The notes beneath the pieces were generated by a model. That model worked only from the letters and a program-made list of their open reading frames with translations, searched no databases and was not told the DNA's origin. From an uncultured Nitrospiraceae bacterium (GTDB lineage Bacteria > Nitrospirota > Thermodesulfovibrionia > Thermodesulfovibrionales > SM23-35), in the NCBI GenBank assembly GCA_937138415.1, contig CAKZPA010000036.1, positions 1 through 42,041 on the forward strand: DNA of 42,041 nucleotides, in the 5' to 3' direction. A program made the translations under genes and the position numbers. This document shows, piece after piece, positions 1 to 42,041 of the stretch. Every line of letters starts with the position of its first letter. Within the stretch, counting starts at the first letter, position 1.

Positions 1-4
1 TCAT

Positions 5-101
5 CCCCCTTATCGTAAGGGGGAAAACTCCGAGAAGAGATTGCCGCGTCCCGCTTTCAGCGGGACTCGCAATGACACGGAAAAGCGAGGATGTGTCCCC
101 A
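5..101. repeat. Palindrome plus composite dispersed repeat (A1/B1)
   Basis: A perfect 8-bp palindrome with a 3-base loop lies at 5-23 (CCCCCTTA / TAAGGGGG). It is followed at 37-76 by a repeat that begins GAGATTGCCGCG, has an inner hairpin CCCGCT/AGCGGG and ends CGCAATGACA (family A here). At 86-101 there is half of a second repeat, GGATGTGTCCCC (family B). The same A-then-B order recurs at about 20.4, 23.1 and 26.1 kb. It is non-coding, downstream of ppsR. Confidence 0.75.
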
Positions 102-109
102 AAAACTCT

Positions 110-919
110 CTATCTTCCTCCCCGCTCCTGTCTCAACTCGATGACCCTGCTCGCCACCTCTTCAATGGAACTGTTGGTGACGTCGATAATCTGTATCCCC
201 GGAATTTGTTGAAATATCCTGTGGCTGTACTCGAGTTCCTTCTGGATGTACGTCACGTCAAGGTATTCACTCACGTGCACGTATTTCATCCGTCTCGCGC
301 GTATGAACGCGAGCCTCTCCGGATCTATAGTCAATCCGATTTTCTGCATCTGAAGTGTAAAGACCTGATCCGGCGGCCTCATGCCCTCGATGATGGGAAC
401 ATTCGCGACCTTCAAGGTATAGTTGCACGACAGATAGAGGCTCGTTGGCGTCTTCGATGTTCTCGAGACCCCGAACATGACGAGATCGGCGTCATGGATC
501 GTATCCATTCCCTGACCATCGTCGTGTCTGAGGGTAAAGTCGATCGCCTCGGCGAGCAAGATGGACTGCTCGCTCACACGTCTGCGTCTTCCCGGAATAA
601 ACGTGGGCGTCACATTCCATACCTTGCCGAGCCTGTCCAGGTGAGGGCCGAGGATATCGATGCCGAGCAGCCCCAGGTTACGGAGTTCCAAACGGATCCA
701 GCGCCTGAGATCGGGAGCAACGAGGGAATAGGTCACGATCCCGCCAACGGTCTTCGCGAGGTTGAGCACGGTCATGATCTGCTCTTTGGTCTTCGTGTAA
801 GGGAATTTCTTGAACACCGGCTCGACTTCCGTGAACTGGAGGAGAACGGCGCTGATGACCATTTCCGCGGTAAACCCCGTCGCGTCCGAGACGATGAAGA
901 CGTGTACTTTCCTGTTCAC
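110..919 (-). CDS. ppsR: PEP synthase / PPDK regulatory kinase-pyrophosphorylase (DUF299)
   Basis: A 269-residue protein of the PPSR/PDRP family. The family uses ADP-dependent phosphorylation and phosphate-dependent dephosphorylation to switch phosphoenolpyruvate synthase or pyruvate phosphate dikinase off and on. The N-terminus VHVFIVSDATGFTAEM is the family signature, and the P-loop-like GVSRTSKTP is at about residues 150-158. The open frame continues 49 codons upstream, but I place the start at the GTG at 917-919 because AAAGGAGA lies 7 bases before it and the family begins here. The target enzyme is not in the window, so which of the two it regulates cannot be told. Confidence 0.93.
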   Translation of the reverse strand: MNRKVHVFIVSDATGFTAEMVISAVLLQFTEVEPVFKKFPYTKTKEQIMTVLNLAKTVGGIVTYSLVAPDLRRWIRLELRNLGLLGIDILGPHLDRLGKVWNVTPTFIPGRRRRVSEQSILLAEAIDFTLRHDDGQGMDTIHDADLVMFGVSRTSKTPTSLYLSCNYTLKVANVPIIEGMRPPDQVFTLQMQKIGLTIDPERLAFIRARRMKYVHVSEYLDVTYIQKELEYSHRIFQQIPGIQIIDVTNSSIEEVASRVIELRQERGGR

Positions 920-1087
920 GAGCGTTCTCCTTTCACCCTCCGCAAAGAATTCATTTCGAAAGTGAGCGGTGCGACCCGCGATGAAAGAACGTCTCCCGTG
1001 GCAACGCCCGCCCTTTTCAAACAGATCCCAGGGGTAGAGACGAACACCGCATGACCGGCCCGTCACGAAGACTCGACGAATCTCGAA

Positions 1088-2119
1088 TCACACCCGTATT
1101 CCGTGCCACTGCCGAATGGGGTCCGTCGATTTCACGACGTGAACCCCGGCTTCGGCAAACCGGCGGAACGCCGCGTCGGCGCGCTCGCTGTAATCGACGA
1201 CACCGGGTATGACGACGGGCGACGTGCAATCCTCGAGCAGGTAGACCTTACGGGCGAGGTCCCGATCGAAACGGATCTCCGAAAGGAGATCGTCGATCGT
1301 CCACGCGACGCAGTGGCTCTTCGCCTGTCCCGCGATGATGACGGCATCGAATGCCTTCAGCTTCGCCACGATCGCGCCGCTCTTTTCGCCGATTCGTTCA
1401 CCGTCGGGGCCTTCGAGTACCTCAGGCCCTATGACCGAGTAGTGCTCCGTCAAGGGTCTGTCGCCTTTCAAAAAGAAATCCGGCTGGCTGCAACGCGCGA
1501 TGGAATGGAAGAACACCGCTTCCTCGAAAGACGCGACGAGCGCGTGGCCGATCCCGCCGAGCATCGCGTGGTAAGGCCATATGGTCAGTTCGTATTTGCT
1601 GCTCTCTCTAAGCTTCCGGGCATAGCGGAGGAGGTGACGCTGACCGTAGTCATGGCTCACGCCGAGGCTTTTGCCGACCGCAGGATTGAATCTCCAGATA
1701 CCCCGCTCGACATCTTCCACGGAGACGAGGGTAAACGGTGACGGGTGTTCCCCGTTTTCGTTGACCAGCCAAATGCTGTGGAAGACCTGCATCGCGCGAT
1801 GCGTATCCATCGTCGGACATATCTCCGTGATGACACCGAGGTTTCGGTAGAGAAATTCACAGAGCCTCCGATTGTCATCGACGGCACCGGTCCCGGATTG
1901 TCCCCCCACGTACAGTTCGAATCCCGGAATGCAAAAGGTGTTCTGGACATCTATCGCGATCAGACAGATCCTGAAACGGTCGTCGGCGGAAGGGAGAATA
2001 CGATGCTCCAGCCTCCACATTTCGGCCTGCCGCGCCACCGACTGATAAGGAACCCTCCAAACGGTGCCGACCCGTTCCTTATCGAACTGGGGCGGGACGG
2101 GAAGTTCTCTGCGTTCCAT
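1088..2119 (-). CDS. Isochorismatase/nicotinamidase-like cysteine hydrolase
   Basis: A 343-residue member of the isochorismatase-like hydrolase superfamily. The catalytic set is visible: D57 in [10 protein letters not shown]218 in FFLKGD and the nucleophile C270 in AKSHCV. Likely metal ligands of the nicotinamidase branch are D105 and H107 in TMDTH and H184 in WPYH. This suggests amide hydrolysis, possibly nicotinamide to nicotinate in NAD salvage. The protein is much longer than usual nicotinamidases (about 180-220 residues), with an extra N-terminal stretch of about 45 residues and an expanded middle, so the substrate is uncertain. It starts inside the 3' end of coaD with a 41-base overlap, behind an AAAGGTGGGG ribosome site, which implies translational coupling. 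Confidence 0.85.
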
Positions 2120-2633
2120 ACATCCCCACCTTTCTCCATGCGGGAGTCTCGAAACCCGCCTTGAACTTCTCTCTCAGCGCGGCCTCGACTTCTTCAGGGA
2201 CGTAGTCTCGCACGGAGCCGCCGAACGAGGCGACCTCTTTGATCACCGTCGACGTGATGAATCCATACTCTTCGCTCGGCATCATGAACACCGTTTCGAT
2301 ATCGTTGTCGAGGGACCTGTTCATGTGGGCCATCTGCAATTCAGTCTCGAAATCGGAAATTGCCCTCAGACCGCGGAGGATAGCCGAGCCCTTCTTCTTC
2401 TTGACGTACCGCACGAGGAGCCCGTCGAATGACTCGACCTTCACCTTCTCGATGCTCCTCACCGCGCGGTTAATGAGATCCAATCGTTCATCGAGTGTGA
2501 AGAGGGGTTTCTTCCTGTAACTTGGCGCGACGGCGATGATGACTTCGTCGAAGATGCGCACCGCCCTCTTGACGAGGTCGAGGTGCCCATTGGTGACAGG
2601 ATCAAACGTTCCCGGATAGATCGCTCTTTTCAT
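2079..2633 (-). CDS. coaD: Phosphopantetheine adenylyltransferase
   Basis: A 184-residue protein catalysing ATP + 4'-phosphopantetheine to dephospho-CoA, the penultimate step of coenzyme A synthesis. [10 protein letters not shown] (residues 8-17, with the nucleotidyltransferase HxGH-like site), [12 protein letters not shown] (88-99) and the TSTVIKE region near 127 are diagnostic. The family is usually about 160 residues. The extra 20 or so C-terminal residues overlap the next gene and are rich in Arg, Ser and Pro, so they may be only a by-product of that overlap. It also overlaps rsmD upstream by 32 bases, an arrangement common for the rsmD-coaD pair. Confidence 0.96.
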
Positions 2634-3222
2634 CGTCTTCCCTTTCCCGCTCCGCCTTTCCGTAGAATGTCAGCATGGTATCCCCATAGCGGTAGCGCTT
2701 CCGAAGGACGAGGCCCCCCACGTCCCCGGGCATCTGTTTCTTGAAAAAATGCTCGACGACGACGATACCGCCGTCCGGGACGAGTGCGCCCGACGCGAGC
2801 ACCGGGAGTATCCTCTCGATCTCGCGGGAGTGGTACGGAGGATCGAGAAAAAAGATGTCATAGGATTGTCCCGCGACGGCTGCCCTCGAGAGAAATTCTT
2901 CGGCACGCTGAGGCATGATCAGCGCTCTGTCGGAAAAACCCAGATCGAGTGCACATTTCTTCATGCCCGCGATGAGGCGCCGGTCCGGTTCCACGAAGAG
3001 AGCGTGCGACGCCCCCCTCGAAAGAGCCTCGAACCCGACCGTCCCGGTTCCCGCGTACAGGTCAACGAAGGTCGCGCCCTCTATTTTCCCGCGCAGGATA
3101 TCGAAGAGCGCCTCCCTCACCTTCGCCGAGGTCGGCCGGACTTTCCGTGCCCCGGGAGACCGCGTGAGGAGTCCTCGCGTCGCGGTGCGCCGCCCCTTCG
3201 CAATGCCGGCAGAGATTCTCAT
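2602..3222 (-). CDS. rsmD: 16S rRNA (guanine(966)-N2)-methyltransferase
   Basis: A 206-residue SAM-dependent methyltransferase acting on G966 of 16S rRNA in the small subunit. It shows the RsmD opening MRISAGIAKGR, the RPTSAKVREALFDIL segment, SAM-binding motif I FVDLYAGTGTVGFEA (about 52-66) and the catalytic DPPY at 127-130. Length is slightly above the usual 180-190 because of a charged tail that runs into coaD. It is the first gene of the rsmD-coaD-hydrolase set. The 135 bases between it and gatC upstream are where a promoter would be expected, but I see no convincing -35/-10 pair. Confidence 0.95.
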   Translation of the reverse strand: MRISAGIAKGRRTATRGLLTRSPGARKVRPTSAKVREALFDILRGKIEGATFVDLYAGTGTVGFEALSRGASHALFVEPDRRLIAGMKKCALDLGFSDRALIMPQRAEEFLSRAAVAGQSYDIFFLDPPYHSREIERILPVLASGALVPDGGIVVVEHFFKKQMPGDVGGLVLRKRYRYGDTMLTFYGKAEREREDDEKSDLSGNV

Positions 3223-3357
3223 GTCCTATATTACACCACGACCTGAAGCGCGGGAAAGGAGACAACCGCAGATGGGGGAGATGTTTACGCGTTCAACGCG
3301 TGCATTCCGCGGGACAGTGAAACGACATCGTGCTCGAGCGGAAATGGAGAGTTGGTC

Positions 3358-3645
3358 CTACTCGATGATTCTCGGAACGCGGTAGAATTTCTCCGTCCGG
3401 GATGGCGCGTTTGCGAGTGCTTCCTCCCTCGGGAGCGAAGGCTGCACAACGTCGTCTCTCATCACGTTCTGGAGAGAAAGCACGTGCGAGGTGGGTTCGA
3501 TGTCCTTTGTGTCGAGTTCGTTCAGCTTCTCCATGTAATCGAGGATGCTGCTCAACTGTGAACCGAACGTCTCTTTCTCTTCCTCGGAGAGGGCAAGCCG
3601 CGCCAGGAGTGCAATGTGTTCGATCTGTTCTCTCGCTATCTTCAC
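3358..3645 (-). CDS. gatC: Glutamyl/aspartyl-tRNA amidotransferase subunit C
   Basis: A 95-residue GatC, the small subunit that holds GatA and GatB together in the amidotransferase converting Glu-tRNA(Gln) or Asp-tRNA(Asn) to the amidated form. The whole length fits the family: IEHIALLARLALSEEEK at the start, a central ILDYMEKLNELD and the C-terminal LRDD-like VMRDDVV with EKFYRVPRIIE at the end. It begins 9 bases after the pcrA stop with an AGGCGG ribosome site that overlaps that stop, so it is probably cotranscribed with pcrA. gatA and gatB are not in the window. Confidence 0.95.
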   Translation of the reverse strand: MKIAREQIEHIALLARLALSEEEKETFGSQLSSILDYMEKLNELDTKDIEPTSHVLSLQNVMRDDVVQPSLPREEALANAPSRTEKFYRVPRIIE

Positions 3646-3654
3646 GGAAACCGC

Positions 3655-5751
3655 CTAAATTTTTTCCAGGTTCGCGAACCGAACCGCCAGTCTCTTGATC
3701 CCGAAATTCGGGAAGTTTACCATGACCTTCTGATCATCGCCGTCCCCGTAGCAATCACGCACCACGCCGACGCCCCACGCGGGATGCTTCACCCTGCACC
3801 CGGCGCTATAGAGCGCGAAGCACCCGGCCGGCTTTTTGTCTTCCTTCTGGACGGCCGTGACCTTCACCGTGTGGTGACCGCCAATCTTGTCGACCCAGTT
3901 GCACCACTCTTTCGGTATATCCCGGAGGAAGCGCGACGGTTCCTGATCCTGCAACTTCGAATACAACCGTCTCTTGTGCGCGCCCGTCAGCCAGAGGATG
4001 TCCCGGGCGCGCGTCATGCCGACATAGAGGAGCCTGCGCTCCTCGGCGATCTCCTCTTCGTTCTTCATCGCCTTGCAATAGGGGAGAACTCCTTCCTCCA
4101 CGCCGATGATGAAGACAACCGGGAACTCGAGCCCCTTCGCGTTGTGCAACGTCATGAGAGAAATGCAGTCATGGCCGCACGTATCGTCGAGGCTGGTCAT
4201 GAGCGAAACCCGGTCGAGGAAATGGCCGGCGTCCATCCCCTCCGCGGAGGAGATCAACTCTTCGACATTCTTTGCCCGCTCCTCGTCGAGAATCTTCACG
4301 TAGCCCGACTTCTCGTACACGCTCCCGATCATGTCGGCAGCCGACTTGTACGACGCGGAGGAAAGGCGCTCGATCAGTTTCACGAATTCCGCGAGCCTCG
4401 CCTTGACCGGCAGGGGGAGATGGTCGCTCTTCAGATGCGCTTTCGCCGCGTCGAAGAGCGGCAGAAACTTCTTCCGCGCATCCTGCTCGATTCTGTTCAG
4501 CGCCGCCGGGCCGATACCGCGGTGCGGCACGTTAATGACCCTCCGGAAGCTGACGTTGTCCCCCCGATTGCACAAGAGTCGCATGTACGCGATGACATCC
4601 TTGATTTCCTTCCGCTGGTAAAAACTGATGCCGCCGAGGACCCGGTAGGGGACTCCCTCGTCGCGCATCGCGTCTTCGAGCGCTCTCGACTGGAGGTGCA
4701 CGCGGTAGAACACCGCGAAGTCTCTGTAATTATACGTCCCCTTGAGGAAGTATTGCTTGATCGCGCCGGCTACGCACCTCGCCTCCTCCTCGCAGGTCCT
4801 GAACCAGCAAAAATGCACTTTCTCTCCCGAGCCTCGTTCCGTCCAGAGCTTTTTCGCCTGCCTCTGCGGATTTTTCGCGATCACCGCTCCCGAGACTTTG
4901 AGGATGTGCTGGGTCGAACGATAGTTCTGCTCGAGTTTTATGAGCCGCGCGTCGGGGAAATCCCTCTTGAAGTTCAGAATATTGCTCACGGTGGCTCCTC
5001 TGAACCGGTAAATGCTCTGGTCGTCATCCCCCACCACGCAAATCTTCTTGTGGGCCGACGCGAGCAGTTTGAGCAACTGGTATTGCGCGAAGTTCGTATC
5101 CTGAAACTCGTCCACGAGAATGTACGCGAGCTTCTGCTGATAGCGCTCGAGGATCCTGGGGTATTCGGAGAAGAGCCGGATCGTGAGCATGATGAGATCG
5201 TCGAAATCGAGCGCGTTGCTCCTCTTCATTTCGTCCTGGTACCGGACGTACACGCGGGCGAGCTTCTCGTCGAACCCGAACCCGTCGCCCGACGCGAGAA
5301 ACTGTTCGGGACTGACGAGCGACGATTTTAGGATACCGATGCGCGTGATAATGCCCTTGTAGAGGGCCTCGTGGATCTTGAATTCCTTGAGAATGTGGCG
5401 AATGAGGGTACACTGATCGTCTTCATCGTAAATGGAGAAATTCTGCGAGTAGCCGAGCGCCCCGATCTCCCGGCGGAGGATCCTGCTGCACTGCGAATGG
5501 AACGTGCCAATCCAGGCGCCGTTGATATCCTTCCCGAGGAGATCCTGGATGCGGAGCCTCATCTCGTGCGCCGCCTTATTCGTGAAGGTCACCGTCAGTA
5601 TCGAGTTGGCCGGGATTTTCTTGGCCTTGCTGAGGTACGAAAACTTGTGCGCGATAACGCGCGTCTTCCCGCTCCCCGCGCCCGCGAAAACGAGGAGGGG
5701 ACTGTTCACGTGGAGGAGGGCTTCTCTTTGCTGCGGATTAAGGTCTTGCAT
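3655..5751 (-). CDS. pcrA: UvrD/PcrA-type superfamily 1 DNA helicase
   Basis: A 698-residue 3'-5' DNA helicase of the UvrD/Rep/PcrA group, acting in repair and replication-fork maintenance. The helicase motifs are in order: Walker A GAGSGKT (24-30), Ia TFTNKAAHEM, II DEFQDTN, III VVGDDDQSIYRFRGA, IV LEQNYRS, V TLHNAKGLEFP and VI RRLLYVGMTRA. The final 45 residues (HPAWGVGVVRDCYGDG...) form the Tudor-like C-terminal domain by which PcrA/UvrD contact RNA polymerase. The frame opens eight codons earlier, but the ATG at 5749-5751 has AAGGAG six bases upstream and gives the family N-terminus MQDLNPQQREA, so I use it. Confidence 0.95.
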   Translation of the reverse strand: MQDLNPQQREALLHVNSPLLVFAGAGSGKTRVIAHKFSYLSKAKKIPANSILTVTFTNKAAHEMRLRIQDLLGKDINGAWIGTFHSQCSRILRREIGALGYSQNFSIYDEDDQCTLIRHILKEFKIHEALYKGIITRIGILKSSLVSPEQFLASGDGFGFDEKLARVYVRYQDEMKRSNALDFDDLIMLTIRLFSEYPRILERYQQKLAYILVDEFQDTNFAQYQLLKLLASAHKKICVVGDDDQSIYRFRGATVSNILNFKRDFPDARLIKLEQNYRSTQHILKVSGAVIAKNPQRQAKKLWTERGSGEKVHFCWFRTCEEEARCVAGAIKQYFLKGTYNYRDFAVFYRVHLQSRALEDAMRDEGVPYRVLGGISFYQRKEIKDVIAYMRLLCNRGDNVSFRRVINVPHRGIGPAALNRIEQDARKKFLPLFDAAKAHLKSDHLPLPVKARLAEFVKLIERLSSASYKSAADMIGSVYEKSGYVKILDEERAKNVEELISSAEGMDAGHFLDRVSLMTSLDDTCGHDCISLMTLHNAKGLEFPVVFIIGVEEGVLPYCKAMKNEEEIAEERRLLYVGMTRARDILWLTGAHKRRLYSKLQDQEPSRFLRDIPKEWCNWVDKIGGHHTVKVTAVQKEDKKPAGCFALYSAGCRVKHPAWGVGVVRDCYGDGDDQKVMVNFPNFGIKRLAVRFANLEKI

Positions 5752-5885
5752 GAATTTCTCCTTGATAAATCTCATGTTAACAGATTTACGTTCCCGAAAT
5801 CCATACGGGAGCCCGATTACGCGCCGATTCCCAGAACATCGAACCGGCGTTCCTCACCGCGATCCTCTCTCACAGCCACTATCCG

Positions 5886-7712
5886 TCACTCGACCGTGAC
5901 ACTTTTCGCGAGATTCCGCGGCTGATCGACGTCGCAGCCGCGCAGAACCCCGATATGGTACGCGAGCAACTGCGCCGGGACGGTCATGATCAACGGAATC
6001 AGGTACCGGTTCGTGCGCGGGACGAGTATGCACCTGTCCGCAGACGCCTGAATGTGCTCGTCCGCCTGATCGGTGACGGCGATGATCTTTCCGCCCCTGC
6101 TCTTCACCTCCTGAATATTCGAATGTATCTTCTCACGGAACGCGTCGTCGGGAGCGAACACGACGACCGGGAGGTTCTCGTCGATGAGGGCGATCGGGCC
6201 GTGCTTCATCTCGCCTGCCGGGTAGCCCTCCGCGTGGATGTACGAGATCTCCTTCAGCTTGAGCGCGCCCTCCAGCGCGACCGGATAACAGAGTCCCCTC
6301 CCGAGATAGAGGAAATTCGTCGCTTTGCAGAACTCCTTCGCGACGGACCGGATGATGCCGTCCGAGACCAGCACCTCCTCCACCTTTCCCGGAACCGTAA
6401 GGAGTTCGTTCACCAAATCGCGAGATACGTCGTCCGTCAGCGTTCCCCGGGCTCTGCCGGCGGCGATCGCGAAGAGGTACAGACCGACGATTTGCGTGGC
6501 GAACGCTTTCGTGGAGGCGACACCGATCTCGGGTCCCGAATGCGTGTAGAAGACGGCGTCCGCCTCGCGGGACGACGTGCTTCCGACCACGTTGCAGATG
6601 CTGAGGACGAATGCGCCGAGGTTCTTCGCCTCCCTCTGTGCAGCGAGGGTATCAGCCGTTTCGCCGGACTGCGTTATCACGATCATGAGGTCGTCCGTGG
6701 TTATGAGCGGCGACCGGTAACGGAACTCTGACGCGATGTCGGTCTCGACAGGCACACGCGCCATGCTCTCGATCATGTATTTCCCGATGAGAGCCGCGTG
6801 GTATGACGTCCCGCAGGCGACGATGAAGATCTTTTTCGCCCGCTGGAGGACGGGCGCACCGAGCCCGAATTCCTCCAGATACACGTCTCCGGTCTCCGGG
6901 TTGCACCTCCCCCTCAGGGTATCCGCGATCGCCCGCGGCTGCTCATGGATCTCCTTCAACATGAAGTGTTTGAATCCGCCTTTTTCGGCCATGGACGGAC
7001 TCCACGAGACCGTCCGGACCTCTTTTTGGTGCTGCCTCCCGTCGAGGCCGAAAATACTGACTCCGTACCGGGTGAGCACCGCCAGTTCGCCGTCATCGAG
7101 GAAAATCACGTCACGGGAATGAGCGAGGAAGGCGGGAATATCCGACGCGAGAAAGAACTCGCCGTCCCCCAGTCCCACAACGAGAGGGCTGTCTTTCCTC
7201 GCGCCGATTATTTTATCCGGCTCGTCTTCCCTGATCACAGCGACGGCATACGAACCCCGCACCTCTTTCAATGCTTCCCTCACCGCCTGTTCGAAGCTGA
7301 GGTCCCGCCCGTACTCCTCGATGAGGTGGCACATTACCTCGGTGTCGGTTTCCGACGTGAACCGATATCCTTTTCCCGCGAGCATCCTCTTCAGGCCGAG
7401 ATAATTTTCGATGATGCCGTTGTGCACGAGGACGACGCCGTTCGACCGGTGCGGATGGGCATTCTCCTCCGACGGCCGCCCGTGGGTCGCCCACCTCGTA
7501 TGCCCGATCGTGGTGTGGCTCGAGGGATTCTCTTTTTCTAGTATTGACGCGAGACGCTCGATCTTCCCGGAACATCTCCTCACCTCGATACCCTTGTCGC
7601 CAAAAAATGCGATGCCGGCAGAGTCGTACCCGCGATACTCGAGCCGCTTCAACCCCTCGAGAACGATGGGCACCGCGTTCCTCTTGCCGACATATCCGAT
7701 GATTCCGCACAT
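5886..7712 (-). CDS. glmS: Glutamine-fructose-6-phosphate aminotransferase (isomerizing)
   Basis: A 608-residue GlmS making glucosamine-6-phosphate from fructose-6-phosphate and glutamine, the entry to UDP-GlcNAc for peptidoglycan and lipid A. MCGIIGYVG puts the nucleophilic Cys2 at the mature N-terminus of the glutaminase domain (about 1-240), with GHTRWATHG and YRGYDSAG following. Two SIS isomerase domains follow (about 285-425 and 455-600), with CGTSYHAA, SQSGETADT-type ITQSGETADT and EGALKLKEISYIHAEGYPAGE. The C-terminus LAKSVTVE is the conserved lid. It lies directly upstream of pcrA with a 134-base gap and downstream of glmU, so the UDP-GlcNAc genes are clustered. Confidence 0.98.
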   Translation of the reverse strand: MCGIIGYVGKRNAVPIVLEGLKRLEYRGYDSAGIAFFGDKGIEVRRCSGKIERLASILEKENPSSHTTIGHTRWATHGRPSEENAHPHRSNGVVLVHNGIIENYLGLKRMLAGKGYRFTSETDTEVMCHLIEEYGRDLSFEQAVREALKEVRGSYAVAVIREDEPDKIIGARKDSPLVVGLGDGEFFLASDIPAFLAHSRDVIFLDDGELAVLTRYGVSIFGLDGRQHQKEVRTVSWSPSMAEKGGFKHFMLKEIHEQPRAIADTLRGRCNPETGDVYLEEFGLGAPVLQRAKKIFIVACGTSYHAALIGKYMIESMARVPVETDIASEFRYRSPLITTDDLMIVITQSGETADTLAAQREAKNLGAFVLSICNVVGSTSSREADAVFYTHSGPEIGVASTKAFATQIVGLYLFAIAAGRARGTLTDDVSRDLVNELLTVPGKVEEVLVSDGIIRSVAKEFCKATNFLYLGRGLCYPVALEGALKLKEISYIHAEGYPAGEMKHGPIALIDENLPVVVFAPDDAFREKIHSNIQEVKSRGGKIIAVTDQADEHIQASADRCILVPRTNRYLIPLIMTVPAQLLAYHIGVLRGCDVDQPRNLAKSVTVE

Positions 7713-7943
7713 GTCAGTTCAGACGAGAAATGCCTTGGTGTGTGCTGTCATGAATGATGGTCATTTACTTTTTATATAGAGCGGCGATTCCATGGACTCG
7801 CAGCAGCATGACGGCACGCGCCACCCCGAACTCATCGCTTCTCGGTCATTGTGAAAGAGCGTCGCGCCGGACATCCCTTCCTCCGAAACCCGTGTCGACG
7901 ACGCCCCGGCGAGCCTCGCGGTCGCGGACGAGGTGCCTCGCTC

Positions 7944-9356
7944 TTACTTTCTCGTCGGTTTCTCTTTGGGCTGATTCCGACCCTCCTGTTTTCTTCTCCT
8001 CTCAGCCCAGCGCGCGATATTCGTCTGTCGTACCCGACTGAGCGCCAACGCATTGGCCGGAACATCCGCAGTGATCGTGGATCCGGCCCCCACGACGGCC
8101 CCCCGTGAAACCTTTACGGGCGCAATCAACTGCGTATCGCTGCCTATGAAAACGCCATCTTCTATCCGCGTCACGTGCTTCTTGTAGCCGTCGTAATTGC
8201 ACGTGATCGTGCCGGCTCCGATGTTGACGTGCTTTCCGATCTCCGCGTCCCCGAGATACGAGAGGTGGGACGCTTTTGTGCCCCGGCCGATCCGGGAGTT
8301 TTTCACCTCCACGAAGTTGCCGATTTTCACGTCCTCCTCGAGCGCGGAGCCCGGCCTCAGGTGGGCAAACGGGCCCACAGAGGCATTCCTGCCGATGCTC
8401 GACCGCTCGATCACCGTCGAATCCTTGACCGTCGCGCCGTCCCCGATCGTGCTGTCCACGATCCTCACGTTCGGGAAGATCGTACACCCGCTGCCGATCT
8501 CCGTCCTTCCCTCGATGTGGACGTTCGGATAGACGACGGTTTTCCCTCCGAGCTTCGACCGGGCGGATATGTAGACGGAGCCCGCATCGAGGAACGAGAC
8601 CCCTCGGGAACGCCAGTGTTCGACGATCCTCGTCCTCATGAGCCGTCCCGCTCTTTCGAGATCTTCGGGGGTGTTTATGCCGATGAATTCAGCCTCGGAT
8701 CCCACGAGAAAGGCATCGACGGCCATTCCTTTCGCCCTCGCGATATGCACGACGTCGGTCAGGTAGTATTCCCCTTTCGACGGATTCACGCCGATTCCGT
8801 CGAGGAGCGCGAGAACCCTGGGCTCAAGCGCGTACACGCCGCTATTCACCTCTCGAATCTCCCTCTGTTCCGCCGTCGCGTCCTGCTCTTCCACGATTGA
8901 CAATACCTTCTTTCGCCCGTCGCGAATGACCCTCCCGTACGAAGCCGGGTTGGTTGCGAGAAAAGAGAGAAAGGACAGATCATTCTTTTTCCTCCTGTGC
9001 CGCGTGAGCAGCGCGCGGATCGTATCCGGAGTGAGCAACGGGCAGTCGCCGTTCACGACGAGCACCGTCCCCCGAAAAGATCGGAGGACCGGCGCCGCGG
9101 AGCGGAGCGCGTCCGCCGTGCCTCTCGGCTCTCTCTGTTCGACGAACGAGAGCGCCTTCGGACCGCGGATCGCCTCCCGTATACGGTCGGCGTGCCTCCC
9201 GACGACTACGACGAGTTTCTCGGGCTTCAGGGCGGCCATCGTGTCGACGACGTACTGGAGCATGGGCGTACCGAGAAGCGAGTGGAGGACTTTCGGCAAA
9301 GGGGAGCGCATCCGCGTTCCGATCCCGGCGGCTAAAATGACGCCGGCGACCTTCAC
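7944..9356 (-). CDS. glmU: Bifunctional GlcNAc-1-phosphate uridylyltransferase / GlcN-1-P acetyltransferase
   Basis: A 470-residue GlmU performing the last two steps to UDP-GlcNAc. The uridylyltransferase domain opens with ILAAGIGTRM and PLPKVLH (residues 7-25). The acetyltransferase half is a left-handed beta helix of hexapeptide repeats with FVEVKNSRIG, ASHLSYLGDAEIG and NIGAGTITCNYDGYKKH. The protein ends in a basic tail of about 20 residues. Translation starts at a GTG that overlaps the stop of the DUF502 gene by four bases (GTGA), behind GAGGTCC, so the two are coupled. About 230 bases separate it from glmS with no gene I can support there. Confidence 0.97.
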   Translation of the reverse strand: MKVAGVILAAGIGTRMRSPLPKVLHSLLGTPMLQYVVDTMAALKPEKLVVVVGRHADRIREAIRGPKALSFVEQREPRGTADALRSAAPVLRSFRGTVLVVNGDCPLLTPDTIRALLTRHRRKKNDLSFLSFLATNPASYGRVIRDGRKKVLSIVEEQDATAEQREIREVNSGVYALEPRVLALLDGIGVNPSKGEYYLTDVVHIARAKGMAVDAFLVGSEAEFIGINTPEDLERAGRLMRTRIVEHWRSRGVSFLDAGSVYISARSKLGGKTVVYPNVHIEGRTEIGSGCTIFPNVRIVDSTIGDGATVKDSTVIERSSIGRNASVGPFAHLRPGSALEEDVKIGNFVEVKNSRIGRGTKASHLSYLGDAEIGKHVNIGAGTITCNYDGYKKHVTRIEDGVFIGSDTQLIAPVKVSRGAVVGAGSTITADVPANALALSRVRQTNIARWAERRRKQEGRNQPKEKPTRK

Positions 9357-9973
9357 AAGCGGACCTCGTTTATCTTCGGCGGGGTCGCGATTCCGCCCGA
9401 GAGAATGATCTTGATACCGTCTTCGATCGGGATATCCGTAAAGAACACCTGCTCATCGCGGAACAGCGCGATCTCCCCAAAATAGATAAGGTTCGTCGGA
9501 ATGTAGACCGCCTTCAGATTGGTTTCCGCCCCGTCGCCCGCGTTCTTCATCACGCACTCTTTCGTGAGAAAGCCATACGCGTAGACATTCGGCCTCGGGT
9601 ACTCCACGATCACGAACTTCTTGAACGACGACAGCTTGCTCTCCGGCGAGAACGCGTCGACGAGCTGTTTCACCGAGGAGTAAATGCCTTTGAAGACGGG
9701 AATTTTCAGAATGAGCTGCTCGACTGACTGGATGATCTTCCTGCCCACGACATTCGTCGAGATGATACCGACAACAAAAATGAGCGCGATTGCCGTAATG
9801 AACCCGAGGCCGTGGACGTGGTACCCGAGAATTCTGTAGTAGAGCGGTTCGAGGAAACTGTCGAGGAAGGTGAAGAGCCACCAGATGACGAGAAAGGTGA
9901 TGATGGCAGGGATCGATATGAAAAGACCGGCGAGAAACCTCCGCCTGAAGGTTGCGCGTATGGAGATCTTCAT
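9353..9973 (-). CDS. DUF502 family membrane protein
   Basis: A 206-residue inner-membrane protein of the DUF502 family, whose function is not established. Two hydrophobic helices near the N-terminus (about 13-36 and 56-76), separated by a loop containing LDSFLEPLYYRILGYHVHG, precede a soluble part with VEQLILKIPVFKGIYSSVKQLVDAF, the family hallmark. The frame also allows a TTG start four codons upstream overlapping yebC. I chose the ATG at 9971-9973, which begins one base after the yebC stop. It is between yebC and glmU in a run with almost no gaps, so it is part of that operon. Confidence 0.88.
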   Translation of the reverse strand: MKISIRATFRRRFLAGLFISIPAIITFLVIWWLFTFLDSFLEPLYYRILGYHVHGLGFITAIALIFVVGIISTNVVGRKIIQSVEQLILKIPVFKGIYSSVKQLVDAFSPESKLSSFKKFVIVEYPRPNVYAYGFLTKECVMKNAGDGAETNLKAVYIPTNLIYFGEIALFRDEQVFFTDIPIEDGIKIILSGGIATPPKINEVRL

Positions 9974-9974
9974 G

Positions 9975-10730
9975 CTACCGGCCAACCCGGGCGACTACCT
10001 CATCCGGCAAATCCACATTCGTGAACACGTCCTGAACATCTTCATGCTCTTCGAGAGCGTCGATCAAACGTATCATCTGCTCCGCCTGCCTGTCCTCGAT
10101 GCTCGCGTAATTCTTCGGCAGCATCGTCACCTCCGCGAGAGAAACCGGTATGCCCGCCTGCTCGATCGCCGCTTTGACCGTCGCGAGCTGGTCGGGAGCG
10201 GTCACGACCTCGAAATTGTCCTCCTTCGGGTCGTTCCGCATGTCCTCCGCGCCCGCGTCGAGGGCGATCCCCATGAGCGTGAACTCGTCCGTCTTCGACT
10301 TCTCGACGAGAATATACCCCTTCTTTTCGAACATCCAGGAGACGCAACCGACCTCGCCGAGACTGCCGCCGTGCTTCGTCATGATATGCCGTATCTCAGG
10401 GGTCGTCCTGTTCTTGTTATCCGTGAGCACCCCGACGAGGATCGCCACGCCGCCGGGTCCGTACCCTTCGTAGACGCACTCTTCGTAGGCGACGCCTGGG
10501 AGTTCGCCGGTCCCCTTCATGATGGCGCGCTTGATCGTGTCGCTGGGCATATTCACCTCTTTTGCCTTTTCGATGGCGGTGCGCAGGCGGGGATTTCCCG
10601 TGGGATCTCCTCCGCCGAGACGGGCGGCGACGGAGATCTCCTTCACGAGTTTCGAAAAGACCTTGCCGCGCTTCGCGTCGGTGCTGGCTTTCTTATGCTT
10701 GATTTGCGCCCACTTGGAGTGTCCGGCCAC
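9975..10730 (-). CDS. yebC: YebC/PmpR family protein (translation or transcription factor)
   Basis: A 251-residue YebC-family protein, starting [27 protein letters not shown]. Family members have been described both as DNA-binding regulators and as ribosome-associated factors easing polyproline stalls. The sequence alone does not choose between these roles. The acidic C-terminal domain with [35 protein letters not shown] is intact, and the length is normal. The start is the GTG at 10728-10730, behind GGGGGTA, giving the canonical V/M-AGHSKW terminus; the longer frame upstream is not conserved in kind. ruvC, a frequent neighbour elsewhere, is absent. Confidence 0.94.
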
Positions 10731-10804
10731 TGTACCCCCGGAAAGACGTTCAACGTACCGTGATGAGAATGATGTACTTATGATAATGCCCGAAAAAGAC
10801 AGTG

Positions 10805-12175
10805 TCAAGACTCGATGCCGTACTCTTTGATCTTGGTGAGGAGCGTTTTGTAGCTTACCCGGAGGATCTCCGCCGCCCTGCTCTTGTTTCCTCCGGTCTC
10901 CCTAAGAACGCTGACGATGCGCTTCGTCTCCGCCCGCCGGGAAGCCTCTTTCGCGACGGATTCGAGCGTGCCGCCCGCGGCGGTTCCCGGGGACGAAACG
11001 GACGATCCCTCGTCCCTGCTCAGCACGCACTCGGCAACCGTTATCGTGTCGCCGTCACAGAGGATCACCGCGCGCTCTATCGTGTTCTCGAGTTCCCGCA
11101 CGTTGCCTTTCCAGTGGTACGCCTGCAGCATGTCTAGAGCGTCGCTCGACATGCTCTTGGGAGGGCTCTTCATTTCGTTGCAATACTTCCGGATGAAGTA
11201 ATCGACGAGTAGAGGGATATCTTCTCTCCTCTCCCTGAGAGGCGGGACTCTCACCGGAAACACGTTCAGCCGGTAGAACAGATCCTCGCGGAACCGCTTT
11301 TCTTCCACCTCTTTCTCGAGGTCTTTGTTGCTCGCGGCGACGATTCGCACGTCGAGCTTGACGGGCGCGAGCGCGCCGATGCGTTCTATCTCGCCCTCTT
11401 CGATGGCCCTGAGGAGCTTCGCCTGAAGGGCGAGGTCCATGTCGCCGATTTCATCGAGGAAGAGCGTCCCCCTGTTGGCGAGTTCGAATTTCCCGAGCTT
11501 CCGCGCCTCCGCTCCCGTGAAAGCCCCCTTCTCGTGTCCGAAGAGTTCGGATTCGAGGAGCGTTTTCGGTATCGCCGCGCAGTTGATCGGCACGAAGGGG
11601 TAGTTCCTGCGGTGGCTGAGCTGGTGAAGAGCGCGGGCGAACAATTCTTTCCCCGTGCCGCTCTCGCCGAGTATCAGGACCGTCGTTCTCGTTGGCGCGA
11701 CCTTTTCGATCATCTGCGCCGCCTCGAGTATGCTCCGGCTCTTCCCGATGATCCCCGGCAGGCGGAACCGGGATGATACCTCCTCTTTGAGGAGGATGTT
11801 CTCTGTCACGAGGCGCTGGTTTTCCAGCGCCCGCCTGACGAGGAGAATGAGGTGGTCGGTATCGAACGGCTTCGTGATGAAGTCGTAGGCACCTTCCTTC
11901 ATCGCCGTCACGGCCGCTTCGACAGAGCCGAACGCCGTCATGACAATGACCGGCGTGAGATGGTTCTCCTCTTTCGCGGCGCGCAGGACGTCGAGGCCGG
12001 ACTTGCCCGGGAGCTTGAGATCCGTGAGGACGAGATCGATCCCGCCTTCCTTCAGGCATTTGATGCCCTTCGCCGCGTCCCTCGCGGTCACGACGCGATA
12101 CCCTTCGGCCTCGAGCGTCTCCTGAAGCATTGCGGCCATCGAATCCTTGTCTTCGACGACGAGGATGGTCTCCAT
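10805..12175 (-). CDS. NtrC-type sigma-54-dependent response regulator
   Basis: A 456-residue activator with three complete parts. The receiver domain (1-118) has the phosphoacceptor D52 in [10 protein letters not shown] and K107 in TKPFD. The AAA+ domain (about 140-375) has Walker A GESGTGKE, the sigma-54 contact loop GAFTGA, Walker [11 protein letters not shown] and an R-finger region [16 protein letters not shown] Fis-type helix-turn-helix ends the protein ([20 protein letters not shown]). No sensor kinase is next to it, so its partner is unknown. It begins 6 bases after the mtnP stop; TATAAT on the minus strand lies only 5 bases before the ATG, without a matching -35. A sigma-54 promoter precedes lpxC about 1 kb away. 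Confidence 0.95.
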
Positions 12176-12181
12176 GATGTA

Positions 12182-12964
12182 TTATACCCTCGCGTCCCGC
12201 AGGGCATCCCTGCACCGGCACGCCCTCGACGGGGAAATGAGCGGAAACGTCTCCCGAAGAATCCGCTTCAAACGCTCCGTCGCCGACTTCATCTGTTCGA
12301 CGACCTCTTTCACGGTGAGCTTTTCACCGGAGACGCCGGCCGCGAAGTTGGTGACGACACAGACCCCCGCGTAACAGAGTTCCGCCTCGCGCGCGAGGGC
12401 AGCTTCGGGCATCGCGGTCATGCCGACAACGTCGGCGCCGAGGAGAGAGAATGCCCGAATCTCCGCCCAGGTCTCGAGTCTCGGCCCGTTCGTGCAGACG
12501 TAGGTAGCCGGTTCGACGAGGGCAGTGCCGGCGCGCTTTGCGCCCTCCCTGAGGGCATCGCGCACCGCCGGACAGTAGGGATGAGTGAAGTCGATGTGAA
12601 CGACACCGGCCTCGCCGGAGTGGTAGGTCGCGTCCCGTCCGCTCGTGAAATCGAGAATCTGATCGGGAAGAACGATCGACCCTGGTGTCACGCGGTCCGT
12701 AATACCACCCGTCGCGCTGAGAGCGATGACGCAGTCGGCGCCGAGGTGCTTGAATCCCCAGATATTCGCCCTGTAGTTGATCTTGTGCGGCGGGAGGTGG
12801 TGCGCGGCGCCGTGCCGGGGGAGGAAGACGAGGCTTCTCCCCGAGAAATCACCGATTCGATAGGCATCGGACGGCGGCCCGAACGGCGTCTCGATCTCGC
12901 GCACCTCGCGGATATCGACTCCCTCGATATCGTAGAGGCCGCTACCGCCGATGACGCCGATCAT
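12182..12964 (-). CDS. mtnP: S-methyl-5'-thioadenosine/thioinosine phosphorylase
   Basis: A 260-residue trimeric-type PNP/MTAP family phosphorylase that would cleave a methylthio-nucleoside with phosphate, in methionine salvage. Visible hallmarks are MIGVIGGSGLYD at the start, the phosphate-binding LPRHGAAHHLPPH (48-60), NGPRLETWAEIR (159-170) and GMTAMPEAALARE (181-193). At the base-recognition position it has TNFAAG (205-210) with Asn206, where adenine-specific MTAPs carry TDYD with Asp. That suggests a 6-oxopurine substrate such as methylthioinosine. The frame opens 14 codons earlier, but the ATG at 12962-12964 gives the family N-terminus. Confidence 0.9.
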   Translation of the reverse strand: MIGVIGGSGLYDIEGVDIREVREIETPFGPPSDAYRIGDFSGRSLVFLPRHGAAHHLPPHKINYRANIWGFKHLGADCVIALSATGGITDRVTPGSIVLPDQILDFTSGRDATYHSGEAGVVHIDFTHPYCPAVRDALREGAKRAGTALVEPATYVCTNGPRLETWAEIRAFSLLGADVVGMTAMPEAALAREAELCYAGVCVVTNFAAGVSGEKLTVKEVVEQMKSATERLKRILRETFPLISPSRACRCRDALRDARV

Positions 12965-13062
12965 TCTCTCTATCCGTTTCCCTCTCCATCGAAATAACCG
13001 TTCCATTCTACCATACGGGGTGCGGGACGGAATATCGCTGTCTCAAATAATCCACACAACAT

Positions 13063-13082
13063 GGTCAGCGTTCAACATGACC
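13063..13082. promoter_or_regulatory. Candidate activator-binding dyad upstream of lpxC
   Basis: An inverted repeat GGTCA-N10-TGACC with a smaller internal dyad GTTCAAC. It lies about 145 bases upstream of the sigma-54 -24/-12 element, within the usual distance for an enhancer bound by an NtrC-type protein. The dyad is seen directly; its function is inferred. Confidence 0.35.
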
Positions 13083-13208
13083 GCGCCTCGCCCGCTCACT
13101 TGCGCCTTCAAGTAGAACTTTATGTCTTCCGGCTCAACGTCTTTTCAGGTGTGCATTTTCTCTGTTTGCCACAAAGGTCGGCCCGGATTGCCTGCCGCGC
13201 TTTTCCAC

Positions 13209-13223
13209 TGGCACCATATTTGC
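13209..13223 (+). promoter_or_regulatory. Sigma-54 (-24/-12) promoter for lpxC
   Basis: TGGCAC-N5-TTGC, with the invariant GG and GC separated by exactly ten bases, matches the sigma-54 consensus. Transcription would begin near 13235, about 45 bases before the lpxC ATG. No sigma-70 pair of similar quality is visible in the 275-base gap. Confidence 0.65.
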
Positions 13224-13281
13224 CAACCATCATGAGGCTTCAACCGATTTCAAAAATAACACAGAGAGACGAGGAACGACG

Positions 13282-14160
13282 ATGCGCTCACAGAGAACTC
13301 TCCAGCAGGAAATCACCTTCAAAGGCATCGGCTTGCACACGGGACGCCATGCCACCGTCTGCGTGAAGCCCGCCCCGAGAGACAGCGGCGTCGTCTTCAT
13401 CAGAAAAGACAAGCCCGCGGTCATCAAGGCGACCGTGCACTCTGTGACCGACACGGCGTTCGCGACCACGATCGGGTACAACGGCGCGAAAATCAGGACG
13501 GTGGAACACATCCTCGCGGCATTGGCGGGCCTCGGAATCGACAACGCGGTCATCGAAGTGAACGGCCCGGAAATTCCCATTCTCGACGGGAGTTCGATCG
13601 GATTGACGGAACTCATCCTTAAGGGCGGGATTGCGAAACAGGGGAAGAAGAAACCGTTCATTCGCGTCACGCACCCGATTGCGCTTTCCGACGGAAACGC
13701 GGAGATCGCCGTCCTCCCGCACGACGGGCGGAAAATAACGTACAGGATTCAGTTCCAGCACCACCTTCTCGGTGAGCAGCAGATGAGCCTCGACCTCTCG
13801 GAAGAGAGTTTCGTCATGGAAATCGCACCCGCGCGTACGTTCGGTTTCCTGAAGGACGTGGAATACCTCAAGTCCCGCGGACTTGCGAGGGGCGGTTCCC
13901 CCGATAACGCGATCATCCTTGGCGACAGCGGCATCATCAACGCAGCCGTCCTCCGCTTCGAAGACGAGTTCGTCCGCCACAAGATTCTGGACCTCATCGG
14001 AGACCTCTCCCTCCTGGGATACCCGATCTACGGCCATATCATCGCGAACAAGTCCGGCCATACGACCAATATCAAGTTTTTGAAGAAATTCTTCTCCTGC
14101 CCGGACCACTGGGAACTCGAGTCGGAAGCCGTCTCGCAACCCGTCCCCCTCTATTCCTGA
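13282..14160 (+). CDS. lpxC: UDP-3-O-acyl-N-acetylglucosamine deacetylase
   Basis: A 292-residue LpxC, the zinc deacetylase that commits UDP-acyl-GlcNAc to lipid A. It opens with QRTLQQEITFKGIGLHTG. Zinc ligands are H76 in TVEHILAALAGLGIDN and H233 and D237 in FVRHKILDLIGDL; the general base/acid residues are E75 and H260 (NKSGHTT). Length is normal. The ATG follows CGAGGA at seven bases. It stands alone on the plus strand, divergent from mtnP and the NtrC-type regulator and apart from other lpx genes, behind a sigma-54 promoter. Confidence 0.97.
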   Translation: MRSQRTLQQEITFKGIGLHTGRHATVCVKPAPRDSGVVFIRKDKPAVIKATVHSVTDTAFATTIGYNGAKIRTVEHILAALAGLGIDNAVIEVNGPEIPILDGSSIGLTELILKGGIAKQGKKKPFIRVTHPIALSDGNAEIAVLPHDGRKITYRIQFQHHLLGEQQMSLDLSEESFVMEIAPARTFGFLKDVEYLKSRGLARGGSPDNAIILGDSGIINAAVLRFEDEFVRHKILDLIGDLSLLGYPIYGHIIANKSGHTTNIKFLKKFFSCPDHWELESEAVSQPVPLYS

Positions 14161-14240
14161 AATATCTTTATTTTTCAAGGCATTGTAAAATCTGCTTGCT
14201 TTTTCTCCCCCGGATAGAGTTTCATATCTGGGAAGACCGC

Positions 14241-14274
14241 AAAAAAAAGGCTGGAGAATCTCTCCCCCAGCCTA
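14241..14274 (-). terminator. Intrinsic terminator of the 18-residue protein gene
   Basis: On the minus strand AGGCTGG...CCAGCCT forms a GC-rich stem (14248-14274) followed directly by eight U residues (14241-14248 read as A on the plus strand). It lies 22 bases after the small gene's stop codon. The lpxC side has no U run, so it serves the minus strand. Confidence 0.85.
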
Positions 14275-14295
14275 AAAAATCGTGAGCGAGTGAAC

Positions 14296-14352
14296 TTATT
14301 TCTTCTTTGCGGTCTTCTTCGTTGCTTTCTTCGCTGCTTTCTTTGTTGCCAT
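14296..14352 (-). CDS. 18-residue Lys/Ala/Thr-rich basic peptide (histone H1-tail-like)
   Basis: A tiny gene encoding MATKKAAKKATKKTAKKK. Ten of 18 residues are lysine-like in effect (nine or so Lys, the rest Ala and Thr), the pattern of KKAAKK tails seen in bacterial histone H1-like proteins that coat DNA, or possibly rRNA. Support for translation is strong for its size: AGGGGGTG seven bases before the ATG, and a clean intrinsic terminator just after the stop. It begins 59 bases after the stop of the winged-helix/nucleotidyltransferase gene on the same strand, so both may share the sigma-70 promoter at 14976-15004. Whether it is a functional peptide or a remnant tail of a longer histone-like gene cannot be told from the window. 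Confidence 0.7.
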   Translation of the reverse strand: MATKKAAKKATKKTAKKK

Positions 14353-14411
14353 GAACGTTCACCCCCTTTCTTCCCGCATTCCCGGTCGTCGAAATGCGGG
14401 GCGCTCTGTGA

Positions 14412-14957
14412 TCAAAGGCGTCCGATAAGAGCGATGCGCTTGCCTGAAAGCACCTTCTTCAGGTTCGCGTCCCCTTTCTTCTTCTTCAGTTTGTACTCGT
14501 CTTCATCCATGACGATACAGTCGATTTTTTGATCGAACCTCTTTTCGAGGTTTTTCAGCTCTCGAGCGAGCGCGGCCGAGGCGCCGACCACGAACATGTT
14601 GACGTTCGACTCATCCTGCCCTTCCGCGTATGGACCGTAGAGAAAGGCGGCTTTCGCGCCGGATGCTCTCAGGACTGCCTTCAGAGCGCCGGGGAGACCG
14701 AGCGACTTCGTGATGAGGTTTTTCAGCTCCGAAAAGAGGGGGGATTCCTTGTTCGCCTGGAAATATTTGAGGTTGACGATCTTCTCGCTCGTCACGATCC
14801 CCATCTCTTCGAGCTTGTCGAGTTCCCGTTTGATCCCGGACGGATTCTTTCTGAGGAGCTTCGCGATTTCCCTGATGTAGAACTGCTCGTCAGGGCTGTT
14901 GAGGAGCAGGGAGAGGAGGTCGGCTCGTATCGACGATGAAAATAAACTCTTCAACAT
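14412..14957 (-). CDS. Winged-helix regulator with degenerate nucleotidyltransferase domain
   Basis: A 181-residue two-domain protein. Residues 1-75 are an ArsR/MarR-like winged helix (ADLLSLLLNSPDEQFYIREIAKLLRKNPSGIKRELDKLEEMGIV, read as separate helices). The rest resembles a MNT-type minimal nucleotidyltransferase. The usual motif GS-x-A-x-G followed by S-D-x-D is here GPYAEG (108-113) and SNVN (117-120), so Ser is Pro and both metal-binding Asp are Asn. Catalysis is therefore unlikely, and a ligand-sensing or structural role is more probable. AGGTGAG precedes the ATG, and a near-consensus sigma-70 promoter lies just upstream. I do not know its targets. Confidence 0.8.
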   Translation of the reverse strand: MLKSLFSSSIRADLLSLLLNSPDEQFYIREIAKLLRKNPSGIKRELDKLEEMGIVTSEKIVNLKYFQANKESPLFSELKNLITKSLGLPGALKAVLRASGAKAAFLYGPYAEGQDESNVNMFVVGASAALARELKNLEKRFDQKIDCIVMDEDEYKLKKKKGDANLKKVLSGKRIALIGRL

Positions 14958-14975
14958 TTCATCTCACCTGAGTGT

Positions 14976-15004
14976 GTTATACACGATCAATGACAGTTTG
15001 TCAA
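14976..15004 (-). promoter_or_regulatory. Sigma-70 promoter for the winged-helix gene
   Basis: On the minus strand TTGACA, a 17-base spacer and TATAAC, putting the start about 12 bases before the ATG at 14957. The upstream AT-rich DNA to about 15084 contains GTCAAC twice (14999-15004, overlapping the -35, and near 15080) and the dyad CAACGATTGTTG, possible operator sites. Confidence 0.75.
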
Positions 15005-15084
15005 CAGAAAAATGACGTTTTAGAACAGATAGTGCATTTTTGTAAACAATCCTCATTTTGCAACGATTGTTGTAAAATCGTCAA

Positions 15085-15936
15085 CTACTGTTCTCCGAAA
15101 AGCATCTTCCGCACGGCCCGCAGATTTCGCGCGTCGTCGGTCTCGCGTTCCTTCGGCGTCTCGAGGATGAGGGGGACCCGCCGGAAAGGAGCGGCGAGAA
15201 CGAACCGGCGGAGTCCCGCTGTCCCGATCCGTCCGAGACCGATGTGCTCATGACGGTCCGCGCCGGAACGCAGGTCGCCTTTCGCGTCGTTCAGGTGGAT
15301 GAGCCTGACGCGCTCCAGGCCGATGGCGTGGTCGATCTCCTCCGCCACCGCGCGTATTCCGTCGTCGCGGCGTATGTCGTAGCCCGCGGAAAACGCGTGG
15401 CAGGTGTCGATGCAGACCCCCGCGACGAGTGTTCCCCCGACCCCGTGGAAAATCTCGGCGAGGTCGGCGACGCGCGACGAGATGTCGCCCCGCTCGCCCG
15501 CCGTGTTTTCGAGGAGGAGACCCGCCGCCCACCTGCCCGAGCGCGCCACCTCGTTCAGGGCGCCGATTGCCCTCCTCCTCGAGACGGCGGCGTCATCGCC
15601 CGACGCGCTCCCCGTGTGGAGGACGACGTAGTCGGCGCCGATGGCGTCGGCCCGATCCATCTCCTCCCGGAGCATCGCAATCGACTTTTTTCTCAGCGCG
15701 GCTTCGGGTGACGCCATGTTGATGAGGTAGGACGCGTGGATATACACGGGCGAGATATCGAGGTCGCGCCTGAGCGACGCGAAGCGTTCTCTCTCCTCGT
15801 TCGGGATCGCCTTCACCGCCCAGCCGCGCGGGCTGTGAGAAAACAGTTGCACGGTCGTGCAGCCGAGCACGTGCGCTCTCTCCAGGCTCCGGGACAACCC
15901 GCCCGCGATCGACGTGTGGACTCCGACTCTCCGCAT
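15085..15936 (-). CDS. nfo: Deoxyribonuclease IV (AP endonuclease)
   Basis: A 283-residue endonuclease IV, a trinuclear zinc TIM-barrel enzyme that cuts the backbone 5' to abasic sites in base-excision repair. Metal-binding segments appear in order: VYIHASYL, YVVLHTGSASG, LLLENTAG, CIDTCHAFSAGYD, HLNDAKGDLRSGADRHEHIG and LILETP. Length matches the family. The open frame runs 39 codons further upstream, but the ATG at 15934-15936 gives the standard MRRVGVHTSIAGGL start. It is divergent from the YrdC-type gene across a 90-base gap. Confidence 0.94.
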   Translation of the reverse strand: MRRVGVHTSIAGGLSRSLERAHVLGCTTVQLFSHSPRGWAVKAIPNEERERFASLRRDLDISPVYIHASYLINMASPEAALRKKSIAMLREEMDRADAIGADYVVLHTGSASGDDAAVSRRRAIGALNEVARSGRWAAGLLLENTAGERGDISSRVADLAEIFHGVGGTLVAGVCIDTCHAFSAGYDIRRDDGIRAVAEEIDHAIGLERVRLIHLNDAKGDLRSGADRHEHIGLGRIGTAGLRRFVLAAPFRRVPLILETPKERETDDARNLRAVRKMLFGEQ

Positions 15937-16026
15937 CCTGCCCCAATTATACATCCCCGCCGCTTCCCCAAAAACGGATTTCGCGTGCGCGTATCGCGCG
16001 ACCCGACTCTGTGGTACTATGTATGC

Positions 16027-16659
16027 ATGAAAATCCTGAGCGTGTCCGGGCACGGCGAGAGAGACGTGATACGCGCTGCCATTGACATCCTGCTCTCCGG
16101 TGGCATCGTCGCGTATCCGACCGAAACATTCTACGCGATAGGAGCAAAGTTCGACGTGCCGGACGCGTTGCGTCGAGTCTGCGAGCTGAAGGAGCGGCCG
16201 AGGGACAAAGCCCTTCCGCTCATCATCGGCGACGCGAGCCTCCTGCCCTCGCTGTGCCCGCGGGTGAGCGATGCCGCCGATCGTCTCGCTGAAACGTTCT
16301 GGCCGGGGCCTGTCACCCTCGTCGTGCCTGCCCGCGAGGGCCTCTCCGACTACCTGACCGCGGGGACGGGCACGGTCGCGGTCAGAGTTCCGGGCGACTC
16401 TCTCGCCCTCCGCCTCGCGCGGGCGGCCCGGTTTCCGATCACCTCCACGAGCGCGAACATCTCCGGCAGGCCGCCGGCGGACGACGCCGAGACGGTCACG
16501 CGCTATTTCGACCGAAGGCTCGACCTCGTGATCGACGGAGGCAGGACACCCGGCGGGCTGCCCTCCACGATTGTCGACGTGACAGGCGAGCGGCCGAAAC
16601 TTCTCAGGGAGGGTGCCGTGAGGTGGGACAATATGGCAGCCTTCATTTTGCCTGGATAG
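16027..16659 (+). CDS. tsaC: L-threonylcarbamoyladenylate synthase (Sua5/YrdC/YwlC)
   Basis: A 210-residue YrdC-domain protein making threonylcarbamoyl-AMP from threonine, bicarbonate and ATP, the precursor for t6A at position 37 of ANN-decoding tRNAs. Family marks are GGIVAYPTETFYAIGAKF (27-44), ELKERPRDKALPLII, FWPGPVTLVVPA, VAVRVPGD, FPITSTSANISGRPPA and PSTIVDV. It has the YrdC domain alone, without the Sua5 C-terminal domain. The larger frame upstream is not part of the protein; the ATG at 16027 fits the family, though it lacks a clear ribosome site. A perfect 13-bp inverted repeat crosses its stop codon. Confidence 0.92.
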   Translation: MKILSVSGHGERDVIRAAIDILLSGGIVAYPTETFYAIGAKFDVPDALRRVCELKERPRDKALPLIIGDASLLPSLCPRVSDAADRLAETFWPGPVTLVVPAREGLSDYLTAGTGTVAVRVPGDSLALRLARAARFPITSTSANISGRPPADDAETVTRYFDRRLDLVIDGGRTPGGLPSTIVDVTGERPKLLREGAVRWDNMAAFILPG

Positions 16660-16671
16660 GCTGCCATATTG
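16629..16671. repeat. Perfect 13-bp inverted repeat over the tsaC stop codon
   Basis: CAATATGGCAGCC (16629-16641) and GGCTGCCATATTG (16659-16671), with a 17-base loop, are perfectly complementary. The stop TAG (16657-16659) lies at the edge of the right arm. There is no U run, so it is not a standard terminator, but it stands between convergent genes and could stop or protect both transcripts. Confidence 0.8.
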
Positions 16672-16785
16672 TTCGGAGGGAGTATGAGGGATATGCGCTG
16701 GCTTTATCGTACGGGAGAACGGTCACCACATCTGTGATTTGCGTCACCCCGCGAACCGCGCCATGGGACCGCGCGCGGCCGGGTC

Positions 16786-17022
16786 TCACTGAATGACGGT
16801 CGGCGGCTTTTCGGATTCTTTCCCGGGAGAAGATCTGAAGCGGATAAAAGAGGCGACGAGGGCGCCCGCGATCATGCCCCCGACAGCGGAGAGAAAGATG
16901 ACGATGGCGAGCGAGCCTTCGAACTGCCAGAAGAGGAAGTGTATCGTCACGGGGACGGCGTTCTGCACGGAAAAGACCGCAACCCCGAGCAGAATAATCA
17001 ATAAAAGAACGATCGTTGCCAT
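16786..17022 (-). CDS. LapA-domain (DUF1049) small inner-membrane protein
   Basis: A 78-residue protein with two membrane helices (about 2-22 and 39-62) around the motif FSVQNAVPVTIHFLFWQF, typical of the lipopolysaccharide assembly protein A domain. In E. coli LapA works with LapB and FtsH to control LpxC turnover. Here no lapB is seen, and lpxC is 2.6 kb away, so a link is only suggestive. I use the ATG at 17020-17022 behind GGGG; a 32-residue extension in the open frame is basic and not family-like. It lies just downstream of the antiporter on the same strand. Confidence 0.8.
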   Translation of the reverse strand: MATIVLLLIILLGVAVFSVQNAVPVTIHFLFWQFEGSLAIVIFLSAVGGMIAGALVASFIRFRSSPGKESEKPPTVIQ

Positions 17023-17114
17023 CACGTACCCCGGAACACGAAACAGTCTACCTGAACGCGGCGAAAAACTCAAACCGCTTTCGCGGGCGATTGCATAAAG
17101 GCCTTTCCGGCGCG

Positions 17115-19112
17115 TCACGCTGCCGATTTCAAATAATCGAGGACGTTCTTCATTGCCTCCCGGTCACCCGTGAAGAGCAGGAAATCCCCCGCCTTCAGGG
17201 TGAAATCCGGTTCGGGATTCGTGTGCACGCTCTTTCCCCTCTTCACCGCGATCACGGTGACGCCCGTTTTCTTCCTGATCTGGAGGTCCTTGATCGAACG
17301 GTCATGGAGGTGTGACCCCTCGGGAATGCGGTACCCGTCGATCTCTATTTGGGGAAGCCACTCATACGTCTCGAAGAGATGCCGCCGCGGGAGTTCGACC
17401 GTGCGCAGGGCCGTATAGCTGTTGCTCCTCACCTTTTCCACCATGTCGAGGATAGCGCTCCGGGGAAAACTGTAACGGTGCAGCACCCGCGAGAATATCT
17501 CTATCGACGTCTCGAACTCCTCCGGTATCACCTCGTCCGCGCCGAGGGCTTTGAGTTCATCCACCTCCGCGACGTACCGCGTCCGAACGATGATATAGAG
17601 ATGAGGGTTCGCCTGTCGGGCGATCGAGACGATCCTCCTCGTGGAGACGGGGTCCGAGATCGCAACGACGAGGAGCCTCGCCTTCTCCACGCCCATCTTA
17701 TGGAGAATTTCCTTGCTCGTGCCGTCTCCGTAGTGAATCGGCTCGCCCTTCTCCCTCATCTCCCTGACCGTGTCGCTGTTCATCTCGAGCACGACGTAGG
17801 GAATCTCGGCCTCCTTCAACACCCGCGCGAGGTTCCTCCCGTTCAGGCCGAACCCGACGATAATGACGTGGTCGTGCTTCTTCCGCACCGGCGTCTCCCC
17901 GTGCGCTCCGCTCCTGTGTCCGGCGAACCTCTTGACCGCGGGCCGCGCCGCGATCCACTCCGATATCGGCGGGGCGAGGCTTACAACGAACGGCGTCATG
18001 ATCATCGTGATGACGGAGGAGAGGAGGAAAACCTGGTAGAAATCCTCCGATATCAAACCGGCCGACTTGCCCGCCACGGCGAGCACGAAGGAAAACTCGC
18101 CGATCTGCGCGAGCCCGAGACCCGCGATGAGGGCGGTTCTGAGAGAATTTCCGATGAGCATCGCGGCGATGAAGCCTGTCACGATCTTCAGTCCGAATAT
18201 AAGGAGAACCACCTGCGCGATCCTTATCACGTTGTCCGCGAGGAACTCTACGTTCATGAGCATGCCGATCGAGACGAAGAAGAGCCCCATGAAACTGTCC
18301 TTGAACGGCAGGATGTCCGCAAGCGCCTGGTGCGCGTACTCCGACTCCGAAATGATGAGGCCGGCGAGAAACGCGCCGAGGGCGAGAGAAAGCCCGAAGC
18401 GCGACGTGAGGAGAGCGATGCCGAGGCAGAGGAGAATAATCGTCGTGAGGAAGAGCTCGCGGCTCTTCGTGCGGACGACCTGATGGAGAAACGCGGGAAC
18501 GATCCACCGGGAACTCAGGAGGACGACGGCGATGATAATCGCCGCTTTCCCTATTTTGCCGCCGATGTCGAGCACGTCCACGCCGTCGCCCGCGAGGACC
18601 GGCACGAGGAGCATGAGAGGAACGATACAGAGATCCTGAAAGATGAGGATCCCGACCATCGTGTGCCCGTGGGGAGAATCGATCTCCCCTCTTTCCGCGA
18701 GCAGTTTGAGGACGATCGCCGTACTGCTCAGGGCATAGAGAAACCCGAAGAACACCGACGTGTTGACATTCCCGATCGCGACGTACGTCATGGCACCCGA
18801 AACCGCGATCGTGAGGAGCACCTGGGCTGTTCCGCCGCCGAGGACCGCCTTCCGGATCCGCATGAGCTTCGCGAGCGAAAACTCGATGCCGATGGTGAAG
18901 AGGAGGAGTATGACGCCGATCTCCGCGAGCACCTGGATAAAGTGCACGTCTTTGATGAGGCCGACGCCCTGTGGACCGATCAAAATGCCGGCGACGATGA
19001 ATCCCACGAGGGACGGGATCTTCAGCTTATAGAGCAGGAGGATGACCACCGCGGATGCGATGAAGATCATTTCGAGGGATTTGAGAATTTCGTATTCCAT
19101 TTCGTATTCCAT
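17115..19112 (-). CDS. CPA2-family monovalent cation:proton antiporter with RCK domains (KefB-like)
   Basis: A 665-residue inner-membrane protein. Residues 1 to about 385 hold some 12 membrane helices of the Na+/H+ exchanger fold (SLVGFIVAGILIGPQGVG, FLYALSSTAIVLKLLAERGE, FLAGLIISESEYAHQ). From about 412 there is a TrkA-N (RCK) nucleotide-binding domain with VIIVGFGLNGRNLARVL, and after about 575 a TrkA-C domain ending FTLKAGDFLLFTGDREAM. It probably exports K+ or Na+ in exchange for H+ under ligand control. The 5' end has a tandem 12-base duplication, so residues MEYE occur twice and either ATG may start the protein; no clear ribosome site decides. Confidence 0.92.
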   Translation of the reverse strand: MEYEMEYEILKSLEMIFIASAVVILLLYKLKIPSLVGFIVAGILIGPQGVGLIKDVHFIQVLAEIGVILLLFTIGIEFSLAKLMRIRKAVLGGGTAQVLLTIAVSGAMTYVAIGNVNTSVFFGFLYALSSTAIVLKLLAERGEIDSPHGHTMVGILIFQDLCIVPLMLLVPVLAGDGVDVLDIGGKIGKAAIIIAVVLLSSRWIVPAFLHQVVRTKSRELFLTTIILLCLGIALLTSRFGLSLALGAFLAGLIISESEYAHQALADILPFKDSFMGLFFVSIGMLMNVEFLADNVIRIAQVVLLIFGLKIVTGFIAAMLIGNSLRTALIAGLGLAQIGEFSFVLAVAGKSAGLISEDFYQVFLLSSVITMIMTPFVVSLAPPISEWIAARPAVKRFAGHRSGAHGETPVRKKHDHVIIVGFGLNGRNLARVLKEAEIPYVVLEMNSDTVREMREKGEPIHYGDGTSKEILHKMGVEKARLLVVAISDPVSTRRIVSIARQANPHLYIIVRTRYVAEVDELKALGADEVIPEEFETSIEIFSRVLHRYSFPRSAILDMVEKVRSNSYTALRTVELPRRHLFETYEWLPQIEIDGYRIPEGSHLHDRSIKDLQIRKKTGVTVIAVKRGKSVHTNPEPDFTLKAGDFLLFTGDREAMKNVLDYLKSAA

Positions 19113-19135
19113 CGGTCTTATGGTAAGGTTAAAGC

Positions 19136-19282
19136 ATGATCCACGTATCCGCGCTGATCGCAGCCCCCGTATCCGCGTACCGAAAGTGTCCCCGGTGCGG
19201 GAAGTTCCAGCTCTTCAGGGGCGCAAAAAAAGGCGACCTCGTCACCTGCACGAAGTGCTCGCACCAATTCGTTCTCCGGTGA
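19136..19282 (+). CDS. 48-residue zinc-ribbon protein
   Basis: A short gene whose product has two CxxC knuckles: C18 and C21 in KCPRCGKF and C38 and C41 in TCTKCSHQF, with the 16-residue spacing of a zinc ribbon. TAAGG precedes the ATG by about seven bases. A perfect 7-bp hairpin (GCGTTCG / CGAACGC, 19283-19302) starts right after the stop, marking the end of the unit. It diverges from the antiporter with only 23 bases between the starts. The first 14 residues are mildly hydrophobic. No specific function can be assigned. Confidence 0.65.
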   Translation: MIHVSALIAAPVSAYRKCPRCGKFQLFRGAKKGDLVTCTKCSHQFVLR

Positions 19283-19380
19283 GCGTTCGGCCGCTCGAAC
19301 GCGCAAAGATACGGTAATCACGCCGGCAGCGGGTTACGAGACGAGCGTCCGTTCCCGGCATGAAGAGCGAAATCGTTGCA

Positions 19381-20277
19381 TCAAGGCTTGTAATCCGGAT
19401 ACGGCGCCCCCTGAAGGGTGCGAATCCTGTCGTCGAGATCCGGGTGCGTCGCGAAGAGCGCGGCGAGACCTCTCTTCTTCGACCCGGAAATGCCGAATGC
19501 CGCCATCTGATCTGGCAGGTGCGGCTGCTGCACGAACGCCTTCAGAGACTCGAGAGCGCCGATCATGGGTTTCTTCCCCACCAAATCCGCGGCGCCGCCG
19601 TCCGCCCGGTACTCCCTCCGGCGCGAAAACCAGAAAACGACAATCGAGGCGAGGATCGCGAGGAACATCTCCGCGATAATCGTCGTTACCCAGAACCCTA
19701 TCCCGTGTCCCCGCTCGTTCCTCAAGATGACCCGGTCGACCGTATAGCCGATCACGCGCGCAAAGAAAATCACGAACGTATTCACGACCCCCTGCACGAG
19801 CGCGAGCGTCACCATGTCGCCGTTCCGTATGTGTGCCACCTCGTGGGCGAGAACGGCCCGCACCCTCTCCCTGTCCATCCGGCGCAGCATGCCTGTCGAG
19901 ACGGCGACGAGCGCGCTATCCCTCTTCATTCCCGTCGCGAAGGCGTTCACGTCGTCCGCGGGATAAACCGCAACCTCGGGCATACCGATGCCCGCCTTCG
20001 ACGCAAGTTCACCGACGGTCCTCAGAAGCCAGCGCTCCGTCTCGTTCGCCGGCGTCGTGATGACCTGAGCGCCGGTCAGCCTCTTTGCCGACCATTTCGA
20101 CAACGCGAGGCTGACGAACGCGCCGCCCATGCCGAATACCGCCGCGAACATGAGAAGCGAGGAATAGTTCAAGCCATACGCCGTCAGGTACGGCTCTATG
20201 CCGAGTACTCTCAGGACGATGCTCAAGACGACGAGCACCGCGAAATTGGTAACCAAAAAGTAGATAATTCTCCGCAT
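19381..20277 (-). CDS. htpX: HtpX-type membrane zinc metalloprotease
   Basis: A 298-residue M48-family protease that acts in quality control of inner-membrane proteins alongside FtsH. Two N-terminal helices (about 4-24 and 40-60) precede the zinc site AHEVAH (H145, E146, H149 in the numbering used), with the third ligand Glu in SRRREYRAD near 222. The conserved VNAFATG and THPDLDDRI are present. The ATG at 20275-20277 sits six bases after AAGGAG; the GTG two codons earlier overlaps that site. It ends near the zinc-ribbon gene, in convergent orientation. Confidence 0.95.
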   Translation of the reverse strand: MRRIIYFLVTNFAVLVVLSIVLRVLGIEPYLTAYGLNYSSLLMFAAVFGMGGAFVSLALSKWSAKRLTGAQVITTPANETERWLLRTVGELASKAGIGMPEVAVYPADDVNAFATGMKRDSALVAVSTGMLRRMDRERVRAVLAHEVAHIRNGDMVTLALVQGVVNTFVIFFARVIGYTVDRVILRNERGHGIGFWVTTIIAEMFLAILASIVVFWFSRRREYRADGGAADLVGKKPMIGALESLKAFVQQPHLPDQMAAFGISGSKKRGLAALFATHPDLDDRIRTLQGAPYPDYKP

Positions 20278-20436
20278 ACGCACCTCCTTTTGCGAACTCC
20301 GCTGCCGCGTGTCCCGGCAACGGTGAATGCTTTATTTTACAAGAATTTTACATGATAGAACACTGCTTCGACCATCCGGTGAGTCCTTCCGAAAACGTTA
20401 TATCATCCATAATATAAAAGGTAGGAGCGGTCCTTC

Positions 20437-20556
20437 GACGAGGCGAGCGGATCCGCCGAGGCAGACGATGACAAAAAGAGAACCACGCCGCGCGATGACG
20501 GAGAAAAGAGCCGTTAAAGCTTCAGGGACACATCCTTCAAGGGATGCGTCCCTTTT
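20437..20556. repeat. Composite dispersed repeat (A7/B2) between htpX and the next gene
   Basis: A family-A element (GGATCCGCCGAGG...GATGACA, 20437-20474) is followed by a family-B hairpin at 20523-20553: AGGGACACATCC, a short loop, then GGATGCGTCCCT and a T run. The single mismatch in the arms is a G-U pair. It could end plus-strand transcription, but no plus-strand gene precedes it. The remaining bases of the 289-base gap show no gene. Confidence 0.7.
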
Positions 20557-20566
20557 TACCTCGTTT

Positions 20567-22867
20567 TTACTTCCACTTTATCACTCTCAGCACGTTCGAG
20601 AAATCATCCGTCCATATCCCGACGCGCGGATCGCCCCGCAGAGGTTGCCAGCGGTCGTTTCGAAGAAGTGAATCCACCTTCTCTCGAGAGCGAGCCATCA
20701 CCACCCAGATCGAAGGTGTTTTGCCTTGCTTCTCCTCATCTGCGCTGATGTCTCCATCATGACGGATGCGCGCCACCAGCCTCGCGTCGAGTGCCAAGTT
20801 CGCAAAAACAGGTTCGAGGTCGAGTCTCCGATTCGATATGTGAAAGGCGAGAATTCCATCGTCGGACACTTTCTCCAGATATAACTGCACTGCTTCTCTG
20901 GTAACAAGGTGCATGGGGATCGCATCCGAACTGAACGCATCCAGAACGAGGACGTCGTACCGACCGCTCTTGGCCTCTTTCAAACGCAGCCGGGCGTCCC
21001 CCGGGATAATGTGCAGAGATCGCGCCTGGCTCTCCGAGATGTACGTGAACAGTGACGGATCGCTCGCGAAGCGTATGACATCGGGATCGATTTCGTAAAA
21101 CGTCCAATCCTGGTTCGGTCGAGCGTATGCGGCGAGAGAACCCGTGCCGAGGCCAACCACTCCGATAGACTGCGCCGTTGCCGAATTGTGTTCGAGACTC
21201 TCGAACAGTTCTCCAACCGGGCCCGTTCGGTAGTAGTACGACAGCGCCTCTCCGCGCTTCGCTGGATCGGTGCTCTGGAGCCCGTGCAACGTCGTCCCAT
21301 GGAAGAGGAGGCGACGCGCCCTGTTTGAATCTTCTGCCACACGGAGGACGCCAAAAAAGTTTCGCTCGGTCATCAGCATCTTCTCCTTCGTGCTCAAGAG
21401 AAGGAGACCTACAACGAAAATACCCGCCAGACAGAGAGCAAACCGCGGGGGTTTTCGAACGAATCGATACGTTAACAATGCAGGCATCGCGAAGAGGATC
21501 AGATTCCCGAGCCATGGGCGAGGCATTCTCACAGATTCAACCATAAAAAACAGCGCAAGCGTGAGGATGCCCACACCGACTGACCAGGCGACATCCCGCC
21601 ACCCAAAGGAGAACCCGCCCACGTTACTGTCCGATTTTCTCTCTGCCGGCCGGAGCGCACAAGCGAGTATCATGACGATCGGCAGCTCGAGCACGTTGTC
21701 GAAGAGCAGGGGTGCGACAATCGCATTGAAGAATCCTCCGAGCACCCCACCGACCGACAAGCATAAGTAAAATGCCGTCAAGTGATGCGTCGCTGGGCGG
21801 TCCTTCGCGAGTTCACCATGGAAAATCATCGCCGCGGCAAAAAACATGAGAAGGTAAAATAACGATATGAGCCAAGTAGGGTGATTCACCTTCATGAGAA
21901 AAATGATCATCAAAACCACCGCACATATGCTCAGTAAACGTCCCATCCAGTAAGGGGGCAGTAAGGGGCGCTTCGCGAAGACGAGGATGAAAGTCAGGAG
22001 ATAGAGAGCGAGCGGAATGACCCACAACAGCGGGAAGGGCGCGATGTCCGTCGTGATGTAGGTCGTCACCCCCAGGAGCAGACTCGACGGGATGAACGCG
22101 AAGCTCGTCCAGCGCAGCATTCGCGAGAAGCCGAGAGGCTCCGCGGGCGTATGCGCCGATTCGAAACATCGGACATCAGACACTCTTTTCATCACAAGAC
22201 CTGTGGGAACTTTAAAGGGTTCGCGTGGCAGCCCGCCGGGTGAAGAATGAGCGTACTCTTCCCGCGCTCTATGGGCGGAACGCAGCGTGATAACCGCACA
22301 AGATACGATGAGGACGGCCAGCACGCCATAGCCGATCGCCCACAAAGAACTTTGCTGGCGTAACGCCAGGCTGGGCTCGATCGCGAATGGATACATCAGA
22401 AGACCGACCATGCTCCCGAGGTTGCTCGCCGCATAGAGAAAGTAGGGATCGCGCGCGTCGCGATGACGCGTCGTAGAAAACCATCTCTGGAGGAGCGGGG
22501 CGGTCGTCGATACGGCGAACAGCGGCAACGCGGTCGAAAAGAAGAGAAAGCCGAGAAGCCACGGAATCGGATTGCTTTCCCGGGGGATCGACGCGATCGC
22601 TTTCTCGCCGATGCCGATGGGGAGAACGATGAACGGGAGCGCGATCAACGATAAATGGACAACGAACTGCCATCGGTTTGGCGCTGAACTCAGAGCGTGC
22701 GAATAGGAATACGCGAAGAGCAACGTCGCCTGGAAAAAAACCATGCACGTGTTCCACACGGACGGGGAGCCGCCCAGCACCGGCAGCAACATCTTTCCTA
22801 CCATCGGCTGCACGCTGAAGAGCAGGAATGCACTCGCGAACAGGGTCAGCGAAAAAAGAAAGACCAT
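20567..22867 (-). CDS. Polytopic membrane protein with C-terminal spermidine-synthase-like domain
   Basis: A 766-residue protein. Residues 1-500 contain some 13-14 membrane helices and open with FASAFLLFSVQPMVGKMLLP, typical of the 'fused MFS/spermidine synthase' family. Residues 500-766 form a Rossmann domain with GVVGLGTGSLAAYA (569-582), YEIDP (591-595) and LVLDAFSSDAIP with D643 at the position of the aminopropyltransferase acid. The family is common in environmental genomes, and its true reaction is not known; it may transfer an aminopropyl or methyl group to a membrane-linked substrate. AAAGG lies five bases before the ATG. No speD or other polyamine gene is near. Confidence 0.85.
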   Translation of the reverse strand: MVFLFSLTLFASAFLLFSVQPMVGKMLLPVLGGSPSVWNTCMVFFQATLLFAYSYSHALSSAPNRWQFVVHLSLIALPFIVLPIGIGEKAIASIPRESNPIPWLLGFLFFSTALPLFAVSTTAPLLQRWFSTTRHRDARDPYFLYAASNLGSMVGLLMYPFAIEPSLALRQQSSLWAIGYGVLAVLIVSCAVITLRSAHRAREEYAHSSPGGLPREPFKVPTGLVMKRVSDVRCFESAHTPAEPLGFSRMLRWTSFAFIPSSLLLGVTTYITTDIAPFPLLWVIPLALYLLTFILVFAKRPLLPPYWMGRLLSICAVVLMIIFLMKVNHPTWLISLFYLLMFFAAAMIFHGELAKDRPATHHLTAFYLCLSVGGVLGGFFNAIVAPLLFDNVLELPIVMILACALRPAERKSDSNVGGFSFGWRDVAWSVGVGILTLALFFMVESVRMPRPWLGNLILFAMPALLTYRFVRKPPRFALCLAGIFVVGLLLLSTKEKMLMTERNFFGVLRVAEDSNRARRLLFHGTTLHGLQSTDPAKRGEALSYYYRTGPVGELFESLEHNSATAQSIGVVGLGTGSLAAYARPNQDWTFYEIDPDVIRFASDPSLFTYISESQARSLHIIPGDARLRLKEAKSGRYDVLVLDAFSSDAIPMHLVTREAVQLYLEKVSDDGILAFHISNRRLDLEPVFANLALDARLVARIRHDGDISADEEKQGKTPSIWVVMARSREKVDSLLRNDRWQPLRGDPRVGIWTDDFSNVLRVIKWK

Positions 22868-23330
22868 TGATACCTTTCACCAGCCGCGCATTGTCCAAAC
22901 GACCGCACGTTCATATTATTCTCATTGAATTGATCGCGATCAACGGCTTTTGCAAAAAGGGCAGCTTGCGGCCACCTCGGTCGCCCCTCGCTTTGGAGGA
23001 TCCGCCGCAGAAGCGACTCGATAAGGCAGACGAGGACACCGCATGCTGTCATTGTCCGCGCTCGGGCGGATCTGCCGAGGCCGACGAGGACAAAAAAAGG
23101 AGACCCAAACGGCGGGATCGCCGAGGCGAGAATCCATCGTTCACTCAGTCATCCGCCGACTCGATCGGGGGATCCGGAAAGAAAATTCTGGATCCCGCAG
23201 CAAGTGCGGAATGACGACCATACAAGATCGGCGCGTCATCGGGTATAAAAGTGCAAAAGAACAGAAGGCTGATGGCAAAGATTAAAAGCGTCAGGGACAC
23301 ATCCCCGAAGGGATGTGCCCCTATCAACCA
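22868..23330. repeat. Gene-free region with several dispersed repeats
   Basis: No supportable gene. At 23046-23092 there is a family-A variant (TGTCATTGTCCGCGCTCGGG ... GAGGACA), and at about 23186-23219 a different element containing TTCTGGATCCCGC and GCGGAATGACG. A family-B hairpin GGGACACATCC/GGGATGTGCCCC lies at 23291-23322. The stretch separates the minus-strand housekeeping block from the Tad locus. Confidence 0.65.
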
Positions 23331-23373
23331 CCGTAAAAAAGCAATTTTACAAAAATGAAGAGCAATGCCCCTA

Positions 23374-23401
23374 TTGACAAATCTATTTCATTCTATAGAA
23401 T
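23374..23401 (+). promoter_or_regulatory. Sigma-70 promoter for flp1
   Basis: TTGACA (23374-23379), a 16-base spacer and TAGAAT (23396-23401). Transcription would start near 23408 and leave a leader of about 100 bases before the pilin ATG. That leader can fold: GCTCAGG (23411-23417) pairs with CCTGGGC (23436-23442), and CGGA-AAC-TCCG follows. Confidence 0.75.
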
Positions 23402-23507
23402 AGTATGTAAGCTCAGGGTGGGGAAAATGAAAGAACCTGGGCAGCCGGAAACTCCGATATAGTAACAAGCAAAGTTTTCGGGTATCCGTTGAAAGGAGGT
23501 GACAGAG

Positions 23508-23702
23508 ATGACAGAGATCAAAGATTATTTTCTGGCCATGTATCTGAAGCTCACGAACGTGCTTCGGAGCGAGAAAGGCCAGACGCTGGTCGAGTATGCG
23601 CTGATTCTCGTTTTGATCGCCCTCGTTGTGATTGCGGCGTTGACAGTTACCGGTCAGAAAGTCAGTAGCACCTTTAGCAATATTAACAACGCACTGAAGT
23701 AA
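23508..23702 (+). CDS. flp: Flp-type (type IVb) major pilin, copy 1
   Basis: A 64-residue prepilin. A 24-residue leader ends in RSEKG, followed by QTLVEYALILVLIALVVIAA; the prepilin peptidase would cut after Gly24, leaving Glu at +5 and Tyr at +6, the Flp signature. The mature protein is about 40 residues, normal for this family, and nearly all of it is the hydrophobic helix. The frame opens at a GTG nine bases earlier, but that GTG lies within the AAAGGAGGTG ribosome site, so the ATG at 23508 is the start. It is the first gene of the Tad locus, with its own promoter and its own terminator. Confidence 0.95.
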   Translation: MTEIKDYFLAMYLKLTNVLRSEKGQTLVEYALILVLIALVVIAALTVTGQKVSSTFSNINNALK

Positions 23703-23756
23703 CGCATGCTCGAGACACATGGGGTAGGTATCATTAATACCTTAATCATGATTGAA

Positions 23757-23795
23757 ACCATCTGGTTCTGGCAAAGAACCAGATGGTCTTTTTTC
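23757..23795 (+). terminator. Strong intrinsic terminator after flp1
   Basis: A perfect 13-bp stem (ACCATCTGGTTCT / AGAACCAGATGGT) with a 5-base loop, followed by CTTTTTTC. It begins 54 bases after the flp1 stop. A smaller dyad AGGTAT-N5-ATACCT lies just before it. Confidence 0.95.
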
Positions 23796-23939
23796 TCCAT
23801 TCTTTCGTGAGAATGTCTGCAGAAGTCGCCAAACTCGATGAAAGATGCGCACGTGGCAATCGCTTCGAACGCAGAACGGTTCCTGATCACGACGTATACG
23901 AATGAGAGACCTTGAAAACATGAAAGGGGGTGCGTAATC

Positions 23940-24134
23940 GTGAATATTCTGATTCGTTCCTTGCGACAGCTTTTCTTCAATGCGAAAGACGCTTTGCACA
24001 ACGAAAGCGGACAAACGTTGGCGGAGTATGGATTGATCCTCGTGCTCATAGCTGTCGTCGTGTTCCTGGCACTGCAGTTGACCGGCACAACTGTGAGCGG
24101 GATGTACTCGAACGTGGCCGCGCAGTTTCCGTGA
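23940..24134 (+). CDS. flp: Flp-type (type IVb) pilin, copy 2
   Basis: A 64-residue prepilin with a 24-residue leader ending NESG and the mature start QTLAEYGLILVLIAVVVFLAL, again with Glu at +5 and Tyr at +6. It starts at a GTG behind AAAGGGGGTG. It shares the architecture of copy 1 but differs across leader and C-terminus, so it is an old paralog and not a recent duplicate. The weaker GTG start suggests less output than copy 1. No clear promoter is seen in the 145 bases after the first terminator, so expression may depend on read-through or an unrecognised promoter. Confidence 0.93.
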   Translation: MNILIRSLRQLFFNAKDALHNESGQTLAEYGLILVLIAVVVFLALQLTGTTVSGMYSNVAAQFP

Positions 24135-24194
24135 AGGCGAGTCTGACGGCAACGATCCTTTAGTCTTTATCCATTCGTTCATTTTCTCCTTTGT

Positions 24195-24218
24195 GGCTCC
24201 CCTGATGGGGAGCCTTTT
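24195..24218 (+). terminator. Intrinsic terminator after flp2
   Basis: GGCTCCCC-TGAT-GGGGAGCC followed by TTTT, 60 bases after the flp2 stop. The stem is a perfect 8 bp, GC-rich. Confidence 0.92.
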
Positions 24219-24843
24219 CGGGCGCAATTGACGACGCGCGTACGATGGCCCCTCTCGGCACGTGATGCCGATCACTTCAAAGCTTGGGACACTTCTTGAA
24301 CAATAGCTCATGCCGAGAAAGGAAAACCGCGGGCTAAGGATGCAAAGGGACAGAAGTATCACACCCTACTACGACCGTTGCCGAGTTCATTTATTTATTT
24401 CAGAGATGACAAAAGGGAACCAACCCGGGAGATCGCCACGTCCTCATCCTGCCACAGGCAGGGCTCGTCCTCGCGATGACAGATGGGAAAAAGTCCTTGT
24501 CCGCCTCGGGCGGATCCACCGAGGTGGACAAGGAAGTCGGAACGACCGACGTGGCAATCCCGTCGCTGCTATCAACGTCCAGATCGCCACTCCCGCTATC
24601 GGCAGGACTCACCCCGCCCTCTCCCCTCGTCTGAGAGTCTTCGACCCTCATAGGGAGAGGGTTCGCAAAGTCGCTTCTTTTGGAACCGAACAGCGAGATC
24701 GCCGCGCTTCGCTCGTCCCCGCTCGGGTGGATCCGCTCGCGTCGTCGAGTCGATGAGGCGGCCGAGGCGAACGATGACACTTCTGGATGGGGCGAGTAAA
24801 GCGAAGGCACAGTTCAAAGGGTCAAGGGCTCGAGGGTCCAATT
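24219..24843. repeat. Gene-free region of dispersed repeats before the pentapeptide gene
   Basis: No supportable gene. Family-A elements lie at 24429-24481, 24581-24610 (partial) and 24695-24779. A variant with the self-complementary arms TCCTTGTCCGCCTCGG / CCGAGGTGGACAAGGA is at about 24500-24535. A different stem CCCTCTCCC ... GGGAGAGGG lies at about 24619-24660. The elements are end to end, like an array of insertions. Confidence 0.65.
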
Positions 24844-24849
24844 TATAAT
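24844..24849 (+). promoter_or_regulatory. Possible -10 box for the pentapeptide gene
   Basis: A perfect TATAAT 49 bases before the ATG at 24898. No good -35 is found at 16-18 bases upstream, so this is tentative. Confidence 0.3.
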
Positions 24850-24897
24850 TATGTCCAAGCTGAATCGAACCATACACTCATAGAAGGAGGACAAGAG

Positions 24898-25905
24898 ATG
24901 CTGACGAGAGAGATGACGTGGGAAGTGCTCGCGCATCTTATCCCGGTGGATCATGCCACGCGATACACGCAGTGGGATTTCAGCGGCGCCAACCTCTCCG
25001 GGCTCGACCTCAGCGGGATGTATCTCGTCGAGACCAATTTCGGCGGCGCCAACCTCAGCAAATCGAAGCTCGTCGGCGCCGATCTCACGAAGGCATATCT
25101 CGGGAGCGCGATACTTAGCGGCGCCAACCTCAAGAGAGCGATACTCCGTGAAGTCTACCTCGGTGCCGATCTCAGCAGGCTGTCTCTCGACAACATCGAT
25201 GTCCACCGGGCGTTCCCCGGCGCGGATCTGAGCGGGGCGGACCTGAGCGGGGCGGACCTGAACAGAGCGAATCTCAGCGGGGCGGATCTCGGCGGGGCGA
25301 ATTTGACGAGGGCGAATCTCAGCGGGGCGAACCTCTGCGGCGCCAACCTCAAGGATGCCGATCTCACGGAAGCCTATCTGGGCGGCACCGATCTCGGCAA
25401 GGCATACCCGGGCGCGCACCTCGTCGAGGCGGACCTGACGAACGCGAACCTGAGCGGGGCCGACCTCAGGGGAGCATATTTCGAAGGGGCGAACCTGAGC
25501 GGCGCGTGCCTCCGCGGAGCGAACCTGAGCGACTCTTACTTCGGCAACGCCATGCTCAGAGGAGCAAATCTCGGCGCGTCGGACTTGAGCGGCGTTTCGT
25601 TCCTGAAAGCCGACCTCTCCAATTCCGACCTCCGCGACGCGAAGATTGTCGATGTGAATTTCAACTACGCCAATCTCTCCAACGCCGACATCACCGGCGC
25701 GACCTATAGGGGCGTTTCGACCATCGGATGGTACATCAAAGGCATCAGGGCGTCGCACATCTATACGTGCATTGTCGGCAACGAGGCGGAGCGGCATAAA
25801 TTCAGAAAGATGTTTCTCGAGGGACAGTTCGAGGAATTGTACAGATCGAGACATAGTTCGATGTCCTTCGCGGTCGAAAAAAGCGGCGCGTTGTCGAGGG
25901 AGTGA
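24898..25905 (+). CDS. Pentapeptide-repeat protein
   Basis: A 335-residue protein. After about 24 residues it consists of more than 45 tandem A(D/N)LSG-type pentapeptides to about residue 280, which form a right-handed square beta helix. Consecutive stretches such as GADLSGADLSGADLNRANLS show the repeats directly. The C-terminal 55 residues (GWYIKGIRASHIYTCIVGNEAERHKF and on) are not repeats. There is no signal peptide. The start at 24898 has GAAGGAGG eight bases before it; an upstream ATG in frame lies in repeat DNA. Such proteins are structurally clear but functionally varied (DNA mimicry, protein scaffolding). Its position inside the Tad locus is unusual. Confidence 0.9.
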   Translation: MLTREMTWEVLAHLIPVDHATRYTQWDFSGANLSGLDLSGMYLVETNFGGANLSKSKLVGADLTKAYLGSAILSGANLKRAILREVYLGADLSRLSLDNIDVHRAFPGADLSGADLSGADLNRANLSGADLGGANLTRANLSGANLCGANLKDADLTEAYLGGTDLGKAYPGAHLVEADLTNANLSGADLRGAYFEGANLSGACLRGANLSDSYFGNAMLRGANLGASDLSGVSFLKADLSNSDLRDAKIVDVNFNYANLSNADITGATYRGVSTIGWYIKGIRASHIYTCIVGNEAERHKFRKMFLEGQFEELYRSRHSSMSFAVEKSGALSRE

Positions 25906-26180
25906 CGAGCTGACGGCGTCGTTGCGCGCCTCATCCGCCACGGGCTCTCCCCGGCAATCTCGTCGTTGCCATCAGCAGCACGATAGCCCCACGTCCTCAT
26001 CCCGCCATAGGCGTCACCCTCACCCTCCCCTCTCCCCTCAAGGGAGAGGATTATACGGACTTTTGTGGATAGCAAAACGGCGAGATCGCCACTCCCGCCT
26101 TCGGCGGGATCGCGATGACAGAGACAAGGGCCTTCGAAGCTTCAGGGACACATAACTTGCTGAATGTGCCCCGGCTTGTC
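25906..26180. repeat. Dispersed repeats between the pentapeptide gene and tadE
   Basis: No gene. CACCCTCACCCTCCCC with the stem CTCTCCCCT-caa-GGGAGAGG is at about 26019-26048. A complete family-A element is at 26081-26120 (inner hairpin CCCGCC/GGCGGG), and a family-B element at 26141-26173. The family-A copy has a 38/40 identical partner in inverted orientation at 29985-30024. Confidence 0.75.
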
Positions 26181-26244
26181 CAAAAAGTTCAACAAATAGT
26201 TTTAACCGTTATCATTCGTTATCGTGAATAAAAGAAAAAAAGTC

Positions 26245-26273
26245 TTGACAATATATGAATTTCCCAATATCTT
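26245..26273 (+). promoter_or_regulatory. Sigma-70 promoter for the tadE operon
   Basis: TTGACA (26245-26250), a 17-base spacer and TATCTT (26268-26273). The start would be near 26280, giving a leader of about 107 bases to the tadE ATG, similar in length to the flp1 leader. Confidence 0.7.
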
Positions 26274-26386
26274 TAGAAGTAGGATGACGGGGGTAAGGAA
26301 TCTCACTGGGGAGAGTATCCGCTAATACAATACGATTTAGAAGCTATGGTGAATACCATTAACAAGATATTTATGGAGAGGAAAAG

Positions 26387-26830
26387 ATGAATGCGCAAAA
26401 AACACATAAGCATCGAGGGCAGACGCTGATCGAAACTGCGTTGATATTATTTATTTTGCTATTACTCCTCTTAGGCATAGCAGAATTTGCGAGGGCCTGG
26501 TACACAAAAAACTCGCTGAAAAATGCTGCGAGACAAGGCGCAAGGATTGCGGTCGTCACCCCGAATCTTACTGATCGTTCCGGCACATGTCCAAGCGGAG
26601 ACCCGGTAATTAGGGCTGTTTGCACTTCACCTGGGGTTCGAAACGATGGCCGAACAACTGTCGTCATAGATGTTGAGGGGAAAAGTGGAGCATCTGTTGC
26701 GGCAACAGGAGACACTGTTACAACACGGGTGACCTATAACGATAATAATTTTTTTGTGGTCGGTGGTGCGCCCTGGCCATGGCCAAAAGCACTTAATACG
26801 ACCGAGGCAACGAGTATGAGATATGAATGA
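26387..26830 (+). CDS. tadE: TadE-like pseudopilin
   Basis: A 147-residue TadE-family protein, a minor pseudopilin of the Tad pilus. After 11 residues ending HRG comes QTLIETALILFILLLLLLG, a prepilin-like site with Glu at +5 followed by IAEFARAWYTKNSLKNAARQGAR, the family's conserved helix. The rest is a small periplasmic or surface domain. GGAGAGG precedes the ATG. The gene is visibly more AT-rich than cpaB and cpaF. Its stop overlaps a 43-codon frame (26827-26958), so the annotated C-terminus may be short. Confidence 0.88.
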   Translation: MNAQKTHKHRGQTLIETALILFILLLLLLGIAEFARAWYTKNSLKNAARQGARIAVVTPNLTDRSGTCPSGDPVIRAVCTSPGVRNDGRTTVVIDVEGKSGASVAATGDTVTTRVTYNDNNFFVVGGAPWPWPKALNTTEATSMRYE

Positions 26831-26958
26831 GGAACTCTTTTACAGTGATCTCCGATTGTTCAAAGGATGGCACGGCGGCAAGCAGCACTGTGCGCGCATG
26901 GATTGATTCAGACAACAATATAACGTTTTCATTTGGATTTTGGTCATTGTTAACTTAA
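26827..26958 (+). CDS. Possible 43-residue ORF coupled to tadE
   Basis: An ATG overlaps the tadE stop (ATGA), and the frame runs 43 codons to a TAA 15 bases before cpaB. The product (starting MRNSFTVISDCSKDG and ending FGFWSLLT) has no signal peptide or clear domain. It could be a coupled small protein, or the original C-terminus of tadE displaced by a -1 frameshift, since TadE proteins often end in a beta-rich segment. There is no separate ribosome site. Confidence 0.35.
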   Translation: MRNSFTVISDCSKDGTAASSTVRAWIDSDNNITFSFGFWSLLT

Positions 26959-26973
26959 CGGAAGGAGGGTTTT

Positions 26974-27825
26974 ATGGTATCAAAACCGAAGCCAGTCATT
27001 ATCGCGGGCGCCCTGGCTGTGCTCGTTGCGGCGGTTGCGGCTTACGCTCTGTACGTCTATCTGCGAGGGCAGGAGCAGAAGCTGAGCGAGGCAGTCGCAA
27101 CCGAGAAGATCGTCGTCGCCGCAGTCGAGATCCCCGTGGGATCTGCAATTAACCTCACGCAGGTGAAAACGGCGGACTGGCCGAAAGCGAGCTTGCCGCA
27201 AGGCGTTTTCCCCTCGACCGATCAGGTCATCGGCAGAACCACGATCCAGACATTGATGCCGGGTGATGCCATCACCGAGACTAAGCTGATGCCGAAGGAG
27301 GGCCCGGTCGGCATCATGACCTATAGGATCCCCGAAGGCCATCGCGCCATGACCGTCGCGGTGGATCAAGTCGCCGGCGTTGCCGGATTCATCAATCCTG
27401 GCAACATCGTCGATGTCGTGCTCTCAATCGAACTCCCGGGCTCTCAGCAAAGCGTGAGCAAGATCGTCCTCCAGAATGTGCCGGTTCTCGCGATCGGCCA
27501 GATCGTGGAACAACAGGAAGGCAAGCCCGTGATCGTGCCCACGGTCACGGTAGATGTCACGCCCGATGAAGCGGAACGACTCGCGCTCGCGAGCACGCAG
27601 GGAAAACTCCAGCTCGTTCTGAGACGACTCGGCGACAAAGAAGAGGTGAAGACAACCGGCGCGACGGTCACGAAAGTCCTCGGCGGGACAGTGACCGCGG
27701 TGAGGACGTCGCCGGCTTCCGGAGCGAGGGCAGTGAAAACACCTGAACCGCAGCCCGAACAATTCACATCCATCGATGTGTTCCGCGGGTCAACGAAGAC
27801 GGTCGAGAAGTTCAAGGCGCAATAG
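26974..27825 (+). CDS. cpaB: Flp pilus assembly protein CpaB (RcpC)
   Basis: A 283-residue periplasmic protein anchored by one N-terminal helix (about 8-30). The SAF domain follows (about 44-110: VAAVEIPVGSAINLTQVKTADWPKA, and PGDAITETKL), then the RcpC/CpaB domain with YRIPEGHRAMTVAVDQVAGVAGFINPGNIVDVVLS and VTPDEAERLALASTQGKLQLVLR. Members contact peptidoglycan-side parts of the secretin complex and are needed for pilus output. A strong GGAAGGAGGG precedes the ATG by five to six bases. It is followed by a 278-base gap containing another repeat, then cpaC. Confidence 0.95.
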   Translation: MVSKPKPVIIAGALAVLVAAVAAYALYVYLRGQEQKLSEAVATEKIVVAAVEIPVGSAINLTQVKTADWPKASLPQGVFPSTDQVIGRTTIQTLMPGDAITETKLMPKEGPVGIMTYRIPEGHRAMTVAVDQVAGVAGFINPGNIVDVVLSIELPGSQQSVSKIVLQNVPVLAIGQIVEQQEGKPVIVPTVTVDVTPDEAERLALASTQGKLQLVLRRLGDKEEVKTTGATVTKVLGGTVTAVRTSPASGARAVKTPEPQPEQFTSIDVFRGSTKTVEKFKAQ

Positions 27826-27888
27826 AGACACTATGGACGATGGATTGTTTGCCGATGGTTATCGTTCTCCGGCTCGAACGGGTAATTT

Positions 27889-27986
27889 GTGGTTCGACAA
27901 GCGCACCAGAGCGTTCGACAGGCGGCGCACTATGGCATCCGACATGTTCACCATGGCCTATTTCACCCTGAGCTTGTCGTAGGGTG
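27889..27986. repeat. TTCGACAAGC / CCCTGAGCTTGTCG dispersed repeat
   Basis: GGTTCGACAAGCGCACC (27891-27907), GTTCGACAGGCGGCGCAC (27913-27930) and CACCCTGAGCTTGTCGTAGGGTG (27964-27986, with ACCCT/AGGGT arms) form the two ends of a repeat type that I know from many environmental genomes. The rest of the 278-base gap between cpaB and cpaC holds no gene. Confidence 0.65.
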
Positions 27987-28103
27987 TATCCCTCGACCAC
28001 GCATGTTCTCGGGCTTGATCAAAGGATCGGGCGATGACGTCATGCAACTGGCACGCTTATAAGGACAGTAGAATTCTTACCACATTATATAAAGGAGGGT
28101 CTC

Positions 28104-29717
28104 ATGAATAAAAAGGGGAGCGCGACACTTTCATCGACGGTCGTCTTATTCGCCGTCATCTTTTCGTTGACCATCCTTCCGGCATCCGCGGAAGAATATG
28201 CCGTCAAGCTCGATCCCGCCGCAGTGGGAAAAAAGGCGGTGCCCATCGACGTCATTGTCGGGAAGGAAACGGTTCTGAAAATCAACAAGCCGCCACAGGA
28301 TATCAAACAGGTCTCCCTCGCGAACAACGAAATCGCCGATATCAAACCTCTCCTCGCCTTCCCAGCCGCGAAGATGGTCGAAGTGATCATTACGGGGAAA
28401 AAGCCGGGAATTACAAGCCTCATCGTGTGGGACAAGGACGGGAACAAAAGCTTCTTCGACATCGTCGTCCATCGAGAGAGAATGGTGGAATTCGAGCGCG
28501 AGAGAGCTGAAGTCATCGAAAAGAAAATTAAAACCCTCGCCCCTGATTCCGCCGTCAGGGTGGAGATAGCCGGCGACACGATCGTCTTGACCGGCACAGC
28601 GAACAATCGACACTTGATCGACAGAATAGAGAAGGTAGCGTTACTCTACGCGTCGCCCGGCTGCGATGGCATTTCGAGGGGAGAATCGCTGCCAGCCATC
28701 CACCCGGATAAGAAAGAAGAAAAGGCCAAGGCCGCAGGTTACGTCTCCGTCAATGTCACCCAGCAGGCCCTTCAGCAGGCTGAGGAAAAAAAGAAAACGG
28801 AAGCCCTCTGCGTATTGAACCTCATAACCATGCCCGAAGCCCAGCAGGTGCTCCTCGAAGTGAAGGTCGCTCAGATCAACAAGACGAAATTGAAGGAGCT
28901 CGGTATTTCGTACTTGATTAAGAACAAAAACTTTGAGTTCACTGCGCCCGGTCTCGCCACTTCGCCGCTCGGTTGCATTGGTGGCGATTGCGAAACGATG
29001 CCCGCCCCGATCAATGTGATACCAGGAATATTAGGTTTTGACATAGAAGCTCAGCCACCTCAAATAGGGTTTGCACACTACCCCGGTGGCGTGGCTTCAG
29101 TGATAAAGGCACTCCAGGAAAAAGGATTCGGTAAGATTCTCGCGGAACCCAATCTACTGGTGAGGAGCGGGGAGAAAGGGAAATTCCACGTTGGCACACG
29201 AATACCCATCCAAACAGTCGAAGGAACCGGAGCGGACCGCACCGTTAGCATTCAGTACGAAGAAGTGGGAATCAAGCTACATTTTGCTCCCGAGGTGCTC
29301 GAAACCGGTGCGATCAGACTCGCCATAGAACCGGCGGAAGTAAGCGCCGTCGCACGATATGTTGCTTTCTTAGGCATCGTCGCTCCGGAAATCGATACGC
29401 GAACAGTCAATACCAGTGTTGATCTGAAAGAGGGGGAAAGCCTCGTTCTCGCGGGCCTGCTTTCCGAAGAGATGAAGAAGAACATTCAAAAATTACCGAT
29501 CCTTGGAGATGTGCCTATTTTGGGAGCCCTCTTTAGAAGCACGCGGGATGAACTGCTCGAAAAGGAGCTTGTATTTTTCATTACGCCAAAGCTCGTCAAA
29601 CCAATGGCGCCGGGTGAAAAGGTGAAGCTGCCGACCGACAACAGGCCGACCCCTGAAGAGGAACGGCAGTTCCAGTGGATCCCGATGCCGGGAGCTGGCG
29701 AAGGGGCGTTCAAATGA
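28104..29717 (+). CDS. cpaC: Flp pilus secretin CpaC (RcpA)
   Basis: A 537-residue outer-membrane secretin, the channel for the pilus. A signal peptide with a likely cut after ASA at residue 29 comes first. The pilus N-terminal domain is at about 40-115 (PIDVIVGKETVLKINKPPQDIKQVS...). A BON-like domain follows at about 145-190 (AVRVEIAGDTIVLTGTANNRHLIDRI). The secretin domain runs from about 245 to 505 with VLLEVKVAQINKTKLKELGI, LAEPNLLVRSGEKGKFHVG and the C-terminal signature VPILGALFRSTRDELLEKELVFFITP. A lysine-rich linker lies before the secretin domain. The ATG follows AAAGGAGGG. Confidence 0.96.
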   Translation: MNKKGSATLSSTVVLFAVIFSLTILPASAEEYAVKLDPAAVGKKAVPIDVIVGKETVLKINKPPQDIKQVSLANNEIADIKPLLAFPAAKMVEVIITGKKPGITSLIVWDKDGNKSFFDIVVHRERMVEFERERAEVIEKKIKTLAPDSAVRVEIAGDTIVLTGTANNRHLIDRIEKVALLYASPGCDGISRGESLPAIHPDKKEEKAKAAGYVSVNVTQQALQQAEEKKKTEALCVLNLITMPEAQQVLLEVKVAQINKTKLKELGISYLIKNKNFEFTAPGLATSPLGCIGGDCETMPAPINVIPGILGFDIEAQPPQIGFAHYPGGVASVIKALQEKGFGKILAEPNLLVRSGEKGKFHVGTRIPIQTVEGTGADRTVSIQYEEVGIKLHFAPEVLETGAIRLAIEPAEVSAVARYVAFLGIVAPEIDTRTVNTSVDLKEGESLVLAGLLSEEMKKNIQKLPILGDVPILGALFRSTRDELLEKELVFFITPKLVKPMAPGEKVKLPTDNRPTPEEERQFQWIPMPGAGEGAFK

Positions 29718-30091
29718 AATCACCTCATAAGTGCCGGCTTATCCCTTCACTCGGGGGTCCAGGACTCGCCGAGGAGAGGGGAGGGGGTAGCAGGTGACAG
29801 GTGGAGGCCGTGAAGACTGAGACTTATGGAGACTGTGAGAACAAACAATGACAACGGAGAGATTGCCGCGTCCCGCTTCGCGGGACTCGTCTGCCTCGGC
29901 GGATCCGCCCGAGTGCGGACAATGACAACAGGTGGGTATCATCGTCCACACGGGTCGCCGCAGACGGACAATGACTTGTGTCTATGTCATCGCGATTCCG
30001 CCGAAGGCGGGAGTAGCGATCTCGCTGTTTAAAGATGACGGACCGAGACTCATGGACACGTTAAGAACAACCCGATGAATGAGGTGCTGAC
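29718..30091. repeat. Gene-free region of dispersed repeats between cpaC and tadG
   Basis: No gene. One family-A element at 29859-29927 contains a second nested stem CTCGGCGGATCCGCCCGAG; another, in inverted orientation, is at 29985-30024. Isolated AATGACA ends are at about 29847 and 29970. The inverted copy differs from that at 26081-26120 at two of 40 positions. Confidence 0.7.
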
Positions 30092-31267
30092 ATGAAAAAG
30101 AGACTAATGACATATGCAAAAAACCACAGGGGAGTTACGTTGGTGCTGATGGCATTTTTTCTGGTCATTTTATTGATCTTTGCCAGTCTGGCGATCGACA
30201 TTGCCTATATGTACAACGTAAAGAATCAGTTGCAGGTCGCCGCCGACGCGGCCGCACTGGCAGGTGCAGCTAAGCTACACAATAACGTCTCAAGTCCTGA
30301 CTATCTCATACAAAGAGAAGCAAGGGATACGGCAAGAAATTTTGCGGCGAAAAACAAAGCGGCCGGAGACTGGGTCGAATTGATCACAGACTATTCAAAT
30401 ACCCTCAGTGAGGGTAACGATATTACCGTCGGCCGTTGGGATGGAACAAGATATATCAGTGCAGACGATCCCAATGGCAGGCCAATCAATGCTATCGAGG
30501 TGAAGCCCAAGAGATACGAGGGGTTAAGCGGTAGTCGGGGCCCGGTGAGGTTATTCTTAGGCCCTATCTTTCAGTTAATCGGCGCTGACTGGACCTTTAT
30601 GAGCGCCGGCGGTTATGCTATCGCCGCTCTGCCCCCACTCCCATCGACAGGCCTCGTGCTCTGCCAGCCTGCATGTTCACTCTCCGGGACGCAACTTGAT
30701 ACCCCTTTTCTCTCCAATAACCAGCAATCGAGTGCGGCGTATTCATTATCTTACACAGAGTTCCTATTAAGAACGCCTGTCGGGAAAACTACCTGTCTGA
30801 GAAACGTAAATAATTGTGCGAGAGGTCTTGATAACGACTGTGCTACGAATGATCAGAAAGCTGTCGCTTCGTATATTTGGCAATTAAGGACCGCCCCAAC
30901 ACGATGTGGGACATTACGGTGGGACAATGGTGTAGGAAATATTCCGAGCGATATAGAATGTGCTTTTAAGGATACTACTCTTGATGCCGCTTCTAAGACG
31001 ATAGTGAATGGAAGAACAGTAAACTGGAAGGTCATTGTTCCAATTTCTGAGATGTGCCCGTCCGGAACGACACCCGGGCAGACCGAGGTATCCAATATTA
31101 CGCAATTGGCCGAAATCGTAATCGTGGACGTGGTTGATGCTCAAGGTAGAAGCGTCATTTACGACCAACAAGCAGCGTCGCCTGTTGGCATAAAAATAAG
31201 CAGGATCGATTGTTTCCCTTGTGATGATTGGACTCGTATCGGAAAGAGAGCCGTGCTCGTTAAATAG
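30092..31267 (+). CDS. tadG: TadG-like Flp pilus-assembly protein
   Basis: A 391-residue TadE/G-type protein. NHRGVTLVLMAFFLVILLIFASLAIDIAYMYNVKNQLQVAADAAALAGA (read across residues 12-60) is the family N-terminus: a membrane helix followed by the conserved Ala-rich helix. No von Willebrand domain is apparent, unlike the largest TadG proteins. The C-terminal half has ten cysteines, in pairs such as LCQPAC and DCFPC, suggesting an extracytoplasmic domain held by disulfides. The gene is more AT-rich than its neighbours cpaC and cpaE. GAGGTG precedes the ATG. Confidence 0.85.
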   Translation: MKKRLMTYAKNHRGVTLVLMAFFLVILLIFASLAIDIAYMYNVKNQLQVAADAAALAGAAKLHNNVSSPDYLIQREARDTARNFAAKNKAAGDWVELITDYSNTLSEGNDITVGRWDGTRYISADDPNGRPINAIEVKPKRYEGLSGSRGPVRLFLGPIFQLIGADWTFMSAGGYAIAALPPLPSTGLVLCQPACSLSGTQLDTPFLSNNQQSSAAYSLSYTEFLLRTPVGKTTCLRNVNNCARGLDNDCATNDQKAVASYIWQLRTAPTRCGTLRWDNGVGNIPSDIECAFKDTTLDAASKTIVNGRTVNWKVIVPISEMCPSGTTPGQTEVSNITQLAEIVIVDVVDAQGRSVIYDQQAASPVGIKISRIDCFPCDDWTRIGKRAVLVK

Positions 31268-31465
31268 TCATGTTAGAAGACAAAGCAGACGGACTGACTT
31301 TCTGCGGAATAATTTTATATGCCAGACGATTCCCGCCTTGGGCGAATCACCGAGGTGAACGGAACAAACCCTAAAGCAACGAGGACAAGGGCCGCAATAG
31401 CATACAAAAGATTACATGCAATTAGATATAAATAAAATTAGCGGAAGGAGAACTGATCAAGGGCT

Positions 31466-32599
31466 ATGCCACAGAATATCACGGTCGTCATCATCGACTC
31501 TGACCTCACGTCGCTGAACAACATCACCAGGTTCATCGAAAGCCTTGGGGACAGCGTGTCCATCGAGGGCACCGCACCCACTTTCGAGAAAGGGTATGAA
31601 CTCGTCCACAAGAAGCGGCCTATGGTCGTCATCATGGAGATCGGGAGCGATGTCAACCTCGCCATCGAACGCATCGAGCAGATACTGAGCCGCTTTCCGC
31701 AGGTGTCCATCTTTGCGACCTCAGAAGACAAGTCCTCCGAAACCATCCTTCGGGTCATGCGGGCGGGCGCTACGGAGTATCTTCTCAGGCCTGTCTCCCA
31801 GACCGACCTCACGTTCGCGCTCCAAAAAATCGGTCGTCTCTGGCTCGTCAAGCCCGTCGAGGAGGAGGCCGGAAGAATCATCACCGTCTTCAGCCCGAAG
31901 GGCGGCGCGGGCGTCACGACGATCGCCATTAATGTGGCAACGAATATCCACCAGATGACCGGGAAATCGACGGTACTCGTGGACCTCGATCTCAACGCCG
32001 GAGATGTCACGACATTCCTCAACATGAAGCCGGCCTATACAATCAGCGACGTGACGATGAATATCAGCCGCCTCGATCGGAACTTTCTACAGGGCGTGAT
32101 CGCGAAGCACGAATCCGGCATCTCAGTGCTGGCGGAACCGCAAAAACTCGAGGAAGGCGTCTCCATCTCGAGCAGCGAGATCAAGAAAGTGCTGAGCCTC
32201 CTGAAATCGATGTACAAATATATCATCATCGACGCGGAGACAATTTCGGAGAGGACCGCCATCGCCATCGAAATGTCGGACCTTATCCTGCTCGTATTCA
32301 TCTTGAGTTTGCCCAGTATAAAGAATATGCAACGGCATCTCAAGTATTTCGACAGGATCGGCCTCGGGAAGGATAGAGTGAAACTCGTCGCCAACAGGTA
32401 CCTGAAGAAAGGCGACATAACGATTCAGGACACGGAGAAGGCCCTGAATTACCCCATTTTCTTTGCGCTCCCGAACGAGTACGACACGGCAATGATGTGC
32501 CTGAACAAAGGTGTTCCGATCAGCGAAGGAGCGCCCCGTTCTCAGCTCAACCAGTCGCTGAAGGAACTGACGAAAATGGTCGTCCAGAGCCAATCATAG
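31466..32599 (+). CDS. cpaE: Pilus localisation ATPase CpaE (TadZ)
   Basis: A 377-residue protein with an N-terminal receiver-like domain (1-125) and a ParA/MinD-type ATPase domain (about 137-375). In the receiver the acid pocket D11/D13 is kept, but the phosphoacceptor position is Glu58 (VVIMEIG), so control by phosphorylation is unlikely. The ATPase has the deviant Walker [12 protein letters not shown] with K145 and [13 protein letters not shown]. CpaE/TadZ places the Tad machine at the pole or on one side of the cell. The ribosome site is poor (AAGGG very near the ATG; AAGGAG 16 bases away). The 198-base gap upstream holds a short repeat fragment near 31328-31358. Confidence 0.93.
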
Positions 32600-32615
32600 A
32601 GGAGGTGACGTTTCT

Positions 32616-33926
32616 ATGGCCATAGGAGATGCGGCGGAACTGACGCGGGCATCGAAGCCCGACGTCTATCATAGCCTCAAAGCGAAGATTCACAGGAAGC
32701 TGATCGAACGCCTCGATTTTACGAGCTTCGACCTCATCGAGAAGGACATCCTGAGCAGGGAGATCAGCCGAATCGTCGAAACCCTCATCGAAGACGAGAA
32801 GATACCCCTGAGCGCCAAGGAAAAGGACAACCTTATCGTCGATATCCTGCATGAGACCTTCGGCCTGGGGCCGATCGAGCCTTTGCTCTACGATCCCGAC
32901 ATCTCGGATATTCTCGTCAACCGATACAACCAGATCTACATCGAGAAGTTCGGAAAACTGCAGAAGGTCGATCTCTCTTTCAGGGACGACAACCACCTCC
33001 TCCAGATCATAGACAGAATCGTTTCGAAAATCGGGCGGCGGGTCGACGAATCCTCGCCCTATGTGGACGCGCGACTTCCCGACGGCTCGAGGGTAAACGC
33101 GATCATCCCGCCCCTCGCGCTCGACGGGCCGGTCCTCTCGATACGCCGTTTCGGCGTCGATCCGCTCAAGATGTTGGACATAATCGCGTTCGGCACGCTC
33201 ACGCAGAACATGGCGAAGGTCCTCGAGGGATGCGTGAAATGCCGGCTCAATATCCTCATATCGGGCGGCACAGGCACAGGCAAGACCACCCTTCTGAACA
33301 TTCTTTCCGAGTTCGTGCCGAACACAGAGAGGATCATCACGATCGAAGATTCGGCGGAGCTCCAGCTGAAGCAGGAACACGTCGTGAGGCTCGAGACGCG
33401 GCCGCCGAACATCGAAGGGAAAGGCGAAGTGACGCAGAGGGACCTCGTGCGGAATACCCTGAGGATGAGGCCGGACCGTATCATCGTCGGCGAGGTGAGG
33501 GGTGGGGAAGCGCTCGACATGCTCCAGGCGATGAACACCGGCCACGACGGCTCGCTCTCGACAATTCACGCCAATACGGCACGGGATGCCCTCGCGCGGT
33601 TGGAGACGATGGTGCTCATGGCGGGGATGGATCTGCCGGAGCGGGCGATCAAAGAGCAGATCGCTTCCGCGCTGAATGTCGTCGTCCACTTATCCCGCAT
33701 GTCGGACGGAACGAGAAAGATCGTCCAGATCTCGGAGATCACGGGGATGGAAGGTTCGACGATCGTCATGCAGGATATCTTCCGCTACGAAAGGCGCGGC
33801 ATAGGCCCCGATGGCCGGGTCATCGGAGAATTCCAGCCCACAGGCGTGAGGCCGTGGTTCATGGAGAAATTCAAGGTTTCGGGCATCGAACTGCCACCCC
33901 ACATCTTCGAAAGGACACAGCCATGA
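32616..33926 (+). CDS. cpaF: Flp pilus assembly ATPase CpaF (TadA)
   Basis: A 436-residue secretion ATPase of the VirB11/GspE superfamily powering pilus extension (and retraction in some Tad systems). [20 protein letters not shown] is the typical N-terminal domain. Walker [10 protein letters not shown] is at 217-225, the Asp box IEDSAEL at 243-249, Walker [10 protein letters not shown] at 288-296 and the His box [12 protein letters not shown] at 309-320. It starts 16 bases after cpaE behind GAGGAGGTG, and its stop overlaps the tadB start by four bases, so it is in a coupled operon. Confidence 0.97.
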
Positions 33927-34888
33927 TGCTCCTTACCGTCGTTATCCTATTTTTTATTGCGGCGCTCCTCGTTCTGATCACCATCTACCTCAGTTACGCG
34001 GCGGTCAAAACGTCCCCCGCTTACGAACTGAGGAAGCGCCTGCGCACCCTCGCCATGGATGCGGCGGGCCGCCTGCCGGAAGATCTGCGGGTAGAGATCC
34101 TTCAGGACATGACACCCGTTGATAAGTTCCTCTACAGGTTCAAGATTATACAAAATCTCCACGCGTGGCTCGATAAAGCGGGGTTAAAAGTCGATGTCAA
34201 AGTATTCATTCTCGGTGTGCTCGCTGTCGCGGCCATCGGGCTCCTTCTCGGCACTGTTTTGAGGAGGGGGATCATCCCACCGATCATCCTCACGATCATC
34301 TTTACGGCGATTCCCTTTATCTATCTGAAACTCCAGATCACGAAACGGGTGTTCCTCTTTACGGAGCAACTGACGACCGCTCTCGACATGATGTCGCGGT
34401 CCCTGAAGGCGGGGCATTCGCTGGCGATGGCGATCCAGGTCGTAGGAAACGAAATGGCGAACCCCATATCGGGCCTTTTCAAATCCGTTTACGAAGAGCA
34501 GGCATACGGGCTCTCGGTCAGGGAAGCCCTCTCCAATATGATCCGTCGCATGGATACGCCCGATCTCCGATTCTTCGTCACGGCGGTCAATATCTATCGG
34601 GAGATGGGCGGCAACCTTTCGGAGATACTGGAAAATCTTGCGCGGACGATACGCGAGCGTCTGAAAATAAAACGTCAGGTTAAAGTCTACACTGCTCAAG
34701 CGCGCTTGTCAGGTTATATTCTCATCGTTCTCCCTATCGCAGCGGCGATACTGTTGTACTTCATTTCGCCGGATTACTTACAGGAACTGACGGGCGATAA
34801 ACTCGGCCGGACCCTTATCGCCCTTGCCGTCGTGTTGCAGATTGTCGGGGCTATTGTGATCAGACGCATCATCGATATCAAAATATAA
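33923..34888 (+). CDS. tadB: Flp pilus inner-membrane platform protein TadB
   Basis: A 321-residue protein of the GspF/T2SSF type. It has an N-terminal helix (about 4-26), two or more helices at about 92-130, and the T2SSF domain [32 protein letters not shown]..., ending in two C-terminal helices (about 268-318). The start is the ATG overlapping the cpaF stop (ATGA), which fits the family; the larger open frame upstream is antisense-frame shadow inside cpaF. Together with TadC it forms the platform on which CpaF acts. Confidence 0.95.
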
Positions 34889-34922
34889 CGATGAAACGGT
34901 TTGAGATAAGAGAGGGCACACC

Positions 34923-35837
34923 ATGACATTACTCGCACTTTCATTACTGATCTTTGCCGGCATAGCGGCCATCTTGTTTTTTATCATCTATGTTGCCTAT
35001 CCGAAAAAGTCGATCGTCCAGGAAAGGATCGAGAGCTTGCAACCGCGCGCGGAAACGGTTCGGGTCTTCGAGGAAGCGCCGACGAAATGGCAGATATTCC
35101 TCGGCAGGCTCGGGAAAAAAGTTCCCTTGCGGCCGGAAGACTACGGCAAATACCAGCGAATGCTCATTGCCGCAGGGATCAAGCCGGACAAGATCACCAT
35201 CTTCATGGGGACGAAATTGTTCCTGACCATCGTTCTTCCGCTCGCATACCTCGTCTTCTACGGGATACCGGTCGAGAAGGTGTTCACGATGAGGCTTCTT
35301 TTCACGGCGATGTTCGCGATCATCGGCTATCTTTTGCCCACATTCTGGCTCAGGAACCGCTTGAAAAAGAGGCAGACCAAGATATTCCACGACCTTCCGG
35401 ATTTACTCGACCTCATGACCATCTGCGTCGAAGCGGGGCTCAGCCTCGACGCCGCCATGATCAAAGTCTGCGATGATGACCAGTTCAAGAAGAGCCCTCT
35501 CGCCAAAGAAATCCGCATCGCATTGAACGAAACCCGCGCGGGGAAGCCCCGGCTCGACGCCCTGAGAGACGTGGGCGAACGCACCATGGTGGACGACCTC
35601 AAATCGTTCGCGGCAATGCTCGTCCAGACGGAGAAACTCGGGACGAGCCTCGCTCAGTCACTGCGTATCTTTTCCGATTCCTTGAGGACGATCAGACGTC
35701 AAATCGCCGAAGAAGCCGCCGCGAAAACATCCATCAAACTCGTTTTCCCGCTCGTCTTTTTCATCTTCCCGGCTATCCTCGTCGTCATCCTAGGTCCTGC
35801 GCTGATCCGGTTGTCGAAATTGTTCGCCGAGTCATAA
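34923..35837 (+). CDS. tadC: Flp pilus inner-membrane platform protein TadC
   Basis: A 304-residue T2SSF-type protein, paralogous to TadB. It has an N-terminal helix (about 3-25), a helix pair at about 95-140, the conserved FHDLPDLLDLMTICVEAGLSLDAAM and GERTMVDDLKSFAAMLVQTEKLGTSLAQSLR, and a C-terminal helix (FPLVFFIFPAILVVILGPALI). It follows tadB by 34 bases and is the last large gene of the compact module. Confidence 0.96.
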   Translation: MTLLALSLLIFAGIAAILFFIIYVAYPKKSIVQERIESLQPRAETVRVFEEAPTKWQIFLGRLGKKVPLRPEDYGKYQRMLIAAGIKPDKITIFMGTKLFLTIVLPLAYLVFYGIPVEKVFTMRLLFTAMFAIIGYLLPTFWLRNRLKKRQTKIFHDLPDLLDLMTICVEAGLSLDAAMIKVCDDDQFKKSPLAKEIRIALNETRAGKPRLDALRDVGERTMVDDLKSFAAMLVQTEKLGTSLAQSLRIFSDSLRTIRRQIAEEAAAKTSIKLVFPLVFFIFPAILVVILGPALIRLSKLFAES

Positions 35838-35864
35838 CGAGCGCCGAAGGGAGGTGCCGAAAGA

Positions 35865-35939
35865 GTGGACATCAATACCCTCATTCTCCTCGTAATCGCA
35901 ATCGAACTCGCTTTAATTTATATCAAATTGAAGAGGTAA
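35865..35939 (+). CDS. 24-residue single-helix membrane peptide after tadC
   Basis: GTG-started frame encoding MDINTLILLVIAIELALIYIKLKR. One hydrophobic helix of about 17 residues ends in a basic KLKR, giving an N-out/C-in arrangement by the positive-inside rule. GGGAGGTG lies eight bases before the start. The gene is 27 bases after tadC and 50 bases before the terminator, so it is inside the operon. No family is known to me for so short a peptide; it may be a small partner of the TadB/TadC platform. Confidence 0.6.
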   Translation: MDINTLILLVIAIELALIYIKLKR

Positions 35940-35989
35940 AGCAGAAGCGGCTCCCAATAAGAATAGGCGGCGCATGGATTCCGAACTCG

Positions 35990-36011
35990 AGCCCCTTTTC
36001 AGGGGCTTTTT
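35990..36011 (+). terminator. Intrinsic terminator of the cpaE-tadC module
   Basis: AGCCCC-TTTTCA-GGGGCT followed by TTTT. It closes the operon 50 bases after the small membrane peptide. The next 230 bases to 36242 hold no gene I can support; a GAGGAGG at 36212-36218 has no usable start near it. Confidence 0.88.
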
Positions 36012-36242
36012 ATGTAAAGCGCCACGATGTTACCGTATGGAATGTATAAGGAATGAGCGCGTGCATTGTCATTTCGCACCCGATACGAAATCCAGCGGTT
36101 TCGAGGAAAGCTATCAAAATCTATTCACTATCTCCGGCGCGATACCGATCAGCGCTCGACCAATACGACACATACACCCATCCGAACCGCGGGACATGCA
36201 CGCAAGCAAATGAGGAGGCACTTTTTCTGAAATCCCTCTGCC

Positions 36243-37820
36243 ATGACTTCTAAAACATCCTCGAAATCTTTCTGGTTCTTGCCCTCCATTGCAGAATTTA
36301 TTTTCATCCTCATTCTCGTACTTATTCTGAGAGGAGAGAGCCACCTCCTCGGCGATGGGGATACCGGCTACCACATACGCGCGGGCGAATACATCATCGA
36401 CAACCGAACGATACCGCACCATGACATCTTCTCACACATCGAGCCCCCGCTCGAGTGGACGGCCCACGAGTGGCTATCCGAGGTTTTCATGGCACTCGTT
36501 CACAGAGCCGCCGGACTCACGGGGATCGTCGTGGCATTTGCGACTCTGATATCCCTCGCTTTTTTCGTGCTCTTTAAATTCCTGAGGGCCAGCGGGACAG
36601 GTATCCTGGTTGCCGCAATGGTCGTCATTTTCGCCGCCAGCGTGTCCACGATACATTGGCTCGCTCGGCCGCACGTCTTTTCTCTCCTCATAACCCTCGT
36701 TTGGTACATGGTCCTCGATACCCATCAGTACAGAGAGAAAAATCGTCTCTACCTCCTGCCACCCATCATGCTCCTCTGGGTGAATCTCCACGGTGGCTTC
36801 ATTTTAGGGTTGGTGCTGATCGGGGTGTACATCGCGGGCAATCTTTTCATCGCGATATGGCGAAGCGACGCACGGCAGAGCGCACGGCGGAAGATAAAAA
36901 ACCTGTCTCTGTGGTTCCTGGTTTGCCTCCTGGCGACATTGCTCAACCCGAAGGGATACAAGATTCTCCTCTTTCCTTTCGGTGTTATCGGGAACACATA
37001 CCTCATGGATCACGTCAATGAATTTCTTTCGCCGAATTTTCATGAACACCTGATCTACGAGTATATGCTCCTTTTCATGATTCTCGTTTTCTGCAGCTCG
37101 ATAGTGAAGCTTAATGCAATCGAGATACTGCTCGTCCTCCTCTTCACCCACATGTCCCTCTACTCAGGGAGATATATCCCTCTCTATGCGATTATCCTGA
37201 GTCCCATCCTCGCACGGCAGATCGACCACCTGTTGCAGGAACGGAGCGCGCGCAGTATCGTGAAACGGTTTCTCCGTCTGTCCGCACGGACGGCCGAAAC
37301 AGATGCCGCGGCAAAATACCTGCTCTGGATGATAGGAGCTATTGTCGTGTCAATCGTTCTGGTTCTTACGCAGCAGGTCTCTCATCGATTCGACAGAGAC
37401 GAAGCGCCACTTCAGGCTCTTGAATTCATAATGAATGAACACATACCGGGGAACATGTTCAACGACGACGAGTTCGGCGACCACATCATTTACGCCGCAT
37501 GGCCCCGGTACAGGGTATTCTTCGACGGCCGGTCCGATATGTACGGGACGGAGAGATTGAAAGAATATTTTAGGGTAATAGCGGCAAAGCCGGGCTGGGA
37601 AGAAGTTTTTAAAAAATACGACATTACGTGGGTTATGTACAAAACTAATTCCACTCTGACGAGTTTTCTCCTCGAGAGAAAAGACTGGCACCTCATCTAT
37701 TCCGACAAGGTCGCGAGCATCTTCGTAAAGAACATTCCTGAAAACCGCTATCTTATTGAAAAGTATCCTGCTGTAAAACCGGTGATAGTGGAAGAAGAGG
37801 ACGATAAAGAGAAGATATGA
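36243..37820 (+). CDS. Polytopic membrane protein, possible GT-C-type glycosyltransferase
   Basis: A 525-residue protein with about 10-11 membrane helices to residue 375, then a soluble C-terminal domain of about 150 residues. The first loop has GDGDTGYHIRAGEYIIDNRTIPHHDIFSH, with acidic residues placed as in the first extracytoplasmic loop of GT-C enzymes that use lipid-linked sugars. WVNLHGGFILG and, in the soluble part, YAAWPRYRVFFDGRSDMYG are conserved in a family I have met in environmental genomes without a function. It could glycosylate pili or envelope components, which is inference from position only. There is no clear ribosome site; a stop lies four codons upstream, so the ATG is forced. 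Confidence 0.7.
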   Translation: MTSKTSSKSFWFLPSIAEFIFILILVLILRGESHLLGDGDTGYHIRAGEYIIDNRTIPHHDIFSHIEPPLEWTAHEWLSEVFMALVHRAAGLTGIVVAFATLISLAFFVLFKFLRASGTGILVAAMVVIFAASVSTIHWLARPHVFSLLITLVWYMVLDTHQYREKNRLYLLPPIMLLWVNLHGGFILGLVLIGVYIAGNLFIAIWRSDARQSARRKIKNLSLWFLVCLLATLLNPKGYKILLFPFGVIGNTYLMDHVNEFLSPNFHEHLIYEYMLLFMILVFCSSIVKLNAIEILLVLLFTHMSLYSGRYIPLYAIILSPILARQIDHLLQERSARSIVKRFLRLSARTAETDAAAKYLLWMIGAIVVSIVLVLTQQVSHRFDRDEAPLQALEFIMNEHIPGNMFNDDEFGDHIIYAAWPRYRVFFDGRSDMYGTERLKEYFRVIAAKPGWEEVFKKYDITWVMYKTNSTLTSFLLERKDWHLIYSDKVASIFVKNIPENRYLIEKYPAVKPVIVEEEDDKEKI

Positions 37821-37865
37821 AATATGTTGATATGTGTAGATAATTTCCCTCTTAACCTCTTCCGC

Positions 37866-37888
37866 CCTCCCCTTAAGTTAAGGGGAGG
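37866..37888. repeat. Left palindrome of the DUF559 unit
   Basis: CCTCCCCTTAA-G-TTAAGGGGAGG, a perfect 11-bp palindrome with a single central base. It is followed inward by TGACGGTGGAGG, the 'tail'. The right-hand palindrome at 38318-38340 has the same layout in inverted orientation. Confidence 0.85.
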
Positions 37889-37927
37889 TGACGGTGGAGG
37901 TATGTCAAAAGGGGACAAAGGGGAGTT

Positions 37928-38362
37928 ATGAGCTTTTTGCGTAATGATCCTGCATTTAAGAAAAGGCGACAAAAACTGGGACGTAATCAGACTAACGCTG
38001 AGAAGGTGTTGTGGTCAAAGATAAGAAACAGACAGTTTCATGGATTAAGATTCTTACGCCACTATAGCATAGGGGCCTATATCCTCGACTTCTGTTGCCC
38101 TAAAGCAAAAATAGTTGTTGAGTTGGACGGAGGCCGACATAACGAAAATTTGGCTATAGAGTATGATGCAGCGCGTTCAGAATACCTGGAAGCACTTGGG
38201 ATAAGTGTATTTCGGTTTTGGAACCATGATGTGCTTTTTGATTTACATGCTGTTTTGTCCAGATTGGAAGCCGAGATAAAACACTCTCATCTTACCCAAA
38301 ATCATAACGCCCCCTATCCCCCTCTCACCTTAAGAGGGGGTTCCGGACATGCACGCTATTAA
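37928..38362 (+). CDS. DUF559 (Vsr-like/PD-(D/E)XK) endonuclease
   Basis: A 144-residue protein of the DUF559 family, related to the very-short-patch repair nuclease fold. NQTNAEKVLWSKIRNRQFHGLRF is the family N-terminus; the catalytic core is D54 in YILDFCCPKAKIVVELDGG with E65 and D67. The last 19 residues (from about 126, NAPYPPLTLRGG) are encoded by the palindromic repeat, so the natural family C-terminus ends before it. The gene is visibly more AT-rich than its neighbours, a sign of transfer. AAGGGGAG lies close before the ATG. Its function in the cell is unknown; a role in moving the repeats is considered in the findings. Confidence 0.88.
   Translation: MSFLRNDPAFKKRRQKLGRNQTNAEKVLWSKIRNRQFHGLRFLRHYSIGAYILDFCCPKAKIVVELDGGRHNENLAIEYDAARSEYLEALGISVFRFWNHDVLFDLHAVLSRLEAEIKHSHLTQNHNAPYPPLTLRGGSGHARY
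38318..38340. repeat. Right palindrome of the DUF559 unit
   Basis: CCCCCTCT-CACCTTA-AGAGGGGG, an 8-bp stem preceded by CGCCCCCTATCC as the inverted 'tail'. It encodes the C-terminus of the DUF559 protein and carries the AGAGGGGG ribosome site of the DUF192 gene. Confidence 0.82.
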
Positions 38363-38690
38363 CACCCGCACCGGTAAAATTTTAGCCACCAATGTCAAAG
38401 TCGCCGACACCCTATTCACCCGGATGAAAGGCCTTCTCGGCAGGAAAGACCTGCCTCAGGGAGAAGCCCTCTGGATCAAGCCGTGCTTTTCTGTCCATAC
38501 GTTCTTCATGAAGTTCCCCATAGATGTACTCTTTCTTGACAAGGAGAACCAGGTCATCGCAGTTTTGAGCGACCTCAAACCTAACCGCCTCACAAAGCTG
38601 TATCCGACCGCATTCAGCGTTCTCGAACTCCCGACCGGAACAATTGATGCCACAGATACAGCACTTGGAGATCGAATCGCAATGAAGTAA
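38349..38690 (+). CDS. DUF192 family protein
   Basis: A 113-residue DUF192 protein. TRMKGLLGRKDLPQGEALWI, SVHTFFMKFPIDVLFLD and a closing ELPTGTID...GDRIAMK are the full family pattern. Function of the family is not established; members are often exported, but this one has no signal peptide. It overlaps the DUF559 gene by 14 bases, and its ribosome site AGAGGGGG (8 bases before the ATG) is one arm of the repeat hairpin, so folding of the mRNA could hide the site. Confidence 0.92.
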   Translation: MHAINTRTGKILATNVKVADTLFTRMKGLLGRKDLPQGEALWIKPCFSVHTFFMKFPIDVLFLDKENQVIAVLSDLKPNRLTKLYPTAFSVLELPTGTIDATDTALGDRIAMK

Positions 38691-38832
38691 CAGTGAAAAA
38701 GCATCACGGACAAGACAAGGGACTGCAAATCAGTATATTATAGATAGGTGCGTAACGGTGAAGAAGAGGTTGAAGAAAGAGGGTTGATATTACTGATTCA
38801 TATGAAGGATAATGTTCTTCGGAGGCCGGCGA

Positions 38833-40386
38833 TTGACGTATAAGACGCCCATGACCATAACGCCCCATCTATTGTATTCTTCCGTTATTCACTTTGTCCT
38901 CATCGCGTATATCCTCTCGATCCCCATTTATAAAGGCAGCCTCTATTCCATGTCCTTCGGGAGCTACTCGGTCGATCTCGTCAGCGAGAAGCAGCCTGCC
39001 GCGAAGGCGGCGATGACGGCGAAAGCGCCGCGATCGAAGCCCGCGCATACCTTCACCGCGCCGGCGCCAATCGCAAAAACGGAAACACCGGCGGAGGTCG
39101 AAGCGCCTCCGAGTCCGCATTCGAGCGAGATCACCGAGCCGTCCAAGGAGCCGACGACGCCGGCCGACCTACAGCCCGGCATCACGCTCATACCCGAAGA
39201 AATGGAGAAACCGGAGCCGAAAAAAGAGACGCTCATCGTGAAAGCCGAAACGCCGCCGGCCGAAACAAACCCCGAAAAAGAGAAAAAACCGGAGCCGCCG
39301 CCCGGTGAACCGCCCAAAAAGGAACCGGTGATCGTGCCGCCGCCTCCTGAAACGTCGCAGAAAACAGACGTAACCTTGAAAGAACTGACGTTGCCCAAGG
39401 AGCCGATCACGGCCGCTCAGCAGATCGTACCCGCCGAAACGAAGCCATCCAAAGCCGACAACGCTGAAGAACCCGTATCATCGGAGTTTCCCGTCAAGGC
39501 AGACGAAAAAGCGGAAGACGTCACACCTGCCGCGAAGGCAGAAAAAGTGACGGTGTCTCCGAAAGAAGACGTGACGCCGGACGAACACGCGAAGAGTCCC
39601 GTCAAAGAAGAGGTGAAGGTGGCGATCGCGAACCTTGATACGCCGGGCACCGACACACCTGTCCCTGCGCGCGGCGCGACCGGTCAAGAGACGACGAAAA
39701 AACCGGCGGCGCGGGAAGCTTCCCCTAAAAAGGCGGCCTCCGCCCCGAGAAGGGAGATCGGTCGGCACGCGCCCGGAAACGGAACCATTCCCGGAAAACC
39801 GCAACCTTCAGCGGCGGCACCCGCGGGAAGTTCTCATCCCCAGGGGACCTTTCTGCCGGAGTCCGCGCATCCGGAAGAGCCGAAAGAGAAGCCTCCTTTC
39901 GGTATCGCTGTGCCGGAAGCGCTCTTCCACCGTGATATCAAGATCGAGGTCATTCCCCAGAAAAACGACTCTCTCGCGGTCACCGCGCGCCTCTCCAGAA
40001 AAGCGCACCCGTCCGTCGAGTACTACCGCGCGCCCGAGCCGGCATCCGTCGATCTCGCGGAGGAGGACGAACCCGGCGGGAAGAAGGTCTTCTCGGTTGC
40101 GAACGCCGAGAAAGGCATTTATACTTTTGTCATGCGGCACAATGGGGACTCGTCCCGGAAAACGTCTCTCGTCATCCGGCTCCTCGAGGGGAAAAAGGGG
40201 GCGCGGGACAGGAAGTTCGAAGCCGTCACGCTCGATCCCCACGGGGAATTCTCATTGAAATTCCTGATGCCGGAAGGCATCTTCTGGGACGACGAATCGT
40301 ACTTCACGGGTTCGATCGAGAGTTCCGACAGTATCACGAAATTCAACGATGTGAGCGGCATCGTATGGAAGGAGAACAAGGATTGA
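38833..40386 (+). CDS. TonB-like anchored, proline-rich periplasmic protein with unknown C-terminal domain
   Basis: A 517-residue protein. A short cytoplasmic N-terminus, one membrane helix (about 12-32, YSSVIHFVLIAYILSIPIY) and then SVDLVSEK look like TonB/TolA. Residues about 52-350 are a low-complexity linker of Pro, Glu, Lys, Ala and Thr long enough to span the periplasm. The last 150 residues are a compact beta-rich domain (DIKIEVIPQKNDSLAVTARL ... GIYTFVMRHNG ... SYFTGSIESSDSITKFND) that is not the TonB C-terminal domain. The frame opens at an ATG at 38812, but the TTG at 38833 has GGAGG seven bases before it. It lies just upstream of the AAA+ gene. Confidence 0.6.
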   Translation: MTYKTPMTITPHLLYSSVIHFVLIAYILSIPIYKGSLYSMSFGSYSVDLVSEKQPAAKAAMTAKAPRSKPAHTFTAPAPIAKTETPAEVEAPPSPHSSEITEPSKEPTTPADLQPGITLIPEEMEKPEPKKETLIVKAETPPAETNPEKEKKPEPPPGEPPKKEPVIVPPPPETSQKTDVTLKELTLPKEPITAAQQIVPAETKPSKADNAEEPVSSEFPVKADEKAEDVTPAAKAEKVTVSPKEDVTPDEHAKSPVKEEVKVAIANLDTPGTDTPVPARGATGQETTKKPAAREASPKKAASAPRREIGRHAPGNGTIPGKPQPSAAAPAGSSHPQGTFLPESAHPEEPKEKPPFGIAVPEALFHRDIKIEVIPQKNDSLAVTARLSRKAHPSVEYYRAPEPASVDLAEEDEPGGKKVFSVANAEKGIYTFVMRHNGDSSRKTSLVIRLLEGKKGARDRKFEAVTLDPHGEFSLKFLMPEGIFWDDESYFTGSIESSDSITKFNDVSGIVWKENKD

Positions 40387-40494
40387 GAATGGACACTACT
40401 AATAAAAAAGAGTCTTTCCCGAAAGGAAGGTGGCGTATTTAATGAAAACGCGTAACGCAATATGTGAAGTTGTCCATTGCGAGGGGGAACGTGC

Positions 40495-41901
40495 ATGCCG
40501 GAAACGTTAGGTGAAAAACTGCTCAAACAACGACTCGTCACGGAGGAACAGCTCGCCACCGCGATCGCCCGCCAGAGGCTGAAGGGCGGCAGGCTGGGGC
40601 ACAACCTCGTTGAACTCGGCTACATATCGGCGGACGAACTCAATGCGTTCTTCCAGGTGAAACCCGACGTCCCGAAGACGATCGAGGAGACGGGCCTTGA
40701 AGCGAGCTTCATCGCCGATCTCATCATGAAGCACATCCTTCACATAGGCGAATTCAGGATCGCGGACGTGTCGGAACGGGTGAAGCTCCCTCACTCGATT
40801 GTCGACAGCGCACTCGAAACGCTGAGGCGGGAAAAATTCATCGAGGTCAAGGGCGCCGCCGAGTACACGAAAGCGACCTATAATTTTACGATCACGGGTC
40901 AGGGGAAGAACCGCGCGAACGAACTGCTCGACATCTGCCGGTACGTCGGCCCCGCCCCGGTTCCTCTCGACGCGTACAAAAAGCTCGTCGAAATCCAGAC
41001 GATCAAGAACATCATCGTGAACGAAGAAACCGTGACGCAGGCATTCTCGCACCTCATCCTCAGCCCGCGCCTGCTGCGCCGGCTCGGCCCAGCCATCAGC
41101 TCCGGAAAAGCGATGTTCATCTACGGACCCGCGGGGAACGGCAAGACGACGATCGCCGAAACGATCGGGAGGGTCCTCCCCGGCACCGTCTATATGCCGT
41201 ACGCGATCATCGTCGGCGGGCAGATCATCACGATATACGATCCCGTGACGCACATCGCGGTCAACTCCGAGTCGGCATCGGAACAGATCGACCAGCGATG
41301 GATCAAGATAAAGAGACCGGTCGTGATGACCGGGGGCGAACTCACCTTGAAGACGCTCGACCTCGACTTCAATCCGATCTCGAAATTCTACGAGGCATCC
41401 CTCCAGATGAAGGCGAACAACGGGCTCTTCATCGTGGACGATTTCGGACGGCAGCAGATCGAGCCCCAACACCTCCTGAACCGCTGGATCGTCCCCCTCG
41501 AGCGGCGGACCGACTTCATGACGCTCCACACGGGCATGAAGTTCGACATACCGTTCGACCAGATCGTCATCTTCGCCACCAATCTCGAGCCGAAAAACCT
41601 CGTCGACGAAGCGTTCCTGCGCAGAATCCGCTACAAGATCAAGATCGACCACCCGACGGAAGAAGAGTACGAGGCGATCTTCAGAAAAGTGGCGGAAGCC
41701 AACGGCATCCCGTTCAGAAAGGACATGCTCGATTACCTGATCAAGCACTACTACAAGAAGTACGGCGTGAAATTCAATGCCTGCCATCCGAGGGACATCA
41801 TCGACCACATCATCGACGACGCCCACTACTACAACAGGGAGGCCCAGATGAACAGGGAATCCATCGACATCGCGTGGGAGAACTACTTTGTCGAAATGTG
41901 A
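40495..41901 (+). CDS. ATPase with GspE/MshE-type N-terminal domain and AAA+ module
   Basis: A 468-residue soluble protein with an unusual domain order. Residues 1-55 (EKLLKQRLVTEEQLATAIARQRLKGGRLGHNLVELGYIS) match the MshEN-type domain of type II/IV secretion ATPases, which often binds c-di-GMP. A winged-helix-like segment follows (about 66-145). Residues 195-390 are AAA+: Walker A GPAGNGKTT (211-219), Walker B LFIVDD (311-316) with Asp in place of the usual Glu, sensor FATN with N363, and R376/R377 as possible fingers. A short alpha-helical lid ends the protein. It does not carry the GspE-type catalytic domain. The ATG at 40495 has GAGGGGG eight bases upstream. Confidence 0.72.
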   Translation: MPETLGEKLLKQRLVTEEQLATAIARQRLKGGRLGHNLVELGYISADELNAFFQVKPDVPKTIEETGLEASFIADLIMKHILHIGEFRIADVSERVKLPHSIVDSALETLRREKFIEVKGAAEYTKATYNFTITGQGKNRANELLDICRYVGPAPVPLDAYKKLVEIQTIKNIIVNEETVTQAFSHLILSPRLLRRLGPAISSGKAMFIYGPAGNGKTTIAETIGRVLPGTVYMPYAIIVGGQIITIYDPVTHIAVNSESASEQIDQRWIKIKRPVVMTGGELTLKTLDLDFNPISKFYEASLQMKANNGLFIVDDFGRQQIEPQHLLNRWIVPLERRTDFMTLHTGMKFDIPFDQIVIFATNLEPKNLVDEAFLRRIRYKIKIDHPTEEEYEAIFRKVAEANGIPFRKDMLDYLIKHYYKKYGVKFNACHPRDIIDHIIDDAHYYNREAQMNRESIDIAWENYFVEM

Positions 41902-41953
41902 CGCTTGGCGGATCCGGGAAGCCGGGCGCATGGGCCGGTAAGGATAATTTCAT

Positions 41954-41987
41954 TTGACAAACCCATGGTTTTGTGTTTTTTTATAGT
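41954..41987 (+). promoter_or_regulatory. Possible promoter of the gene at the window edge
   Basis: TTGACA (41954-41959) and TATAGT (41982-41987) lie before the next start, but the spacing of 22 bases is too long for a standard sigma-70 promoter. A slipped -10 in the T run is possible. Low support. Confidence 0.3.
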
Positions 41988-42024
41988 CAAGCAGTCGTGA
42001 ACGTCGGAATAAGGAGGTCATGGC

Positions 42025-42041
42025 ATGCTTCTTTTGCAGGA
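42025..42041 (+). CDS. 5' end of an unidentified gene, cut by the window
   Basis: AAGGAGGT (42011-42018) followed six bases later by ATG, beginning MLLLQ. An ATG at 42020 is too close to the ribosome site. Too short to identify. Confidence 0.5.

Follow-up and report, generated by a model that had tools for sequence, protein, structure and literature searches.

Can a Vsr-like DUF559 nuclease take the place of the RAYT transposase in a unit that spreads or maintains hairpin repeats? REP and REPIN sequences belong to the most frequent small repeats in bacteria, and so far they have been tied to one nuclease, the HUH transposase RAYT. The question is raised by a locus in the window, i.e. the whole 42,041-nt stretch of Nitrospiraceae DNA analysed here, where a DUF559 gene lies between two palindromes. 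A preliminary description had read this locus as a nuclease bracketed by two related, inverted units whose G-rich tails point inward, and had compared it to the layout of REP-associated transposases.

Both palindromes and their G-rich tails were indeed present and bracket the DUF559 gene from 37866 to 38340 (Table 1). The left palindrome (CCTCCCCTTAA-G-TTAAGGGGAGG) has arms of 11 bp without a mismatch, the right one (CCCCCTCT-CACCTTA-AGAGGGGG) arms of 8 bp and a loop of 7 nt, and on the gene side each is followed by a G-rich tail region with GTTATG at its end. When one unit is inverted, the palindromes show 74% similarity across 23 nt and the tails (37910-37931 vs. 38302-38323) 77%, in agreement with related units in inverted orientation with inward tails. 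Folded as single DNA strands, both hairpins lie 3.0-4.0 SD below shuffled sequence. In hairpin orientation the 5′ foot reads CCGCCCTCCCC on the left and CGGAACCCCC on the right.

Table 1 Features of the DUF559 locus and its two neighbouring genes (window coordinates)
Feature	Position	Strand	Basis
Upstream flanking gene, 525-aa predicted membrane protein	36243..37820	+	No Pfam match
Left hairpin, REP-like, perfect 11-bp palindrome	37866..37888	+	Palindrome alignment, folding
Left inward G-rich tail region	37889..37931	+	Tail-like stretches GGTGGAGGTATG and AAAGGGGAGTTATG
DUF559 nuclease gene, 144 aa	37928..38362	+	Pfam PF04480 (E 6e-34); alignment; structure model; fold comparison
Right inward tail, CATAACGCCCCCTA (inverse of TAGGGGGCGTTATG)	38304..38317	-	Translated as C-terminus of the DUF559 frame
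Right hairpin, REP-like	38318..38340	-	Palindrome alignment, folding
Downstream flanking gene, DUF192 protein	38349..38690	+	Pfam match

The ATG of the DUF559 gene falls within the left tail motif GGGGAGTTATG. Thus, the repeat also gives the gene its Shine-Dalgarno-like run and its start codon, the source of both being the second tail stretch (AAAGGGGAGTTATG). Comparable gene starts (GAGGGGGCGTTATGAAG and similar) were found at four other loci (L024, L040, L043, L072). At its other end the reading frame continues across the right tail and palindrome and enters the beginning of the DUF192 gene. Its final 19 codons (HNAPYPPLTLRGGSGHARY) had been taken as repeat throughout; about 13 of them are right tail and palindrome, while the remaining six are flank overlapping the DUF192 start. 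Likewise, the gene had been called AT-rich against its surroundings, which applies mildly to most of them (42-44% GC vs. 47-57%) but not to the end of the upstream gene, where GC content falls to 40%. Eight nt separate the end of the window copy, and with it the G-rich arm of the right hairpin (AGAGGGGG), from the DUF192 start codon downstream (38318-38349). This arm could serve as Shine-Dalgarno sequence of the DUF192 gene, whose original one may have been replaced by the insertion.

The nuclease was described as a Vsr-like DUF559 protein, and the window protein bears this out. Besides its match to the Pfam family, it carries all of the residues E25, D54, E65, D67 and H71; E, D, ExD and H are invariant in an alignment of 29 relatives. 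The predicted structure (mean pLDDT 89.4) matched NGO0050 of Neisseria (3hrl, Z 14.4), the homing endonuclease I-Bth0305I (3r3p, Z 10.5) and Vsr (1vsr, 1cw0; Z 9.0). As modelled, the protein has a Vsr-like nuclease fold with its predicted active-site residues intact. A profile search identified the gene as DUF559 and not as Y1_Tnp; the HUH-tyrosine domain by which a REPtron is recognised is therefore absent from its product. An Rfam search of the window gave no match. PADLOC gave only a marginal DpdF match, and we therefore make no claim of a defence system.

In the window's own genome DUF559 occurs at three further places (one full domain, two truncated), and C-rich/G-rich hairpins lie near all of them. 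Of 100 additional genomes from the window's family and order, 42 contained DUF559, with up to ten copies per genome, many of them decayed. Under one hairpin rule, the 65 loci of this sample had a left hairpin in 50 cases, a right one in 46 and both in 37. A second sample of 75 usable loci came from named genomes picked by protein similarity alone (Nitrospirae, Deltaproteobacteria, Alpha-, Gamma- and Zetaproteobacteria, Patescibacteria, Gastranaerophilales, Chloroflexi, Omnitrophota and others); here a left hairpin was found at 67 loci, a right one at 60 and both at 54. Tails pointed inward 42 and 31 times and outward 6 and 8 times in the first sample, and 52 and 45 vs. 4 and 9 times in the second. 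Among control windows taken from this DNA, only 2.1% (13/607) and 1.3% (9/707) contained such a hairpin, and mock genes never had hairpins on both sides (0/221 and 0/271, 0/492 in all). Given these control frequencies, the arrangement in the window is not due to chance. Hairpin pairing thus surrounds most of the sampled DUF559 relatives, in at least eight bacterial phyla, as had been expected if the repeats belong to the gene. The reverse pattern, DUF559 genes without repeats where repeats are common, was also looked for and did not overturn the association.

These counts bear on another explanation of the locus, in which the gene is an ordinary Vsr-like one for repair or defence and the hairpins beside it act as terminators or control translation. 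The Shine-Dalgarno-like run and start codon supplied by the left tail would suit such a role, and in the gtrS lineage of Pseudomonas aeruginosa (L219) DUF559 occurs without visible hairpins. However, terminators are not expected to stand on both sides of a gene as inverted, tail-matched hairpins, of a kind that is also dispersed over the genome and correlates in number with the gene (see below), nor would an ordinary gene be expected in up to ten, often decayed, copies per genome. We consider this explanation very improbable.

Repeat and nuclease also vary together. The similarity between left and right tail of a locus was 0.32 vs. 0.16 in shuffled pairs, a value reached in none of 5000 shuffles. 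Furthermore, the more similar two DUF559 proteins are, the more similar are the tails of their loci (Mantel r 0.50, p 5e-4; 0.32 among pairs below 60% identity). In part this co-variation reflects the shared ancestry of a linked unit, but it does show that the ends remain with the gene. At the level of sequence it supports a putative recognition of hairpin and tail by DUF559. In a set of 101 genomes, CCCCTY...RAGGGG palindromes were counted against a reversed-pattern control, and their excess was positively correlated with the number of DUF559 genes (rho 0.59; partial on Y1 counts 0.52; within-family permutation p 2e-4), while Y1 counts were only weakly related to the palindromes once DUF559 was taken out (partial 0.20). 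Some palindrome-rich genomes, G017 among them, gave no DUF559 match, which incomplete assemblies may hide.

The hairpins might instead belong to another REP system, driven by RAYT or some further transposase, to which DUF559 was attracted, e.g. as a homing-type nuclease that cuts REPs and is copied in by repair. RAYT as the mobiliser of these hairpins was rejected: under a stricter rule hairpins stood on both sides of 26 of the 65 DUF559 loci but of only 1 of 25 Y1 (RAYT-type) transposase genes in the same genomes, and two palindrome-rich genomes with DUF559 (G039, G047) have no Y1 gene at all. The wider idea of an attracted nuclease draws on the homing endonuclease domain being the closest solved relative after 3hrl, and on whole doublets flanking some DUF559 genes, as though the gene had come to lie between or inside repeats. 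It is at odds with the small share of palindrome number explained by Y1 once DUF559 is counted and with the way in which DUF559 type is tracked by repeat type. On balance we regard it as unlikely.

Copies of the hairpins away from DUF559 genes were inspected in stretches of three genomes (G045, G100, G031). Neighbouring hairpins are mostly doublets with a spacer of 4-10 nt and outward tails, as in ATAACCCCTCCTTA-hairpin-AATAA-hairpin-ATGGGGGAGTTATG, and among the hairpin pairs counted in these stretches none had both tails inward. The dispersed copies thus have REPIN topology. At some DUF559 genes (L022, L053) a further hairpin or a whole doublet lies outside the inner hairpin, and this may be the reason why the gene-adjacent hairpins point inward. 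In the window's own genome the hairpin family is sparse, with few dispersed copies, but one gene-less unit of two hairpins was found at C5:1781-1863.

Several other repeats came to light in the course of this search. The window (contig C36) itself begins within a dispersed repeat (1-80), consisting of the hairpin CCCCCTTATCGTAAGGGGG plus GAGATTGCCGCGTCCCGCTTTCAGCGGGACTCGCAATGACA; the same 77 nt open contig C44, and the second half recurs in about a dozen copies across the genome. The assembly probably broke at this repeat. In E. coli, ycjD (L215, sapF-ycjD-fabI) is a DUF559 gene; 3363 of 5426 genomes have it together with its surroundings. The adjoining CCCTCACCCCAACCCTCTCCC belongs to a repeat, which may be boxC; a stretch of 41 nt from it recurs elsewhere in E. 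coli genomes. Between dsbA and smc of Sinorhizobium (L214, 1860-2010), DUF559 stands beside palindromes of the CTCCCCC..GGGGGAGATGCCCGGCAGGGCAGAGGGGG type, which presumably resemble the rhizobial RIME repeats. Neither locus provided an empty counterpart: a strain lacking ycjD has other genes upstream of fabI and is not a clean empty site, and the Sinorhizobium candidate turned out to be an internal deletion of DUF559.

For the window locus an empty site was seen in a genome of the same family (G008), as judged by protein-level synteny. There, the ortholog of the membrane-protein gene (54-59% protein identity) is followed after about 140 nt by the DUF192 ortholog (63%), with neither hairpin nor DUF559 in the interval. 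With one relative, this synteny is compatible with gain as well as with loss of the cassette. A clearer insertion history is provided by cassettes within reading frames. In G000 (L005, C9:61800-63037) a DUF559 cassette of about 150 aa lies in frame between the two halves of HsdS, the type I specificity subunit. Its palindromes are translated as PSSPVPFSQGEKG and PPSPPGRGVGGEG, and at the protein level it is placed between FEPVR and FPARLVDSELG, where an HsdS of Acetobacter has a short linker. A second in-frame cassette was found in G013 (L027, C18) near the C-terminus of a type III Mod protein homologous to 6k0w; this Mod protein of G013 carries another translated palindrome (LTPAPSPEGEG) near its N-terminus. 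In Synechocystis a DUF559 cassette separates two parts of a DUF1156/N6_N4 methylase gene. Translation can pass through the hairpins, which allows the unit to lie within a reading frame such as those of HsdS and Mod.

What moves the gene is less uniform. In G100 several shortened relatives of the L043 cassette (L234-L238) end at repeats outside the hairpins, which we call ISL3-like on the assumption that they correspond to the ends of the ISL3 family. L043 and these copies are miniature ISL3-like elements in which the cassette is full, internally deleted or reduced to one hairpin, and form a decay series. In an apparent recent pair (L063/L064) agreement continues past the hairpin. Neither case was accepted as proof of hairpin-to-hairpin transposition, as the shared sequence runs beyond the hairpins or stops at ISL3-like repeats. 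Outer repeats were scored by an alignment-based scan, a strict motif scan having given only 2-4 pairs. Matching outer repeats were recorded for about 12-16 of the 59 cassettes (roughly a fifth to a quarter); 16 reach an 18/24 match, a level reached by 2.7% of mismatched pairs, and a few of these 16 are outer hairpins rather than ISL3-like ends. At the window flanks the scan found no ISL3-like terminal repeats, the match of 14/24 being within the range of mismatched pairs.

Because the recent copies seen in relatives have ISL3-like or other repeats as their outer limits, beyond the hairpins, their movement need not be brought about by DUF559, and some gene movement is probably due to DDE transposases. 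Extended to all loci, this would make DUF559 and its hairpins the passive cargo of DDE-type transposases acting on outer terminal repeats (ISL3-like GGTTCTTC...GTGTGGGTA, MITE-like). The G100 copies, the cassettes with matching outer repeats and the L063/L064 pair all fit such a role. Most loci, the window included, lack outer repeats, however, and it would leave unexplained why hairpins accompany DUF559 in many phyla, why tail and nuclease co-vary and why doublets are dispersed without outer repeats. As a general explanation it appears unlikely.

We favour the reading, with a probability of roughly 0.6, that the window contains one copy of a unit made up of REPs and a nuclease, with a Vsr-fold DUF559 protein in the position of RAYT (HUH tyrosine transposase). 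The proposed likeness to REP-associated transposases holds as regards bracketing across phyla, co-variation, copy-number correlation, doublets, the empty site and in-frame insertions; it falls short where the recent copies of relatives are bounded by outer repeats. Probably, these hairpin repeats are spread or maintained by the DUF559 nuclease, as a partner that has so far been overlooked. It would recognise the hairpin plus tail, probably single-stranded during replication or transcription, and nick near the tail. Nicking could lead to excision, copying or repair-driven conversion, through repair or re-ligation, and in this way spread doublets, and now and then the process might take the DUF559 gene to a new site. 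While co-variation speaks for recognition, we infer the cutting and spreading of repeats by DUF559. Whether DUF559 proteins form a second, RAYT-independent class of REP-processing enzymes across many phyla, with the widespread CCCTCTCCC...GGGAGAGGG...GGGTGAGGG palindromes as their non-autonomous REPINs, seems to us an evenly balanced question. If true, an enzyme would be assigned to these repeats and a function to the widespread but functionally uncharacterised DUF559 family; the palindromic in-frame insertions in restriction-modification genes would be explained as well.

Among the openly licensed papers searched, none was found that links DUF559, COG2852 or YcjD to REPs; earlier work may exist. 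Several known systems share single traits with the unit. Vsr, the EDxHD homing endonucleases (I-Bth0305I) and NGO0050 have the same fold and acidic/histidine active-site pattern, whereas here hairpin repeats flank the gene instead of an intron, intein or methyltransferase partner. Like IS200/IS605 elements the unit has a single gene between hairpin ends, but these ends are inverted hairpin-tail units and the gene is not an HUH transposase. Rickettsia palindromic elements and CGTC REPs resemble it in their in-frame palindromes within genes and in having no known transposase, CGTC REPs being reported without a dedicated one, but differ in sequence tag (PMC3733652). MITEs with ISL3-like ends contain some DUF559 cassettes of relatives, while these ends are absent from the window copy and from most others.

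The closest parallel is the REPtron, i.e. RAYT (TnpA-REP) with its REPs and REPINs (PMC6006769, PMC3733652, PMC3116915). In both, a nuclease gene lies between inverted hairpin repeats, each nuclease type has its own repeat type, repeats are dispersed as inverted doublets and in-frame repeat insertions occur in genes. RAYT REPtrons seem not to move as a unit (PMC6006769). In contrast to the HUH-tyrosine enzyme of the REPtron, the enzyme here is of the Vsr-fold PD-(D/E)XK type, the 5′ hairpin foot lacks GTAG/GTGG, the G-rich 3′ tail is of several types, and DUF559 reaches up to ten nuclease copies per genome across many phyla. On the favoured reading the DUF559 unit works like a REPtron yet is not one, having neither an HUH domain nor a GTAG guide.
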